64,000 bases of DNA from Nakazawaea peltata (lineage: Eukaryota; Ascomycota; Pichiomycetes; Alaninales; Pachysolenaceae), in assembly GCA_001599355.1 (NCBI GenBank), contig BCGQ01000001.1, positions 2,359,135-2,423,134 on the forward strand, written 5' to 3'. A program made the position numbers and the translations under genes. This document shows, piece after piece, positions 1-64,000 of this stretch. Below the pieces are notes generated by a model. The model was not told the DNA's origin and did not search any database. It was given only the letters and a program-made list of their open reading frames with translations. Each line of letters opens with the position of its first letter. Position 1 is the stretch's first letter.

Positions 1-2639
1 CTCTTGATCTACCATATTCAATTGTCTGGTTACGGAATGGACAATTGGGGAAATTGGCATATCTCGAAGGAGTTCAGTGAGAATTGAATTATGTGCTGAT
101 GATGATACTCGTTTTATCAACCCCAAGAGGCCAATTAAATCATCATTATGAGAAGAGGTGTCTCTCAAAATGGTATTCAAATAGTTGTTAAGGTGATTTC
201 TAAGAATTAGGTTCTGCTTTTGGCATGAGAATTGCGAGTGAGTTAGCTCCGTAGTTCTGATTAGCAATTCTAACCTATGAATCTTCATGGATGAATCCCA
301 TTTACTTGCTGACAGTATGATATGCTCCACTAATTGGGTATCATTAGCATCTACAGTGAGATTTGATATTGAGTACTCAATATCAGGACTAATTAACAGG
401 GACTGTACGTTAGGTTTCTGTAACATGAACTCTCTTAACTCGTCATACACCATCCATCTCTCATTGAACTCAAGTAGTGGTCCTTCATACTGGGAAGAAG
501 ATATCTCTGAGTCAATTTTCAACAGTTGGGCACCCAAAAGCCATGCTAATGTCAAGGCAAGTAAATTGTAGTCTGAAAACGAAACCGAAGTTACTTGATC
601 CCATCTCGAAAGAAGCCAGTCTTGAATCTTCAGTCTTAAAATTCCCAGTGATGAGATCTGAGCTGTTGAAATACAATTCTCGGTCAGAATACGGAACCAA
701 AAGTAACACGAGTGTTTGCTAAGAACATTAGGACCATTGACTTCAGCTAATTGAAGAACAGAGTGAACTAATCGTTGAGATTCTTGATCCATGGATCTAT
801 CACTATGTCCTAATCTACAAATCTCTAAAATGGTACTGATTACACTACAGGCTACATCACTTACTAGGGCTCCTCTCATCATATCCATAGCATATCTGAA
901 TACACGATTAATCTCAGAATTGTCGATATGTTGATGATTTTTAGTAAAAGTTGAGAGGTGGTGATCTAAAATTATGGCTTCTCGTGAACAAAGGAAAGCC
1001 CAAAATGTCACTTCTGGTATTTGAGATTCAAATAATCCAAGAATATCTTGATATACTTCATTGAGATGCACGTTTAGATCGGTACAAGATGCTAATGCAA
1101 ATGTCAAAACTTGTAAAAAGACTACCGGCAGATTGTCATGAGTCGATGAGTCTTTGAACAGTTTTAAAGCTGACCAAAATGAATTCTGGCCCTTTAATAA
1201 ATCTGAAAATGAATCGATAGTAGAATTTTGTAACTTTTGACGTTTTACCAGGGGATACAGCCCGTCTCCGTCGTCATTCAAACTCATAAATATGTCTTCA
1301 TCATGCAAAATGTAATACTCCGTCATTAAAAGGTATATGCCTCTTCTTAAGAGCCAGGCCTTGTCTGAGGAAGTGGTTTTCTTCAAACCAAAATGCAGAA
1401 ACTGGAACCAATTGGTTTCCAGGGGGTTATTCAGGGGAATTATTTGTATAGATACATCATCGGGTTCCAATTTGTAGTCATTATTCCCACTGATCAGAAA
1501 TTCGAGAAGTTTGGCAACCAAGGTATTCAAATCTTGATCCAAATAGTTATCTATACTATTATTAGTAGAGTCTTGGAATTCGAAATGGGAACTAAGACTC
1601 CAATTGTCTCCTAATTGTCTATTGAACCCGATCAAATTGATGAAGGGAGGAATAATATTGATGAACAACACTATCTGAGTTCTAATACTTTCAAAAGAAA
1701 TGAAGGTAAGTCCATTTATCAACCGGATCCCCATTCGACTCAATGCATATGCGTATTTTATATCTCTTGCTGATAAAGATAGAATCAATTGGTTGATAAT
1801 TCGAAATACTGAGAGTAATAAGAGAGACTCTTTCCTGCTATTGAGAAATGATCGAGCGTAGAATCGGCTAACAAGACTGTAGATCTTGGGGATATAACCA
1901 AACCTTGGTTCAAATAAATAAAGTGGTACCGATGATCTTTCAGGAAAACAGATCTGAAGAATTACATTGAAGAACTCAGCAAGAGTCTTATCTGAATCGA
2001 GGGCAGAGTTCTTCAAGAGGTACTGAGTACCTTTAAAGACAAAGTTGAGGATTTCATGATGATCTTTAACTGATAAATGCTCTTTAAAAGCAGTCAATTC
2101 CAATAACAGGTTGATAGCCCTCAAAAGACTTAAACAAACAGGTTCAAATACCTCAATCTCACCATCAACAGTATATATCACTATACAGTCTATGATATTC
2201 CTAACAAGGGACAAGTATTGCTTGAACTTGAACTTCTTCTTTAAGCGATCATCTTTAATACGGACAATGATATTCCTTATAGAACTAGAAGCTCTTGCTA
2301 ATCTGGTCTCTACAGCATCATTCAACTTTGATTTGGACCTCACAAATGCTACCTTCTCTAGAAGAATACTCTTGAATAAGGCATCGAAAAGCCTCATAAG
2401 AGTGGCTACGGGTAAGGTATTCAATGAGGAGGAAGATTGAAGGCTGAATTGATCAAGACTTGCTAAAGCATCATTTCTATCTTTGATTTTGTTAGACTCG
2501 AGTAATTCTGTTCTGTTAGTATGGCATATCTTGTAGCCTGTCTAGTTAGCCTGTCTAGTTAGCCTGTCTAGTTTAGCAGTCCAGCCTTATTCAACTTACG
2601 AACTAGCTCTCTCGCAAGAGTTTCATTAGCCAGCGACAT
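1..2639 (-). CDS. TEL1: TEL1/ATM-family checkpoint kinase, N-terminal part (runs off left edge), one intron
   Basis: Spliced CDS is 2600-2639 plus 2507 down to 1, giving the first 849 residues; the kinase domain lies outside the window. Tel1 is the PI3K-like kinase recruited by Mre11-Rad50-Xrs2 to DNA ends and short telomeres. The call rests on residues 14-31, which match the TAN motif of Tel1/ATM (L-x3-K-x3-R-x3-L-x2-L, seen as LESNKIKDRNDALASL), followed by a long helical, HEAT-like sequence without other domains. Exon 1 is only 40 nt (13 codons plus one base). Splicing at GTAAGT (2599) to AG at 2508 gives one continuous frame, and no in-frame ATG precedes exon 2, so the intron is needed. 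An MCB site lies 65 nt upstream. The family assignment is firm; the distal part cannot be checked here. Confidence 0.85.
2508..2599 (-). other. TEL1 intron (92 nt)
   Basis: Donor GTAAGT, branch point TACTAAC, acceptor ACAG. The nearer AG (TACTAACAG) would put a stop codon after 16 codons, so the AG seven bases further on is chosen. The intron holds three perfect copies of a 13-nt unit (separate entry). Confidence 0.8.
2534..2572. repeat. Three perfect tandem copies of a 13-mer inside the TEL1 intron
   Basis: Unit TAGCCTGTCTAGT at 2534-2546, 2547-2559 and 2560-2572. On the transcribed strand each copy offers a branch-like CTAAC or CTAC close to TAG or CAG, so the array multiplies 3' splice-site-like signals. 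Confidence 0.9.
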
Positions 2640-3011
2640 CTTTCGATTGTCCCTCGTTCCAATTGTTCCAATCGTTCCTTCCCAACTACGCGCTTCTTCT
2701 AACTACGCGTTCCTACTAAACACAATCTCATCTCTACACACAAAAAAAATATCTTAACCTATACGAGCAGATACCGAAAAAAGAATATCAAATGAGCGCC
2801 AAAAGGGGGCTAATTGATCTTATCCATCCCGGTGGGCGCTACGGCGCAGTTCTAATTGAACTTTTTACAATTTACTGACGTATATGAACGGATTTGTTTT
2901 TATTTGTTTGTAGCTTCAAACAAGTGACATTATATAATTTAAAGATGAAAAATTCCCAAAAACACAGCTATTACACATATACTTCTTGATTATTAGAAAT
3001 TTCTATCCCGT
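2640..3011. other. Intergenic: TEL1 promoter and RPL23 3' flank
   Basis: Contains the MCB sites above and an AT-rich stretch after 2870 that probably carries the RPL23 3' processing signals. No gene is seen. Confidence 0.6.
2705..2710. promoter_or_regulatory. MCB element (ACGCGT) upstream of TEL1
   Basis: Palindromic ACGCGT, 65 nt before the TEL1 ATG, with a second core ACGCGC at 2688-2693. MCB sites bind MBF (Mbp1-Swi6) and drive G1/S transcription. The function here is inferred from sequence and position. Confidence 0.5.
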
Positions 3012-3875
3012 TTAGACAACGACACCAGAGTTGGAAGCAATACGTGGCCACAAATCAGCACACTCCTTACCGACTGGACCAGTGATGGCAGAACCCTTCA
3101 TCTCACCCTTTGGATTGACAATGACACCGGCGTTGTCTTCGAAGTAAAGGAAGACACCATCCTTACGTCTCCATGGCTTGGATTGTCTAACAACGATGGC
3201 TGGCATAACCTTCTTTCTCAATTCTGGCTTACCCTTCTTAACAGTGGCCATAACCATGTCACCAATAGAGGCGGCTGGCAATCTGTTCAATCTAGCACCG
3301 AATCCCTTGACGGCAATGACGTACAAGTTCTTAGCACCAGTGTTGTCACAACAGTTCATAACTGCACCGGTTGGCAAAGCCAACTATATTAATTTGTTAG
3401 TATTATATTATTTGGTATTTGGATTCAAGTGAAAAATTCTCATCAAAAGTGGATACAACTGGAAACAAATGGAATGGGATAGAACTTAAAATAGAATGAA
3501 CACTCAACAACTGCAGACTCCTCTTTCTCTTCAAATATTCATTATTCAGACCTAGCTACCTATCCAGTACAAAGATGTGAAAAATTTTCGTCAGTCATCG
3601 AACAAATATTCATCCGATAACACCAACAAAATACAACAAATTCATTGCCGTTCACATTATCTTGTACTGCTGCCAGTCTCTGAGCCTTGATATTCTACAA
3701 TATTCACTTGACCATTCATGTTCAACTCCATCACATTCCATTGAAATCCAATACAATGATAATCCACTACCTGATGACATGATAGATTCTCAACTTGACT
3801 CATCCATGTTATAACGTCTTAAAATGTACATACTGACATACGGAATTTGTTACCTGAAGCTCCGGAACCAGACAT
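3012..3875 (-). CDS. RPL23: 60S ribosomal protein L23 (uL14), one intron
   Basis: Spliced CDS is 3834-3875 (14 codons) plus 3012-3383, giving 137 residues, the same length as yeast Rpl23. uL14 sits at the subunit interface near the factor-binding site of the 60S subunit. The sequence is nearly invariant in the family, including [37 protein letters not shown] and the C-terminal SNSGVVV. The intron falls after codon 14, the same place as in S. cerevisiae RPL23A/B, and exon 2 begins L-A-L-P. The upstream region shares a 449-nt divergent promoter with SLX8 and carries a Cbf1-like/Tbf1-like pair typical of ribosomal-protein promoters outside the Saccharomyces group. Identification is certain. Confidence 0.98.
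3384..3833 (-). other. RPL23 intron (450 nt)
   Basis: Donor GTATGT at 3833, branch point TACTAAC, acceptor ATAG at 3384. It is by far the longest intron in the window, the others being 54-126 nt. I looked for a C/D snoRNA in it and found no convincing box pair with terminal stem. Confidence 0.93.
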
Positions 3876-4324
3876 TTTCTATATTATTGATTCTTGATAA
3901 TTGGTATTAGAAAAGACTTCTAAATCTATATGAAGTTTTTTTTTAAGAAAGTAGAAAAATTTGAAAAAAGAGAGAAAAATTTTTTGGAAGAAAATTTAGA
4001 GAGGGCTAGAAAAAGTAAGAATGAGCCGCCCTTGTATATCCTTATTTGGGAATTTGTGCCATATTTTTCAGCGCAATGTGACTGTGTGCGCGGGAGATTT
4101 TGGATCCAGGTCACATGATTTAATATAGGGTTAAATTCACTTTGGTGTAATGATGTTTCGATGGACTCCACAAGGTAGTCCCCTCATTGCTAATTATCCC
4201 AAATAGATTATTAATATTGTTGTTATCCTGTAACGCTAAAGGGGTATTCTGTTTTATTAGGAGCTTTGATAGATGGGAGAGTTGGACTGAGCAGGTTGAC
4301 TTCTCTGTGATCATAATTTATCGT
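3876..4324. other. Divergent promoter RPL23 / SLX8
   Basis: Holds an A-rich stretch next to RPL23 (3930-3990, U-rich in the RPL23 leader) and the Cbf1/Tbf1-like pair at 4111-4133. No gene is supported; small open frames here are not conserved-looking. Confidence 0.6.
4111..4133. promoter_or_regulatory. Cbf1-like (TCACATGA) plus Tbf1-like (TAGGGTTA) site pair
   Basis: TCACATGA at 4111-4118 and TAGGGTTA at 4126-4133, seven bases apart, about 240 nt upstream of the RPL23 start. In Candida and many non-Saccharomyces yeasts Tbf1 and Cbf1, not Rap1, drive ribosomal-protein genes. Seen: both motifs. Inferred: their use. Confidence 0.6.
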
Positions 4325-4921
4325 ATGGTGAAAAATACCAATAGGGTTGCAGAATCCCTGCTTGAAGAAGGGCCCTTCCGCGGTATTCATGCTCGCGAAG
4401 AGCCTGTAGATAATGAGCTTGATAGTGATGATATAATACAGAAGTCGAGGAAAAGGCCTCGGCTTATAGGATTTGATGATGAGGAGGAGAATGAAGTTGT
4501 AGAGCATGAACCTGATACAGTTGAAGATGTATCTGAGCAGATCATCATTATAGATGAGAAGAAGAAAGTACCCGAGTCATTAGAGATCGGGTCAGAAGAT
4601 GAGAACGATAATGTACGACATGATAGTGAAGTGAGTGACTCTGATAAAGAGGAAGATATAGAGATTCTCTCTGAAACTAAACTCGATAAGGCAGAACTTC
4701 TAAGAAGAGAGCAAAAATTCAATCATTTGACCTGTTCAGTATGTCTTGATACCCCTGAACCGATGGTGGCGACGCCATGTGGACATATTTTCTGTTGTGA
4801 GTGTATTATAAGAGCGTTGGCCACTTCCAAAGCTAATACTGTGTATTGTGGGAAGTGTCCAGTTTGTAGAAAGACAGTACGGTATAAAGATCTACAATTG
4901 CTTACGGTACGGCATATTTAA
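4325..4921 (+). CDS. SLX8: RING-finger SUMO-targeted ubiquitin ligase subunit Slx8
   Basis: 198 residues. The C-terminal C3HC4 RING has C137-x2-C140, C152-x-H154, C157-x2-C160 and C178-x2-C181. It closely follows the Slx8 pattern (CxxC, then TPCGHIFCCECI, then GKCPVCRKTV and a basic tail). Slx8 pairs with Slx5 to ubiquitinate SUMO-modified proteins in the nucleus and protects genome stability at forks and telomeres. The N-terminal half is acidic and contains two SUMO-interacting-motif candidates, IIIID at 73-77 and IEIL at 112-115, both with acidic neighbours. The start is the first ATG after the divergent promoter; the frame is open further upstream only without an ATG. It ends 32 nt from the convergent dehydrogenase gene. 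Another nuclear RING protein is the main alternative. Confidence 0.78.
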   Translation: MVKNTNRVAESLLEEGPFRGIHAREEPVDNELDSDDIIQKSRKRPRLIGFDDEEENEVVEHEPDTVEDVSEQIIIIDEKKKVPESLEIGSEDENDNVRHDSEVSDSDKEEDIEILSETKLDKAELLRREQKFNHLTCSVCLDTPEPMVATPCGHIFCCECIIRALATSKANTVYCGKCPVCRKTVRYKDLQLLTVRHI

Positions 4922-4953
4922 ATTTCAATAATAACTGGTTTATTATAGGGATC

Positions 4954-5760
4954 TTAACGTTTGTAGACAACACCACCAGTGGCCTGTTCAGTTGGAACAA
5001 TAAGAGCTTGAGCCAAGACTGTGTTTGTCTTTCTCGAAGTAGCAAAAACAATGACCTCGGCAATATCTTCAGCGACCAAAGGTACTCTTCCTTCGTAGAC
5101 TTTATCAGCGGCAGCCTTGTCACCGAAGTTTCTGACAATAGAGAATTCGGTTTCTACAGCCCCTGGAGCAATCTCAATTACCCTGATATTAGTAGGAGTA
5201 AGTTCTTGTCTTAAAGCATCGGTGAAAGCTCTAAGAGCGAATTTGGAAGCACAATAAATCGAACCCCCAATATAAGGGTCTCTTCCGGCAGTAGATCCCA
5301 ATTGAACAATATCACCACTATTCTTCTTTTGGAAGATTGGTAAGACCAGTTGTACAACATGGATCATTCCTTTAAGATTGGTATCGAGCATCTCATCGAT
5401 AGCTTTAGGATCAAGTTCTCCTACTTTATCTCTACCTAAAGCCTTACCGGCGTTATTAACCAAGACGTCAATGTCTTTAAATTCGGTTGGTAAGGACTCG
5501 ACAAATTTGGAGATGGTGGCTTGTCCTGATGACACGTCAAGCTCTCCAGAGTAAACTTTGATATTAGAATACTTTGAGGTCAATTTGTTTTCCAATTCCT
5601 TCAACTTCTCCAATCTACGGGCGGTAAGAACCAATTTGATTTGGCCGTCAGCAGCACCGGCATAATATAATGCAGTGGCTTCACCAATACCGGCGGAAGC
5701 TCCGGTGATGAAAATAGTTTTATTAGCAAGTCTCTCAGCAGTCAGTGATCCTAATGACAT
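4954..5760 (-). CDS. NADP-dependent short-chain dehydrogenase, YMR226C/NRE1 type
   Basis: 268 residues, the usual length for this classical SDR. Rossmann motif G20-x3-G24-x-G26 (TGASAGIG), NNAG at 102-105, catalytic S156, Y169 and K173 (YxxxK), and PG at 199-200. The close match throughout is to S. cerevisiae YMR226C, which oxidises L-allo-threonine, serine and related 3-hydroxy acids with NADP+ and also reduces some carbonyl compounds. No signal peptide or peroxisomal tag is visible, so it should be cytosolic. A Reb1-like site lies about 31 nt before the start, and a purine-rich + strand block (pyrimidine-rich for this gene) follows further upstream at 5890-5950. Family is firm; the true substrate is inferred. 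Confidence 0.92.
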   Translation of the reverse strand: MSLGSLTAERLANKTIFITGASAGIGEATALYYAGAADGQIKLVLTARRLEKLKELENKLTSKYSNIKVYSGELDVSSGQATISKFVESLPTEFKDIDVLVNNAGKALGRDKVGELDPKAIDEMLDTNLKGMIHVVQLVLPIFQKKNSGDIVQLGSTAGRDPYIGGSIYCASKFALRAFTDALRQELTPTNIRVIEIAPGAVETEFSIVRNFGDKAAADKVYEGRVPLVAEDIAEVIVFATSRKTNTVLAQALIVPTEQATGGVVYKR

Positions 5761-5791
5761 TTTTCAAGTATATTGGTCTCTCAATTGAATT

Positions 5792-5805
5792 TTACCCGTC
5801 GGGTA
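5792..5805. promoter_or_regulatory. Reb1-like site (TTACCCG) with inverted half-copy
   Basis: TTACCCG at 5792-5798 is followed at once by the inverted CGGGTA at 5800-5805, forming a near-palindrome 31 nt before the dehydrogenase start. Reb1 is a general regulatory factor that keeps promoters nucleosome-free. Confidence 0.4.
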
Positions 5806-6060
5806 CGTTATCATTTTATACCCCATTTTTATCTCGCATTATCTTTTTCTTGACATATTTTGCGCGAGATGTGTGTAGAATTAGTCACAATAGGGGAGAT
5901 CGGGGGAAGATCGGGGGAGGGAGATGGGAGGATATCAGAGGGGTGGGACTGAATCGGATGGGGATATTATCTATGAATGACTATGTCAATTGTGTTACTC
6001 AAATAAGAGAATTAAAATGATCTGTATACTGTAGTCTGTCGTTATGTGTCTTGTACTATC

Positions 6061-6156
6061 TATTTTCCATAATATATTTTATAGTATATTTTTCATAGTG
6101 TATTTTACATAGTATATTTTATATAATATATTTTATATACTTTATTTTATATAGGG
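6061..6156. repeat. Seven degenerate 14-nt AT-rich tandem units
   Basis: Each unit begins TATTTT and ends CATAGT, TATAATA or similar. Units start at 6061, 6075 (12 nt), 6087, 6101, 6115, 6129 and 6143. It is a minisatellite-like array lying 3' of CWC21, and may serve as its AT-rich 3'-end signal. Confidence 0.8.
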
Positions 6157-6287
6157 TAAAGTAGAGATATAGAGAAATTAGAAATAGTTACGGATGATAA
6201 AATTAACTGATCTAATTATTATGGATCTTTTTACTAGCACAACCTTTACCTATGATCTGTTCATTATGCATAATCTTGACCTTCCCC

Positions 6288-6821
6288 TCAATAATCAATC
6301 TGCTCTTGCTCTTCGGGATCTTTTAGCACCTTATCTTCCTGTTTTGGCATGAATGATTTTATGAAATTTTGAGCCTCCAATTCACTTTCACTCACTTCAT
6401 TAGATTCACCTTCAGATACCTTCTCATTATTATTCACACTTTCATACTTCTTCTCTTTATACCTTTCTTCCCTTTGAGCCTCCTCTATCTTCTTCTTATG
6501 TTCAGCTAGGAGTTTTTCCCTTAAGCTTCGCACCTGATCTTCAATCTCTTCATCATCTAAATCATCATCATCTTCTAACTTGTCTTGTAACAATGAGCAT
6601 TCCAATTCTATCTTTCTCTTCAGCTCATGACTAATAATATCTTTATCCTTTGCGAGATTCTTAAGCTTCTCTCTTCTTAAGAATTCCCTTGCCTTCAGTT
6701 CGTTCTGTTCCTTTCTTTTAGCATATTGTCCCACTCCTGATTTACTTCCCAAGTGTTTTTGAACATATCCATTTGTTCCGGTACCTCTCGCCGTAGAAAG
6801 GCCTATTCCGTTATATGACAT
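6288..6821 (-). CDS. CWC21: Pre-mRNA splicing factor Cwc21 (SRRM2 N-terminal homologue)
   Basis: 177 residues. The N-terminus SYNGIGLSTARGTGTNGYVQ (2-21) is the hallmark of Cwc21/SRRM2, which threads through the catalytic spliceosome next to Prp8 and Snu114. A charged cwf21-type helical segment follows at about 45-85, then a long acidic/basic coiled-coil-like tail rich in E and K that is longer than in S. cerevisiae (135 residues). It is consistent with a genome that still carries introns in many genes. It is divergent from the Zn2Cys6 gene, with 250 nt between. Identification is strong from the N-terminus; the tail is not conserved. Confidence 0.92.
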   Translation of the reverse strand: MSYNGIGLSTARGTGTNGYVQKHLGSKSGVGQYAKRKEQNELKAREFLRREKLKNLAKDKDIISHELKRKIELECSLLQDKLEDDDDLDDEEIEDQVRSLREKLLAEHKKKIEEAQREERYKEKKYESVNNNEKVSEGESNEVSESELEAQNFIKSFMPKQEDKVLKDPEEQEQIDY

Positions 6822-7071
6822 GATCTCTTGACTAACTTCTTGACTACCACCACTCTACCACAACTATAGTCTCTTAAGCTAAACCAAAATCTTTTTTCCG
6901 CCTCTGCGCTGCTTTGCGCTACTCTGCGCTCCTCCTCTGCGCTCCTCTGCGCTTCCGCTTCCGTTTCCAACGGCCTCTTTCCTTCAGATCTGCAGCGGAA
7001 AGTCATGGCACTACTATTGAGGGGAAGCCTTACCGATCCAGATATCCAGCTGTACTACTACCAAGAAAAGG

Positions 7072-9168
7072 ATGTTGCTGACGTCTATGAAGACGGAGCC
7101 AAGGGGAAAAAAGCGGAAAAGAACAAGAAATGGTTGTTTAACTTGTCGTGATCGTCATCTCAAATGTGACGAGGCCTTTCCTGTATGCAACAACTGTAAG
7201 AGATCCAAAAGAGAATGTCTAAGGGGGATAAGATTAAAATTTTTACATACTACAATTCACCGTGTGACTAAGAATGCCTTCAATACTAGAATATACGAAC
7301 AGTTTGAGTTCATGGATCAGTCCATCGTAACTGCTTCGTATTATTTGGGCGGCTCAAAGGATTATGAGAGATGTCTTTCATATTATACCAAAGAAGATCT
7401 CCGAAGGGCCCAGACAGATTTCGATAAATATGTCGACGTGACTCTCCCATTGGATGAGCCGGCAAATAGGAAGCGGAAACAGAAATCCAAACAGAATTTA
7501 AGACCCAACTCTATCCATTTCCTCAATTTGCTTAATGAGTTCCTCGCTTTTAGTGAGTCTGATGATTTGTCTAATGAGGAGGGACTCCATGATGCTTTGG
7601 GCATCGAATTCAATTATGCTGATCCTCCTATAGATTTCAGTAACTACTTGTCTGATATTAAAATCCATGAGAAGAAGTCTAACGATCGTCTGAAGCCTTG
7701 GAAAGGTTACTTGGAGGACTACTACATTATTGACAGTGACGAAGAAGAAGATGATTTGAGTAATGCCAATACCAATAGTGAAGAAGCTTATTCTGAACCT
7801 ATCACTGACCCTGAAATCATTCAAGCAGTGTTAGATTATGTTTCTGGTTGTAAATGGTTCCTAAATACCGTCACCGATACTTTGACCCTCGACTACTGGA
7901 TCAATTCGATCATCTACGTAAGACAAATCAAAGTAGACGAAGTGTATCGTTGGATTTTGGAGTGTCTTGGAATGTATGGGAATCTCCGTAAGACAAATAC
8001 GGATGATGCCGATCGGTTACTTGAGCAGTTGAAGGCCACTACACCAAAGGAAATTTACTGTAAAATATTGACATTAGTAATAGGGACGGTGTTCCAAGAA
8101 GCAAGTAAGGATCCTAAAGCACTGACAAAAGTATCACATTATGTTCGAATGTGGTGGGATCATCTTGTAGAGTCTAAACTTGAAGAGGACTCCGAGATGG
8201 AGACCTGTTTCACCGCTGTATTTTGTATGGACACGCTCTCATCTGTGATGAAAGACTGTTTGCCTGTATTGAATCCTTACAAAATGGAATCTTTGATAAA
8301 AATCAAGACTAAGCATTACAATTTGGGTGATATTCATAAATCAGTAAAGCTCCGATTCAAGAAAAGATACAATCAAACAGATGGGTCTGGTATGAGTTCG
8401 GAGGAGGACGAAGACGACGAGGGCTTGGAAGATATTGATGAAGATGAAGAAGATGAAGAAGAAGAAGAGACTCCTCATAGTACTGAACCACAGATTGATA
8501 GTTCTCACAATAGCAGTAAAGCCAAATTAGGTGACATCAAAATAACAGATCAAAGTTATTTAGTCTCCCTTGTGACAATATTGGGGAAAATGAATTTTGT
8601 GGTTAGGGATAAATCTCTAAGTGATAACGAAAGAGCAAGCAAATGGAACGAGCTCGCTAAAGAGCTTGGGAACTTCGAAGACAATTTCCCCTGGATTTTA
8701 TCTCCGTTCTCAGTGTGTCCCCTTAAAAATCAGGCTTCGCAAGGACTTGCCATAATGGGTCTCGATAAAGATAAGCATGTGCAAGAATTCGCTTCAGACC
8801 CCCCTTTTTCGGATATCCATTGCACTAATGATATGGCCCTCATTATACATATTGTTCACCATAGCATTTATTTATTTTCCGAGAAGCATCTGGATGAGTA
8901 TTGTCGCTCGTTCCTTGAATTAAAGGAATTCCTCAAGTTTGGAATCATCTTCAAATATAATGATGTCATTCCTCACGGGGAGCATAGTAAAGATAGGGAA
9001 TTAAGGCATATGTCTTTACGTATAGCTAGTTTCTTATTGAGTTCTAAGGAGTCGAGGGGGGCTTCAAGTAAGCAGATCTTCGATTTCTATGGATGGTTCA
9101 TTGAGTTATGTAAGGGGTATTTAGAGAAGGATGATCTTGTTGCGTTGGAGGATCGATTACTTAGGTGA
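7072..9168 (+). CDS. Zn(II)2Cys6 transcription factor, target unknown
   Basis: 698 residues. A fungal zinc cluster at 22-49 has perfect spacing (C22-x2-C25-x6-C32-x6-C39-x2-C42-x6-C49), preceded by a basic KKRKRTR stretch and followed by a basic linker. The middle is helical and resembles the fungal-specific regulatory region. A strongly acidic run at about 443-467 could be an activation domain. I do not recognise a specific orthologue, so no symbol is given. The first ATG of the region (7005) opens a 48-codon frame that overlaps this start out of frame; the start at 7072 is chosen because it alone reads into the zinc cluster. It is divergent from CWC21 and in tandem with MSH3. Confidence 0.85.
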   Translation: MLLTSMKTEPRGKKRKRTRNGCLTCRDRHLKCDEAFPVCNNCKRSKRECLRGIRLKFLHTTIHRVTKNAFNTRIYEQFEFMDQSIVTASYYLGGSKDYERCLSYYTKEDLRRAQTDFDKYVDVTLPLDEPANRKRKQKSKQNLRPNSIHFLNLLNEFLAFSESDDLSNEEGLHDALGIEFNYADPPIDFSNYLSDIKIHEKKSNDRLKPWKGYLEDYYIIDSDEEEDDLSNANTNSEEAYSEPITDPEIIQAVLDYVSGCKWFLNTVTDTLTLDYWINSIIYVRQIKVDEVYRWILECLGMYGNLRKTNTDDADRLLEQLKATTPKEIYCKILTLVIGTVFQEASKDPKALTKVSHYVRMWWDHLVESKLEEDSEMETCFTAVFCMDTLSSVMKDCLPVLNPYKMESLIKIKTKHYNLGDIHKSVKLRFKKRYNQTDGSGMSSEEDEDDEGLEDIDEDEEDEEEEETPHSTEPQIDSSHNSSKAKLGDIKITDQSYLVSLVTILGKMNFVVRDKSLSDNERASKWNELAKELGNFEDNFPWILSPFSVCPLKNQASQGLAIMGLDKDKHVQEFASDPPFSDIHCTNDMALIIHIVHHSIYLFSEKHLDEYCRSFLELKEFLKFGIIFKYNDVIPHGEHSKDRELRHMSLRIASFLLSSKESRGASSKQIFDFYGWFIELCKGYLEKDDLVALEDRLLR

Positions 9169-9257
9169 ATAAATTAAGATGCGCAGACAGTGAAGCGAAG
9201 AGTAGAAGTAAAGGGGGAGAAGAAACTGAAGACACGGAAAAAGTAGAGAAGAATCGA

Positions 9258-9260
<3 letters not shown>

Positions 9261-9288
<28 letters not shown>
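9261..9288. repeat. (GT)14 microsatellite upstream of MSH3
   Basis: Fourteen uninterrupted GT units between the Zn2Cys6 gene and MSH3, ending 104 nt before the MSH3 start. Confidence 0.97.
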
Positions 9289-9327
9289 CTGCGTATAAAT
9301 TAATAATCTGCTCTATAATAAAATGCT

Positions 9328-9333
9328 ACGCGT
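9328..9333. promoter_or_regulatory. MCB element (ACGCGT) upstream of MSH3
   Basis: Palindromic ACGCGT, 59 nt before the MSH3 ATG. The spacing is nearly the same as at TEL1 and SCC3. It predicts MBF-driven G1/S expression. Confidence 0.5.
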
Positions 9334-9392
9334 CCCACCTATAAATTCTTTCCAATTAAGCGCCGTTAAACTCATCGACCAGTGTCGGAAGA

Positions 9393-12341
9393 ATGACGAG
9401 AACGGGACCTAAAATTCAACCAAGTATCAGCAAATTCTTTTCAATTCAGAAGAAGGTTGAGAATGTGCCTGAGCGAGTTTCTCCACCTCCTGGACCGGCG
9501 CTTAAACGGACACGCAGACTGGCGCCCGCGCCTGTGATCGTAGCGCCATCCCCTTCCACTTCCCCTTCCCCTGAGATCATCCCTTCCCCAGAAGAAATCG
9601 ATACCTCTCTGGAAGTTATCAAGGCATTGAGCAACACGAAAACCCCAAAACGAAAGCAACAGTCATCCAGACCAGAATCCAACAAGAAATCAAAATCCCT
9701 GCTCGATCTGTTGACTCCTCTCGAGCAACAATTCGTCCAGTTGAAGAGAAATCATATGGATAAAGTCTTGCTGTACCAAGTTGGTTACAAATTCAAATTC
9801 TTTGGTGAAGATGCCGTTAAGGTTCATAAGATATTGAATATAATGTTGATCCCCGGTAGGATATCGGTGGCATTGGATGACCCTAATGATCAGGATCATG
9901 ACAGATTTGCCTACTGTTCCATCCCAGATGTGAGACTTCATATCCATCTTAAGAGATTATTAGATGCGGGATTCAAAGTAGGAGTGGTGGAGCAATCGGA
10001 GATTGCTGCCATTAAGAGCCAATCTGCATCTAAAAGTAAGATTTTCGAAAGAAAAATAACGAAAGTTTACACTACTGGAACTTACATTGATGGAAATGAT
10101 CTTGATTCTATTTATGAGAAGTCAGGCTCTCATTTAGTGGCTTTGAGAGAGTCCAAGAATTGTGAAATATCGGTTGTTGCCGTACAATTCACAAGTGGAG
10201 AGATAATTTACGACTCTTTTATAGACGACGGAGCTCGCAATGAGCTTGAAACCCGTCTTTTGCATGTCAGCCCTTCAGAATTTCTAATTATCGATGAAAT
10301 TGCCCCAGAGACTGAAAAATTCTTGAAATATTTCATATCCAAGACTAAATCCAATACTCGAATCAACAGAATTGTTTCCAAAGATTATTCATCATACTTA
10401 AACTCTTTGTCATCTTTCTTTGAAGATTGGGATTTCATCATGAGTTTAGATCATCTGGTCCAAACTATTATATTCGAGTTCATCACCTACTTAAAAGAGT
10501 TTGAACTTGACGCCATTTTCAACCAGACGATAAACTTTCATAAATTCAGCCAGAAAAATTACATGCTTTTAAATAATCATACATTGAGGAATCTTGAGAT
10601 ATTCGAGAATTCCACTAATCATGAGACTAAAGGTTCATTATTGTATTTGCTTGATCACACTCGTACTAAATTTGGTCATAGGACATTAAGGAGCTGGATT
10701 TCCCGGCCATTGATTAACGAAGAAGAGATATTAGAACGTCAAGACTCAATTGGATGTATAATCAGTAACTACAACCATAGAATGATCGAGATGGTGATAC
10801 AGTTCTTGAAGAATTGTCCAGATTTGGAAAGATATCTTAATAGAATCCATCTTAACAGATGTACAATGAAGGAAATATATCAAATATTGAAGAATTTCGA
10901 TAAGGTATTGACAATAGTTGATAATTTTGATAATGAGATAGAAGAATTCACTCCTTCATTGAAAGAGTTATTTCAAACATTGAAGGTATTGTGTAAAGAA
11001 TCTCAAGAAGTGACGGAATTATTTGAAATGATAAATCCTCTGAGCGCAAATGATGATAAACTTGAACCGAAGGAACAAAAACTAGGATATTTCAACAGCA
11101 GGTTCTTTGATAATGACAAGTTAGAAGTCGAAAGAGAACATATTAAAGAGATTGAATCTCTTTTACAGAAGGAATTACTTCGTGTTAGACAACTTCTTAG
11201 ACGGCCTCATTTGGAATACACAAAAAATAACAAAGAGAATTATTTGATCGAAGTAAGGAACAGTGAGGTAGGAAAGATCCCATCAGATTGGTTGAAATTC
11301 AATTCCACAAAAGCAGTAAGTAGATTCTTTACTCCAGAAGTGCTTAAATTGATGGAGAAATTCAGATATCATGAGGAATTATTAGTGGAGAAGATCGAAG
11401 AAGGATTTCATGCATTTATGGGTAGAGTAGATTCATTCTATGGAGTTTTGAGCAAGATCGTAAAGACCATTGGGAAATTTGACGCTTTAGTCTCGTTATC
11501 TGTGACTTCTGTCAATAATGTTTGTCCCGAGTTGTCTTCCAAACAATCGATTGAATTGGAAGCGGCTCGCAATCCTATAATTGAGATCTTAAACCCCGAC
11601 AAACTGACTATTGCGAATGATATTGTCATGAACCAAGATCAACGTATATTAGTGATTACTGGTCCTAATATGGGTGGTAAATCATCATTGATAAAGACGA
11701 TTTCGTTGATTGTGGTCATGACTCAGATTGGATGTTATGTTCCTGCAAGGAAAGCCAAATTGGGGATATTCAGTAATATATTTATTCGTATGGGATCCTC
11801 CGACAATATATTCAAGGGAGAGTCGACTTTCCAATTAGAAATGTCCGAATGTTTGAATATTTTAAAACAAAAGGACGATAAAAGTTTGATTCTTTTGGAT
11901 GAAATCGGACGTGGGACCTCTACAAATGATGGGTTTGCCATTGCGTTCTCCATTCTTCATTATTTGGCCACCACAACAGACGCTTTTATTCTTTTCATCA
12001 CCCATTTCAACAAACTCAAGAATTTCGAACGTAAATTCTCCTTCATCAAGAATTTCCACATGGACTATTTAGTGAACGGAAGGGAATTGACCTTCCTATA
12101 TAAATTTGTTCCCGGGTTCTGTGATAAAAGTTATGGGTTGAACGTTGCTCGATTGACTTCTATCCCCCAAGAAATCATTAACAAGCTGGAATTAGTTTCA
12201 AAAGAATACGAAAACGAATTTGAGACGAAGCTTGGTGTCAATTGGAGCTTAAAGGCAAGGGAATTACTAAGTAAAGCTATTAAAGAAGACGCTACTTCAG
12301 AGATACTGGATCAACTTTCAGATCTCGTTGACTACATATAA
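9393..12341 (+). CDS. MSH3: DNA mismatch-repair ATPase Msh3
   Basis: 982 residues, normal for Msh3. With Msh2 it forms MutS-beta, which recognises insertion/deletion loops. Residues 9-16 (QPSISKFF) are a PCNA-interacting PIP box. The mismatch-binding domain at about 120-160 has the Msh3-type YKFKFFGEDA rather than the FYE motif of Msh6. The core and clamp follow, then the ATPase with Walker A GPNMGGKS (757-764), Walker B LILLDEIGRGTS (about 833-844) and the helix-turn-helix tail. The start is the first ATG after the MCB and GT repeat. It is convergent with FPK1, with only 28 nt between stop codons. Confidence 0.97.
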   Translation: MTRTGPKIQPSISKFFSIQKKVENVPERVSPPPGPALKRTRRLAPAPVIVAPSPSTSPSPEIIPSPEEIDTSLEVIKALSNTKTPKRKQQSSRPESNKKSKSLLDLLTPLEQQFVQLKRNHMDKVLLYQVGYKFKFFGEDAVKVHKILNIMLIPGRISVALDDPNDQDHDRFAYCSIPDVRLHIHLKRLLDAGFKVGVVEQSEIAAIKSQSASKSKIFERKITKVYTTGTYIDGNDLDSIYEKSGSHLVALRESKNCEISVVAVQFTSGEIIYDSFIDDGARNELETRLLHVSPSEFLIIDEIAPETEKFLKYFISKTKSNTRINRIVSKDYSSYLNSLSSFFEDWDFIMSLDHLVQTIIFEFITYLKEFELDAIFNQTINFHKFSQKNYMLLNNHTLRNLEIFENSTNHETKGSLLYLLDHTRTKFGHRTLRSWISRPLINEEEILERQDSIGCIISNYNHRMIEMVIQFLKNCPDLERYLNRIHLNRCTMKEIYQILKNFDKVLTIVDNFDNEIEEFTPSLKELFQTLKVLCKESQEVTELFEMINPLSANDDKLEPKEQKLGYFNSRFFDNDKLEVEREHIKEIESLLQKELLRVRQLLRRPHLEYTKNNKENYLIEVRNSEVGKIPSDWLKFNSTKAVSRFFTPEVLKLMEKFRYHEELLVEKIEEGFHAFMGRVDSFYGVLSKIVKTIGKFDALVSLSVTSVNNVCPELSSKQSIELEAARNPIIEILNPDKLTIANDIVMNQDQRILVITGPNMGGKSSLIKTISLIVVMTQIGCYVPARKAKLGIFSNIFIRMGSSDNIFKGESTFQLEMSECLNILKQKDDKSLILLDEIGRGTSTNDGFAIAFSILHYLATTTDAFILFITHFNKLKNFERKFSFIKNFHMDYLVNGRELTFLYKFVPGFCDKSYGLNVARLTSIPQEIINKLELVSKEYENEFETKLGVNWSLKARELLSKAIKEDATSEILDQLSDLVDYI

Positions 12342-12369
12342 AATCATCAATCATAATTCTGTCTATACA

Positions 12370-15033
12370 TCACCTTTTCAAAAACTTTGTACTTTTGGAA
12401 CTTGTAGCCTTTTGTGCGTTACCTGTAGTACTACTACTTCTACTAGTGATAGTGTAAGCTATATCACCACCGAGTTCATGTTCTTCGGGAAGAAATTGTT
12501 CTTCGAAACCTTCATCATCGTCATGATGTAAAGTGATGGAATTGAAATTTTCAAATGGATCGCATTCACTACTCTTTATGGCAGTAACTTTCAGGGTGGA
12601 AACATCGGAACTAGTCACATTGAACCCATCATTGTGATCATCATCATCAACTTCAGAGTCCACTGGTGCTCTCTTGGAAAGAACAGGTATCATTGGAGGT
12701 CTTTGGTTCCTCAAAAGAGCCCATTGCGTATTCTTGAAGAAGACATGTTGTTTAATATCAGTTGCTCCAGACTTGGATCCGAGTCTTTTACCTTCGTCTT
12801 TAATTAAGAGCTTCTTAATGAGTGATTTACAATTTGAAGATATACTTTGAACGTTGCTATCGAAAGTGACATCTCTCTTAAGAATATTAGCAAAGGTTTG
12901 ATTTCTTGTAGATCCCTTGAAAGGTGTGGTTCCAAATAGCATTTCATACATGAAGATACCTAATGTCCACCAGTCAACAGCACTCGTATGACCTTTACCA
13001 CGAATCACTTCTGGAGCAATGTATTCTTCTGTTCCTACAAAAGAGTTAGTTCTGAAACCTTCGACACATGCTTTGGTATCCAAACCCATAACACCGTTAT
13101 TATTGACACTTTGAACCACCTCAGGTTTACGGATATTATCGGTACGTTTGGACAAATCAAAGTCCGATAACATTATATGCCCAGAAGCATGCAATAAGAT
13201 GTTCTCTGGTTTTAAATCACGGTAAATGTAGCCCATCAAATGCAAGTACTCGAACAGAGCAATAACTTCACTGGCATAGAATTTGGCATCCGCCTCTGGG
13301 ATACATTTAGATTTCCGAGTCTGTAAAGCGCGGAAGAATTCACCTCCCATACAATACTCGATACAAAGGTAAAGATAATCTTCCGATTGGAAAGAATGGT
13401 ATAAGGTGACGATGAAAGGATGATTGGAGGTTGCTAAAATCTCTTGTTCCAGAAGAGCTCTTTTAATCTTATTTCTTTCAATCATCTCTTTCTTCTTCAA
13501 TACTTTCATGGCGTATAATTTCTTGGACAGCTTCTCTCTTACAAGGTAGACTTTTCCAACGTCACCTCTTCCAAGAAGTTTGATCTTTTCAAAGCAAGTG
13601 GTATCTACCTCGACTTCAGAGACTTTTACTGAGCTCGAAGAGTATGATCTTCCACCTACGCTTCTATTTCTTGGTCTACTCGAGAGATTAAGTTCGCCGA
13701 TATGACTTTTCAAATGGTCGATATCGGTCGAGAGGGTCAGCGATGATTGAGAACCCTGAGATTTGGAAGCACTGCGAGGTTGAGGATGGTATAAATCCAG
13801 TTGGGGTTTCAGTGATTTCAGTTGAGTCTGATACGACAGTGGAGTACTACTTTTGAAAGCCAAAGGAGCCGAAGCTACTCTTCTTAATTTACGCTGGAAA
13901 GAAGAAGGCAGAGGCAGCAGGGGCGGCAGTTGCAGTGACAGTCCCAGACTTGAACTACCCTCCTCTTGAATTGGACTAATAACTTCCTTCTCGACCTCAT
14001 CATCCGGCTTAATAATGTTGATACTTATAGTAGAATTATTCACACTATAATCATGTTTTAATTTTATGTCATATTCATGTTCTTGGTCAGCTAAGTCGCA
14101 CTCGACTTGTTCTTTCGTCTCCAGATGAGGCGGTAACCCTTGGTGTTGGAAATAAGGCGATGAAGAGATAACAGGGGCTGTTTGAGTCAGAGACAGTGCT
14201 TTCGGGTTAGAAGAGGATCTCTTTCTAAAGAATTTCTTGATAGTCGAAGAAGACTGTACTTCTGACAGTACCGTAGATTGTGAAGGTCCCGACAGAGCCG
14301 CCTGCTGTAGAGGTACAGACTGAGTAGTTTTCTGTAATGGAACAGAACTTTCCTCTTTAATCGATTCTGGAATATCAAGAATCTCATCTAACACTGAACT
14401 CAGATCACCCATTGTTTCCTCCAGTCCTTCATCGCTGATATTCAGGTCAGTTTCGTCCTCTTTTTTGCTTGATTTGAAAAGTTGTTTAATCTTTGTGAAT
14501 CTATGCTTTGGCAGAACAGGACCTTCCTCAACGGTAGCAGGTGCATCTGGGATGGGTACAGAAGGAGACACGGCCGAACCCTTCTCAAATGGATTATCCT
14601 CCTCTATTGTTGGAGTGATCTCGAAATTGAAATCTTCATGCATATTATGTTCGTGACCAGTACCGTTGAATGAAAAGATGCTCTTCAATCTTGAATTGGA
14701 ACGAGTTCTACTTTGAGACCTTGATCTTATCAGTGGAGTCAGTGACTGTGGGGTCTCGGTGTCTAATTCTTGGGCCAGTGACTCATTAGTCAGACTGGAC
14801 TCAGGAAAGACAGAAGCCGTCAATGTATCCTGAGCAGGTGAGTCCGATGAGCCATTGTTAAGTGCCGATACCGATGACTGTGTACCTACAACCGACGATG
14901 AACTATCTTCGGTAACATCGACACCTTTGGTGGCAGCCTGTAAACTCTTTGTCAAGGGTACTGCCCCGGTGGGACTAGGGCCGGTATTGCCGAGCAATGA
15001 ATCAGATTTGGCAATAGTAGAAGTGATGTTCAT
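12370..15033 (-). CDS. AGC protein kinase of the Fpk1/Kin82 (NRC-2) family
   Basis: 887 residues. A long Ser-rich N-terminal half precedes an AGC kinase domain from about residue 478 to 775. Visible motifs are [10 protein letters not shown] (glycine loop), [22 protein letters not shown] in place of the usual DFG, an extended insert before the activation loop, [12 protein letters not shown], and [14 protein letters not shown]. The DFD and the insert between subdomains VII and VIII are typical of Fpk1/Kin82 and plant phototropin-like AGC kinases. Fpk1/Kin82 phosphorylate the Dnf1/Dnf2 phospholipid flippases at the plasma membrane. One gene here stands for the FPK1/KIN82 paralogue pair of S. cerevisiae, so no single symbol is given. 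Confidence 0.9.
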
Positions 15034-15394
15034 TTCGGGATGTAGATCCGAGGTTTGACTTCAAATTCCACACAACTCCAACTGTTTCTATCCTCTCTTT
15101 GAGATCTCAAGGCTATGTCAATCTGCCAAAGGGTAACTTTGCGTGTTTTTTTTCGATTTTTTGGATCTGAAGTTAAGCGCGGATAGCGAGAATGGGGCGT
15201 GGTGAAATGATAAATTGCTTAGGGAATTGGGGCTGTCTCCTCTAAAATTGGGGCTGTTCAAAGATAGTGTCTTCTTGTACAGGTTCCTTTGTCTCCAGAC
15301 TTGACTCTTCAGACTCCACTCTCTGTGTCCTCCCTCTCTCCTCTCTCCTCTCTCCTTCCTCTACATCTACATTCTATCTCCTGCTATCTATTAT
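15034..15394. other. Intergenic: FPK1-type kinase promoter and TRM112 3' flank
   Basis: A T-run at 15147-15160 and a CT-rich tract at 15330-15365 on the + strand are visible. No gene is seen. Confidence 0.55.
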
Positions 15395-15766
15395 TTATAC
15401 AAGATGTGGTGGTAAAAGGAAATTTGGAATCCCATCTTTGATATGGAAAATATGCTCACAATTCTGACACACCATCTTTCCTTGAACCAACTTGGTCTCC
15501 AACAACAATACATGTAAATCTCTCAATAACTGTTCTTCAATGATTTCTGGCTTTTGCAGTGGGATCGAGTTATTTCCCAAATCCTTAGCAACTTCTATTA
15601 CCGCCGACCAATCTAATCTTTCTAACATGCTAGTCATGAACTCAGCGTTAAATTCCTCTTCTTCTTGGATGAGTTCAACTTCCGTGTACTTCAATGGGAA
15701 TGACTTAGTTGTGCTGTTACATGTCTTAATAGGACATCTTACGAAATTTGTCGTCAAGAACTTCAT
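15395..15766 (-). CDS. TRM112: Trm112, activator subunit of methyltransferases
   Basis: 123 residues against 135 in S. cerevisiae. The zinc site has C11-x4-C16 near the N-terminus and C100-x2-C103 near the C-terminus, with the usual MKFLTTNFVRCP start and a DGIPNFLLP end that packs against partner enzymes. Trm112 stabilises and activates Trm9 and Trm11 (tRNA), Mtq2 (eRF1) and Bud23 (18S rRNA) methyltransferases, in cytosol and nucleus. The middle helical insert (30-80) is the variable part. The start is the first ATG and gives the canonical N-terminus. Confidence 0.96.
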   Translation of the reverse strand: MKFLTTNFVRCPIKTCNSTTKSFPLKYTEVELIQEEEEFNAEFMTSMLERLDWSAVIEVAKDLGNNSIPLQKPEIIEEQLLRDLHVLLLETKLVQGKMVCQNCEHIFHIKDGIPNFLLPPHLV

Positions 15767-16152
15767 TTTTCCGCTTCTTCGACTTCCTTAGGTATTACTT
15801 CTTGGTGTACTCTATACCTTCAAACGAACCTTTTGTGATATGAAAAGATTTAAGAGAATAAAATTTTTTTTTATTTTTTTACTTAGATGAGATTTGATCT
15901 TGAGGGCGATGAGGGAGGTAGGGACTGTAGGAGAGGTGGAGAAGGGGTGAAGTTGATGATCGGATGGATTTATTTTTAATGGACTAAAAAGTAGATTTCA
16001 TTAGTTATTGAGACATTGCATGTTTCTAGCTGTTATATCCTCTTCAAATCTCGATACCTACTTAAATAGCACCCCCTAACCTACCTATTCGCTATATCTT
16101 AACATGCATTTAATTCTATTATATACACCCCCCACCTATTAATTCCACCTAT
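15767..16152. other. Intergenic: TRM112 promoter and 3' flank of the next gene
   Basis: T/A-rich run at 15860-15885 and a purine-rich + strand block at 15900-15950, which is pyrimidine-rich in the TRM112 sense. No gene is seen. Confidence 0.55.
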
Positions 16153-17598
16153 CTATTTACAGTACGCAGCAATAAACCTCTGCTTTTCGTAGTCTTGGAA
16201 AATTTCCTCCAATTTGAAAATGCTATCCAATAACACCCACGTCTTATACACTTCGTGATCCAAATTCTTACAGTTCAACCAAATCAATGATACAGTTTCA
16301 TTGTCGATCACTTGCAATTCATAAGTGTACTTCAAATAAAGTCTTTGGTTCACCATGAACTTGGACTTGATCAATTGTAATATCCATTCGAAACATTTCC
16401 GATCTTTATTAACGTAACAAGATTTCAATACCAACTTGAGCAATTGTTTATCGAACAAAATGGCATAGTCAGATACGGTTTTCAAGTTATTGAACAGTCT
16501 CATGTGGGAGTTCTGAGAAGATGACTTTATGAATATTTTTAACTGTTTCCCTTGTTGAGTTTCCACAAATTGACTATTCAGTATCCATTTACGAAGTAAA
16601 AGCTGTAATTCACTGAACCGTTTCAATTTGAACAGCAGATTCATAAGCTCTAAACAGGTCTCTTTAGAGATTGCAAGTTGACTCGACGGACTCGATTCTT
16701 CCTTTGTAGATACGTTATCAAAGAACCTGCTTCTTAACCTATCCATATTAATTCTATTTTCAACCATCACTTTATTGATAGGAATGTCTGACTTTGGGAA
16801 AAGAACGTGTTTCTTTTGATCGGTAGTCAAGTTCAATTCAGAGTTGGCATTCACGATATGCAATAACTTGGTGAATTGATTCTGCAACTTCAAATCACCC
16901 ACCAGCGACAGCATGAATCTGAAAGTACTCTCATCAGTCTTACATAAATAAATGTTACTACTTCTGAATTTGTTCAAGTCACCAGGGATCTGAGTGATCG
17001 AATTGAACACTTGAACACTGATCGAATGTAAATCCAATTGGTTAAAATGCTTGATCAATGTCTCGTGGAGTAAGTAAGAAGGTGTTCTATCCAAGTCGAT
17101 CAAATACTTTATCACCTCTAGAAGTAATTGCTGCTTTTGTTCAAATGTCGAATCCTTGTTATATTTCAGGAAGATCCCATCCAATATGGAAACGTCCTCA
17201 CTCAGAAATTCTTTGGTAGTCCCTTGTTTGATATGAGTTTTGAAGTTCTCCAACTTGTCTTGCTCGAAATTCAAGAACTCTTTGTAATCGAAGAGTCTAT
17301 AATTGAAATATTTACTGGAATTCATCAATGGTTCAAGTAATTCTGATCTTTTCTGGAACACATCCCTCTGACTAAGCTTAGATCGTACGAGATAGTTCAA
17401 GGTGAGTCTGTTGATTAAGAGGTAGCTTGCTAGCTCTCTATTACAATTTCGGTACTCAAGAGTGGTGCCAATAGATTTCTCAAGACCAGAAATAGTCCTG
17501 GGAAACCTCATACTGGACATGAACCTAGCACCCCACATCACCGTCCTCGACTTAACTCTGGTTCCAAGTCTTCTCATCGAGGTCTTTTGAATTTTCAA
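16153..17598 (-). CDS. Probable mitochondrial protein, helical (possible gene-expression factor)
   Basis: 481 residues, not recognised. The first 35 residues are rich in R and K and almost free of acids (MKIQKTSMRRLGTRVKSRTV), with an RFMSSMRF segment that looks like a mitochondrial presequence and cleavage region. The rest is predicted mostly alpha-helical, with tandem helix-pair character reminiscent of degenerate PPR-like translational activators of yeast mitochondria, but no repeat can be aligned confidently by eye. A membrane segment is absent. It diverges from the DUF866 gene across 528 nt. Mitochondrial location is a reasonable inference; any specific function would be a guess. Confidence 0.7.
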   Translation of the reverse strand: MKIQKTSMRRLGTRVKSRTVMWGARFMSSMRFPRTISGLEKSIGTTLEYRNCNRELASYLLINRLTLNYLVRSKLSQRDVFQKRSELLEPLMNSSKYFNYRLFDYKEFLNFEQDKLENFKTHIKQGTTKEFLSEDVSILDGIFLKYNKDSTFEQKQQLLLEVIKYLIDLDRTPSYLLHETLIKHFNQLDLHSISVQVFNSITQIPGDLNKFRSSNIYLCKTDESTFRFMLSLVGDLKLQNQFTKLLHIVNANSELNLTTDQKKHVLFPKSDIPINKVMVENRINMDRLRSRFFDNVSTKEESSPSSQLAISKETCLELMNLLFKLKRFSELQLLLRKWILNSQFVETQQGKQLKIFIKSSSQNSHMRLFNNLKTVSDYAILFDKQLLKLVLKSCYVNKDRKCFEWILQLIKSKFMVNQRLYLKYTYELQVIDNETVSLIWLNCKNLDHEVYKTWVLLDSIFKLEEIFQDYEKQRFIAAYCK

Positions 17599-18126
17599 GA
17601 AATTTTTTCCCTCTTTCCTATTTGGGTGAATGTGTGAGGATTAGTGAGAAATTAGGGAGCATTTTGGGGGTGGAAGGAGATGGTAGGGCCACTATTGGAG
17701 GGGTAGGTAATGACACTGAAGAGATATGTCCAACAGCAAGACATTGACACCCAATACTGAATCACAGACTAAAACCGTCGGTAATATTCATTTTCCCTAC
17801 ATTTTTTCCATTGCATCTTCTGGCATAGAATGTGTCATCGTGCGTCTTAACCTGCGTAAGCTAAGAGAATACCAGGGATCAAAAGATCCGGATGTCCTGG
17901 TTCAAAAAGGTAAAAAAACAGCTCAAAATAACCGCATCTACTTCTATAAATAGCCACTACTACTCCGGACTCATTTCGGCCGAACTTTGTATACTCCTCT
18001 CGCCCTAACAGCGATTTCGTGACTCATTAAATCTCCACTGTACGGCCCACACACAAAAAAAATCATATATAAGGAGCCGCACAGCTCTAAGTAAATCTTT
18101 TATTAGGTCCAAGATCATTATCAATC
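17599..18126. other. Divergent promoter: mitochondrial-type gene / DUF866 gene
   Basis: TATA-like TATAAATA at 17945-17952 and TATATAAG at 18066-18073, the latter 53 nt before the DUF866 start. A purine-rich + strand block at 17640-17705 faces the minus-strand gene. A 75-codon frame at 17726 is not conserved-looking and is not called. Confidence 0.5.
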
Positions 18127-18612
18127 ATGGGTTACAAATTAGTAATGAAGGCTGACTTCAATAACATCAGCGCTTTAAGCGTTGAAGACTCTCCAGCTAG
18201 TCCATTCGAATACGCTTTCGAAATAGAATGCATCAAATGTAGAGAAGTACATCCAAATCACGTGACTATAAACGTCCACGAACAACATGAAATTACAGGA
18301 TCAAGAGGAGAGCTGAGTTTGGTATTTAGATGCCGTAACTGTAAGATGGAGCATTCTGCCACTATCACAAAACCATCTTCTGCATTTCTAACACCGGAAG
18401 ATGAAGATGGAAAGACCATCTTGAATATCGATGCCAGAGGGATTTATTTCTTGAATTTCTTTGCTGAACAAGGCTCTTTCAAGGCCAAAGGCACCGGAGA
18501 TACCGTTTTCACCGAGGTAGATTTGAGTGAAGGTGAATGGTACGATTATGATGAGGATCTGGGTCATGAAGTATCCATTACCAACGTAGAATTTTCCATT
18601 GAGAGATCATAA
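18127..18612 (+). CDS. CXXC zinc-binding protein, DUF866 family (YCR090C / CZIB homologue)
   Basis: 161 residues, the family length. Two CxxC knuckles, C35-x2-C38 (ECIKC) and C69-x2-C72 (RCRNC), form the single zinc site of the DUF866 fold. SPFEYAFEIEC and the C-terminal half with GEWYDYDEDLG match the family. The human member (CZIB, C1orf123) is a soluble protein with a zinc-dependent fold and no settled biochemical role; yeast YCR090C is likewise uncharacterised. It ends nine bases before the convergent hydrolase-phosphatase gene. Confidence 0.92.
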   Translation: MGYKLVMKADFNNISALSVEDSPASPFEYAFEIECIKCREVHPNHVTINVHEQHEITGSRGELSLVFRCRNCKMEHSATITKPSSAFLTPEDEDGKTILNIDARGIYFLNFFAEQGSFKAKGTGDTVFTEVDLSEGEWYDYDEDLGHEVSITNVEFSIERS

Positions 18613-18621
18613 TAAATTATA

Positions 18622-20454
18622 TTAACTATCATTTTTATACCTTACGTACAATCCATCGATGAAATGGGGATGTTTAATTCCAGGTTCTCTAGCTTTCTTG
18701 AACGCCGAGATGCTATCATCTACGGACCATCCGAGTTTCTCCACCAAATAACAACAGATTAAGTATCCAGTTCTATTGAACCCATAGTGACAATGTACGG
18801 CGATTTTCTGAGTCTGCTCTTCTTCGGTCCGATTCTCAAGAATTTCATCCACAAGAGTGACAAAGTTACGGATATTTTGCGAATCAGGTATGAATTTCGA
18901 TACCGTAGGCATTTTATGGTACTTAATTCTTTCGAACTCTTGAGGATTATAACTTGGTAAATCGGAACTGATATCAATGATCAGCATAACTTGAGGGTTT
19001 TGTTTCTCGAATGCAGATGGAGTATGTTCCAGATCGGACCCACGAAGCGTCTTCATAGATAATAAACTTGAAACATCATTAGTTGATGGATTTTTAATCT
19101 CTTTCGATAACCCTGTAAGACTTTTCCACTTCAATTCATTTTTGACTCCCCATTTATCTCCACTAATTGTAGCTCTTATTTGAAGACACCACCCAAGATT
19201 GATATTCAAATCGGGCCTTGATTCCACAAATTTATAAATTAATCCACTCAATGTCTCTGGTCTATCTATCATTACAGCATGCCCACAATGATTGAGTGAT
19301 TCTAACGTTGACCCAGCCAATTTCAGTGCAATATCCGTGGAGAATCTAGATGGTGTTACAGTATCGTTTTTACCACAGATAATGAAGATATTCTCATTTG
19401 AAACCTTCGACGGAATATTCATCAACTCAGCCTCTGTACACAGCTTGAAACCTTTAATATATTTTAGTACCACATTTGAATCTACATCTAAATTCCATCT
19501 TAATTGCTTTAACCTCTTGAAATTAGTCGATCCAAAAGTTTGTCTAGACACAGACCTAGAAGTCAATCCTCCTATTCTATCCCAGATCCTCATTATATCG
19601 AACAATTGAGGGAAGTTTGTGAGTAAACCAAGTTTCTTCTTTGTCAAATCAGCTTGGATTTTAGGAGGTGAAATTAATACAGTCGATGCTATAACTCCCT
19701 TATCCAATGAATTAATGATCTTCATACTTAAATGTGTCCCCATTGAATGTCCTATTAACACGATTTGTCTACCTTGTCTCTTGGATTCCAAGATCTTACA
19801 TAATAACAGAGCAATTGAATCGGTTTCCCAAAACTTGTCGTCGGTCAGAAGTAAAGAATCGACCATTTTATCTCTTAATACAGAATCCTGCTGTATCAAA
19901 CTAAGTCCATGCTTAATTTTTCTCATAGATGAGTTACCAAATCCAGGTAAATCGACAGCAAACACATCAGCACACTGACTTAAGATGGCTATTGATTGCT
20001 CAAATTGTGATGTCTGACCTCCCATTCCATGTATAAACACAATGACAGGAGTAGAATCGATTTTCCCCAAGATCTCATTCTTCTGTTTAACACTGAGAGT
20101 CGTCGATTTGGCCACATGAATTCTCAAAGGATGAGGAATGTTCAACGTATTCAAATAAACGTTGTCAAATTTCTCAATGGACGAGTATTTGGCTACTAAA
20201 GAACAATCATTTGGTTCTAAATCCAAAATCAACTTCTCAAACTGCGAATTATACGGCCCGCCATGTATAAATTTAGAGATGACCACCTTTGAAAAAGCCA
20301 CAAATTTGGACAAAAACGAGCTCAGATTCTTCTCTTCGAGCGCTTGTAAATACAGTAAATTTTCGAAACTTAAAGCTCCTCCGCCTAAGTATTTGGTAGA
20401 GGAGGAGATGATTTCCTCCTCCTCTTGGAGCTCTTTCGCAAGGTTTTTATCCAT
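18622..20454 (-). CDS. Alpha/beta-hydrolase fused to an RNA-5'-triphosphatase-like Cys phosphatase
   Basis: 610 residues in one uninterrupted frame. Residues about 105-410 are an alpha/beta-hydrolase: oxyanion-hole HG at 142-143, nucleophile elbow GHSMG with S237, acid D364 (GKNDTVTP) and H392 (CGHAVMI). Residues about 485-608 are a cysteine phosphatase with HCHYGFNRTG (C555, R561). Around the P-loop it resembles the metazoan capping-enzyme/PIR1 RNA 5'-phosphatase group more than ordinary dual-specificity phosphatases: HCxxGFNRTG, then LICxxLVEKxxWS, then PGI and a final RY. All catalytic residues of both domains are present, so both may be active. Substrates are unknown; a lipid or ester for the first domain and an RNA 5' end or phosphoinositide for the second are guesses. 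No signal peptide or membrane segment is clear. Confidence 0.88.
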   Translation of the reverse strand: MDKNLAKELQEEEEIISSSTKYLGGGALSFENLLYLQALEEKNLSSFLSKFVAFSKVVISKFIHGGPYNSQFEKLILDLEPNDCSLVAKYSSIEKFDNVYLNTLNIPHPLRIHVAKSTTLSVKQKNEILGKIDSTPVIVFIHGMGGQTSQFEQSIAILSQCADVFAVDLPGFGNSSMRKIKHGLSLIQQDSVLRDKMVDSLLLTDDKFWETDSIALLLCKILESKRQGRQIVLIGHSMGTHLSMKIINSLDKGVIASTVLISPPKIQADLTKKKLGLLTNFPQLFDIMRIWDRIGGLTSRSVSRQTFGSTNFKRLKQLRWNLDVDSNVVLKYIKGFKLCTEAELMNIPSKVSNENIFIICGKNDTVTPSRFSTDIALKLAGSTLESLNHCGHAVMIDRPETLSGLIYKFVESRPDLNINLGWCLQIRATISGDKWGVKNELKWKSLTGLSKEIKNPSTNDVSSLLSMKTLRGSDLEHTPSAFEKQNPQVMLIIDISSDLPSYNPQEFERIKYHKMPTVSKFIPDSQNIRNFVTLVDEILENRTEEEQTQKIAVHCHYGFNRTGYLICCYLVEKLGWSVDDSISAFKKAREPGIKHPHFIDGLYVRYKNDS

Positions 20455-21012
20455 TGGTTGGAAATATCTGACCCTTGATGACTCTTTGGGATTTTTGAGT
20501 TTAATTTTTGTTGATTTTTGTTGAGCGATGCGTGGGCGATAAGGGATAACGTGCGTGGATAAGAAAAAGTAGGGAAAGTATGAAGGAAAATGTAGAGGAA
20601 ATGTGGAAATGTAAGGGAAAATATAAGGAAATACAAGGGGAACTATAAGGGAAAATGTAGCAAAATAAAGGGGTGATAATTAAGGGATAAGTAGGGGGTA
20701 ATAGTTAAGGGGCGGAAAGAAAGAGATAATTAAGGGAGTGCTACACAATTTAAAATCTGATGATAACATCGAAATAAGACATTGATGAACATACCGACTC
20801 TATTTGAATCTAATCATATGAGACCAGATTGATTAATTATATCTTATCTACACCTCTCTAAGTCATTACTGTTCATAAGTATTATAACTCCATACATATC
20901 CTATGTAATATTAGTATTTCAACAATCTCAATCATGACATTTAGTTACTTCATCTAACATATTGCCATGAAAAAATATTTAATTGATGATATTTTTGAGT
21001 GAATTTCATTAT
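20455..21012. other. Intergenic: hydrolase-phosphatase promoter and ALD 3' flank
   Basis: From about 20535 to 20740 the + strand is an imperfect purine-rich series of TAAGGG, AAGGGATAA and GGAAAT-like words, which is CT-rich in the sense of the minus-strand gene. No gene is supported. Confidence 0.55.
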
Positions 21013-22593
21013 CTAAGCAGTTGGAACGTACAACTTGGCTCTGACAACCTTAACTTGAGTATAGTTATCGAACAGTTCCAAACCCATCTCTCTACCAATA
21101 CCGGATTCTTTGTAACCACCGAATGGGACAGCGTGGTCTAAGTCACCGTAAGTGTTGATCCAGACTGAACCAGCTTCCAATCTGTCAGAGACAGCAATGG
21201 CCTTGTTCAAGTCCTTGGTGTGGATACCGGCGGCTAAACCGTACTCGGAATCATTAGCAGATTCGACAACTTCATCGATGGTCTTGAACTTTTGAATGGC
21301 AGCGACTGGACCGAAGATCTCTTCTCTGACAATCTTCATGTCTTTAGTACAGTCGTAGAACAAAGTTGGGGTGACAAAGTAACCCTTCTCACCGATTCTC
21401 TTGGCTCCAGAAAGAACCTTAGCACCTTCTTCTTGACCGGCCTTGATGTAGTCCAAGACAGTTTGGAATTGATCTGGGGTAGCTTGAGCACCTTGGAAAA
21501 CACCTTCTTCGAATGGGTTACCAACCTTCAATTTCTCCATCTCAACCTTTAACTTCTCCAATACTTGGTCGTAGATACCTTCTTGGATGAAAATTCTGGA
21601 TCCGGCGAAACAGATCTCACCACCGTTGAAGAAAATACCCTTGATTAAACTGTCAACGGCAACATCGATATCGGCATCGTCAAAGACAATGTTTGGAGAC
21701 TTACCACCCAACTCCAAAGTGACCTTCTTCAAGTTGGATTGAGCAGCACCTACCATGACATCACGACCGATACCAGTCGATCCGGTGAAGGCAATCTTCT
21801 TAATCTTTGGGTGGTTGATGATGGCGTTACCACACTTTCTTCCGGAACCTGGAATAATGTTAACAACACCTGCTGGAATACCGGCTTCCTTACACAACTT
21901 AGCGGCGTACAAGTTGGACAATGGAGTAGCACTGGCTGGCTTCAAGACAACGGTGTTACCGGTGGCTAAAGCTGGTCCAATCTTCCAAGCCCACATAAGC
22001 AATGGGAAGTTCCATGGAGTAATTTGACCACAAACACCCAATGGCTCTCTCTTGGTGTATGTCATGTGGTCTGGATCAGTGTTGATAGTTCTACCGTCCA
22101 ATTTGTCGGCGTAACCAGCACAGTACTTAAGGTACTTGACGACCAAGCCAACATCATAACGAGAACAGAACAAAGATTTACCGTTGTCCAAAGACTCAAT
22201 TCTGGCCAAGGTCTCACCATTCTTCTCAATCAATTCAGCTAATCTGTATAATTTCTCACCTCTTTCGTATGGCTTGACGTTCTTCCAGGTCTTGAAAGCC
22301 TCGGAAGCGGCTTCGACAGCAGCATCGACATCTTGATCATCGGCCATCAGAAGGTCACACAAATGTTGTTCATCGATTGGGGATGTAACGGCAAAAGTTT
22401 TACCAGACTTAGAGGCAACAAATTCGTTGTTGATGAACAAACCGGTTGGTTGTTCGTAAGTTTCGTTGACAATTGGGAAGGTCAACTTAGCACTTAATGA
22501 AGACATGTTTCGTATAATATGAATTGTCGAAATGAATGATCTCTTAAAATTAACAGACGTTCTTAAACTCATATTGAAATAAAATCGTTGCAA
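21013..22593 (-). CDS. Aldehyde dehydrogenase, NAD(P)-dependent (yeast ALD family)
   Basis: 526 residues from the first ATG. It is a complete ALDH with N195 (PWNF), the Rossmann GSTGIG (271-276), general base E294 (LELGGKSP) and catalytic C328 in GGEICFAGSR. It oxidises acetaldehyde and other aldehydes to acids; the full-length form with its basic, acid-free leader resembles mitochondrial Ald4/Ald5 types. Three in-frame starts exist: M1 (22593), M8 (22572) and M30 (22506). A TATA-like box lies only 22 nt before M1, so M8 is the likelier start of a mitochondrial form and M30 would give a cytosolic form. It lies next to the amine oxidase, whose aldehyde products it could oxidise. Confidence 0.95.
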   Translation of the reverse strand: MQRFYFNMSLRTSVNFKRSFISTIHIIRNMSSLSAKLTFPIVNETYEQPTGLFINNEFVASKSGKTFAVTSPIDEQHLCDLLMADDQDVDAAVEAASEAFKTWKNVKPYERGEKLYRLAELIEKNGETLARIESLDNGKSLFCSRYDVGLVVKYLKYCAGYADKLDGRTINTDPDHMTYTKREPLGVCGQITPWNFPLLMWAWKIGPALATGNTVVLKPASATPLSNLYAAKLCKEAGIPAGVVNIIPGSGRKCGNAIINHPKIKKIAFTGSTGIGRDVMVGAAQSNLKKVTLELGGKSPNIVFDDADIDVAVDSLIKGIFFNGGEICFAGSRIFIQEGIYDQVLEKLKVEMEKLKVGNPFEEGVFQGAQATPDQFQTVLDYIKAGQEEGAKVLSGAKRIGEKGYFVTPTLFYDCTKDMKIVREEIFGPVAAIQKFKTIDEVVESANDSEYGLAAGIHTKDLNKAIAVSDRLEAGSVWINTYGDLDHAVPFGGYKESGIGREMGLELFDNYTQVKVVRAKLYVPTA

Positions 22594-23786
22594 AAGCTAG
22601 GAGATGTGGAGATACTTTTATATGATGAATTTCAAATAAAACGAAGCTTACAACTTGTCTCGAACACCAAATTCTTAGTAAACTGTGAATAATCGGTTAA
22701 ATTGTTGAACGTTCTGATTTAAATTTATGCCCTTGATGATCTCAAAAAGGACAATTGATTCGCCGATAACTGATGAATTTAAGGGACAATACTGTGTTCT
22801 GAGAAGTCAAGTTTTTCAAAAGGGCAAAATTTAAGGTGTTCTCAACAGCTTACGGATTAAAGTTGAAAGAAAGATGGGGGAGAATTCCAAAAACACCAAA
22901 AAATTTTTCGCCGTGGAGCAGGAAGGGAACGTTGCATCAGAAATCCGAGGAAGAGAGACCAACGACACAAAGCGATAGATCTCTTCGAAAATTTCTAATT
23001 GGTACTGCAATGAGGTCTGTGAAGTTTTTCAGTGCCTCGAGATCACGAGATGACTAGTCAGCCAATGGAACTTTTTCGTGAAAAGGACACCCCATGAATG
23101 GATTTACACCCTCTATTCAACGAAAAGCGGGGTTACAAAGGAGGGGTAATTACACCTTTTTTCCAACAATGAAGATTTTTACTCCTCTTTTTCTTTCCCA
23201 CTTTCCTAAACGGGAAAATGTGTACACCCCGGGTCATGCCTTCGTTAACCCAACAAGACTGAATTTGACAAATCCTCTGGTTTTGGATCAATTCAAAAGG
23301 GCAAACAGTACTTACAATACATTTCTTAAGACTAGTACAAAAGAAAATCCCCCAGTAATCGTCGCCCTCATCTCTAAGCGTGTACTAAATTTATCCCCCC
23401 CTCCCATGATACGGCTTTACCTTTATTGATACAAAACCGTTAAGTTCGCAGATACTGAAGCAGGGCGAATGGAAGTTTTTGCACCCCATTCTTGCATTTC
23501 TAAAGTTTCAAATTTGCCCTACCTTAAAACGAGTTTTCAGAATTGTTCTGAGATTACACTCTGTTCGGCCGTCTTTAAAGCGCTTATTTCTCAACCTCTC
23601 GTTTGATCTCGGAAGTCTTTGAGTGATGTCAGCAATTATAACCTCGGAAGATACGGAATCCGGGGAAGTATGTCATCTCAGCACTTTAGATGTCAATATT
23701 TCTTCGGATTTGTGGGGAGCGAACCGCAATTCCGTTCCCAGAAGTCAGATTACGTGATTTAAAGATTGATAAAATTGATTAATTAT
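22594..23786. other. Long intergenic region: aldehyde dehydrogenase promoter and amine oxidase 3' flank
   Basis: 1,193 nt. It has several G/C-run patches (for example CCCCGGG near 23230 and CCCCCCTCCC near 23395-23405) that could be zinc-finger (Adr1/Msn2-type) sites. Open frames at 22836 (73 codons) and 23094 (111 codons) have no recognisable product. The length fits a regulated, probably glucose-responsive, metabolic promoter. Confidence 0.5.
22616..22622 (-). promoter_or_regulatory. TATA-like box (TATAAAA) just before the aldehyde dehydrogenase
   Basis: TATAAAA on the minus strand, 22 nt before the first ATG. Yeast transcripts usually begin 40-120 nt after the TATA box, so initiation would fall at or past M1. 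Confidence 0.45.
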
Positions 23787-25796
23787 TTATTGCTTTGGAG
23801 TGCAGCAAGTAGAGACAGAAGAACCTCCATTCTTGATCAATTGACTCTTATTAAAGTTATTAGTTGCAACAGGAACATCCAAAGCAGGGTTCTTATCGAA
23901 GAAACCGAAAGGAACAATGTTGATTTGGTGAATTTCAACAGGCATAACAGGGAAATCTTCTGGTCTTGGAACGTGAGTGAAAGACATAGTTGGCCAGACA
24001 ATAATGTCTTCGTTTCTAACATTACCATCGGTCTTAATCCAGTCAGCAATACCAGTATCACATTGACTTTGGTTGGTGAATTCACCAGCAGAGTACAATC
24101 TGTCTTCACCATACTTAGTAACCCACAATTGCTTGGTCAGATACAAAGATCTCTTGACATTGTAAGAGCTTTCATCAGCAAGCATCATTTGTCTAGCTGG
24201 CATCTCCAATTTGTAACCAACTGGCTTACCAGTAAGTTTGCTGAGCTTTGACTCATTGATGATCTTGAAAGCACGGTTGGTGAATGGACTTTGTTCCAGA
24301 GAACCAGCCTTCTCAATAAAGGTTCTCTTGGTGTGGAAACCTACGTTGTAAGGGTTCAGTTGAGTGTTTGGAGGGTCTGGATAAACATCATCGAAACAAA
24401 CAGAGTTCTTGTGACCATCAATAGCACTATCAATTCTGAAACTAAGAATATGTTGATGCAAACCAGCCAAAGTTTGAGGACCAACATAAGTACCGAAGTC
24501 AACATCCTTCAAACCTGGGGTGATTGGCATGGTAGACAAGATACCAGTAGCTCTAACTTGTAAGTTGATTTCACCAGCTTGGTTGAAGATGAAGTTAAGA
24601 ATATACTCATAATTAGAGACAGTAGCGATACTTTGAACTACGAATTCTCTCTTTCTGGTAACGACAGGGTTTTGAGTACGGAAGTTGGTGTGCTTGTACA
24701 AGATACCGGCATCTTGTTCGTGTAAACAAATGGTGTTTGGAACGACAACGGCCAGACCTTCACCATTACAACGAACCAAGTCTAAGTACTTGATCAAACC
24801 AAGACAGTCACAACCCAATCCCAAAGAGTTAGCAGTGATACCAAAACCACAGTCACCCAAATCGAAGGCCTGCTTTCTGTGTAACGGAGCTCTGGCATCA
24901 CCGTAAGGAACAGTCATCTCACTCAACGATAATCTATAGATAATTTGACGACCTTTAAATCTAATGTCATACAAGACGAAACCTTCTCTAGCAGTTGGAG
25001 TAACATACATCTCCCAACCTTGCCAAGTGATCTTGTTGTAAGAGGACAAGGTGAAAGAAGCTCCATCAGGTTGTTGGACAATCAAAGGCTTGACTGGTTC
25101 TCTGACAGCCTCATCCAGTGGTAACAAATCTGGATGGTACTCGATCGGAGCAGCAAAGTTCTCCCAAGCAGTAGTTGGGGCTGTCTTATGGTCAAGACCC
25201 AATGGCAAATAGTCCATTCTAACGTACTTTCTGGTCATCATCTCAAAAACAGGACTGAAAGCCAATGGTAAAGAGTAATGATTAGAGTCCAGATGTCTAG
25301 CATCCTTGACGTACATGTAAAATTGGATCAAGAATCTCTTCTCCTTTGGATCATCGGTGGAATAAATCCAAGGATCAGCCAGGACTTCGAAATTTTGAGG
25401 TAACTTCAATTTCTTGATTTCCTCTTGGACAATTGGATGAGTAATACCGTACTGTTCAATTTCCAGCAAATCCTCAGGTAAGATTGGACCAACGACACCT
25501 TCAGGCAACTTACACTTGGTGATGATATGTTTCATGGTGACATTGACAAGTGCCTTATTGAAAATGGTACCTTTATCGGTGTAATAATAACAATAAACGA
25601 CTCTTGGAATGGCCGGTGGAGTCAGTCCGCTACGTTCCAGCTCCAAGTACAGTAACATATCCTTCTTAGGAGGTTCTGCACGGTCACATTGGACAAAGTG
25701 AACGTCTACCGAAGGGTAGCAATCCTTGACTAATTTAGTAGCCAATTGCAATTCATAATCTTTCAAACCCTCATATGGGTGAACAAAACCAGACAT
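23787..25796 (-). CDS. Copper amine oxidase (primary-amine oxidase, TPQ enzyme)
   Basis: 669 residues, complete. The TPQ cofactor is formed from Y396 in the motif T-x2-N-Y-E-Y. Copper ligands are H447 and H449 (LHQHILSFR) and H608 (SFTHVPRPEDFP). The catalytic base is D312 in AFDLGD. It oxidises primary amines to aldehydes with release of ammonia and hydrogen peroxide, letting yeasts use amines as nitrogen source. Yeast homologues are usually peroxisomal, yet this one has neither a clear PTS2 near the N-terminus nor a PTS1 (it ends TPKQ). The start gives MSGFVHPYEGL, in line with the family length. A TATA box lies 47 nt upstream. Confidence 0.96.
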   Translation of the reverse strand: MSGFVHPYEGLKDYELQLATKLVKDCYPSVDVHFVQCDRAEPPKKDMLLYLELERSGLTPPAIPRVVYCYYYTDKGTIFNKALVNVTMKHIITKCKLPEGVVGPILPEDLLEIEQYGITHPIVQEEIKKLKLPQNFEVLADPWIYSTDDPKEKRFLIQFYMYVKDARHLDSNHYSLPLAFSPVFEMMTRKYVRMDYLPLGLDHKTAPTTAWENFAAPIEYHPDLLPLDEAVREPVKPLIVQQPDGASFTLSSYNKITWQGWEMYVTPTAREGFVLYDIRFKGRQIIYRLSLSEMTVPYGDARAPLHRKQAFDLGDCGFGITANSLGLGCDCLGLIKYLDLVRCNGEGLAVVVPNTICLHEQDAGILYKHTNFRTQNPVVTRKREFVVQSIATVSNYEYILNFIFNQAGEINLQVRATGILSTMPITPGLKDVDFGTYVGPQTLAGLHQHILSFRIDSAIDGHKNSVCFDDVYPDPPNTQLNPYNVGFHTKRTFIEKAGSLEQSPFTNRAFKIINESKLSKLTGKPVGYKLEMPARQMMLADESSYNVKRSLYLTKQLWVTKYGEDRLYSAGEFTNQSQCDTGIADWIKTDGNVRNEDIIVWPTMSFTHVPRPEDFPVMPVEIHQINIVPFGFFDKNPALDVPVATNNFNKSQLIKNGGSSVSTCCTPKQ

Positions 25797-26341
25797 CTTT
25801 GATGATCAATTGTAGTCTGACAGATAATTCGCTCCCCTCTCTATTTTATATCCCCCACCGATCCCCCATATCTTAGCCGAAATCCTTATCAATTTTTTGT
25901 GCGCACCCCTCAGGCGGAAACAAATGCAGCAGATTGCGACAGATAACAAGTTTGCCGGTAGATACGTGAAATGCCCAAAAGGGGAACACAGACCGATTTT
26001 TCGCGGATCGAGTTCCGAGAAGGGAAAGAGGGATACAGCGAGGGGGTAAGCGCAGAGTTTAGAAGGGAAGTTAGAGGAGAGTTACAGGGGGGTTAAAGGG
26101 CCGATCATCAGCGGGATATATTAAAAATAGCTAATAATTGGGGAGTATCATAAAATAAGTCATAGAAAATTGGATGAACCGCGGAATAATAAAATGGACT
26201 AAAATAATGTAATGATGATTGATCATGTTAATAGTTAAAAGATAAAGGCCCTATAATGCTCTAATAAGGATCTGATCATAGTAAAAAATTCTCAAGCTGT
26301 CTAAGATGACTTAGTGATGTAGTTCATAAAGACTGAATAAT
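25797..26341. other. Intergenic: amine oxidase promoter and 3' flank of the repeat protein
   Basis: Contains the TATA box, G/C-richer sequence with CGGAAA and CGCGGAT words around 25910-26010, and a purine-rich + strand block at 26015-26105 (CT-rich for the amine oxidase). No gene is seen. Confidence 0.55.
25844..25850 (-). promoter_or_regulatory. TATA box (TATAAAA) of the amine oxidase gene
   Basis: TATAAAA on the minus strand, 47 nt before the amine oxidase ATG. Its presence fits a strongly regulated gene. Confidence 0.5.
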
Positions 26342-27421
26342 CTATTCTTGAGATTCGGTAGATTCTTGTTTGGTTTCCTCGTTTGAGATTTCAGTGACCT
26401 CTGGGGTAACTTCCTCTACAGGAACAATTTCTACATTGATTTCTTCAGACTTTGAAGATTCGGTCTTTGGGGTTGATTTACCTTCTGGTTTTGGACCTTT
26501 GTGGTGCTCTGCCTTTGGGCCTTTGTGGTGCTCTGGTCTTGGACCCTTACCCTCTGGTCTATGATGCTCTGGTCTTGGACCTTTACCTTCTGGTCTATGA
26601 TGCTCTGGTCTTGGACCTCTGTGATCACCTTTGAAATCAGGTCTCTTCTCACTGTCAGAGTTCTCATTTTCGGTGTTTTCATCTTCAACAGCTTCAGGCT
26701 TAGAATCAGCAGGAGACTCAGATTCCTCAGGCTTTGGACGTCTGTGATGCTTACCCTTGAATTCTGGTCTGTGGTCCTCAAAGTCTTCGTCATCAGAATC
26801 CCACTCTGGTCTTCCGTGTGGAGATGGACTTCTGTCTGGTCTACCCTCTGGTCTTCCCTCAGGTCTACCATGTGGAGATGGACGTCTGTCTGGTCTTCCG
26901 TGTGGAGATGGACTTCTGTCTGGTCTACCCTCTGGTCTTCCCTCAGGTCTACCATGTGGAGATGGACGTCTGTCTGGTCTTCCCTCTGGTCTTCCATGTG
27001 GAGATGGACGTCTGTGGTCAGGTCTACCTCTGAAATCAGGTCTACCTCTATGACCAGGCTTTGGACCTCTGTGGAAATCTTCATCATCAGATTCATCATC
27101 AGAATCAAACTCTGGCTTGAATCTTCCATGTCCCTTTCCCTTGTGTCTGAATGGGTGGTCTCTATCAGCACTTGGGTCAAAGTAAGCTGGCTCATTATGA
27201 CCCATTCCATGTCCATATGGAGCTACATCTCCGGAATGGAAATGAGGAGGTGGACCTGGTGGACCAAAAGTTTGGTGGCATACAGCCATTACAGCCAACA
27301 TAGCCAAGGCACCGATACCAAAAATCTTCTTCTTGGATAATGCTGGGGCTTCAGTAGCAGGCAGTCCCTCTGACTGAGGAACAGCAACATATTGTGGTAA
27401 AATAGACTTCTCAGATGACAT
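26342..27421 (-). CDS. Repeat-rich single-pass membrane protein (G/R/P/H-rich and acidic), unknown
   Basis: 359 residues, not recognised. Residues 1-32 are soluble, KKK at 30-32 precedes a hydrophobic segment at about 33-48, and the rest is hydrophilic and low-complexity. That part has a His/Pro/Gly-rich stretch, then HGRPEGRPDRRPSP-type repeats (about 145-205), acidic patches (DSDDESDDEDF), HHRPEGKGPRPE repeats (about 270-300) and a final acidic tail rich in E, T and S. The basic flank before the membrane segment suggests a type II anchor with the repeats outside or in the lumen, but this is inference. The abundant RPSP sites are Pro-directed. DNA-level repeats are almost identical, so the length is probably polymorphic. 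Long open frames on the other strand are by-products of the repeats. Confidence 0.7.
   Translation of the reverse strand: MSSEKSILPQYVAVPQSEGLPATEAPALSKKKIFGIGALAMLAVMAVCHQTFGPPGPPPHFHSGDVAPYGHGMGHNEPAYFDPSADRDHPFRHKGKGHGRFKPEFDSDDESDDEDFHRGPKPGHRGRPDFRGRPDHRRPSPHGRPEGRPDRRPSPHGRPEGRPEGRPDRSPSPHGRPDRRPSPHGRPEGRPEGRPDRSPSPHGRPEWDSDDEDFEDHRPEFKGKHHRRPKPEESESPADSKPEAVEDENTENENSDSEKRPDFKGDHRGPRPEHHRPEGKGPRPEHHRPEGKGPRPEHHKGPKAEHHKGPKPEGKSTPKTESSKSEEINVEIVPVEEVTPEVTEISNEETKQESTESQE
26531..26602. repeat. 36-nt coding tandem repeat, two copies plus a partial third
   Basis: Copies at 26531-26566 and 26567-26602 differ at two positions; a partial copy follows from 26603. Each encodes a 12-residue GPRPEHHRPEGK-type unit. 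Confidence 0.9.
26811..26978. repeat. 84-nt coding tandem repeat, two identical copies
   Basis: Copies at 26811-26894 and 26895-26978 are identical base for base and encode 28 residues each, built of smaller HGRP(D/E) modules. Flanking partial copies continue to about 27016. Perfect identity points to recent duplication or ongoing homogenisation. Confidence 0.93.
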
Positions 27422-28012
27422 ATTTTCAAAAGAAAGTGAACTAATTACTCAAATAATTTTGATATCCCGATAGGAAACACCGCGTTATATATTAAAATTA
27501 ATAAACCTAATAGAGGCTTTTGTAAAATTTCGGCATTTGAGCTTTCCCTCAATTTATTAACTTTCAGGGGCTTAGACCAGGACCGAAATGAAAAATTGCT
27601 GAAGGCACAGTTAGAAATTTATTGTTCGGTATTCCAAAAGGAGAACAAAAGAAATCTAAAATCGTGTCAGCCTTGTGGATTGCTTAAGAAATATAATTTT
27701 CGGCTTTGGGGGATCTTCGGCAATTAAAATTGATTAGTACCGAGGAGGGAACTAGAGGGGATGATTGAGAAACACTACAAATCAAATCATTTATTAACTT
27801 ATACTAACATTATAACCGTTTCCTACCTCTATCAACACCTTCTGATCCTAATTTCTCAACAGTATATTACTTGCATTGGTGTCTTACCTGTCCCACTGCT
27901 TAAGATTCATCGCTCGGTATTTGAAATTCGGTGACCCAATTCGGAACAAAAAAAAAAACAAATCCTGCGCCTACATTTTTATAAGATAAAAATTGCTGAT
28001 TTGCTATACAGG
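27422..28012. other. Intergenic: repeat-protein promoter and DOA10 3' flank
   Basis: TATA-like TTATATATTAA near 27484. At least seven TTCGG/CTCGG words occur (27528, 27624, 27701, 27717, 27914, 27928, 27941 region), plus an A-run at 27948-27958. No gene is seen. Confidence 0.5.
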
Positions 28013-31000
28013 TTATTGTACTATAGTATCCTCATCATTATTGAGTAACAGTTCATCCAATTTGTAGTATTGGAGTCTCATTTCCTTTTCCTTTTTATCG
28101 AGGACTTCAACCTTGAATAAACTCCATGCGTTGAATAAGTAAGAAAATAAAGAAATTCTCATCAAAGTTTCCCAAGATAATGAACTTGGGACATCTTTAA
28201 TAAGCATTTGCCATATTGGATGGCCCTCGTATAATCCGACTAAGCCTAGGAATACGACAACTGGAATGGATGTGAGTAATAAAGGTTGTAGTAATTTCTT
28301 GAACCGATCACCTTGATCAGCATCTACTTGAGTAACAGGAATAGTCACAGCCCTGATTAAAGGTACCCAATAAGCCGCACCTATAATGATTTGCGCAATT
28401 GGATAGAGTATCACATTACTAGTCATCATATTGAAGATCATCTTGGCAATTTGACTAGCCAAAGGCCAAAACAGAGAGTAGTCAACCTTATGGACTACAT
28501 ATTCCAAATCCGATCTAATCTGCCCAACAGGAACAGTTCCAGAAACAGCACCTACAACATAGTATTGCATAACGGCAATAAATGCAGCAAGAGGCACTCC
28601 AGGAACAACAATTACCTGGACTTGACGTAAGAAATTATATAAAGTAGCCTTATTGAAAGGAAGTTTGAAAACATCTTCTTCAAATATGCGTTGTCTCAAC
28701 TTCCGAAGAGTTCTAGGCCTTAAAATACTACGTCCATTCTTCAAATTTTGAATATTTCGAGGCTGTAATAACTTGTCAGTTATTTTCAACAACCAAACAA
28801 AGGTAATTGAGCCCATGATCACAGCAGAATATGATAAACCCAAAATTGAATCTTGCGAATGGTCATCAAAATTGCCCAAACCTACTAAATTTGGTAACCA
28901 ATTAGGAAAATAGAGACTTCCAAGGCTAATTACAAAAGATAATGGTTTACCCAACATATTACAAACCATGGCCAATGTACATAATAATACACTGGCGTAG
29001 AACCAAACCAATACTATGAAAGCGACATTACGTAATCCGAACCGAGGAGGTCTAAATACTATAACATGGCTTCTAATAATATCGATCTCATCTTTCTCTC
29101 CTAATAAATTATCGATTTGACCTCTTGGTCTCCTAGGCCGCAGATTATCAAATTCAGTACCATCCCTTCTAACTGGATAGAAGAGATGACGTAAATACAA
29201 TCTTGAGACGTTATCGTTATCAGGAGCCTTAACCCAGTCACCGTCAGGTACAAATACAGAATCTACTTCCGGATGAGTGTCAAAGTATTCAATAATATCA
29301 TCTTCTGCTACAGGTCTTTTGAAATCTGGATCCGGACGACCAAATAACTGGGCCTTCCAAGATCTGTATACAATATGACCTCTCTCTTGAGTACGGTTAA
29401 GACCTAACATGAAGGAAGAAAGACGTAAGAATCTCAGCAGCCTCAAGAAACAGAAATACCAGTAAATCCTAGTATATTTAGACAACAATCTCAGATTATT
29501 CCTGTAAAGTCTCGTATACATATAAGCCATGGAAAGCCAGACAAAAGTGGAGTTAAAAGAGACCTTCATTGGTAAAATTGGAGTGAAATATCTCAATGGG
29601 AAAGTTATAATACCAAATCCAATCAAGATAAACAGGGTATAAACAGCTCCACTTAAACAAATACGAGACATTTGTAATCTGAAAGGACGAACAAGCAGAT
29701 CATGAATCAATCTTGAGCTTTGATCATCTGGAGATCTGATAAAGAAGAGAACACCTGGACGGATGATATGTCTCCTGACCATACCTACAAAAGTAGCAAA
29801 GAGACACATATATAAAGTACCAATTGCCCAATAAAATGCGAACATAAAGAAACGATCAGATTTTAAAGGTTGGTAGAAGATACTCGAAGAAAATGCCGAT
29901 GAACTCAATGGAAGGAATGAAGGAGACTCCACAAAGAGTGGAGACATGACTAAATCTAATAATACACCACAGAAAGCTGGGAATAGTAAGATCTCTGTAG
30001 CAAAGATAAAGTCAACCTTCAATACACACATGAAATCGAACAACACCGAATAAATCATCCTCTTTGCTCCTCTTACAGGTATAAATCTGGAACGGAACGA
30101 GTATTCCAAGAAGTGTATGACAACTCTGGAGATACAAAACAGGAGGAAGATGATATATGCGAGTGGGAAGATTCTTCCAGTGAGCGAAACTGGATAGGCA
30201 TCATTATATATCAGGTTAAGATCATCGAATATGCCTGTGGTGTACTTTCCGAGTATAGGGTAATCGGTGAAGATATGAGATATCCATGGTTGTTTCCGTA
30301 CAATCAATGAAATAATCTCATAAGTCAGTTTGAAAAGGATTAAACCAACACAGGTTGGGAAGTAGTAAAGAGAAAGAGTTGTCATGAGAATGAAGGCAGA
30401 GATAGCGGCGAATATCTTGAGACCACCTTGAACTTCGATTCTGATATTGAAACCGAATAAACCGGCTTCATCATTATCGAACAGGGCATCATCTGCGTCT
30501 GCAGCATCTGCTTCCTCTTCATCTGCATCATCTACTTCGTCTACCTCATCCTCTTCATCTTCATCGTCATCTTCATCGTCCTCATCCTCTTCATCAGGAA
30601 CCCACTCATTATCATCTTCTTCCAATTCTACAAAATTACCTTCTACAATATTTACATCTACTAATTCTACGTCCTCTTCATCCTCCTCATCTTCAGTCCA
30701 ATGAACTTCATCATCGAAATCTGGATCATCATCAACAAAATCTGGATCATCCTCCTCAGCCTGTAAATTAGCAGCATGCTCAAAATTCACTGGCAAAGTG
30801 ATATCTATTCCAGAAGTTGCTATACCAGGTCCACCAATTCCAGATCCTTCAACATATATACCCAAATAAGGCATAAGTTCAACTAATTTCTCCCTTGCCT
30901 TACGGTCCAGTTCAGCTAATTTCTCATCATAATCTTGATTTCTATCATTAGCATCCCTAACAGTGGTATCTCTAACATGAGCCATACTACACATTATATA

Positions 31001-31735
31001 AAGTTGGACCAACCTCTTAATATCCTCCAGACTTAACCGATCCATATCAGCTCCATCATTTAAAGCATCTCTTAAGAAATCGATGATCATCACTGGGTCG
31101 TTCTCGGTCATCTTTGGATCTCCAATCTGTAAATTCATCAACTGCTGGAACCCAGCATCATGTGTCACCCATTCATGTAGTATAAAGAATTGTAAAAATA
31201 TAAGAGCCATAGTTATGGTGAGCTTCAAACCCGTGGGATAACTATATTTGATGGCTTCCCATATACATTCCTTGGTGAAAGGGAAATTAAATGCCAAAGT
31301 GGGCAGATTGCCCGAAATCATGGATCTGAAAAGATCGGTTCTGGACATCTTTCCATCCGCCAATATGAAACAAAACCTCAATGATATTATCACAGCCATC
31401 GGTAGAAGAAGACCAAATAAAATGAACAGTATTATAGGACCTGAAGCGGATTCATGAAGGGAAATCAACTTTGATCTGATCGTCATTTGCAATACAGTCA
31501 TAGTTCCAAGCTGACTCAGTGCCTCTTCATCGATAATGATCTTGAATTTATACTGGAACCCACAGATATCACATCTTTTAGCCTTCTTCCGCCTAGAATT
31601 TTGGGAAGAATTTAACCATTCTTTCAAACAATCTTCATGAACATATTTGACTGACCCACGACAAAGACATGGATGATACAATTTGCCGTCTTCATCGCCA
31701 GACCTGCAAATTCTGCAAGTTATTTCTTCCTCCAT
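28013..31735 (-). CDS. SSM4: Doa10/Ssm4 membrane E3 ubiquitin ligase (RING-CH)
   Basis: 1240 residues (S. cerevisiae 1319). The N-terminal RING-CH has C7-x2-C10, C23-x-C25, H33-x2-C36 and C55-x2-C58. It is followed by many membrane segments and, at about 600-750, a conserved TD-domain-like region. A very acidic stretch at about 330-415 (nearly all D and E) separates early membrane segments. Doa10 sits in the ER and inner nuclear membrane, where it ubiquitinates degron-bearing soluble and membrane proteins with Ubc6 and Ubc7, and can act as a retrotranslocase. The start MEEEITCRIC is canonical. It is divergent from CDC26, with 124 nt between. Confidence 0.96.
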   Translation of the reverse strand: MEEEITCRICRSGDEDGKLYHPCLCRGSVKYVHEDCLKEWLNSSQNSRRKKAKRCDICGFQYKFKIIIDEEALSQLGTMTVLQMTIRSKLISLHESASGPIILFILFGLLLPMAVIISLRFCFILADGKMSRTDLFRSMISGNLPTLAFNFPFTKECIWEAIKYSYPTGLKLTITMALIFLQFFILHEWVTHDAGFQQLMNLQIGDPKMTENDPVMIIDFLRDALNDGADMDRLSLEDIKRLVQLYIMCSMAHVRDTTVRDANDRNQDYDEKLAELDRKAREKLVELMPYLGIYVEGSGIGGPGIATSGIDITLPVNFEHAANLQAEEDDPDFVDDDPDFDDEVHWTEDEEDEEDVELVDVNIVEGNFVELEEDDNEWVPDEEDEDDEDDDEDEEDEVDEVDDADEEEADAADADDALFDNDEAGLFGFNIRIEVQGGLKIFAAISAFILMTTLSLYYFPTCVGLILFKLTYEIISLIVRKQPWISHIFTDYPILGKYTTGIFDDLNLIYNDAYPVSLTGRIFPLAYIIFLLFCISRVVIHFLEYSFRSRFIPVRGAKRMIYSVLFDFMCVLKVDFIFATEILLFPAFCGVLLDLVMSPLFVESPSFLPLSSSAFSSSIFYQPLKSDRFFMFAFYWAIGTLYMCLFATFVGMVRRHIIRPGVLFFIRSPDDQSSRLIHDLLVRPFRLQMSRICLSGAVYTLFILIGFGIITFPLRYFTPILPMKVSFNSTFVWLSMAYMYTRLYRNNLRLLSKYTRIYWYFCFLRLLRFLRLSSFMLGLNRTQERGHIVYRSWKAQLFGRPDPDFKRPVAEDDIIEYFDTHPEVDSVFVPDGDWVKAPDNDNVSRLYLRHLFYPVRRDGTEFDNLRPRRPRGQIDNLLGEKDEIDIIRSHVIVFRPPRFGLRNVAFIVLVWFYASVLLCTLAMVCNMLGKPLSFVISLGSLYFPNWLPNLVGLGNFDDHSQDSILGLSYSAVIMGSITFVWLLKITDKLLQPRNIQNLKNGRSILRPRTLRKLRQRIFEEDVFKLPFNKATLYNFLRQVQVIVVPGVPLAAFIAVMQYYVVGAVSGTVPVGQIRSDLEYVVHKVDYSLFWPLASQIAKMIFNMMTSNVILYPIAQIIIGAAYWVPLIRAVTIPVTQVDADQGDRFKKLLQPLLLTSIPVVVFLGLVGLYEGHPIWQMLIKDVPSSLSWETLMRISLFSYLFNAWSLFKVEVLDKKEKEMRLQYYKLDELLLNNDEDTIVQ

Positions 31736-31859
31736 ATCTCCTATGGCGTCTACCAGCTATATCTCGACGATGATCTCGCTTAACAAATCTCCATATGAAA
31801 TTTTTTCCTATTAAAGCGCAATAGTAAATATAAGACAAGTAGTTTGAGAAGGAGAGGAG

Positions 31860-32033
31860 ATGTTGAGAAGACAACTGACGGCTATTAAATTGACACCTGA
31901 AGAGATTAAAGAGACTCTTAAGGAGAATTCGAGTTCGGGGGCGTCACAAATGAGTGAGCAGAAGAATTTGAAGGAGCAAGAGGGATTGAAGGAGAAGTAT
32001 AGAGAGAGTAGTTGGCAGAGGATGGGAAGGTGA
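31860..32033 (+). CDS. CDC26: Cdc26, small subunit of the anaphase-promoting complex
   Basis: 57 residues, short enough to be missed by usual cut-offs. The N-terminus MLRRQLTAIKLTPEEIKETL follows the Cdc26/Hcn1/APC12 pattern (M-[LI]-R-R-x-x-T-x-[LI]-x-L-x-x-[DE]-[DE]-[IV]). That N-terminus inserts into the TPR superhelix of Cdc16/APC6 and stabilises it. A polar, charged tail follows. It is shorter than S. cerevisiae Cdc26 (124) and human CDC26 (85), but the conserved part is complete. It is divergent from DOA10, so two ubiquitin-ligase genes share a 124-nt promoter. The N-terminal motif is the only evidence, hence moderate confidence. Confidence 0.72.
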   Translation: MLRRQLTAIKLTPEEIKETLKENSSSGASQMSEQKNLKEQEGLKEKYRESSWQRMGR

Positions 32034-32763
32034 GAGGCAATTAGGTGAGGGAGGTCATTAGCTAAAGGGATGGGTGTTACAATAGGTTGGATCATGGTGG
32101 TGGACCGGGTTAGTTGGACTAGAGCAACTTCAAGACTACATTAGTCAAAACTGTCAATTTACGAGTATTAATATGGAAGTGATCCCCGTGTCTCCATTTA
32201 TTCTTCTTTCCCTTTTAGTGCGCGTCACAATTTACATAATAATCTATCAGTATATTAGGAGATTTATAAGGAAATTTATTAGGGGTCTGCTAGGAAACTG
32301 TGTAGGGAGGTGATTTACGTAGTTAAGAAATATATCTTAGATAGAGCAGTCAGGTGGGGTACTCAGGTGTAGGGGATACATGTTATGATTCGCTGTTTAG
32401 ATCAAGCCAGTTATTCGGTTACTTAGTTGTGGCCAAGTCGTTCTTTACGTCTTCTCAATGTTTCTGTTCTCTGCTCTTTCCTCGCCTAGCACTTCTAGCT
32501 TCCATCAGTAGTCTCTGCTTTTCCCTCCTTTCCCTTTCCCCTTCGTGTGCTCACTAAATTTTTCCTTAGCTTACCCACTACCTTTCCCTTTTTTTGCTTA
32601 CCTTTCTCCTTTTCCTTCTCGTTTCTTATATTCATAATCTGCTCACCTCATTCTCATCCTCACACGCTCCCTAAAGGGGCTAATTTTCTTAATTAAACGC
32701 GTCAAATAAAAAAATCCAACGGCGCTTAACTTTCATTCATCTAACACCACAACTTTCCTAGGA
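32034..32763. other. Intergenic: SCC3 promoter
   Basis: A strongly CT-rich + strand tract runs from about 32455 to 32640, followed by the MCB at 32697-32702. No gene is supported. Confidence 0.6.
32697..32702. promoter_or_regulatory. MCB element (ACGCGT) upstream of SCC3
   Basis: ACGCGT in an AT-rich setting, 61 nt before the SCC3 ATG. Confidence 0.5.
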
Positions 32764-35700
32764 ATGACCGTCAATGATCTGCTGAACCCAGTAGCATTAC
32801 GACGCTCGTCTCGTACAATCAGAAAAGTCATCCCTGACTCAAGCCAATATGTCAGCGAATTAAGTGAAATCGATGACCCAGATGTAGATGATCCAGATCG
32901 TCTGGAACCCGATGAAGAATATCATGATGAAAATGAATTCGGGAAAAGAAAGCTAACTGCCACCCAGGATAAATATTCCAAGAAGAGAACTCGTCGCAAG
33001 CTCCCGACCACTCTGGATGAAGATCCTAACTTCGTTGAGAACTCCTATTTTCAAGCATTGAGTAATCTGGATATATCCATAGTTGAATTAGCCACTGGTT
33101 GGTTAGAAACTTATCAAGAAAATGTTTCCTTGCTGATGAAAGATTTGGTGAATTTAGTGTTAAGATGTGCTGGTTGTGTTATACAAGTACAAGAGCATGA
33201 TGTGGCGAATGCTGACTCGGCTCCTGAAACAATCAGTGAAGTACAACAATTGTTCATAGATCAACTGTTCCACGAATATCCGTTGTTGACCACGAATGTT
33301 AAATGGAAAGGTTTTAAGGCCAATTGTTTGGAATTCATATCTCAGACTTTAGTGGTGTCCAATGAGAAAGAGCTTTTATGTTCCGAAGAACATCAATTGA
33401 TGGAGAATTTATTGACCTGGCTTAGTCCATTATCTACTTCTGTTCTGAGACCACTTAGATACTGTTCCACCTTGTTCTTACTTCATATGGAAACTACACT
33501 TTGTAGATTAGCTGTTAAATCTACTGGTTATGTTGAGAAACATCAACATCAATACGATTCAGAACAATCAAAAGTACTGGATCTTGAAAAATCGATCAAG
33601 CAAACCAAGGATAAACAAGAAAAATCAAAGTTACAAAAAGATGTCACCAAGATTAAGAGAAGATTGAACACGATAGAACTGAATCTCAAATCTGAAAAGT
33701 CTCACCAAGCTTCTTTAGAAGAATATCTCAATGATATCATTAATACCACATTCGTTCATAGATATCGTGATGTGGATCTGCATATTAGACAAGAATGTAT
33801 GACCTCCTTAGGTCAGTGGATGGATATTTATCCTGAAAGTTTCTTTGAAACGACTTACTTACGTTATTTTGGTTGGATTCTTTCCGATAGAGATCTGTCT
33901 GTACGACTTGAAGTGGTGAAATCCTTATTGAAATTGTACCGTAAGGCTTCAATAATCCCTGGATTCCGTCAGTTCACCGACAGATTCAAATCTCGTATGC
34001 TTGAGATGGCTGTTTATGATTCGGATTATAATATCAGACTCAATACTTTCTCATTACTTTCAGAGATCATTAAAGTTGGATTCCTCGACGATAATGAGGT
34101 CTTTAAGATTACATCCATGATGTTCTGTGATATCAAAAGCAGAGTCAATATCATCTGTAGTACTGAAACCAAATATAATAAAGCTCAACATGAGCTTTCA
34201 AAGCTGATTGTTGTGATTGAGGCAGATAAAACTAAGGAGTTCAACGAACAAAATAGTGCTCTTCTTTTGGCTAATTCCGATAAGTTATCAATCGATATAC
34301 ACGAGGTTATAAAGTACAAGAATTTATATGAAGTATTAGAAAGAGCATATGAATATTATGTGGATAATTACTCAGAGCTAGAAACATATGGAATGACAGC
34401 TCCGAATACCAAGTTTATTCGCATCTTCAAAATGATGTATACCTCACCGGTCTACTCAACCACAGGATTATTTGATTTCTTAATGAAGTATCTCACTTAT
34501 GACTTCAGTTCTGTCGAGCTTTTGGATCCCAAACTCAGAGAATTCTTGGAGTTGAAACCTTTCCAGAAACAAATCTTATTATGTCATATAGTTGCTATTG
34601 CATCTTTGTATTTGGAGAGTCATAAGAATGGTTATTATTTGAATTTGATTCGTTTCCATCATGGTTTCTTAAAGAAGAAGAAAAATGCAACTGAGACCGC
34701 TGATGTCGAAAAGATAGAGAAAGATGCTATTTCCAGCAAGCTAATTGCATCACTTGGAGATTTAGTGCTGACCTTCAAGAATGATAAGTATTCATTGAGC
34801 AGTCTCGTGAAGATAATAGCGATTTTGATGGAGGATATCAAGGGAGAGGGGGATAATTCACGACTCACTTTACTCAAACCAGTAATTGAACGTGTTTCCA
34901 CATTATTACGTGAACTGCAACTTGACGATACTACTGTAGATCCATTGACTGAAGCTTTCTCTGAATTCTGTCAATCTTTGTCCGATGAGAGTAATCAAGT
35001 GAATAGATTGATCTTCATAGAATTGGCAGAACAATTGGTGCATGATTTGTCACGAGAATTGGAATCTAACTCAGATCATTCTGGTTTGCAAGATCTGACT
35101 AAGAAGGTGAATATCATTCTTGATTGTTCGGATGTAACTAAATTGTTGGATCTGTCCATTTCTGACGAATCTTCTAGTTCAGTATTAAGCAGTATTCTCA
35201 AGATTTGTAGAAGCTTCAAAATTGAGAATACCGATTCTTTTATGACTGTGTTTGCATTGTTGAATAAGTACATCACTTGGAAACTCAACTATATCTTCAC
35301 AGACAAAGATCAATGCCTTTCGAGTCAAGTATTAAGAATTCTGAAACATTTAGAGAACCTCGAACCTATCTATAATTTTGTCTCCACAATTGCAACGTTC
35401 GTTGATGGTTCAGAAACTAAATACGAAGCCCAACTTTATTTGATGGATATGATAATCTCATTGAAAGGATTCCAGGAAGAATTGAGTAAGAAGTTAGTTG
35501 AGATGGAAAATGGAGATTTGGTAAGAGAATTGAACGAGTTTTTCGAATTCAATTTACCTTTAGTTTGTGATTCAGAGTTAGAAGAATCGCTCATGAAGAC
35601 CTTCTATGAGAAGGAAACTCGCTTTTCCGTGATTCAAAATGTTCAAATAGATCATTTAGAAGAGGAAGATGTTGTTGTTGAAGAGGTTGAGAATGTTGAT

Positions 35701-35967
35701 CTGAAGATGAAGGTCAAAGTAGAGAATACGTTATGTTTGTTCTCTCATAAATTGGTTAAATTAGTGGAATTTAAATGTTTATCATCATCGGTGTTAATGA
35801 GATTGAAATTAAATAGTGGAGTACTTGGATCTGAACTTTTCAAGAATGTGATAGAAAATGGGAGAACTAATGAAAATGAGAAAGATAAAGCTGAGAAAGT
35901 TAATCAAGATGAGCAAGCCGAGCATGTTGAGAATGTTGATCAATCTGATCTGGAAATGAAATTATAA
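32764..35967 (+). CDS. IRR1: Cohesin subunit Scc3/Irr1 (STAG family)
   Basis: 1067 residues (S. cerevisiae 1150). A charged N-terminal tail leads into the STAG helical region at about 95-320, including NSYFQALSNLDISIVELATGW. The stromalin conserved domain is at about 329-415 (FVHRYRDVDLHIRQECM through LSVRLEVVKSLLKLY). HEAT-like helices fill the rest, with a short coiled-coil segment at about 270-325 and a variable acidic tail. Scc3 binds Scc1 and DNA and is needed for cohesin loading and chromatid cohesion. It ends 35 nt before the convergent YKE4 gene. Confidence 0.96.
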   Translation: MTVNDLLNPVALRRSSRTIRKVIPDSSQYVSELSEIDDPDVDDPDRLEPDEEYHDENEFGKRKLTATQDKYSKKRTRRKLPTTLDEDPNFVENSYFQALSNLDISIVELATGWLETYQENVSLLMKDLVNLVLRCAGCVIQVQEHDVANADSAPETISEVQQLFIDQLFHEYPLLTTNVKWKGFKANCLEFISQTLVVSNEKELLCSEEHQLMENLLTWLSPLSTSVLRPLRYCSTLFLLHMETTLCRLAVKSTGYVEKHQHQYDSEQSKVLDLEKSIKQTKDKQEKSKLQKDVTKIKRRLNTIELNLKSEKSHQASLEEYLNDIINTTFVHRYRDVDLHIRQECMTSLGQWMDIYPESFFETTYLRYFGWILSDRDLSVRLEVVKSLLKLYRKASIIPGFRQFTDRFKSRMLEMAVYDSDYNIRLNTFSLLSEIIKVGFLDDNEVFKITSMMFCDIKSRVNIICSTETKYNKAQHELSKLIVVIEADKTKEFNEQNSALLLANSDKLSIDIHEVIKYKNLYEVLERAYEYYVDNYSELETYGMTAPNTKFIRIFKMMYTSPVYSTTGLFDFLMKYLTYDFSSVELLDPKLREFLELKPFQKQILLCHIVAIASLYLESHKNGYYLNLIRFHHGFLKKKKNATETADVEKIEKDAISSKLIASLGDLVLTFKNDKYSLSSLVKIIAILMEDIKGEGDNSRLTLLKPVIERVSTLLRELQLDDTTVDPLTEAFSEFCQSLSDESNQVNRLIFIELAEQLVHDLSRELESNSDHSGLQDLTKKVNIILDCSDVTKLLDLSISDESSSSVLSSILKICRSFKIENTDSFMTVFALLNKYITWKLNYIFTDKDQCLSSQVLRILKHLENLEPIYNFVSTIATFVDGSETKYEAQLYLMDMIISLKGFQEELSKKLVEMENGDLVRELNEFFEFNLPLVCDSELEESLMKTFYEKETRFSVIQNVQIDHLEEEDVVVEEVENVDLKMKVKVENTLCLFSHKLVKLVEFKCLSSSVLMRLKLNSGVLGSELFKNVIENGRTNENEKDKAEKVNQDEQAEHVENVDQSDLEMKL

Positions 35968-36002
35968 CTACATAATGAAATTATATAAGATGAATTCATT
36001 GT

Positions 36003-37298
36003 TTAATCACTCCAAGAAATAAAGAACATTAATCCAATACCAATTCCCATACAGATCAATTGACCAATGAACTTCTTGAACTCCTCGAATCTAGTAGTAT
36101 TTTCTCCGAGCTCCAAAACTTCAGGAATAACACCCACAGTAGCAATGTATAAGAATCCACCAGCAGTAAATGGCAATGTCAAGTCACTTAAAGTGACACT
36201 AGTATTGAAAATACCGGTGTATGAAGCGATTCCATTGGCCAAATCGGCAGAAACATCTTTGGAGATGGAAGACTCGATCCAGATCCCAATGAAAGTACCT
36301 AAGAATGCACCAATAGCAGTTACAAATTGAGACATCATCAGTTGCCATTTGGTGAAACCACCTTGAATCAATAAAGCGAAATCACCCATCTCATGAGGGA
36401 ACTCATGGACAAATACAGCGAGAGTGGTAGTAGCACCGACGTTTCTGGAGATGTAGAAACTGGCAGCGATAGCTAAGCCGTCAGTGATGTTATGAGTGAA
36501 GTCAGAGATCAAGTTCAAGTAAGCAGAAGTTTTAATACTTTGTCCAGGGTTAGTAACAACAGGTTTCTCCACCTCTTTCTCTTCAGTCTTTGCAGTCTTT
36601 CTCTTACGTAAAGTAGAGGATTCGTCAGAGGTGGAAACACCAGATGCTTTCGAGACATGAGAATGAGAATGGGAATGGGAAGAACCACCATCTTCTGATT
36701 CACTGTCGTGCTCTAAAATACGTAATAACTTGTCAATGATGAAGAATAAGGTGAACCCAACAAAAATGAATAATCCTAAGATGATATTTCTTCTCTCATC
36801 GACATATACAAAGGCCAGCTTGTCCTCTAATGGTTCACCGAAGAAGGTTTCAGGCAATAAATGCAAGAACACATCACCCAATAACCCACCAGTGGCAAAA
36901 CTAACCAAATAACTCAACTTTGACAAGTCAATTGAAGCAGGAACAAAGGCCAAAATGAGATTCGGTGGACCCGAAATATAAGCAGTAGCTAACAAAGCAT
37001 TACCCAGAGGACCCAATGGGAATAAAAGGTCGAAAAATTGTTCAATTGATGAACCATCTTCCAGATCTTCCAGTTCGGCTTCCTTATATTCATTTATATC
37101 TTTGACAACTTGACATTCGGACAAATCGGCCTCCAATTTTGCTAAGTTGATCACTCCATTAGAGTAGAACAAGGGTTGAACGATATTGGACAAGGCATCA
37201 GAAACGGGTGGAGGCTTGCTTGAAATACCATGAGCGTTCACACCACAATACAACAGTCCCAATTGAACTGTAGAAATCAATAATTTGAATAATTTCAT
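36003..37298 (-). CDS. YKE4: ZIP-family zinc transporter Yke4 (SLC39A7/KE4 type)
   Basis: 431 residues. A signal peptide covers about 1-22 (ends VNA-HG). Membrane segments follow, with a cytosolic-type loop holding the His cluster HSHSHSH (208-214) and a charged stretch. The signature metal helices are FTHNITDG (H269, N270, D273) and HEFPHEMGD (H298, E299, H302, E303, D306), the HNxxD and HExPHE signatures of the LIV-1/KE4 subfamily. Yke4 moves zinc across the ER membrane. The promoter side faces the CBM48 gene and has a repeated GTATTTTGCTC word. Confidence 0.95.
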   Translation of the reverse strand: MKLFKLLISTVQLGLLYCGVNAHGISSKPPPVSDALSNIVQPLFYSNGVINLAKLEADLSECQVVKDINEYKEAELEDLEDGSSIEQFFDLLFPLGPLGNALLATAYISGPPNLILAFVPASIDLSKLSYLVSFATGGLLGDVFLHLLPETFFGEPLEDKLAFVYVDERRNIILGLFIFVGFTLFFIIDKLLRILEHDSESEDGGSSHSHSHSHVSKASGVSTSDESSTLRKRKTAKTEEKEVEKPVVTNPGQSIKTSAYLNLISDFTHNITDGLAIAASFYISRNVGATTTLAVFVHEFPHEMGDFALLIQGGFTKWQLMMSQFVTAIGAFLGTFIGIWIESSISKDVSADLANGIASYTGIFNTSVTLSDLTLPFTAGGFLYIATVGVIPEVLELGENTTRFEEFKKFIGQLICMGIGIGLMFFISWSD

Positions 37299-37359
37299 CT
37301 TTAACTATCCAATCTCACCACTAGCCAACACTTGGCTTCATTAAGTAGATCAATAATTT

Positions 37360-37452
37360 GTATTTTGCTCTAGTGATCAGAGCACGGTTAAAACATGGTT
37401 TATTCGTATTTTGCTCCCACAGATATTATCGTGCTGTTTTCATATTCTGCTC
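37360..37452. promoter_or_regulatory. Three copies of an 11-nt word in the YKE4 / CBM48-gene promoter
   Basis: GTATTTTGCTC at 37360-37370 and 37406-37416, and the variant ATATTCTGCTC at 37442-37452, inside the 241-nt divergent promoter. They look like repeated binding sites for an unknown factor. Confidence 0.45.
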
Positions 37453-37539
37453 AGAATTGATCTTTGCAGCAATCTACAAAGAAGCAGCCTGCATCAATGA
37501 TCTATCCCTTTTTAATGCCGAAGAGATAGGTCGATAAAT

Positions 37540-38297
37540 ATGGTGGAACTGAGTTATTACTACGTATTTGAGTGGTGAGTATTTGGAATTTGTTCGATCT
37601 TAGGTATCACTACTGAAAATTGTATTCTAATTTAATTTAGTATACTAACTCTGATAGGCCGAGCCGCGAGGGGAATTATAAGGAGGTAATTTTGACAGGG
37701 GATTTTGATCAATGGTCACTGTCTATCAAATTGGATTTAAAACATGATGATAATAAGTTTTCAAAGACTATTAAATTTGCTTCCCCTCATGTTTCGGGTA
37801 AAATTTATTTCAAGGTAAGTAATACACGGCAGGTACAGCAGCGTGATCTGATCTGATCTGAGGTCATCTGATCTGAGCTGATCCGATCTGAGCTGATCTG
37901 ATCTCAAAAATCCCCCATATCATCCATACTAACATCCCAGTTCATCGTCGATGGAAATTGGCTCACTTCTCCTAACTACAAAATAGAGAACGTCGATCCC
38001 TACAATAATTACATCGAAAAGAGTGAATTATTGTTACTCAATGAATTAAGCCGCACTTCAAGTGACACCGGAACAATATTTAGTGATTTCACAACTGTAT
38101 CTGCCCCACAAGAAGGTTCAACCTCACCACCTCCTGTAATTGTGGAACGTTTCGGAACTGAGGATGAACATTCGGTAACTAATTCCGAACTCACCCTAAC
38201 TAGTGGTGGACTGACCGGATCTTCTCAAACCGTCCAATCCGGTCGTAGATCATCTCAGTCACTTTTCCTTTCCAAATTTAAGAGTATATTCAAGTAA
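37540..38297 (+). CDS. CBM48/AMPK-glycogen-binding-domain protein (Crp1/Mdg1 family), two introns
   Basis: Exons 37540-37574, 37658-37814 and 37941-38297 join in frame to 182 residues. Residues about 6-90 are an AMPK1-type carbohydrate-binding module: YVFEWPSREGNYKEVILTGDFDQW, then KIYFKFIVDGNW and the NVDPYNNYIE end. Both splice junctions fall inside this domain and restore its conserved core, which strongly supports the gene model. A Ser/Thr-rich tail ends in a basic KFKSIFK. Crp1 and Mdg1 of S. cerevisiae share this N-terminal module; Crp1 binds cruciform DNA and Mdg1 is linked to pheromone signalling, but both are two to three times longer. The role here is unknown. Confidence 0.85.
37575..37657 (+). 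other. CBM48 gene intron 1 (83 nt)
   Basis: Donor GTGAGT, branch point TACTAAC, acceptor GATAG 8 nt after the branch motif. It splits a Trp codon (TG|G). Confidence 0.88.
37815..37940 (+). other. CBM48 gene intron 2 (126 nt)
   Basis: Donor GTAAGT, branch point TACTAAC, acceptor CCCAG 7 nt after the branch motif. It contains the TGATC-rich array. Confidence 0.88.
37843..37905. repeat. Imperfect TGATC / CTGATC array within intron 2
   Basis: About ten CTGA or TGATC words in 63 nt, with spacing mostly 5-10 nt. CTGAT resembles a weak branch-point core. Confidence 0.85.
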
Positions 38298-38390
38298 CTA
38301 TTCGGTATAATTTTGTTATTGACAGCGTGGAGTTGTTGTTTTTAGTTCATTTCGTCGATTTCTTTAATCTATATTTTTATTTAATTCTTG

Positions 38391-38789
38391 TCATTGAGTT
38401 GAAACCCATTTCTCGTACATTTCTCTTCTACCTTTGATATCAATAAAAGACACATCATGCTCAAGCTTGTCAAACACTCCATTATCGAATCTTTCCTCTT
38501 CCAGTACGGCATCCTTCATATAAATACTTTTGAGTCTCAATGGATCTAATTCCAGAACTTGTCCACTCACCACGTTAACTCCTTGTCTTTTCCTATATAA
38601 GATTCTCTCCCATATTTGATAAACTATTAAACAGATTCCACCAAGGATTGAAAGTTCGGTGTTGAATGGCGGTACAAATTCGATTCCATATTGTTTGCAA
38701 TGATGTCTATATTCAAAGAGGAGGTAAATATCACGGACCATTACAGCTATGACTGCGATGGTAATTGAATTTAAAATGATCCGAAACAT
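38391..38789 (-). CDS. Small two-helix membrane protein, unknown
   Basis: 132 residues, not recognised. Two hydrophobic segments at about 4-25 and 46-64 flank a short polar loop with YRHHCKQYG. A basic patch RKRQG follows the second segment, and the C-terminal half is soluble and charged (ELDPLRLKSIYMKD, then HDVSFIDIKGRREMYEKW). The positive charge after the second helix favours a cytosolic or matrix-side C-terminal domain. The compact soluble tail looks folded rather than random, and codon use matches its neighbours, so I regard it as a real gene. Its promoter carries four copies of a CCCAAAANAGTAA-like motif. Confidence 0.7.
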   Translation of the reverse strand: MFRIILNSITIAVIAVMVRDIYLLFEYRHHCKQYGIEFVPPFNTELSILGGICLIVYQIWERILYRKRQGVNVVSGQVLELDPLRLKSIYMKDAVLEEERFDNGVFDKLEHDVSFIDIKGRREMYEKWVSTQ

Positions 38790-39166
38790 CAGTAAGGGTA
38801 TTACTTTCGAGTAAAAGGGACTTGTGATGATAATCGGTGAGCAGTGGACTAGACTGAGTGCGAGATGACCTGGACTATGAATTGAATTGGACTGTGAACT
38901 GAATTACTCACTAACCCACTACCTCACTGACTTTCACTATCTCTTCAACAACCTTCTCATTAACACTTTTCACAATACCCAAAAGAGTAATTTATTGATT
39001 TCTAATCGAGTGATATTTTAAATTACCCAAAATAGTAATCAACTGATCTAGCTTTTTTTACGCACCTCCGATTTCCAAACACAGTAACTTTCCTACCTAC
39101 CCAAAACAGTAAATCTAAACCAATCTACTAGTTTATTCAATATAATCACTTATTTATTCAAAAATA
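38790..39166. other. Intergenic: promoter of the small membrane protein and FAA2 3' flank
   Basis: Apart from the four-copy motif (38978-39112) nothing else is recognised. Confidence 0.55.
38978..39112. promoter_or_regulatory. Four-copy motif CCCAAAANAGTAA in the small-membrane-protein promoter
   Basis: Copies at 38978-38990, 39026-39038 and 39100-39112 match CCCAAAANAGTAA; a weaker copy is at 39075-39087. Start-to-start spacings are 48, 49 and 25 nt. All lie in the same orientation, reading TTACTNTTTTGGG in the sense of the gene. Confidence 0.6.
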
Positions 39167-41287
39167 TTATAATGGACCCTCGGCATACATAGCATCTAAT
39201 TCCTTCAAGAAATATTTCTTACATTGAGGTCTCTTAACCTTCATAGTTGGTGTTATAGTATCATCTTCAACCTTGAAAAGATCGACTCCAAGCTTTAAAT
39301 TCTTGAATTTTTCAAATCCAAATAATCCAGTCTTTGATACAAGTTTATTGATCTCTGTGAGAACCAATTTTCTTAATTCACGATCATCAAGATTGACCTC
39401 TTCAATCTTCTTGACATTCTCATATTGTGGGAACCCATTCAAAAGTTTGACCAAATGTACAGGATCAACATTGACAATAGCAATAAGATAACTTTGGAAT
39501 GAATCTCCATATAAGAAAAGAAGATTCATGAAGGAGACATTGGACAAATAAACGTTTTCGATTTTTTCGGCAGCAACGTATTCACCTTGTGATAATTTGA
39601 AGAAGTTCTTAGCTCTGTCAATGATGACAAGCTTGTTTCCTTCACCTACTAATTTACAGACGTCACCAGTTGCAAACCAACCATCTTTATCGACGGCTTC
39701 AGCTGTCAATTTCTCGTTTTTATAGTAATTGCGGAACATTTGAGGTCCTCTAAGCATCAATTCACCACATTTGTTCTCATTGTAACAATAGCCCATCTCA
39801 GGTAAATCTCTTAATCTAAATTCAGTAGTGATACCCATTGCTCCAGATGAGTTAGGGTGAGGATCTTTAGGTGCTGTAACGCAAATAGCTGCGAATGATT
39901 CTGTAGATCCATAACCTTGATAGAATGAACAATTCAAGACAGCTTTCAAGAATACAATGGTTTGTTCGGATAATGGAGCAGACCCACTAATAAGGAAGAT
40001 CAAATTTCTGAATCCGATTGCATTTCTGATCTTATTGATCACCAAAGCATTAACGATCCTGGCAAGGAAAGACTCGTCACATTGATTCTTCACACACCAA
40101 ACTTTGAACATAATAGCAGTGTTAACAAGAAGTCTTGAGAAGAAAGATCTAGAATTGACCTTTTCTTTGATTCCAGATTCAATTCTATTGTATAATCTTG
40201 GTACTGCACACATATGAGTAGGTTCTAATACTTTAATATCATCAAGGAACGTCAAGACTTTCGCTGGATTATGTGGAAACAGTACAGCAGCAGAGAAAGA
40301 CAATTCAAAGTAAACCTTGATTCTTTCCAAAACATGAGCCAATGGTAAGAATGCCAAACTGATAGGATTCTCATTAGGCTTGACATGAGCCCAACAAACA
40401 GTAATTCCAGCGACGGCACTTCTATGGGTCAAGCAGCATCCCTTTGGCAAAGAAGTGGTACCAGAAGTGAAGGAAATAGTGAAAAGATCTTCCGGAGTAG
40501 GTGGTCTATTGGCCAATGGGAATTTCTTACCCGTAGAAAGAATCATATCGAAATCATATAATTTGAAACCTTTAGAAGTGACCTTACCAATTAAATCAGC
40601 GTCAAGTTCTTCATCAATTGGATCCATGGAAATCAAAATCTTGACATCACTGATATCTTTCTCTGACTTTCTCAAATCCAAAATACTCCTAATCTTATCC
40701 TTAGCAAGAAAGATTACCGGTAACTTTGTCTCCTCCAATATATAAGTGGAAGCCTCGAGTCCCAAAGTATCATACAAAGCGACATTGGTCACATTATAAG
40801 CGTGACAAGCCAAGTCGGCAATAAGCCATTCATATCTGTTAGGACTATATAATCCCAAGATGAAATCATCGGGATTAATACTTGGATAATTCTCCAATAC
40901 TTTGAACAATCCACTACCAAAATTGTCTCTCAATTCTCTCACTTCTGAGATGGGCATGAAAGTATACTGAGAGTCCAAGACACCAGTTTCCGGGTCGGTC
41001 AATCTTCTCCCAATGCATCTCTTAGATGGAGCATCATGATAAGCAGCTTCAAACGCGTCATACATAGTCTTAATCCCAGGGTGGACACTGGTCAATAAAG
41101 GTCTATCACCTAAATAGGCGTTATGGAAGATTGGGGAGTACCCATCTTCTTCGGTACCTGATACCGGGACATCGGCGTTTGTGATATCAAATGGTAATGG
41201 TAACTGTTTCTTCAATTCAGCCACACTGTAGGCGGTATCGAAAACACTTGTCAGTGGCATTTTAATTGGTGATTTGATAGACGCCAA
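39167..41287 (-). CDS. FAA2: Long-chain/medium-chain fatty acyl-CoA synthetase, Faa2 type
   Basis: 706 residues. The AMP-binding P-loop ISFTSGTTSLPKG is at about 271-283, with GYGSTES, DGWFATGDV and the C-terminal motif DRAKNFFKLSQGEYVAAEKIENVYLS (cited in part), all in the order of acyl-CoA synthetases. It resembles S. cerevisiae Faa2, the peroxisomal enzyme that activates medium-chain fatty acids for beta-oxidation, including the far C-terminal LDxxYAEG. The protein stops right after YAEGPL, whereas Faa2 continues and ends in the peroxisomal tag EKL. No tag appears in the next codons either. So catalysis should be intact while peroxisomal import is doubtful. Confidence 0.9.
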   Translation of the reverse strand: MASIKSPIKMPLTSVFDTAYSVAELKKQLPLPFDITNADVPVSGTEEDGYSPIFHNAYLGDRPLLTSVHPGIKTMYDAFEAAYHDAPSKRCIGRRLTDPETGVLDSQYTFMPISEVRELRDNFGSGLFKVLENYPSINPDDFILGLYSPNRYEWLIADLACHAYNVTNVALYDTLGLEASTYILEETKLPVIFLAKDKIRSILDLRKSEKDISDVKILISMDPIDEELDADLIGKVTSKGFKLYDFDMILSTGKKFPLANRPPTPEDLFTISFTSGTTSLPKGCCLTHRSAVAGITVCWAHVKPNENPISLAFLPLAHVLERIKVYFELSFSAAVLFPHNPAKVLTFLDDIKVLEPTHMCAVPRLYNRIESGIKEKVNSRSFFSRLLVNTAIMFKVWCVKNQCDESFLARIVNALVINKIRNAIGFRNLIFLISGSAPLSEQTIVFLKAVLNCSFYQGYGSTESFAAICVTAPKDPHPNSSGAMGITTEFRLRDLPEMGYCYNENKCGELMLRGPQMFRNYYKNEKLTAEAVDKDGWFATGDVCKLVGEGNKLVIIDRAKNFFKLSQGEYVAAEKIENVYLSNVSFMNLLFLYGDSFQSYLIAIVNVDPVHLVKLLNGFPQYENVKKIEEVNLDDRELRKLVLTEINKLVSKTGLFGFEKFKNLKLGVDLFKVEDDTITPTMKVKRPQCKKYFLKELDAMYAEGPL

Positions 41288-41816
41288 TAGTGATGGAAGT
41301 TTGTATTTGTAGGGGATTTTTTGGTGTTAGTTTGCATGTGCGGGACCGAAAGAGGGGAGGGCAAGAAATAGCGAGAAGGGCAGAGAGAGAAAGGGAGAAG
41401 GGGCAGAAACTAGAGGGGGGTACCGGGAGCACTGGAGGAAAGGGGACAAAGGAGGAGAGGAAGTGGGGGAGGAAATGGAGTACAAAGTATGGAAAGAAGT
41501 TGATAAGAGAGTTTTGACTGTAGTGTACTAGTTTTCCAATTTATTCTGCTGACAGTGAGACGAATAATTCTCTACTCCATCCTAGCCCTTACGTCTTGCC
41601 CAGGGCAGATCTAACATGTTCCCTAATATTTTGCTAAGAATTTGTCTCAGATTCTTAGTGTTGATGTATTTGCCCTTTGATAGGCATTGTCTTGAAGAGG
41701 ATCACATTGTTACTTGGCAGTACACGGCATACAATTTTGTACTACTTACTACATTGGCTCAGGGTAGCACTCCTACTAAATTTCCACTACTACATCATTT
41801 AAATCAAATAATACAT
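41288..41816. other. Intergenic: FAA2 promoter and RSC8 3' flank
   Basis: A purine-rich + strand block at 41343-41500 is CT-rich for FAA2. No gene is supported; the 75- and 78-codon frames here are not convincing. Confidence 0.55.
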
Positions 41817-43340
41817 TTAAGCAGACCAGAATCTATATTGTTGAGGATCTAATTGTGATACAGGCTCAGAATTCTCAGCAATATCATCCTCTTTTACATC
41901 AGCAACGGTTTTCTCACCTTCCTTTTGGAACTTAGAATCGCTATCCTTGATATCATCATAGAATTTCAGCTTTTGCTTCGTTAATAATTGTTTCTCGTAG
42001 TCCAAGCTCTTCTCTAAAATTTCGAATTTCTGTAATTTCAAATCAATTTTCTTCAATTCAAGTTCAACAATACGGTTCAATTGTTTAGCAGTCTCTTCTA
42101 AAACCTTTTGCAGACTAGCATTGGATGCTGAAGATAATTGAGAAGCTTTATTCTCATCCAAATTCTTCAATACCTCGGACAACAATTGATTTGGTAACAG
42201 TCCTTCAGTTGAGGTTGGTTTACTCTCAACCTTGACATCAGAAATCTGTTTATTGATATAACGATCCTCAATTGGCAATGTAATGAACTTCTTGATACAT
42301 TCTTCCTTAGATTTTGAAGCAACGTGTCCAGAAATAGCAGTCCAGTTGTCTCCGTACATCTCGATACCTTCTAACAACAATAACAACTCTTGATCAGACC
42401 AAACCTTCTTATGACCATCCTCGGCAACAAGCTTGACATAGTCCGTGGATTGCATATTGGATGGGAAAAGACCTTGCTCGAAACACTTGGCACAAACATT
42501 ATTCTTGGTTCTTAAATGGTGATATCTTACGATGGTGGAATCGTTTCCACAAACAAAACAAAAGTATTGTTTTGTGAGCACACCACTTGGGTTATTCTTA
42601 TAATCTTCATCTCTTAATACAAAAGCATCTTTAGTGGAATCGTAGATATTTTTCTGGATCTCAAAGTTATAAGCAATTGGATTTGGTTTGTCTTGGACAG
42701 TATGTTTAGGTCCTTCCTCTTGGTTTTCCAGTGGATCAGATGATGCTACTACAGTTTCTGGAACAAAAGGTACAAGACCTTCTGGAGTGTCCAAAGTGAT
42801 TTGGAAATGACCAGTATATTGAGGTCCCATCAAGGAGACCTTAGTCTTTGGATCTATTTGGTAGTTAATCAAGCCCCATTTCTCCAAGAATCCATGAACG
42901 CGAATAATCGAAGCGACATCTCCAGCCAAACTTCTTCTAACAGCGGTCAATGTCAAATATTCAGTAGGATTCAAACGGTAACAATTTATCATGAAATCTC
43001 TGAACTCTTTATAGACTTGAGGAGTTTTATAACGAGACAGGCCGCTGAAGAAGTCAGGTAAAGATCTTCTTTCAATCTCATGGACAGTGTCCATCCTGAA
43101 CCATTTGGCGTATGATGGGATAATCACCGGCTTGGTTTGCTTGGCCAAATAACTTTTAGCCCTCTCTTCCAACAATTTATGTTCTTTCTCCTGTTTGATT
43201 CTTGCCTGTTCTTCGAGTTCTCTTTTCTTCAGGAGCTCGGCGGTGAGTCTGGCGTTTTTGGTGGCCTCATCTTCAACTTCGGTTTTCACAACAGTTGCCA
43301 GATCGACCTCTGGTGTTGTGGCCTTAATCTCGTCGGACAT
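41817..43340 (-). CDS. RSC8: RSC chromatin-remodelling subunit Rsc8 (SWI3 family)
   Basis: 507 residues (S. cerevisiae Rsc8 557). A helical N-terminus leads into a SWIRM domain at about 73-165 (IPSYAKWF, RSLPDFFSG, FLEKWGLINYQID). A ZZ-type zinc site follows at about 255-290 (CFVCGND and CAKCFEQG), then a SANT domain at about 313-360 (WSDQELLLLLEGIEMYGDNW, cited in part) and a C-terminal coiled coil at about 420-470. Rsc8 dimerises to scaffold the RSC remodeller. Length and domain order favour Rsc8 over the longer Swi3. It shares a 609-nt divergent promoter with IRC5. Confidence 0.9.
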   Translation of the reverse strand: MSDEIKATTPEVDLATVVKTEVEDEATKNARLTAELLKKRELEEQARIKQEKEHKLLEERAKSYLAKQTKPVIIPSYAKWFRMDTVHEIERRSLPDFFSGLSRYKTPQVYKEFRDFMINCYRLNPTEYLTLTAVRRSLAGDVASIIRVHGFLEKWGLINYQIDPKTKVSLMGPQYTGHFQITLDTPEGLVPFVPETVVASSDPLENQEEGPKHTVQDKPNPIAYNFEIQKNIYDSTKDAFVLRDEDYKNNPSGVLTKQYFCFVCGNDSTIVRYHHLRTKNNVCAKCFEQGLFPSNMQSTDYVKLVAEDGHKKVWSDQELLLLLEGIEMYGDNWTAISGHVASKSKEECIKKFITLPIEDRYINKQISDVKVESKPTSTEGLLPNQLLSEVLKNLDENKASQLSSASNASLQKVLEETAKQLNRIVELELKKIDLKLQKFEILEKSLDYEKQLLTKQKLKFYDDIKDSDSKFQKEGEKTVADVKEDDIAENSEPVSQLDPQQYRFWSA

Positions 43341-43949
43341 AATGTATTGATTGTATTAGCGCCAATGAACCAGATGGATTAGCTCTGAGTTTGTTTTTAA
43401 TTGAGATCGAAGAAATTGTTTTTTTTTGGGAGCGAAAGAGGAAAAAGGATGAAAATAAGGAGAATCAGAGGAAGTGAGGGAGAAAGAGAGTGAAAATGGA
43501 AAATCAAAGCAGGAGAAGGGAGGGAAAGGGAGGGAAAATCATAGTAGAAGAGGGACAGAAAAGTAAGGGAAATGGGAAGGTAGTGTGAAGAGAGGGTATG
43601 ATAAAATGATGAATGAGGGGGGTGGGGGTGTGAAATTTCAGTATAGTCTTCCCATACCGTATATAAGTTGTAATATCCATTTTCAGCTCCATCTCTCAAC
43701 TCAATCGTATTTTACCACCGCCCTTTTCCCTCTCTCAATACTACTTCTCACTTCTCATATTGCCATGTGCTACATAACCATCTTATGATCATTTTATTGA
43801 TTTTTCACGCGCGCTTCACGAATCGCGCAATCGCGTCTTTCTTGCCCCTTTAAGATGATCTAAGAAATTACTAAAGAAATCACTAGAGAAATCACCAGGC
43901 AGATCACCAGGCGGCTAACCACAAAGCACTAAACCCCACTCCCCTAACA
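43341..43949. other. Divergent promoter RSC8 / IRC5
   Basis: A purine-rich + strand block at 43425-43630 (CT-rich for RSC8) lies on the RSC8 side, and the CG-rich cell-cycle-like cluster at 43806-43837 on the IRC5 side. No gene is supported. Confidence 0.6.
43806..43837. promoter_or_regulatory. Cluster of MBF/SBF-like words before IRC5
   Basis: CACGCGCGC (43806-43814), CACGAA, TCGCGCAA and TCGCGTC follow one another in 32 nt, about 112-144 nt before the IRC5 start. They resemble MCB/SCB (E2F-like) sites although no perfect ACGCGT is present. Confidence 0.4.
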
Positions 43950-46445
43950 ATGGATCTCGACCCAGTCAGTCATGAATCAACCCCAAGCCTAACCGAATCA
44001 TCCTATATGGATGACCTCGACAATGAAGAAGACCTTAAAATTAATAACCTCATCATACAGACGCCGTTATCTGAAGAACAAAAACAGTTCAATGATCTTT
44101 CACGTGATAAGAAACTTCTGAAATTGAATTCCTTAGTTGAGCAATCCAAGGTCTTCTCATCTATCATCGCTGATACTTTATTTCAGTCCACAATGAATAG
44201 GGCGCTGCCGCAACAAGAACCGCCCATTGAAGATGAACCACCAAAGAAGAGAAGTAGATCATCTAGAAACAAAAGAGAATCTTTCGCCCCTGTTGAATTA
44301 TCATCCGAAGCAAAGGACACTAAACTGCAATTGGAGCTGAACGATATAAGAATCCCTCAACCAAAGATCTTATCAGGTTGTCAAATGAGGGACTATCAAT
44401 TACAAGGTATGAATTGGTTAATTACATTATATGAGAATGGATTGAATGGTATCCTTGCCGATGAGATGGGATTGGGAAAGACTTTGCAATCCATTTCTTT
44501 ACTACTGTTTCTTTATGAACAAGGGATAAAAGGGCCATTTTTGATTGCTTGTCCTTTATCTACTTGTAGTAATTGGATCAGTGAGGCACAACGATTCGTA
44601 CCAGATATTCCTGTTTTATCTTATACTGGTTATAAAGATCTGAGGAAGAAGATCAGAGATAATCATCTTAATGGTTTAATGGGGAGGAGAACAAATTCCA
44701 AAGGCCAGTCCCCTGCTATTGTGATCTCTAGTTATGAGACCATCATTAGAGATCGTAAATATCTTGATAAAATCGATTGGAAATTCTTAATTGTTGATGA
44801 GGGACACAGATTGAAGAATAGTAATTGTTTGTTGATCAAAGAATTGAAAAGATTGAGAACTTCAAATAGATTATTATTGACCGGAACTCCTTTACAAAAC
44901 AACTTGAATGAGTTATGGTCATTATTGAACTTCATTTTACCAGATATTTTCCATGATATTGAATTATTTCAACAATGGTTTGACTTTGGTAATTTACAAA
45001 ATTTGTCGAATTCTGTGGATGATGCTGAAACTAAGCTGCTTTTCGATGCAGAGATCGAAAAAGGTATCGTTAGAAACCTTCATTCCATTTTGAAACCATT
45101 TTTATTAAGAAGATTGAAGAAAGATGTGATTAAAACATTACCTCCAAAGAGAGAATACATCATATATGCCAATATGACCGAAAGACAGACAAAGCTTTAT
45201 AAGAGTGCTCTTCAGAAGAACTTAAAAGAACTGTTATTAAGACAATTCTTCCCTGAATTCCTCGAAGTAAATAAACTTTTGAGAAGAACTGGTATAGATG
45301 ACGATTTTGTGGAGAATTTTATGATTGAAAAGTTGGGTGGATATATACAGCCTCTGGGGAAAAGATCCGATGCACCAAGGGATATAATGTCGATGCTTTC
45401 TAGAAGTTCTAGAAGTAGTAGAAATAAGAGTAACACAATTGTCATAGATTCTGACGATGAGAATAGAGATTTATTGATGTCTGACGATGAAGACTATCAA
45501 GCACCGGTAACTGAGACTAAACAAGTGACCAGGAAACGTACTGCATTGGATTCAAAGACTGAAAAGTTGAATTCCCTCTGGGATCAAGTAAAGAAAGATT
45601 TGGATACTAAGAAATTACAAAATTTAATGATGCAATTAAGGTTGATCTGTGATTCACCATATTTATTCTTCTTCCCTTGGACAGATGCTACTAAAATGGA
45701 TTCTTCATTCATTGAGAGTAGTGGGAAACTCAAATTATTAAATCAAATTGTCCCTGAATTATTGAAAAAAGACCATAAAGTATTAATTTTCTCTCAATTT
45801 ACAAGGATGTTGGATTTGATTGAGGATTGGTGTGATTTTAAGAAGCTTCAATGTTGTCGTATTGACGGAAGTACTGATTTAGATAGTAGATCTGAAAGTA
45901 TTGAGAGATTTAATACCGACTCCAAAGCTAAAATTTTCTTATTATCAACGAGAGCTGGAGGACTTGGACTCAATTTGACTGCAGCAGATACTGTTATTTT
46001 GTTTGATAGTGACTGGAATCCTCAAGTAGATTTACAACTGATGGACCGTGTACATAGAATCGGACAGATGAAGCCTGTATTGGTGTACAGGTTCTCTACG
46101 ATTAATACTGTGGAACAAGTGTTATTACTGAAAGCGGATTCGAAAAGAAAATTGGAGAAATTGGTCATTTCAATGGGTAAATTCGAAACCATCTTCAATA
46201 AAAATAAAGGTAAAGCTGTAGATGGAGATAAATTAGCTAAAGACTTGGAAGATTTATTTATGAGTAACTCGATCTTCCACGATAAAAAGATGGGTGATTG
46301 GGAGGAGGATATACTTTCCGAAGTTGAATTGGCAGAGATAATGGATCGTTCAGTAGAATCTTATAAGAGATCTAGTGAGCAAGTTAATAGAAATAAGGAG
46401 TTCAAAAGGGTTGCCATTTTCGAGACTCTGTCAGCATTGGAATAA
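43950..46445 (+). CDS. IRC5: SNF2-family ATPase Irc5 (HELLS/LSH type)
   Basis: 831 residues (S. cerevisiae 853). An acidic N-terminus and basic KKRSRSSRNKR precede a two-lobed SNF2 motor. Motif I DEMGLGKT is at about 171-178, the DExx box reads DEGH in VDEGHRLKN (about 279-287), LLTGTPLQN follows, and motif VI is DRVHRIGQ. An acidic insert with SDDEN/SDDED lies near 500-515. DEGH and overall length fit the Irc5/HELLS/DDM1 group. Irc5 translocates on DNA, assists cohesin loading and restrains ectopic recombination foci. SCC3, a cohesin gene, is also in this window. Confidence 0.93.
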   Translation: MDLDPVSHESTPSLTESSYMDDLDNEEDLKINNLIIQTPLSEEQKQFNDLSRDKKLLKLNSLVEQSKVFSSIIADTLFQSTMNRALPQQEPPIEDEPPKKRSRSSRNKRESFAPVELSSEAKDTKLQLELNDIRIPQPKILSGCQMRDYQLQGMNWLITLYENGLNGILADEMGLGKTLQSISLLLFLYEQGIKGPFLIACPLSTCSNWISEAQRFVPDIPVLSYTGYKDLRKKIRDNHLNGLMGRRTNSKGQSPAIVISSYETIIRDRKYLDKIDWKFLIVDEGHRLKNSNCLLIKELKRLRTSNRLLLTGTPLQNNLNELWSLLNFILPDIFHDIELFQQWFDFGNLQNLSNSVDDAETKLLFDAEIEKGIVRNLHSILKPFLLRRLKKDVIKTLPPKREYIIYANMTERQTKLYKSALQKNLKELLLRQFFPEFLEVNKLLRRTGIDDDFVENFMIEKLGGYIQPLGKRSDAPRDIMSMLSRSSRSSRNKSNTIVIDSDDENRDLLMSDDEDYQAPVTETKQVTRKRTALDSKTEKLNSLWDQVKKDLDTKKLQNLMMQLRLICDSPYLFFFPWTDATKMDSSFIESSGKLKLLNQIVPELLKKDHKVLIFSQFTRMLDLIEDWCDFKKLQCCRIDGSTDLDSRSESIERFNTDSKAKIFLLSTRAGGLGLNLTAADTVILFDSDWNPQVDLQLMDRVHRIGQMKPVLVYRFSTINTVEQVLLLKADSKRKLEKLVISMGKFETIFNKNKGKAVDGDKLAKDLEDLFMSNSIFHDKKMGDWEEDILSEVELAEIMDRSVESYKRSSEQVNRNKEFKRVAIFETLSALE

Positions 46446-47173
46446 TCATCAACTAACCCCCCTTATAGATTTGGTAGTGTAAATAGATACAATTTTAATT
46501 TATTTTTTCTGTACATTTTTTCCTGTGTCAATAATATGCAGCTGATATGCCCTCCATTTTTACACGTATTCGGTCTTTGTGCGGAAGGAGGGCTGTCAAA
46601 GGACCGGCAGTGGGGGAGATATGCTGCGAATTTCGCATTTGGTGCACTTACGCTTAAGATTTAGAACCGTAAGGCTTATAAGAAAATACTTAAGGGCCGA
46701 AAGATTGGAGCAAAGTCTCAAGCCAGACTCTCCCTACGAATCCTTAATCTGTTATCTATTCCTTATCTTGACAACTATCCCGCTGGTCATGCCGTAGCTC
46801 AGCTTACTTATCTCCTCTTGTACTTTCCCCTCCAATTAGGCCTGAAATCCCCCTAACAAAAAGAGTCTCCCACGCAAAAAAAAGCAGGAGGGAAAATTGG
46901 AAAGAAAATCCAAACTAATTTTAATCCCCACGGATTAGAGCAAGCTGAGAGTCATCAATACATCAAAGATTGCTGGAGTTAATTCACTGAAGATTTCATT
47001 AACACTGAAGAATTCGCTAGCACTTGTCATTCCAAGAAAGAAACCGATTCCGATTCTCATTTTTCTTTGAATTATCTTACCAACCCTCACTTGTGTCCTA
47101 AGATTTAACCACATTTTTTTAATAACTGCCCATCATAATTTCATTTGAACCAGTACCCAAGAAGCAAAAGACC
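46446..47173. other. Intergenic: IRC5 3' flank and BCY1 promoter
   Basis: Open frame at 46579 (72 codons) has no recognisable product. A-runs near 46875-46885 and T-run at 47114-47120. No clear site pattern. Confidence 0.5.
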
Positions 47174-48499
47174 ATGTCACTCCATCAAACGGATTACGTT
47201 GAGGAATTGAATGAGTTGACGAGGGAAATCAAGCTGAAGAATCCTTCCGATGTCCTTCAATTCTGTGCTAACTATTTCAACCAAAGATTAGAGCAGCAAA
47301 GAGCCATGCTTTGGGGTCAATCTCATAAGGCTCAAGCCGCTGGTATCAAGTTATTCCCTACCTTGGAGGAATCCAAGCTGGAGGACCATAGAAAGTCGAT
47401 TCCAGCTTTCAAGACTCCATTCGGTGATAATGACCCTCATAGTCTGACCCATGGTCGTGATCCTGTTGCTCCAGATGCAGCACCAGATTCTTCAGCCGAG
47501 CCAAGTGCCGGTTTGTTCAAAGGAGGTTTTGGAGTTGGTATGCCTCCATCTCAAAGTATTTCGGCTGATGTCGATCCTAATGAAGCTGCTCCTTCTGCTC
47601 CAACTCCTAATGTCTCCAGTGCCACCCCTGCAAAGAATTTACCTCGTAGTTTCAATGCTCATAGAAGAATTTCAGTCAGTGCCGAGATTTTAAATCCAGA
47701 TTCCTTCGGTGGTGATTCTTGGAAACCTCCAAGACATGCTGTCACTCCAGATCAATTAGTTAGAATGAAGAAAACTGTAGCAAAGAATTTCCTTTTCAGT
47801 GGATTGGAAGAAGAAAGTTTAGTTACTTTGATTTACGCTTTAGAAGAGAAGAAAGTTGCCGCTGATACCGAAATTATCAAGCAAGGAGATGAAGGTGACT
47901 TCTTCTATGTGATTGAACAAGGAACTGTCGATTTCTACGTCAACGGAGCAAAGGTAAATACATCTGGTCCTGGCTCATCATTCGGTGAATTGGCCTTAAT
48001 GTACAACTCTCCAAGAGCTGCCACACTGACAGCTTCCACCGATTGTATATTATGGGCTTTGGACAGAATGACCTTCAGAAGAATCTTATTGGAAGGAACT
48101 GCCAAGAGAAGACAAATGTACGAAGAATTCTTAAAGGGAATCGATGTCTTGAAGCCATTGAACTCTTATGAAAGAAACAAATTGGCAGACGCTTTGCATA
48201 CGGAAAAATTCGCTCCTGGTGACACCATTGTAAGGGAAGGTGAGCAAGGTGAAAACTTCTACATAATCGAGACCGGAGATGCGCAGATCTCCAAAAAGGA
48301 AGCAGGTGTCATTGGTACTTTACATTCTGGAGATTATTTTGGAGAAGTTGCATTATTGAACGATCTTCCAAGACAAGCTACAATCACCGCTATTACTGCA
48401 GTTAAGGTTGTTACTTTAGGAAAATCTGGTTTCCAAAGATTATTAGGACCTGCTGTAGAACAAACTTTGAAGCAGCATGATCCAACAAAGGCCAAATAG
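47174..48499 (+). CDS. BCY1: cAMP-dependent protein kinase regulatory subunit Bcy1
   Basis: 441 residues. A dimerisation/docking helix pair occupies about 1-45, and a flexible linker ends in the pseudosubstrate-type inhibitor site RRISV (164-168; a Ser, so autophosphorylatable). Two cyclic-nucleotide-binding domains follow with phosphate-binding cassettes FGELAL...R281-A and FGEVALL...R400-Q. It holds PKA catalytic subunits inactive until cAMP binds. Codon 285 (48026-48028) is CTG at a site that is hydrophobic in the family, which supports Leu decoding. Single gene; convergent with ERG28. Confidence 0.97.
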   Translation: MSLHQTDYVEELNELTREIKLKNPSDVLQFCANYFNQRLEQQRAMLWGQSHKAQAAGIKLFPTLEESKLEDHRKSIPAFKTPFGDNDPHSLTHGRDPVAPDAAPDSSAEPSAGLFKGGFGVGMPPSQSISADVDPNEAAPSAPTPNVSSATPAKNLPRSFNAHRRISVSAEILNPDSFGGDSWKPPRHAVTPDQLVRMKKTVAKNFLFSGLEEESLVTLIYALEEKKVAADTEIIKQGDEGDFFYVIEQGTVDFYVNGAKVNTSGPGSSFGELALMYNSPRAATLTASTDCILWALDRMTFRRILLEGTAKRRQMYEEFLKGIDVLKPLNSYERNKLADALHTEKFAPGDTIVREGEQGENFYIIETGDAQISKKEAGVIGTLHSGDYFGEVALLNDLPRQATITAITAVKVVTLGKSGFQRLLGPAVEQTLKQHDPTKAK

Positions 48500-48658
48500 G
48501 TGATCAGTTTTTTTTATATTTTATATTTTTGAATAGTTTGAAGAATGATTGAATTTTTATATTTTATTGAACGCGTATGGAGGGGGGTAGTCTAAAGGGG
48601 CTAGGGTATCGCACGGTACAGCACGTCAGACGTATAGCCTCTTGCCCATGGTCTGTGC

Positions 48659-49078
48659 CTAAAGAGAGAGATAATAATCTCTCTGTTGTAACATCCATGT
48701 GATAGAAGTAGTCGAAACAATCAATGGACCCAATAATCCCTTATCAAATTTACATGTCTTATAAACCAACCATTCGGTACCAAAATGACCAATTGCAATC
48801 AAGAAAGTAGTCAAAGTAATGAAATAAACATGTTCATTATTCAAGTACAACGATCCATAACATCTAATGATAGCACTGAATAATGTCCAAGTACCAAAAG
48901 TTCTAGCTGATAATGGCGTTACTTGTTCAGGTTTCAGTCCGTAGACGGTTCTGGTCAATTTTGTTCCGGTCAAATAAGTTTGAACCGAATTGAAAATTGA
49001 GACAACAGAAATGAAGTAAATCCATTTTGGCAAGAGACCAGGAAGCTGTGGTAAGATAGATTGAGCCAATCCCAACAT
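48659..49078 (-). CDS. ERG28: Ergosterol biosynthesis scaffold protein Erg28
   Basis: 139 residues (S. cerevisiae 148). Four hydrophobic segments are visible with the typical RTFGTWTLFSAIIRCYGSLY stretch (about 64-83) and HFGTEWLVY. Erg28 is an ER membrane scaffold that holds Erg25, Erg26 and Erg27 of the sterol C-4 demethylation complex and links them to Erg6. It is divergent from CAP2 across 236 nt, which contain a short 12-nt tandem repeat at 49211-49246. Confidence 0.95.
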   Translation of the reverse strand: MLGLAQSILPQLPGLLPKWIYFISVVSIFNSVQTYLTGTKLTRTVYGLKPEQVTPLSARTFGTWTLFSAIIRCYGSLYLNNEHVYFITLTTFLIAIGHFGTEWLVYKTCKFDKGLLGPLIVSTTSITWMLQQRDYYLSL

Positions 49079-49210
49079 TTTCTTGTTTTGATATCACGGT
49101 CAACTCTGACTTGAGGATCGAAATATGGCTCGATTTCTATCGAGCTCGATCTGACCTCGATCTTTTAACATCATAACACCAACTCACATTGTGGGAGACT
49201 CACCAGGGCC

Positions 49211-49246
49211 CTCATTGGGGCGCTCACTGGGGCGCTCACTGCTAGG
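49211..49246. repeat. 12-nt tandem repeat in the ERG28 / CAP2 promoter
   Basis: CTCATTGGGGCG, CTCACTGGGGCG and a decayed CTCACTGCTAGG follow head to tail from 49211. Confidence 0.75.
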
Positions 49247-49314
49247 AAAAATAAGATAAAAATAAAGACAAACTTTGAGGACAAAGTGTTTGGAAGGTGT
49301 AGAGAGTGATCGAG

Positions 49315-50186
49315 ATGGTGAGTAAATACGATCAATTGAGTTGGAAGCAAGTACTAACGGATGGATTGAGTAGTCTGACGAAGCTTACGATGCATCATTA
49401 GATCTTTTAAGAAGATTGGACCCTAAGAAGATCAAGACTAATTTGAATGACATTTGTAGATTAGCGCCGGAATTGGCCGAGGATTTACTTAGTTCCGTGG
49501 ATACTCCATTGGAGATTAAACGTTGTTCGAAGAGTGGTAAGAACTTCTTAACATGTGATTATAACAGAGATGGAGATTCATATAGATCTCCTTGGTCCAA
49601 TGAATATTATCCTTCTACTGATGATGATGCTCCATATCCTTCTGATTCTTTGAGGGAGCTTGAGATCATTGCTAATGATTCATTTGATGTATACAGAGAA
49701 TTGTATTATGAAGGTGGTATCTCATCGGTTTATCTTTGGAATACAGAAGATGATGAAGCTCAAGGTTTTGCAGGTGTTGTCTTATTAAAGAAATCTACGG
49801 ATGGATCCAAAGAGAATGCCGGTGCTTGGGATTCGATTCATGTTTTTGAAGTAGAATCCACTGATAAGAAATCTGCCAATTATAAAATCACCTCGACTAT
49901 CCTCTTAGATTTGTCATTGAAACAGACTTTCCCAATTGAACTCTCTGGAAACTTGACTAGACAAACCGAAAAGGTACAGACTTTTGATTCACCAGCCTCT
50001 CACATTGCCAACGTGGGTTCTCTCATAGAAGACATAGAGTACAAGTTAAGAAATATGTTACAAGAAGTCTATTTCGGTAAAACAAAGGAGATTATAGGTG
50101 ACTTGAGATCTACACAATCAACTTCGGAAATCGCTAGCGAACAGAAGAAGCATAGTGACATAATCAAGGGGATCCAAGGTTTGTGA
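49315..50186 (+). CDS. CAP2: F-actin capping protein beta subunit, intron directly after the ATG
   Basis: Exon 1 is just the ATG (49315-49317); exon 2 is 49374-50186. Together they give 271 residues (S. cerevisiae 287). The spliced N-terminus MSDEAYDASLDLLRRLDPKK matches Cap2 closely, which proves the intron. CDYNRDGDSYRSPWSNEYYP (cited in part), LRELEIIANDSFDVYRELYYEGG and SSVYLWN are hallmark segments. Cap1/Cap2 heterodimers cap barbed ends of actin filaments in cortical patches. The last 30 residues form the amphipathic tentacle. Confidence 0.95.
49318..49373 (+). other. CAP2 intron (56 nt), between ATG and codon 2
   Basis: Donor GTGAGT, branch point TACTAAC, acceptor GTAG. Without splicing the ATG reads into an unrelated frame. 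Confidence 0.92.
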
Positions 50187-50358
50187 TTAACCCCCCAATA
50201 TATATCGTATTATCATTTCCTAATGTAGTAACTTTCCCTTTTAAGTAATTTTGCGCACTCCTTGAAGGCTGAGAAAAATTTTTAGCGGACCGCCGTAACA
50301 GGGCGATAAGTGGAGGAGGTGGTTAGTCAGCAGGTCAACGACTCTCATACGGAGCAAG

Positions 50359-51366
50359 ATGTCGGTTGACAAAAGATTTGTGAGTAAAGTGTATGCCGAT
50401 GCACTCTCTCGTCAACCCCAATCGTACTGGGATTACGAGAATGTTAGCATTGTCTGGAGGTCACAAGAGAAATATGAGATAGTAAGAAAGGTGGGAAGAG
50501 GCAAATATTCAGAGGTATTCGAAGGCTATGAATTACCTGTGGGGGAGAGAGTGGTTATTAAAGCTCTTAAACCTATCAAGAGAAAGAAGATAAAGAGAGA
50601 AATAAAGATTTTACAAAACTTGTCGGGTGGTATCAATATTGTGACATTATTCGACGTAGTAAGAGACCCAATCAGTAAGACTCCGGCTCTTATCTTTGAG
50701 TATGTGGATAATATTGACTTCAGGACATTGTATCCAACGTTCACTGATATGGATATTCGTTATTATCTGAGCGAGTTGTTGAAACTGTTGGACTATTGTC
50801 ATTCACAAGGAATAATGCATAGAGATGTCAAGCCACATAATGTCATGATCGATCATAAGAAGAAGAAGTTGAGATTAATCGATTGGGGGTTGGCAGAATT
50901 TTACCATCCAGGCACTGAATATAATGTAAGAGTCGCTTCTAGATACTATAAAGGACCCGAGTTATTGGTTGACTTCAAGTATTATGATTATTCTCTAGAT
51001 TTGTGGTCTTTTGGTACCACTTTAGCTCCTATGGTATTCAAGAAGGACCCTATGTTCCATGGGAAATCTAATACTGATCAGTTAGTTCAAATAGTGAGGA
51101 TATTAGGTACTGATGACTTGTATAAATATTTGGAAAAGTACAACTTGGAACTCGGTTCTGAATATGATGATTTGGGACATTTCATCAAGAGACCGTGGAC
51201 TCGTTTCATCAATCAAAATAACCAGAAATTAGTTTCCGATGAATTTTTAGATCTCATCGATAAGTTATTACGCTATGATCATGCTGAGAGGTTAACAGCT
51301 AAAGAACTGTTACTGCATCCTTACTTCCAGCCGATTAGAGATGGAAAATATCCGGTTAACAAATGA
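50359..51366 (+). CDS. Casein kinase 2 catalytic (alpha) subunit
   Basis: 335 residues, the compact length of CK2 alpha. Motifs are GRGKYSEV (47-54), catalytic K68 with the basic cluster KRKKIKR (74-80), HRDVKPHN (D156), DWG in place of DFG (175-177), the CK2 activation-segment words [21 protein letters not shown] (cited in part) and [14 protein letters not shown]. The DWG triad and basic cluster identify CK2. It phosphorylates many acidic-site substrates with a regulatory beta dimer. S. cerevisiae has CKA1 and CKA2; which of them this represents cannot be said, so no symbol is given. Confidence 0.97.
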
Positions 51367-51415
51367 TTTGTATCTCAAATTTCTTTCAATTCTCATTATA
51401 AGTTTTTTATATGTA

Positions 51416-52390
51416 TTAATTCCATTCGATGCCTTTATATATGTTGAGGAGGTGAACATCATCAAAAATTATTAGTAGTGAAAGTAGTTGCGGTTTGAGC
51501 ATTTCGTTGTGGGTCTTCAAATTGTGATTCTCGGTAAGAATGACGATAATTTTGAGGTGGAACAAGATTCCATGTGAAACCTGATAAATATTGAGATTAT
51601 TTTGAGTAGGAAGCAGGTTAGGTCGTTTCATTGTGGAATAGATTTGATGGAACAGGTGATCGGAGTATTGGGATGAAGATAATGGGCTGGCGGGATGATG
51701 TAATAGAGCATACTGAACAAGTTTACCTATATTTGTAATAGAATTTGTGATTTGGTCTTCAATAATTTGAGAAACTGTGTCTTTATTGATATGTGAAATC
51801 AGTTTCCTCAGTATAAGTTCATATAAGTTGAAGAAAAGCATAGTTCTTGTGATTTCAGCTTTAGAGTTGGGCTCATTCACGTTTTTTATGATCTCATCAA
51901 TACAACCTACTAATGACTTTAAAAGTCCCAGTAGCTGTGTACTCTCGGTATAGATTTTCAACTCAGACTGAGATAATGTCGAGATTATAATCAGCAATAT
52001 CTCAAGATTCTTCTGACAACATTCCTCTGTAATCAATATGTTAAAACACTTGAAAAGGTTCTCAATCTCGTAGCTCGATTTTAATGGTAACTCCTCTAAT
52101 ATTGTAGCTTGATACATTCGATAATTTCTTGTGATCCGGAAACTCTGCTCACTATAATCTATCTTTAGTAAGGAGTATAATGTTTGCAGAAGTTGAAATC
52201 GAGAGGAATCTAATGCTGGAAACTCCTCCCTCTCTCTATTGATATCCCCCAAAAAATCTCGAATTGGATAATCCCTTCCCACAGTGTCATCTCTCAATCT
52301 AATAATGCTTATAGCCTAAAAAGGGGGTGTGTTAGTTCAATTTCTATACCTCAATCAAAAATCACATACTAACGCTAAGATCCGATCCAT
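51416..52390 (-). CDS. Unrecognised helical protein, one intron
   Basis: Exons 52370-52390 (7 codons) and 51416-52315 join to 306 residues starting MDRILALAISIIRLRDD. Without the intron there is no ATG in this frame, and the TTG at 52297 would be the only near start. The sequence is leucine- and isoleucine-rich with predicted amphipathic helices throughout (for example LEILLIIISTLSQSEL and TRTMLFFNLYELILRKL), like a HEAT/ARM-type scaffold, and has no membrane segment long enough to be certain. I do not recognise the family. It is convergent with the CK2 gene (49 nt). Confidence 0.72.
52316..52369 (-). other. Intron of the unrecognised helical-protein gene (54 nt)
   Basis: Donor GTATGT at 52369, branch-like AACTAAC, pyrimidine run and acceptor TTTTTAG at 52316. 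It joins two open frames exactly in phase. Confidence 0.82.
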
Positions 52391-52649
52391 TGCGCTCCCT
52401 CTATTATCCTTCATGCACGTTGCTTCCCTAATTCAGATCCTCCGCACTAACGATCCACTGATCTCAGCCCCCAAATAACTCATCCAATACAGTCGTGCCT
52501 CCATCAAATTATCTCGAACTTAACGGCATTTCGGGGATAATTATTACTACAAAGGGAAATATGCATGCAAGGAAAAAGTAGTATAAGAGGGGGTGATTTG
52601 CTGGGTTGGATGGGGGTGAAGGCCCTGATATTAAGGTGGGTTAGTCAAG

Positions 52650-53315
52650 ATGTTGTCGGTAATTTTGATTTTGATATCAGTTTTCAGTGTCAGGTGTATC
52701 GCTGACAGCTCGGAGCTGTTCCGTTTGGTCTCTCAGTTTATTAAAAGTCCAGATGATTTGGATGATATCAACTATATGAAGTATAATCCTTCTGCTGGAG
52801 AAACAGTAGGAGTATACACGGAGGATGACTCGGATGACACTTATGCTTTCCAAGGTTATATTACTGATGAAGGATACTTCCGCTTGACAGAAGGAGGATA
52901 CGTTTCGAATTCTACTTACTTATATGTAGACGATGATAATGGGGCAGTGTTAGTTAGTAACTCATCGAAATCCGCTCCATTTGCTGTCAATGATGGAGTT
53001 TTATATTACCAAGGAAGTGCTTCGTTCTATCTTCTTGAAATATCTGCAGCTTTAAGTTATGATTTATATTGGGGAACTTCTGATAATGACTTATCCACGA
53101 CTTTCACCTTACTTTTGAACGCCAGTACTACCTCTGGTAAGGCTGTAGATAACTACAGTCCAGATGATGCATCTACTACGTATGCTCTTACTACAACTAC
53201 AAGTACTACATCATCTTCAACTTCGAGCAGTTCTCAAGGAGCAGCTGCCGTCTTTGATGTTGGTAACAAATTACTTATAGGATCTCTTGTCTACATCTTT
53301 AATCAATTAATTTAA
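52650..53315 (+). CDS. Secreted, probably GPI-anchored surface protein
   Basis: 221 residues. A hydrophobic signal peptide covers about 1-18 (MLSVILILISVFSVRCIA). The middle domain is acidic and beta-like, rich in Y, D, S and G, with several N-glycosylation sites (for example NST, NSS, NAS). A Ser/Thr run (about 177-199) is followed by small residues and a hydrophobic C-terminus (LLIGSLVYIFNQLI), the arrangement of a GPI-attachment signal. It could serve in the cell wall or plasma membrane; similar small GPI proteins of yeasts are mostly uncharacterised. It ends seven bases before the convergent BNA4 gene. Confidence 0.78.
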   Translation: MLSVILILISVFSVRCIADSSELFRLVSQFIKSPDDLDDINYMKYNPSAGETVGVYTEDDSDDTYAFQGYITDEGYFRLTEGGYVSNSTYLYVDDDNGAVLVSNSSKSAPFAVNDGVLYYQGSASFYLLEISAALSYDLYWGTSDNDLSTTFTLLLNASTTSGKAVDNYSPDDASTTYALTTTTSTTSSSTSSSSQGAAAVFDVGNKLLIGSLVYIFNQLI

Positions 53316-53322
53316 TGTCATT

Positions 53323-54687
53323 TCACCTTCTTAAAAATCTCATAATGAACTTGTATGCACGGACTGATCCAATGGCACCTCCAATGAGAAGAATAAATTG
53401 TAACTTCTTTAAGATTCTTTGTTGTCTCCTCTCGGTTTCAATCAGTCTAGAATAAGATATATCACCTCTAAATGAAACCATAGTATAAAGTGGCAACCAT
53501 TTGTCCTTCAATATCCTCGAAAGGAAACCATCGATACTCTTTCTCATCAAATAAAGAGCACTGGTTACTTTGTTGGACATTTCATTGTAATTACTTAACA
53601 GTAATTCCAAAATCAGCTCTAAATCTTTATGTCTAGTTTTAGAATAATCTTCGAAAGCAGCTTTTCTATCGTCATCAAATTTATCAAGTGATTCCATCAA
53701 AACTTTCAAAGATTCAAAACCACAGTTCATTCCTTGTCCGTAAAATGGCACCATCAGATGAGCAGCATCACCGAGCAAGATGGCTTTGTCTTCAAAATGG
53801 TATGGATCACAATGAATCTGTAAAAGTGATCCCTTCGGATTCTCACGGAACAGTCTAGTCAAACTCTGTTCACCGATCAATGGGAGAGCATCTTTGAAAT
53901 GAGTTCTAAAGAAGTTAACTACAACGTCATCAGTGTTTAACGATTCCAGAAGCAGCCATGGTGCAAAGAAAGTCGATGTGAAGGAACCATCTTTGTTCAG
54001 TAATGCAATCAACATGAACTGTTTACGAGGCCAGATATGAAGATGGTTAGGATCGAGTAAGAATGATCCGTTTGGTCCCGGTGGAATATATAATTCAACA
54101 TAACAAGTATCAATATACTCTTGAGTGAAATTCATCCTGACCCGTTTTTGTAAATGATGTCTAGTTGCAGAGAACAGACCATCAGTTCCTACAACGAAAT
54201 CAAAAGTCATCTGAGTCTTCTCACCTCCCTTCTCTGTAGTGACCTTAGGGGTATCATTGAAAGAGAGATCGATTAATTTATGACCAAATAACACCTCAAT
54301 TCCCCCAACCTGATCGATTTCATCCAATAAAACTCTATTCAAGTAACCCCTATCGATAGAATTGATCGATTCCCCATACAATCCATAGAGTTGGCTCTCC
54401 TCATTTCCCTCCAAATCATGGATCATTCTTCCGTGCATTGGAATGACCTTATCCAACACCTTATCTAACAATTGGGGATCGACATATTTCAATGCTCTGA
54501 AACCTCTGTCAGAGATGGCCAAATTGATCGACCTCAAGTTACGGTCGACCGTCAGGTCATCTCTTGGGTCCTGACGGTACTCCAACATTGTGACATCGTA
54601 TCCGCCTCTTTTTTTGAATGCCAACAGGGTTAAGCATCCTACGAGACCAGCGCCAACGACACAAACTTTCTGATTCTCCAGAGACAT
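53323..54687 (-). CDS. BNA4: Kynurenine 3-monooxygenase
   Basis: 454 residues (S. cerevisiae 460). FAD-binding G12-x-G14-x2-G17 (VGAGLVG), the RSINLAIS strand (52-59), second FAD motif LLGDAAHLMVPFYGQGMNCG (cited in part), and a C-terminal hydrophobic segment (about 431-450) with a basic end that anchors the enzyme in the mitochondrial outer membrane. It hydroxylates kynurenine to 3-hydroxykynurenine with NADPH and O2 in the de novo NAD pathway from tryptophan. Its presence implies that this yeast can make NAD from tryptophan. Confidence 0.97.
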   Translation of the reverse strand: MSLENQKVCVVGAGLVGCLTLLAFKKRGGYDVTMLEYRQDPRDDLTVDRNLRSINLAISDRGFRALKYVDPQLLDKVLDKVIPMHGRMIHDLEGNEESQLYGLYGESINSIDRGYLNRVLLDEIDQVGGIEVLFGHKLIDLSFNDTPKVTTEKGGEKTQMTFDFVVGTDGLFSATRHHLQKRVRMNFTQEYIDTCYVELYIPPGPNGSFLLDPNHLHIWPRKQFMLIALLNKDGSFTSTFFAPWLLLESLNTDDVVVNFFRTHFKDALPLIGEQSLTRLFRENPKGSLLQIHCDPYHFEDKAILLGDAAHLMVPFYGQGMNCGFESLKVLMESLDKFDDDRKAAFEDYSKTRHKDLELILELLLSNYNEMSNKVTSALYLMRKSIDGFLSRILKDKWLPLYTMVSFRGDISYSRLIETERRQQRILKKLQFILLIGGAIGSVRAYKFIMRFLRR

Positions 54688-54942
54688 AGCTTAGCACCAA
54701 TGTTGTAGAGCAGTGATTGGCCTAAATTAACCGCCGATGAAGATTGACTAATTTTTTCTCATTCGATTTTTTCTGATCGGCAGGGTCTGTGCGCGAGGGG
54801 AGGAGAGAAGAGGAGAGGAGAGGGTGAGCGTAAAGGAGAGCCGAAAGCGGAGAACGGAGGGGGGCCATAGCCGAGCGCGAACCACACTACACTTGCTAAC
54901 ACTACACTTCATACAAGGAAAGAGTATATTTATTTAGAAAGA

Positions 54943-56352
54943 TCAATTTCTCAAAGCGTCTCTCAAGAAATCGGTCAACTTTTCAGCACCATTCTCTAAA
55001 GCTCCTTTTATCACAGCCATATCTTCTCCAATGTAAGTAGTAGCAAATTCCTTAATTCTAGCCTCCACATCATCCTCAGGAATAGCTCTTCTTCCACCAG
55101 GTCCCAGTTCTTGATCCTCACCGAAATAAGACAGAGAAGAAATTGAAGATGCGCCGTTGAAACTTTGTAATTTGGAACGAGCTTCTTGCGCGGCTTCCGA
55201 GTCGTACGAATTTCTACCAAAGAATTGGTCCGATGAGATACCTTTTTGAGTACCGAATTTCTTTTCAACGTCACCGGTGTAAGCTGGTCCTGGGGCGTAC
55301 TTCTTTGCGGTGGAAGGAACGTTGTTGGCACCTGCAACCATTCCGAATCCTAATCTGGTGAATTGTTGAGTGACCTTTTCGGTGGAATCGGAAGAGGAAG
55401 CTTTATTGGTTGATGTAGATCCCAAACTTGAAACAGAAGTAGCAGCTCCTGGAACAGATCCGGCAAATGAACTTTGTCTGGATTCGGTGATCTTTGGTTT
55501 ACCATAACCTTCTTCTGATTGTTTCTTCTTTAATTCACCCATAGCTCTAGCTTCGGCTTCCTCTTCTTTAGCTTGTCTTTCAAGTTCGTCAAAGTTAACA
55601 TCGGATGTGACTTTCTTAGCACCTAATCTTGCTTTATTTCTGTTGGCAGAGCCTCCTAAAATGGAGGTTTTCTTGGCTCCTCCAGCAGTTGATCCTCCTA
55701 ATCTTGTGGATGATTTAATAGCCGTTCTTGGTTTATTCAGTGTTGTGGTGGTGGTGGTGGATTGCAATGCACTCCTGGAAATACCTCCGACTGGAGTAGC
55801 CGGTTTAGATCCCATTGGCGATGGAGTCGAAGAAGAAGCAATAGGTTTTTGCCAAGTGTTAAAGAAATCATCTGTACTATTAGATTTAGATGACTCAGAG
55901 GCCGAATCATCTAATCCATCAGCATTCAAGTTGTCTAAGATATTAGGATATTTCTTCTCGTCAGATAATACCTTGGTCTCCAATTTATTCTTATAGTTAG
56001 TGGCGATCATCGAATCGTACTTTTCTTTAACATCTTTTGCAAGATAAGCAGATCCACCGTTCTTTACTAAAAAGTCTTTGAAAGATCCGTTACCTCCGCA
56101 TTTCATGGTTCTTAACTGTTTCAAAGACCATTTTTGATCTAAAGTAGTCGACTTGACAAAAGTGATATGTACACCCAAATTTCTATGGTTGGCCGAGCAG
56201 TCCAAACAGACGTAGATTCCAAATGGGATCGAGGCCCATGTAGGGTTCTTGTGATTACAGTCAAAGCATTTTTGATTAGCTGGGTGTCTCTTGGCCTTGT
56301 TGAAGACGGCAGAAACCTCCTCAGCGGTAGCAAATGTTTCCAGAGATGACAT
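54943..56352 (-). CDS. GLO3: ARF GTPase-activating protein Glo3 (ARFGAP2/3)
   Basis: 469 residues from the chosen start. The ArfGAP zinc finger has C29-x2-C32-x16-C49-x2-C52 and arginine finger R57 ([11 protein letters not shown]). A Ser/Thr-rich linker and a coiled-coil segment (about 255-285) precede the Glo3 regulatory motif at about 370-412 (ISSDQFFGR through [12 protein letters not shown]). Glo3 drives GTP hydrolysis on Arf1 in COPI coats for retrograde Golgi-to-ER transport. The frame stays open to an ATG at 56556, but that extension is low-complexity and lies in the CT-rich leader; [13 protein letters not shown] matches the family start. Confidence 0.94.
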
Positions 56353-57826
56353 GGTACTATATAGATCGTTCACGTAAACAAAGTACACCAGTTGAGTTGT
56401 TCTTTTGTGTGCGATGTATTTTTTCCTTTCTTTTTCGGTACCAGAGTGAAGGAGGGAATGGAAGCCGGGTAACAAAAGAGTAGGAAGTGAGGAGGAGGGG
56501 GGAGAGGAGAGGGAGAGATGGGTGGGGTGTGTGAGAAGGGGTGAGAAGGGGTTCAATTTAGAGAGTAGTGATATAGAGATATAGTGGAAAACTCACAGAG
56601 CAGAGATATGTGTATTTGGATTCTAGTATCTACTACTGAAATTTATTGTTTCTTATCTAAATTACCTATAGTATTGAAGAAGTTATATGAGATATATAGT
56701 AAAATGAAAATTGAATTAATTTATCACTTTTTGAAGTCGATTGAATCTACCGATCCTTCATCAATATCATTCTCCCTAGTCTTCTCTTAGTTCATCAAAA
56801 ATACTATTGTTATCATTAACGTCAATCTAGATCTATTGAAGGTGTGGTTCATATCAGTTGGAAATTGCCTAATTAGGCAAGTGGAACGCATTAGGTTATT
56901 GTATTATAGAGTCGGAAAATAATGCTTAGTTAGACGATTTGAAGCAAGTAATTTACGGGGTCGATAAGCGAATTAAATCATAAGGATCTTGAATATAAAT
57001 GGTGAAGTTGGCATATGTTAAAGTATCTTTAGCTCATTCCAAATGTTCTTCGTTATACATATCATAAAATTCTTTATCTTATATAGTTCCTCTAACTAAA
57101 TTTGACACTCTATTTTGAGCGGAAAATAAGACAATTGGTGCGTAAATATACTGCATAGATCTATCGAGGCTATTCAATAGATATCGACCATGAATTCTAC
57201 AGATTCTTCAATCTCACCTAGATATGAATATCCACATCATATCTACTTAAACACAACTTACGAAAATCCCATACCCCATCACCCTCTTATGCACTTCCTT
57301 GCCCTTCTGTGCCCTCCCCTTAAGCTTTACTTCAAATTAAACTAAATTAAACTTTTTCTCCCACAGATTGTATCGATGCATATACGAGCGGACCCGTTTC
57401 AAAAAGAACCGATAATTTTGCTAAAAAGTCTAACAAGTGCGCAAAATGTTTGTAACTTGCAGAAGATAGTGAAATGTCAAAAGGCTTGGTAGAAAGGAAG
57501 TGGACTTAGAAAAATCAACGATACGGATTAGGATTGATCTCAATCATACATTACGATCACAATCATAACCACTCAAGAGATTTCTTTCTTTCCCATAATA
57601 TTTACCACCCCGCATTCAAATCAGTTCACCCCCATTTCATACCTTTCCGCCTATTGTTGCGCCTGATAAAAAATATTTTCAATCAATTTGACTTTTTCCC
57701 TATTTTTCCTTCATTTTTGGCTGGAAACTATTTCGTCTAGATAGGTTTATCTGTAGAGGAAGGAGGAGATAAATAGGAAATAAAGAAAATAGAGCGGAGT
57801 GGAATTGAACGCCCACATACATCAGA
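56353..57826. other. Long divergent promoter GLO3 / LisH regulator
   Basis: 1,474 nt without a supported gene. A purine-rich + strand block at 56440-56565 (CT-rich for GLO3), a perfect 16-nt palindrome at 56865-56880 and AT-rich sequence elsewhere. Long promoters of this kind are typical of FLO8/FLO11-type regulators. Confidence 0.55.
56865..56880. promoter_or_regulatory. Perfect palindrome with a CArG core (Mcm1-type site)
   Basis: TTGCCTAATTAGGCAA reads the same on both strands. Its core CCTAATTAGG fits CC(A/T)6GG, the MADS-box protein Mcm1 site, and the flanking TT/AA also fit. It lies about 950 nt before the LisH gene and 510 nt before GLO3. Confidence 0.55.
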
Positions 57827-59500
57827 ATGGAGAACGATTTCAACCAATTTGATACTGACCCCAATACCGATACTAATTTCCAAGTATCGATGGGAGATAT
57901 GCATGATTTCAATTCATTTGACTTACTTAATCATGATTTTCTTGATCAACATCTGGAGAATTCTGGTTATGATATAGGTGAGGATCTGGCAGCGGCAGCA
58001 GCGGCAGCAGATGCTGAGAGATTATTCGAAGAAGCCGCCAGAGATTTAGACCATCAAGTCAATGTCGGTGCTGATAAAGAGGAAGAATCAATACCTAAAC
58101 TGAAAAATTCCAAGCCCGATTTATTGGTATCGGATTCGTTACTGAAAAACTCCAAGCAGTTACTCTTTTCTCATCTTTTCAATTATTTGATGGAATCGGG
58201 TCATTACGAAACTGCTAGACTGTTTGTTTTAGAGAATTTAGAGAATGATTTACAATTCATGAGTGTACTGAAAAGAGTATCAGATAGTGAACAGTTACTG
58301 GACAGTGAGAAAGTTGCATTACAAATGAGTGATTTTGATGGGATAGATATGTCAAAATTTGATGTGAATTCTGATATCCATGTCAAAATGTTGATGAATA
58401 GTCGAGGATCATTTTTAAAAGAATGGTGGTCAATTCTTTGGGATTTATATTCATCGGTTGCTTTAAATAAACCAAATCAGTTAGATTCTCTGTTAGTTGG
58501 ATCTGTTCCTCAGAGACCACCGAATCAGATACTAACACCGGAAAAACAATTACAACTTCAACAGCAAATGCAAATGCAACAACAAATACTTTCCCAATTG
58601 ATACCCCCACAACAACAACTGCAACAAATTCAATTACTTCAACAACAACAGATTCTTCAAGGACAAATACCCAATCAAGGTATGCCTCCACCATGGTCAA
58701 AACCTTTACAAAACAAACAACCATCACCAGTGAAAATTACAGCCAATGAAGGTAAGATAAATGCTAAAGTTGAGAAGAATAAAATCACCAAGAAAAAATC
58801 ACCTCAAACTACACCTGAAGTGACGGCTCAACAGATGCAAAATCTTCAACAAGGGATGCTCCTTGCCAATGGGAAAATAGATCCAAATAGCGCACAATTC
58901 AAACTGCGACAAAAAGTATTAATGGAACAATTAGCAAATGGAAGTGGTCAACAAAAGGAATTTACACAATTACAACTTCAACAATTACAACAGCAGCAAC
59001 AACAATCGCTTCAAATGATGATGAATAATATGGGATACCCTCAGCAAGTACCTCAACAAGTACCGCAAGTACTGCAAGTACCACTGGGACCACAGGTACC
59101 ACAAGCACCACAAGGATTACCAAATAAGGCAAATAATAGCACCAATTATATGAATGAATATCAAATGCAATTACTGATGCTTGAAAATATGCAAAGACAA
59201 CAATTACAACAACAAAGATTCCAAGACAAATCTAAGCAAGTGCCTACGATGATTGGGAATGCTGTGAGTAGTACAAAATCCAACGATAAGACGGTAAATA
59301 GGACACAGATAAAAGGGAAAAATGGGTCGAATGGTAGCGATTTTATGGAGACTTATCAAATGCAATTGCAAATGTTAGAGAATAGACAAAGACAACAACA
59401 ACAGAATTCACTTAATGGAGAATCTGGGGGGAATGGGATGTTTCCGGATGTAAAACAAGAACATTTTCAACCTGCACAGCCGTATTTACCACCTAGATAA
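57827..59500 (+). CDS. LisH-domain, glutamine-rich transcription regulator (Flo8/Mss11-like)
   Basis: 557 residues. An acidic N-terminus with an Ala run (55-61) precedes a LisH motif at about 109-140 (LLFSHLFNYLMESGHYETARLF). After a spacer comes FLKEWWSILWDLYSS (197-210), the EWW-x2-FWD-like word seen after LisH in Flo8, Mss11 and the SSDP/LEUNIG proteins. From about 240 the protein is dominated by Q-runs with M, L and P (activation-type low complexity) and a repeat QMQLLMLEN / QMQLQMLEN near 440 and 510. Flo8 and Mss11 control adhesion, filamentation and starch genes downstream of PKA; BCY1 is in the same window. Which of the two it represents is unclear. Confidence 0.78.
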   Translation: MENDFNQFDTDPNTDTNFQVSMGDMHDFNSFDLLNHDFLDQHLENSGYDIGEDLAAAAAAADAERLFEEAARDLDHQVNVGADKEEESIPKLKNSKPDLLVSDSLLKNSKQLLFSHLFNYLMESGHYETARLFVLENLENDLQFMSVLKRVSDSEQLLDSEKVALQMSDFDGIDMSKFDVNSDIHVKMLMNSRGSFLKEWWSILWDLYSSVALNKPNQLDSLLVGSVPQRPPNQILTPEKQLQLQQQMQMQQQILSQLIPPQQQLQQIQLLQQQQILQGQIPNQGMPPPWSKPLQNKQPSPVKITANEGKINAKVEKNKITKKKSPQTTPEVTAQQMQNLQQGMLLANGKIDPNSAQFKLRQKVLMEQLANGSGQQKEFTQLQLQQLQQQQQQSLQMMMNNMGYPQQVPQQVPQVLQVPLGPQVPQAPQGLPNKANNSTNYMNEYQMQLLMLENMQRQQLQQQRFQDKSKQVPTMIGNAVSSTKSNDKTVNRTQIKGKNGSNGSDFMETYQMQLQMLENRQRQQQQNSLNGESGGNGMFPDVKQEHFQPAQPYLPPR

Positions 59501-60537
59501 TAAATGTATTATAAGAGAGAATGTAGTGAAAAAGGGAGCGGTGAGCAGAGCGATCTACAGGCAACTAGTTACAAATGAGTGGAAGGCTAGGAGAAGCTTG
59601 AGAAGCTTGGGGAAGTCTAAAGGAAGGCTGCGGGACGCCTGACCGACGCCTGACCGAGTGCAAGCGAAGTAAAGCGAGTGCAAAACAAGTCGTGCAAAAC
59701 AAGCACAGCAGCACAGAAGCCCGAGCTGCAAATCCGAGCTCAAAGTCCGAGCCAACTGACCAACATCAAGCGAAAAACTAAGACTGATGCGCGAATCAAA
59801 TTAGGAGGAGGAGGAGGAGGAACAAATACTCAAAGTAAGGAAAAAACAGAGAGGAAGTAGAAGGAAAAACCAAATACGAGCCGCGCAATTAGAATAAATT
59901 TGCAAAGCTCCGCTAAGATCAAAAAATTCAACTTTGTTAAATAACCCTAAAAATTAATAAAAATCTAAGCAGTACGCGTGAAAAAGTTGTATCGAGGGTA
60001 ACTATGGCCGCAGGAGCAAATTACATGGTACAAGGTAAATTGAGGGGTGGGATATGATCAACCGGATCACCAATCATCAATCATCATCTAATACGTAGTC
60101 AATCAATCATCAAATACAAAATATCAAGTGATCAATATCTCCAAACAATACTGTCATATACCACCACCTCACCCCCCACCCCATAGAAGATGATGATTTC
60201 CGCGCTAAAATATTAATTTGGGTGTAGTGAAGTTGTGTAGTTGTGGTTGGGGTAGTTTAAATAACTCTTCTCTATAACATCATCCGCCATATCTTCCACC
60301 ATATACTCCACCATATCCCCTCCTTCTTCTCCCCCCTTTCTCGCCCCTCCACCATATCCCCTCTCCCTCCCCCGTTACCCTCCCCTTTCTTACCCTCGTT
60401 TTCCAATCATCATATACCCTTTTTGTACACCTGCTCACCTTGAAGTGATAACAAAAAAGACAACGGACGAAAATTTTTTCTCTTATTCAAGTAATCGTGG
60501 CGTAATTAATCATCCATAACAAGTGACCCCACTCAAC
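59501..60537. other. Intergenic: LisH-gene 3' flank and INO80 promoter
   Basis: Holds four adjacent micro-tandem duplications (59591-59752), a (GGA)6 run near 59803-59821, an ACGCGT at 59974-59979, CAATCATC-like words at 60060-60125, and a CT-rich tract with CACCATATC words at 60285-60430 on the INO80 sense strand. No gene is supported. Confidence 0.55.
59591..59759. repeat. Four short tandem duplications with different units
   Basis: GAGAAGCTT twice (59591, 59600; period 9), GACGCCTGACC twice (59634, 59645; period 11), GTGCAAAACAAG twice (59678, 59692; period 14) and CCGAGC three times (59721, 59734, 59747; period 13). Confidence 0.85.
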
Positions 60538-63500
60538 ATGGCTTCTCCACTGATACCTAAACATGAAAATGGGGGCGCCATTGAAGACTCCTCGCTTTCA
60601 TCCCAACTCTATATCAATTTCCAAAATAATATAGATCAGTTGGTCGAATTAGACGCCATTCACCACGAGAAGATCAAGTTGGATGACTTTATTAAGGGCG
60701 AATTGGATCTTTTGAACCCAGAAAAAGCTCAGAAACGCGAGATCATCATGGATGAATCCATCGTCGATATGTTGAAACAGCGGATCTTGTACGATGGAGA
60801 CTCGATCTTCGATAAGATCTTAACGAGAGAGAAATTCTTGATGGAGGCAGACACCGAGGATCCCGATTATAAAAATAGTATTGAGAATGGTAAGGATCTT
60901 TATGTATTACCGAGATCGGAGTCCTCCGATTATATCAGTCATAATGGTAGAAGAGTGAGGAAACCCGTGTCTTATTATGATGAGATTGCATATGAATCAA
61001 TTAAGAAGAGGAAAATAGGTTCCAATGGAGCCAGTCTGAAACCTGTTATCGGTGCTAATAAGAGAACAATCAGTATCAAGTTCAAAAAGAGACCTGAAGG
61101 TCAGGCTGAAAAGTTCGATGATCCTTCTCAATTGTTGACTTTTATCGCTCCAATTCCCTTGCCACAACCAAGAAGATTGGCCAAAGAACAAAGATCTATT
61201 GATAAGCATTATGACAATGTTTATCTTTCGATTTGGAAAGATATCTCGAGAAAAGATGGCCCAAGAATTTACAGATTATTAGTCCAATCCCAGCAAATCA
61301 AGTTCACCAATTTGAAGAAAACTGCTATGCTTCTGGCAAGAGAATCTAAGAGATGGCAAGTTAGAACGAACAAGTCTCAAAAAGATGTCCAAAGTAAGGC
61401 CAGAAGATCCATGAGAGAGATGTTCAATTTCTGGAAGAAGAACGAGAGAGAAGAGAGAGATTTGAGAAAGAAGGCCGAGAAGGAAGCCCTCGATAAGATT
61501 AAGAAGGAAGAAGAAGAGAGAGAAGCTTTAAGACAATCTAGGAAATTGAATTTCTTGATCTCTCAGACCGAATTATTCTCACATTTCATTGGTAATAAGA
61601 TCAAGACCAATGAATTAGAAGGTGATATGGGTGATAAATCGTTGAATTTCAATGGAGATCACAAGATTGCCGAATCCGATATCGATATGTCTCATGCCAA
61701 TAACGATTTCTCGGCTATTGATTTTGATCTGGATGATGAAAGTTTGAGAATGACTGCAGCAGCTAATGCTCAGACAGCTTTGATCGCAGCTCAACAAAAG
61801 GCTCAACAATTCAATTCTCTGAAAGATACAAATGCCGATGATGATTCGGAAATGAACTTCCAAAACCCAACCTCGTTAGGTGATATCAACATCCCTCAAC
61901 CAAAATTATTGACTTGCACATTGAAAGAATATCAATTGAAGGGTTTGAATTGGTTAGCCAATTTATACGATCAGGGTATCAATGGTATCTTAGCAGATGA
62001 GATGGGATTGGGTAAGACTGTCCAGAGTATCAGTGTCTTGGCCTACTTGCTGGAGACTCATAACATTTGGGGTCCATTCCTTGTGGTAACTCCCGCTTCT
62101 ACTTTGCATAACTGGCAACAAGAGATCTCCAAGTTTGTTCCTGACTTCAAAGTTCTTCCATATTGGGGTTCTGCCAAAGATCGTAAGATTTTGAGAAAAT
62201 TCTGGGATAGAAAGAAAGTGGTTTATGATAAAGACTCTCCATTCCATGTAGTGGTCACTTCTTATCAATTAGTTGTCAGTGATCTGCAATATTTCCAAAG
62301 AATGAAATGGCAATATATGATTTTAGATGAGGCTCAAGCTATTAAATCATCTCAGTCTTCACGTTGGAAGGTTTTATTGAGTTTCCAATGTCGTAACAGA
62401 TTATTATTGACCGGTACTCCTATTCAAAATTCTATGCAAGAATTATGGGCTCTTTTACATTTCATCATGCCTTCGTTATTCGATTCTCACGACGAGTTCA
62501 GTGAATGGTTCTCTAAAGATATCGAATCTCATGCCCAATCTAATACTCAATTGAATGAACAACAATTGAAAAGATTACATATGATCTTAAAACCTTTCAT
62601 GTTACGTCGTATCAAGAAGAATGTTCAAAGTGAATTGGGTGATAAGATTGAAATCGATTTGTATTGTGATTTGACCAACAGACAGAAGAAGTTATATCAA
62701 ATGGTTAAATCTCAAATCTCATTAATGGATTTAATGGACAAATTGAGGGGAGAAACTAGTAAGAAAAGTGAGGATGATGAAAGTGAATCGTTGATGAATC
62801 TTGTTATGCAATTCAGAAAGGTTTGTAACCATCCTGATTTGTTCGAAAGAGCTGATACTAAGTCACTGTTTGCATTCAATTCCTTTGCCGAGACCGCCTC
62901 ATTCTTAAGAGAGAAGAATGATGTGGATCTTTATTATACTTCTAGGAATGAGATCAAATACAAACTTCCAAGGTTGGTATATGATGATTTGTTAGTTCCT
63001 CATCTCGATAATCATATCACTGATAACAACCACTTGGTTAACAGTAAGTTTAGTATATGGTCTCCGTCTCATATTCAGGACAATATGAAGGAGAACCAAC
63101 TGTTTTCGTGGTTGAAGTTTGTCGACCAATCTGCTAATGAGGTCCACAGAATTGCCAAACATAATTTGATTGAAAATGCCATTGAACTCAAAGATTATAA
63201 GGAATCTAGTCTATTCAGAAGATTTGCTGGTGCTCAAAAAATCTGGGATGATGAACAAACCACTCCTGCTAGTAAAATGCTTTTAATCAATGATACTGTC
63301 AGGGCTAGGTATTTATTTGAGGACCCGGATTCTCAATTGAAAGAATTATCAACAGTACAAACCACATGTTATCAAGATATGTACCTTAATATTTTAGAAC
63401 GTGCTCTGTTTGAGAATGCTCTGGCTCCTCCAATTGATATCGAATGCTCTAGTCAGAATTTCACCATCAACAAGGACAATGAGTTGAATGATACTAAATT

Positions 63501-64000
63501 GAGAAGTGCATTATCACCATTAAGTTTGAATACTGAGTATGACTTGATGAGTCACGATGTCCCATTAGAAGCATTCCCTAAATCCAACATGATGCCTCCA
63601 GCATTGAACGTAAAATCTGGCTATTCTACTATTCATTTACCATCTATGAAGAGATTCGTCATCGAATCTGGAAAATTGAATACCTTAGACAAATTGTTAG
63701 CAGAGTTAAAACAAAATGACCATAAAGTATTGGTATATTTCCAAATGACAAGAATGATGGATCTTCTGGAAGAATACTTGAAGTACAAACAATACAAGTA
63801 CATCAGATTGGATGGGTCTTCGAAATTGAGTGATAGAAGAGATCTTGTTCACGATTGGCAGACCAAGCCTGAATTGTTCATCTTTTTATTATCTACGAGA
63901 GCAGGTGGGTTAGGTATTAATTTGACGGCTGCTGATACGGTTATTTTCTATGATTCCGATTGGAACCCAACTATTGACTCCCAAGCTATGGATAGAGCCC
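60538..64000 (+). CDS. INO80: INO80 chromatin-remodelling ATPase (runs off right edge)
   Basis: The first 1154 codons are in the window, open to the edge; an in-frame stop (TAA at 60517) precedes this first ATG. A charged N-terminus leads to the DBINO/HSA actin-Arp binding region at about 225-345 ([38 protein letters not shown]). The SNF2 motor begins near 455: DEMGLGKT (about 484-491), [34 protein letters not shown] (cited in part), then the INO80-specific long insertion, then [14 protein letters not shown] and [16 protein letters not shown] at the edge. The split motor with long insertion is diagnostic. INO80 slides nucleosomes and acts on H2A.Z at promoters, forks and breaks. CTG codon 1077 falls where relatives have L or M. 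Confidence 0.97.

What the first reader, a model, noticed from the sequence alone, without database searches (positions are those of the whole stretch)
18622..20454. Alpha/beta-hydrolase fused to a capping-enzyme-like RNA 5'-phosphatase in a yeast
One uninterrupted 610-residue frame carries two complete active sites: hydrolase S237/D364/H392 and phosphatase C555/R561. The phosphatase half is not a generic dual-specificity enzyme: HCxxGFNRTG, LICxxLVEKxxWS and the PGI...RY ending follow the metazoan capping-enzyme/PIR1 RNA 5'-triphosphatase group. Budding yeasts cap RNA with the unrelated metal-dependent Cet1 enzyme, so a Cys-type RNA phosphatase domain here would have another job, such as trimming uncapped 5' ends or acting on a different phosphate ester. 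The fusion suggests both activities act on one molecule or in one response. I cannot tell whether the fusion has already been catalogued in other fungi.
Basis: partly seen in the sequence, partly recalled or inferred. Interest (0 to 1): 0.72.

Follow-up and report, generated by a model that had tools for sequence, protein, structure and literature searches.

The report
Yeast hydrolase fused to RNA-phosphatase-like domain
One yeast gene encodes two enzymes in a single protein, a serine hydrolase joined to a phosphatase whose nearest relatives with solved structures trim phosphates from RNA ends, but what either half acts on is untested.

Summary
In detail: window 18622-20454, minus strand, is one uninterrupted 610-codon frame with an alpha/beta hydrolase (S237/D364/H392) and a Cys phosphatase (C555/R561). 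Nearest solved relatives of the phosphatase are capping-enzyme RNA triphosphatase (5e-19), baculovirus RNA phosphatase and PIR1/DUSP11 (about 1e-15); next is DUSP23 (3e-8). It scores 100.5 bits against a four-member RNA-triphosphatase profile (members left out: 86-118; this yeast's Cdc14: 51.6) and lacks an acid at the WPD place. The genome also has a Cet1-type triphosphatase, a guanylyltransferase and three RAI1-family genes, so capping does not need the fusion. Against an RNA substrate: of 23 positions invariant in four RNA triphosphatases it keeps 16 (Cdc14: 13); the D-L-T-N/Y-T patch and P-loop TH are lost. The clade is supported; an RNA substrate is plausible, not shown. Other fungi could not be surveyed; both structure models failed. 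CUG probably reads as alanine here, changing eight residues, none catalytic. New variant of known kinds, moderate interest.

The parts
18622..20454 (-). Fusion gene, 610 codons plus stop, one open frame
19252..20043 (-). Alpha/beta hydrolase domain, residues 138-401 (Abhydrolase_6)
19744..19746 (-). Putative nucleophile Ser237 (GHSMG)
   Evidence: role inferred from the alpha/beta hydrolase motif
19363..19365 (-). Putative acid Asp364 (GKNDT)
   Evidence: alignment; role inferred
19279..19281 (-). Putative base His392 (CGHAV)
   Evidence: alignment; role inferred
18646..19005 (-). Cys-type phosphatase domain, residues 484-603 (DSPc; nearest RNGTT/PIR1/BVP)
18973..18975 (-). Asp494, aligned with mouse RNGTT Asp66 and invariant in the 4 RNA triphosphatases compared
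   Evidence: one search prints fusion numbers one too high
18790..18792 (-). Catalytic Cys555 of HCHYGFNRTG
   Evidence: role inferred
18772..18774 (-). P-loop Arg561
   Evidence: role inferred
20455..21012 (-). Upstream region between the fusion ATG and the stop of the ALDH-like gene; degenerate purine-rich repeats, 4 AGGGG and 2 TAAGGGAT words (on the + strand) between 20540 and 20712
   Evidence: function not shown

Best explanation
A single bifunctional protein. The N-terminal half is an alpha/beta hydrolase with a Ser-Asp-His triad that cleaves an ester or thioester of unknown identity (inferred). The C-terminal half is a Cys phosphatase of the RNA 5'-triphosphatase/PIR1 clade (supported by sequence): Cys555 attacks a terminal phosphate and Arg561 and the P-loop hold it (inferred from the superfamily). 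There is no Asp or Glu at the WPD general-acid position, so the favoured substrate is a phosphoanhydride, most likely the 5'-tri- or diphosphate of uncapped RNA, reduced to 5'-monophosphate for Xrn-type exonucleases as described for DUSP11 (inferred). It works beside, not in place of, the Cet1-type capping triphosphatase. The fusion places both activities on one molecule or in one place (inferred).
For: Domain hits above cut-offs. PDB ranking RNGTT, baculovirus phosphatase, PIR1, then a gap of about 7 orders of magnitude to DUSP23. Converse search: mouse RNGTT finds this gene first in its own genome (9.6e-20, 37%), the Cdc14-like gene second (5.6e-10). Left-out profiles: fusion 100.5 bits RNA-triphosphatase against 31.6 yeast-DSP. 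Tree: fusion plus 4 RNA triphosphatases on one side of a branch from the four yeast DSPs kept, support 76/95. No acidic residue at the place where own Cdc14 has DD (that this is the WPD acid of Cdc14 is recalled). Papers: RNGTT (MCE1), baculovirus phosphatase and PIR1 lack the WPD motif (PMC9038691, passages); DUSP11 converts 5'-PPP viral RNA to 5'-P for XRN (PMC7808613, passages). Genome has mRNA_triPase 1.6e-50 and mRNA_cap_enzyme 4.5e-50.
Against: Of 23 columns invariant in 4 RNA triphosphatases 7 are changed, including the two Thr of the T-N/Y-T patch and P-loop TH; Cdc14 keeps 13, Msg5 keeps 6. An Asp (524) lies just after Pro523, as in PIR1, so an acid nearby is not excluded without a structure. 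The first tree, with the long-branched Tep1, did not resolve the fusion against Cdc14; the order inside the clade is unresolved (5.7/36). The genome already has three RAI1-family genes; a DXO can also act on 5'-PPP viral RNA. Structure models failed (pLDDT 34.5 and 44.8). PDB matches of the hydrolase half are weak and of mixed substrates. Coding signal dips at the linker.
Confidence: 0.5

Rival explanations
1. A bifunctional small-molecule or lipid enzyme, in the manner of soluble epoxide hydrolase: the hydrolase removes an acyl group and the phosphatase removes a phosphate from the same or a related metabolite; the RNA-phosphatase ancestry was kept but the substrate changed.
For: Loss of the T-N/Y-T patch and P-loop TH that all 4 compared RNA triphosphatases keep. 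Precedent: sEH joins an epoxide hydrolase to a lipid phosphatase (PMC11676941, PMC4548251, abstracts in search listing).
Against: The phosphatase halves are unrelated (HAD type in sEH, recalled) and the epoxide-hydrolase nucleophile is Asp (recalled), here Ser. Profile still favours RNA triphosphatases by 69 bits. No general acid for a phosphomonoester was seen at the WPD place.
Confidence: 0.27
2. [quoted passage not shown] RNA is not its substrate.
For: WPD motif absent, as in Siw14 and plant PFA-DSP1 (PMC9038691, passages); the domain lacks some RNA-triphosphatase hallmarks.
Against: Siw14 itself matches only at E = 0.2, far behind RNGTT, PIR1 and the baculovirus enzyme.
Confidence: 0.13
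3. Two genes misread as one: the phosphatase is made separately, for instance from an internal start near Met467, or the joined frame is an assembly or annotation accident in this strain.
For: Codon signal dips at residues 416-450; a Met at 467 precedes the phosphatase domain.
Against: No stop or frameshift in 610 codons; signal is strong again at 451-482, before the phosphatase.
Confidence: 0.1

Closest known systems
PIR1/DUSP11 and baculovirus RNA 5'-phosphatase (stand-alone Cys-type RNA phosphatases)
   Same: HCxxGxNRTG P-loop (the PIR1 crystal form has Ser for Cys), Asp494, Lys514, Arg589, no acid at the WPD place; 33% identity over about 120 residues
   Different: Fused to a hydrolase; T-N/Y-T patch and P-loop TH lost; in a yeast that has the Cet1-type triphosphatase
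Triphosphatase domain of the metazoan/plant capping enzyme (RNGTT; algal-looking L019)
   Same: Best PDB match, 5.2e-19; GFNRTG, LVEKxxWS, PGI ... RY shared with mouse RNGTT
   Different: No guanylyltransferase match in the protein; that is a separate Ceg1-type gene here
Soluble epoxide hydrolase (EPHX2)
   Same: A hydrolase and a phosphatase in one protein
   Different: Opposite order (phosphatase N-terminal, abstracts); phosphatase of another fold and Asp nucleophile (recalled)
Cdc14
   Same: Closest of the five other phosphatases of this genome compared (28% identity, 42.4 bits)
   Different: Has DD at the WPD place and GLGRTG in the P-loop; 51.6 bits to the RNA-triphosphatase profile against 100.5

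Membership tests
Cys-type RNA 5'-triphosphatase (RNGTT/PIR1/BVP) | Nearest relatives by sequence | tested here: met
Cys-type RNA 5'-triphosphatase (RNGTT/PIR1/BVP) | HCxxGxNRTG P-loop with Cys and Arg | tested here: met
   HCHYGFNRTG
Cys-type RNA 5'-triphosphatase (RNGTT/PIR1/BVP) | No Asp/Glu general acid in the WPD loop | tested here: met
   by alignment only, no usable structure; feature of the family from PMC9038691 (passages)
Cys-type RNA 5'-triphosphatase (RNGTT/PIR1/BVP) | D-L-T-N/Y-T patch and P-loop T-H, shared by the 4 members compared | tested here: not met
   DISSD and HY here; 16 of 23 invariant columns kept. That these define the family is my inference from 4 sequences
Cys-type RNA 5'-triphosphatase (RNGTT/PIR1/BVP) | Hydrolyses pppRNA or ppRNA | not testable with these tools
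   needs an assay
Metazoan/plant capping enzyme | Guanylyltransferase domain in the same protein | tested here: not met
Generic yeast dual-specificity phosphatase | Closer to a Msg5/Yvh1/Pps1/Cdc14 profile than to RNA triphosphatases | tested here: not met
   31.6 against 100.5 bits. A DSPc hit alone does not tell: mouse RNGTT, baculovirus phosphatase and PIR1 also pass the DSPc cut-off, the algal one falls below it
Serine alpha/beta hydrolase | Fold family match with Ser-Asp-His in order | tested here: met
   by sequence only
Soluble epoxide hydrolase | Asp nucleophile in the hydrolase (recalled) | tested here: not met
   Ser237 in GHSMG

The most novel reading that the evidence does not exclude
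A bifunctional RNA 5'-end enzyme in which the hydrolase removes an acyl (ester or thioester) group from a non-canonical 5' cap or RNA-bound metabolite and the PIR1-like domain then strips the exposed phosphates, giving this CUG-Ala yeast a second, non-Cet1, non-DXO route for 5'-end clearing.
Probability: 0.07. Interest if true: 0.85.

Novelty: new variant of a known kind. Interest (0 to 1): 0.45.

Why it matters
Fungi are taken to use the metal-dependent tunnel-type RNA triphosphatase, while animals and plants use the Cys type (PMC4791841, passages). A Cys-type relative in a yeast that keeps the tunnel enzyme, tied to a hydrolase, would point to a second RNA 5'-end (or other phosphoanhydride) pathway in fungi and give a simple handle on what PIR1-like enzymes do outside animals. 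If the substrate turned out to be a metabolite, it would be a parallel to soluble epoxide hydrolase built from unrelated parts.

Tried and rejected
Capping triphosphatase of this yeast: rejected as the likely main role, since Cet1-type (1.6e-50) and guanylyltransferase (4.5e-50) genes are present. Generic DSP: rejected on profile scores. Tree with Tep1: did not separate the fusion from Cdc14; I then dropped Tep1 (end branch 3.5) and added an algal-looking capping enzyme, which gave 76/95; both are reported. Of 11 DSPc matches in the genome the comparisons used the fusion and five genes (Cdc14-, Msg5-, Yvh1-, Pps1- and Tep1-like); one further match lies in the same Pps1-like gene, and the PTP1-like L011 and three weak matches were not used. 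Stress-element promoter idea: 4 AGGGG and 2 TAAGGGAT words lie upstream, but the window as a whole has no excess of either word, so not used.

Led nowhere: phages and plasmids by tblastn, no match; viral contigs with the whole protein (7 stretches, none confirmed) and with a P-loop DNA pattern (0); viral contigs with alignment A1 (8 stretches, 1 confirmed, L019); genome contigs with the hydrolase half (20 stretches, none confirmed) and with A1 (10 stretches, none confirmed). These scans start from short exact peptide patterns and miss most distant relatives. AlphaFold on the whole protein alone (pLDDT 34.5) and on the phosphatase part with one relative (pLDDT 44.8): too poor, no fold search run. 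Paper searches on the fusion or on Cys-type RNA triphosphatases in fungi listed no paper whose title or abstract start describes it (1, 0, 2, 20 of 25, and 2 papers listed); I read listings only, except passages of PMC2904801. The library is open-licence only, so absence is weak evidence.

A first form of this report was sent back once for checking, and a second did not fit the form's schema; the content of this one is the checked text.

Full report
What is there. Window 18622-20454, minus strand, is one open frame of 610 codons from an ATG. It stops 9 bases from the stop of a convergent gene (18127-18612, PF05907, 7.1e-50) and starts 558 bases from the stop of an aldehyde dehydrogenase gene (21013-22593, 1.7e-179), so it has room for its own promoter. 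No GTATGT, GTAAGT or TACTAAC occurs in the frame; GTACGT and GTATGA occur once each. A codon score trained on 13 other window genes favours frame 0 over the five other frames in 9 of 10 segments; the exception is residues 416-450. The scores are modest: around or below the low end of the training genes, which were scored on themselves.

Genetic code. Ten window proteins were scanned against Pfam with CUG as Leu, Ala and Ser. Over 15 matches (three overlapping rows left out, all three also highest with Ala) my sums by hand are 2926.6 bits (Leu), 2978.3 (Ala) and 2955.0 (Ser); Ala is highest in 12 of 15 (Ser in one, Leu in two). A tRNA pattern gave 22 places in the genome, no more than its control (23); ARAGORN was run on 12 of the 22 and found 2 tRNA genes. 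One has anticodon CAG (ARAGORN names it Leu from the anticodon), is 74 bases long, too short for the long variable arm of Leu or Ser tRNAs, and, read by eye, has G3-U70, the alanine identity mark (recalled); the minimum-energy fold did not give the cloverleaf. The other is a Leu tRNA with anticodon AAG. CUG-Ala yeasts are Pachysolen, Nakazawaea and Peterozyma (PMC5951914, passages). The protein therefore probably has Ala at eight CUG places; both domains score slightly better so.

Hydrolase half. Abhydrolase_6 matches residues 138-401 at 9.3e-18, and Abhydrolase_1, Hydrolase_4 and DUF900 also pass their cut-offs. GHSMG, GKNDT and CGHAV come in order. The PDB matches are weak (9.3e-8 at best) and of mixed kinds, so no substrate can be named. 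A whole-protein search of its own genome finds no other gene matching this half at 1e-3; the family search finds 9 Abhydrolase_6 matches (a lower bound), this one the best.

Phosphatase half. Against 177,635 PDB sequences the nine best matches are all capping enzyme, baculovirus phosphatase or PIR1 (5.2e-19 to 1.7e-15); DUSP23 follows at 2.9e-8 and Cdc14 at 5.1e-7. Mouse RNGTT searched against the whole genome finds this gene first (9.6e-20) and the Cdc14-like gene second (5.6e-10). A profile of four RNA triphosphatases gives the fusion 100.5 bits; its own members, each left out, get 86.1 to 118.5; yeast Cdc14 51.6, Tep1 27.6, Msg5 19.3, Yvh1 15.6, Pps1 7.2. Names of the yeast phosphatases are mine, from sequence likeness. 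The DSPc hit does not argue otherwise: mouse RNGTT, baculovirus phosphatase and PIR1 pass that cut-off and the algal-looking one does not. A second family, PF22785 (DSP-type phosphatase of polymorphic toxin systems), also passes its cut-off narrowly (29.1 against 27), as it does for RNGTT and the baculovirus enzyme.

Limits of the likeness. Of 23 columns invariant in the four RNA triphosphatases, the fusion keeps 16, Cdc14 13, Msg5 6 (fusion numbers printed there are one too high). Kept by the fusion but not by Cdc14: D494, K514, N560, F585. Changed in the fusion: the Leu and both Thr of the D-L-T-N/Y-T patch, a Gly in the loop before Pro523, P-loop T and H, and a Tyr replaced by Phe. The first tree left the fusion unresolved against Cdc14 and Tep1; without Tep1 and with L019 the five group together at 76/95, inner order unresolved. 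So clade membership is likely, and substrate change inside the clade is quite possible.

How it may work. RNGTT (MCE1), the baculovirus enzyme and PIR1 are listed among Cys phosphatases without a WPD motif (PMC9038691, passages). The fusion has no acidic residue there by alignment, while Cdc14 has two; an Asp does follow Pro523, as in PIR1. I infer a phosphoanhydride substrate, most likely RNA 5'-ppp or 5'-pp. DUSP11 turns 5'-PPP viral RNA into 5'-P RNA open to XRN (PMC7808613, passages). Capping is provided by Cet1- and Ceg1-type genes, and three RAI1-family genes exist, so the fusion would act on a separate pool or under a separate condition. The hydrolase's role is unknown; a shared substrate or shared place is inference.

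What could not be done. The tools hold no relatives of this genome (stated), so conservation of the fusion in fungi is untested; phage, plasmid, viral and prokaryote collections gave one confirmed locus, an algal-looking capping enzyme. Both structure predictions were too poor to use. No paper describing the fusion appeared in the listings, but protein databases were not available and may already list it. Fungi are described as having the separate metal-dependent enzyme (PMC4791841, passages; PMC2904801, passages).

Verdict. A real two-domain gene, read correctly in its main features; the phosphatase clade is supported, the RNA substrate is plausible but open. New variant of known kinds; interest 0.45.

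Noticed in passing
L030:1469-1542 (own genome, contig C4) and window genes: CUG appears to be read as Ala: Pfam scores are highest with code 26 in 12 of 15 families, and a CAG-anticodon tRNA of 74 bases with G3-U70 (by eye) is present. Window proteins read with the standard code have wrong residues at CUG.
   Followed up: yes
L015, L016, L017/L018 (own genome): Three RAI1/DXO-family genes: one Rai1-like (6.1e-113) and two more distant (9.7e-32; 6.0e-29). S. cerevisiae has two (recalled).
   Followed up: partly
window 9393-18612: MutS homologue (MSH3-like), a KIN82-like kinase and a PF05907 gene in a row, like MSH3-KIN82-YCR090C on S. cerevisiae chromosome III (gene names and order recalled), with a 481-aa frame without Pfam match (16153-17598) between.
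   Followed up: no
window 20540-20712: Degenerate purine-rich repeats upstream of the fusion with 4 AGGGG and 2 TAAGGGAT words, like stress and post-diauxic elements (recalled); the window as a whole shows no excess.
   Followed up: partly
L019:2108-4183 (IMG/VR contig): A contig filed as viral has a frame with a Cys-type RNA-triphosphatase domain followed by what looks by eye like a guanylyltransferase (no family search of that part), on GC-rich DNA; perhaps green-algal DNA or a virus that took the gene.
   Followed up: partly
window 26342-27421, minus strand: 359-aa frame rich in HGRPEGRPD-type repeats with no Pfam match at 0.001.
   Followed up: no
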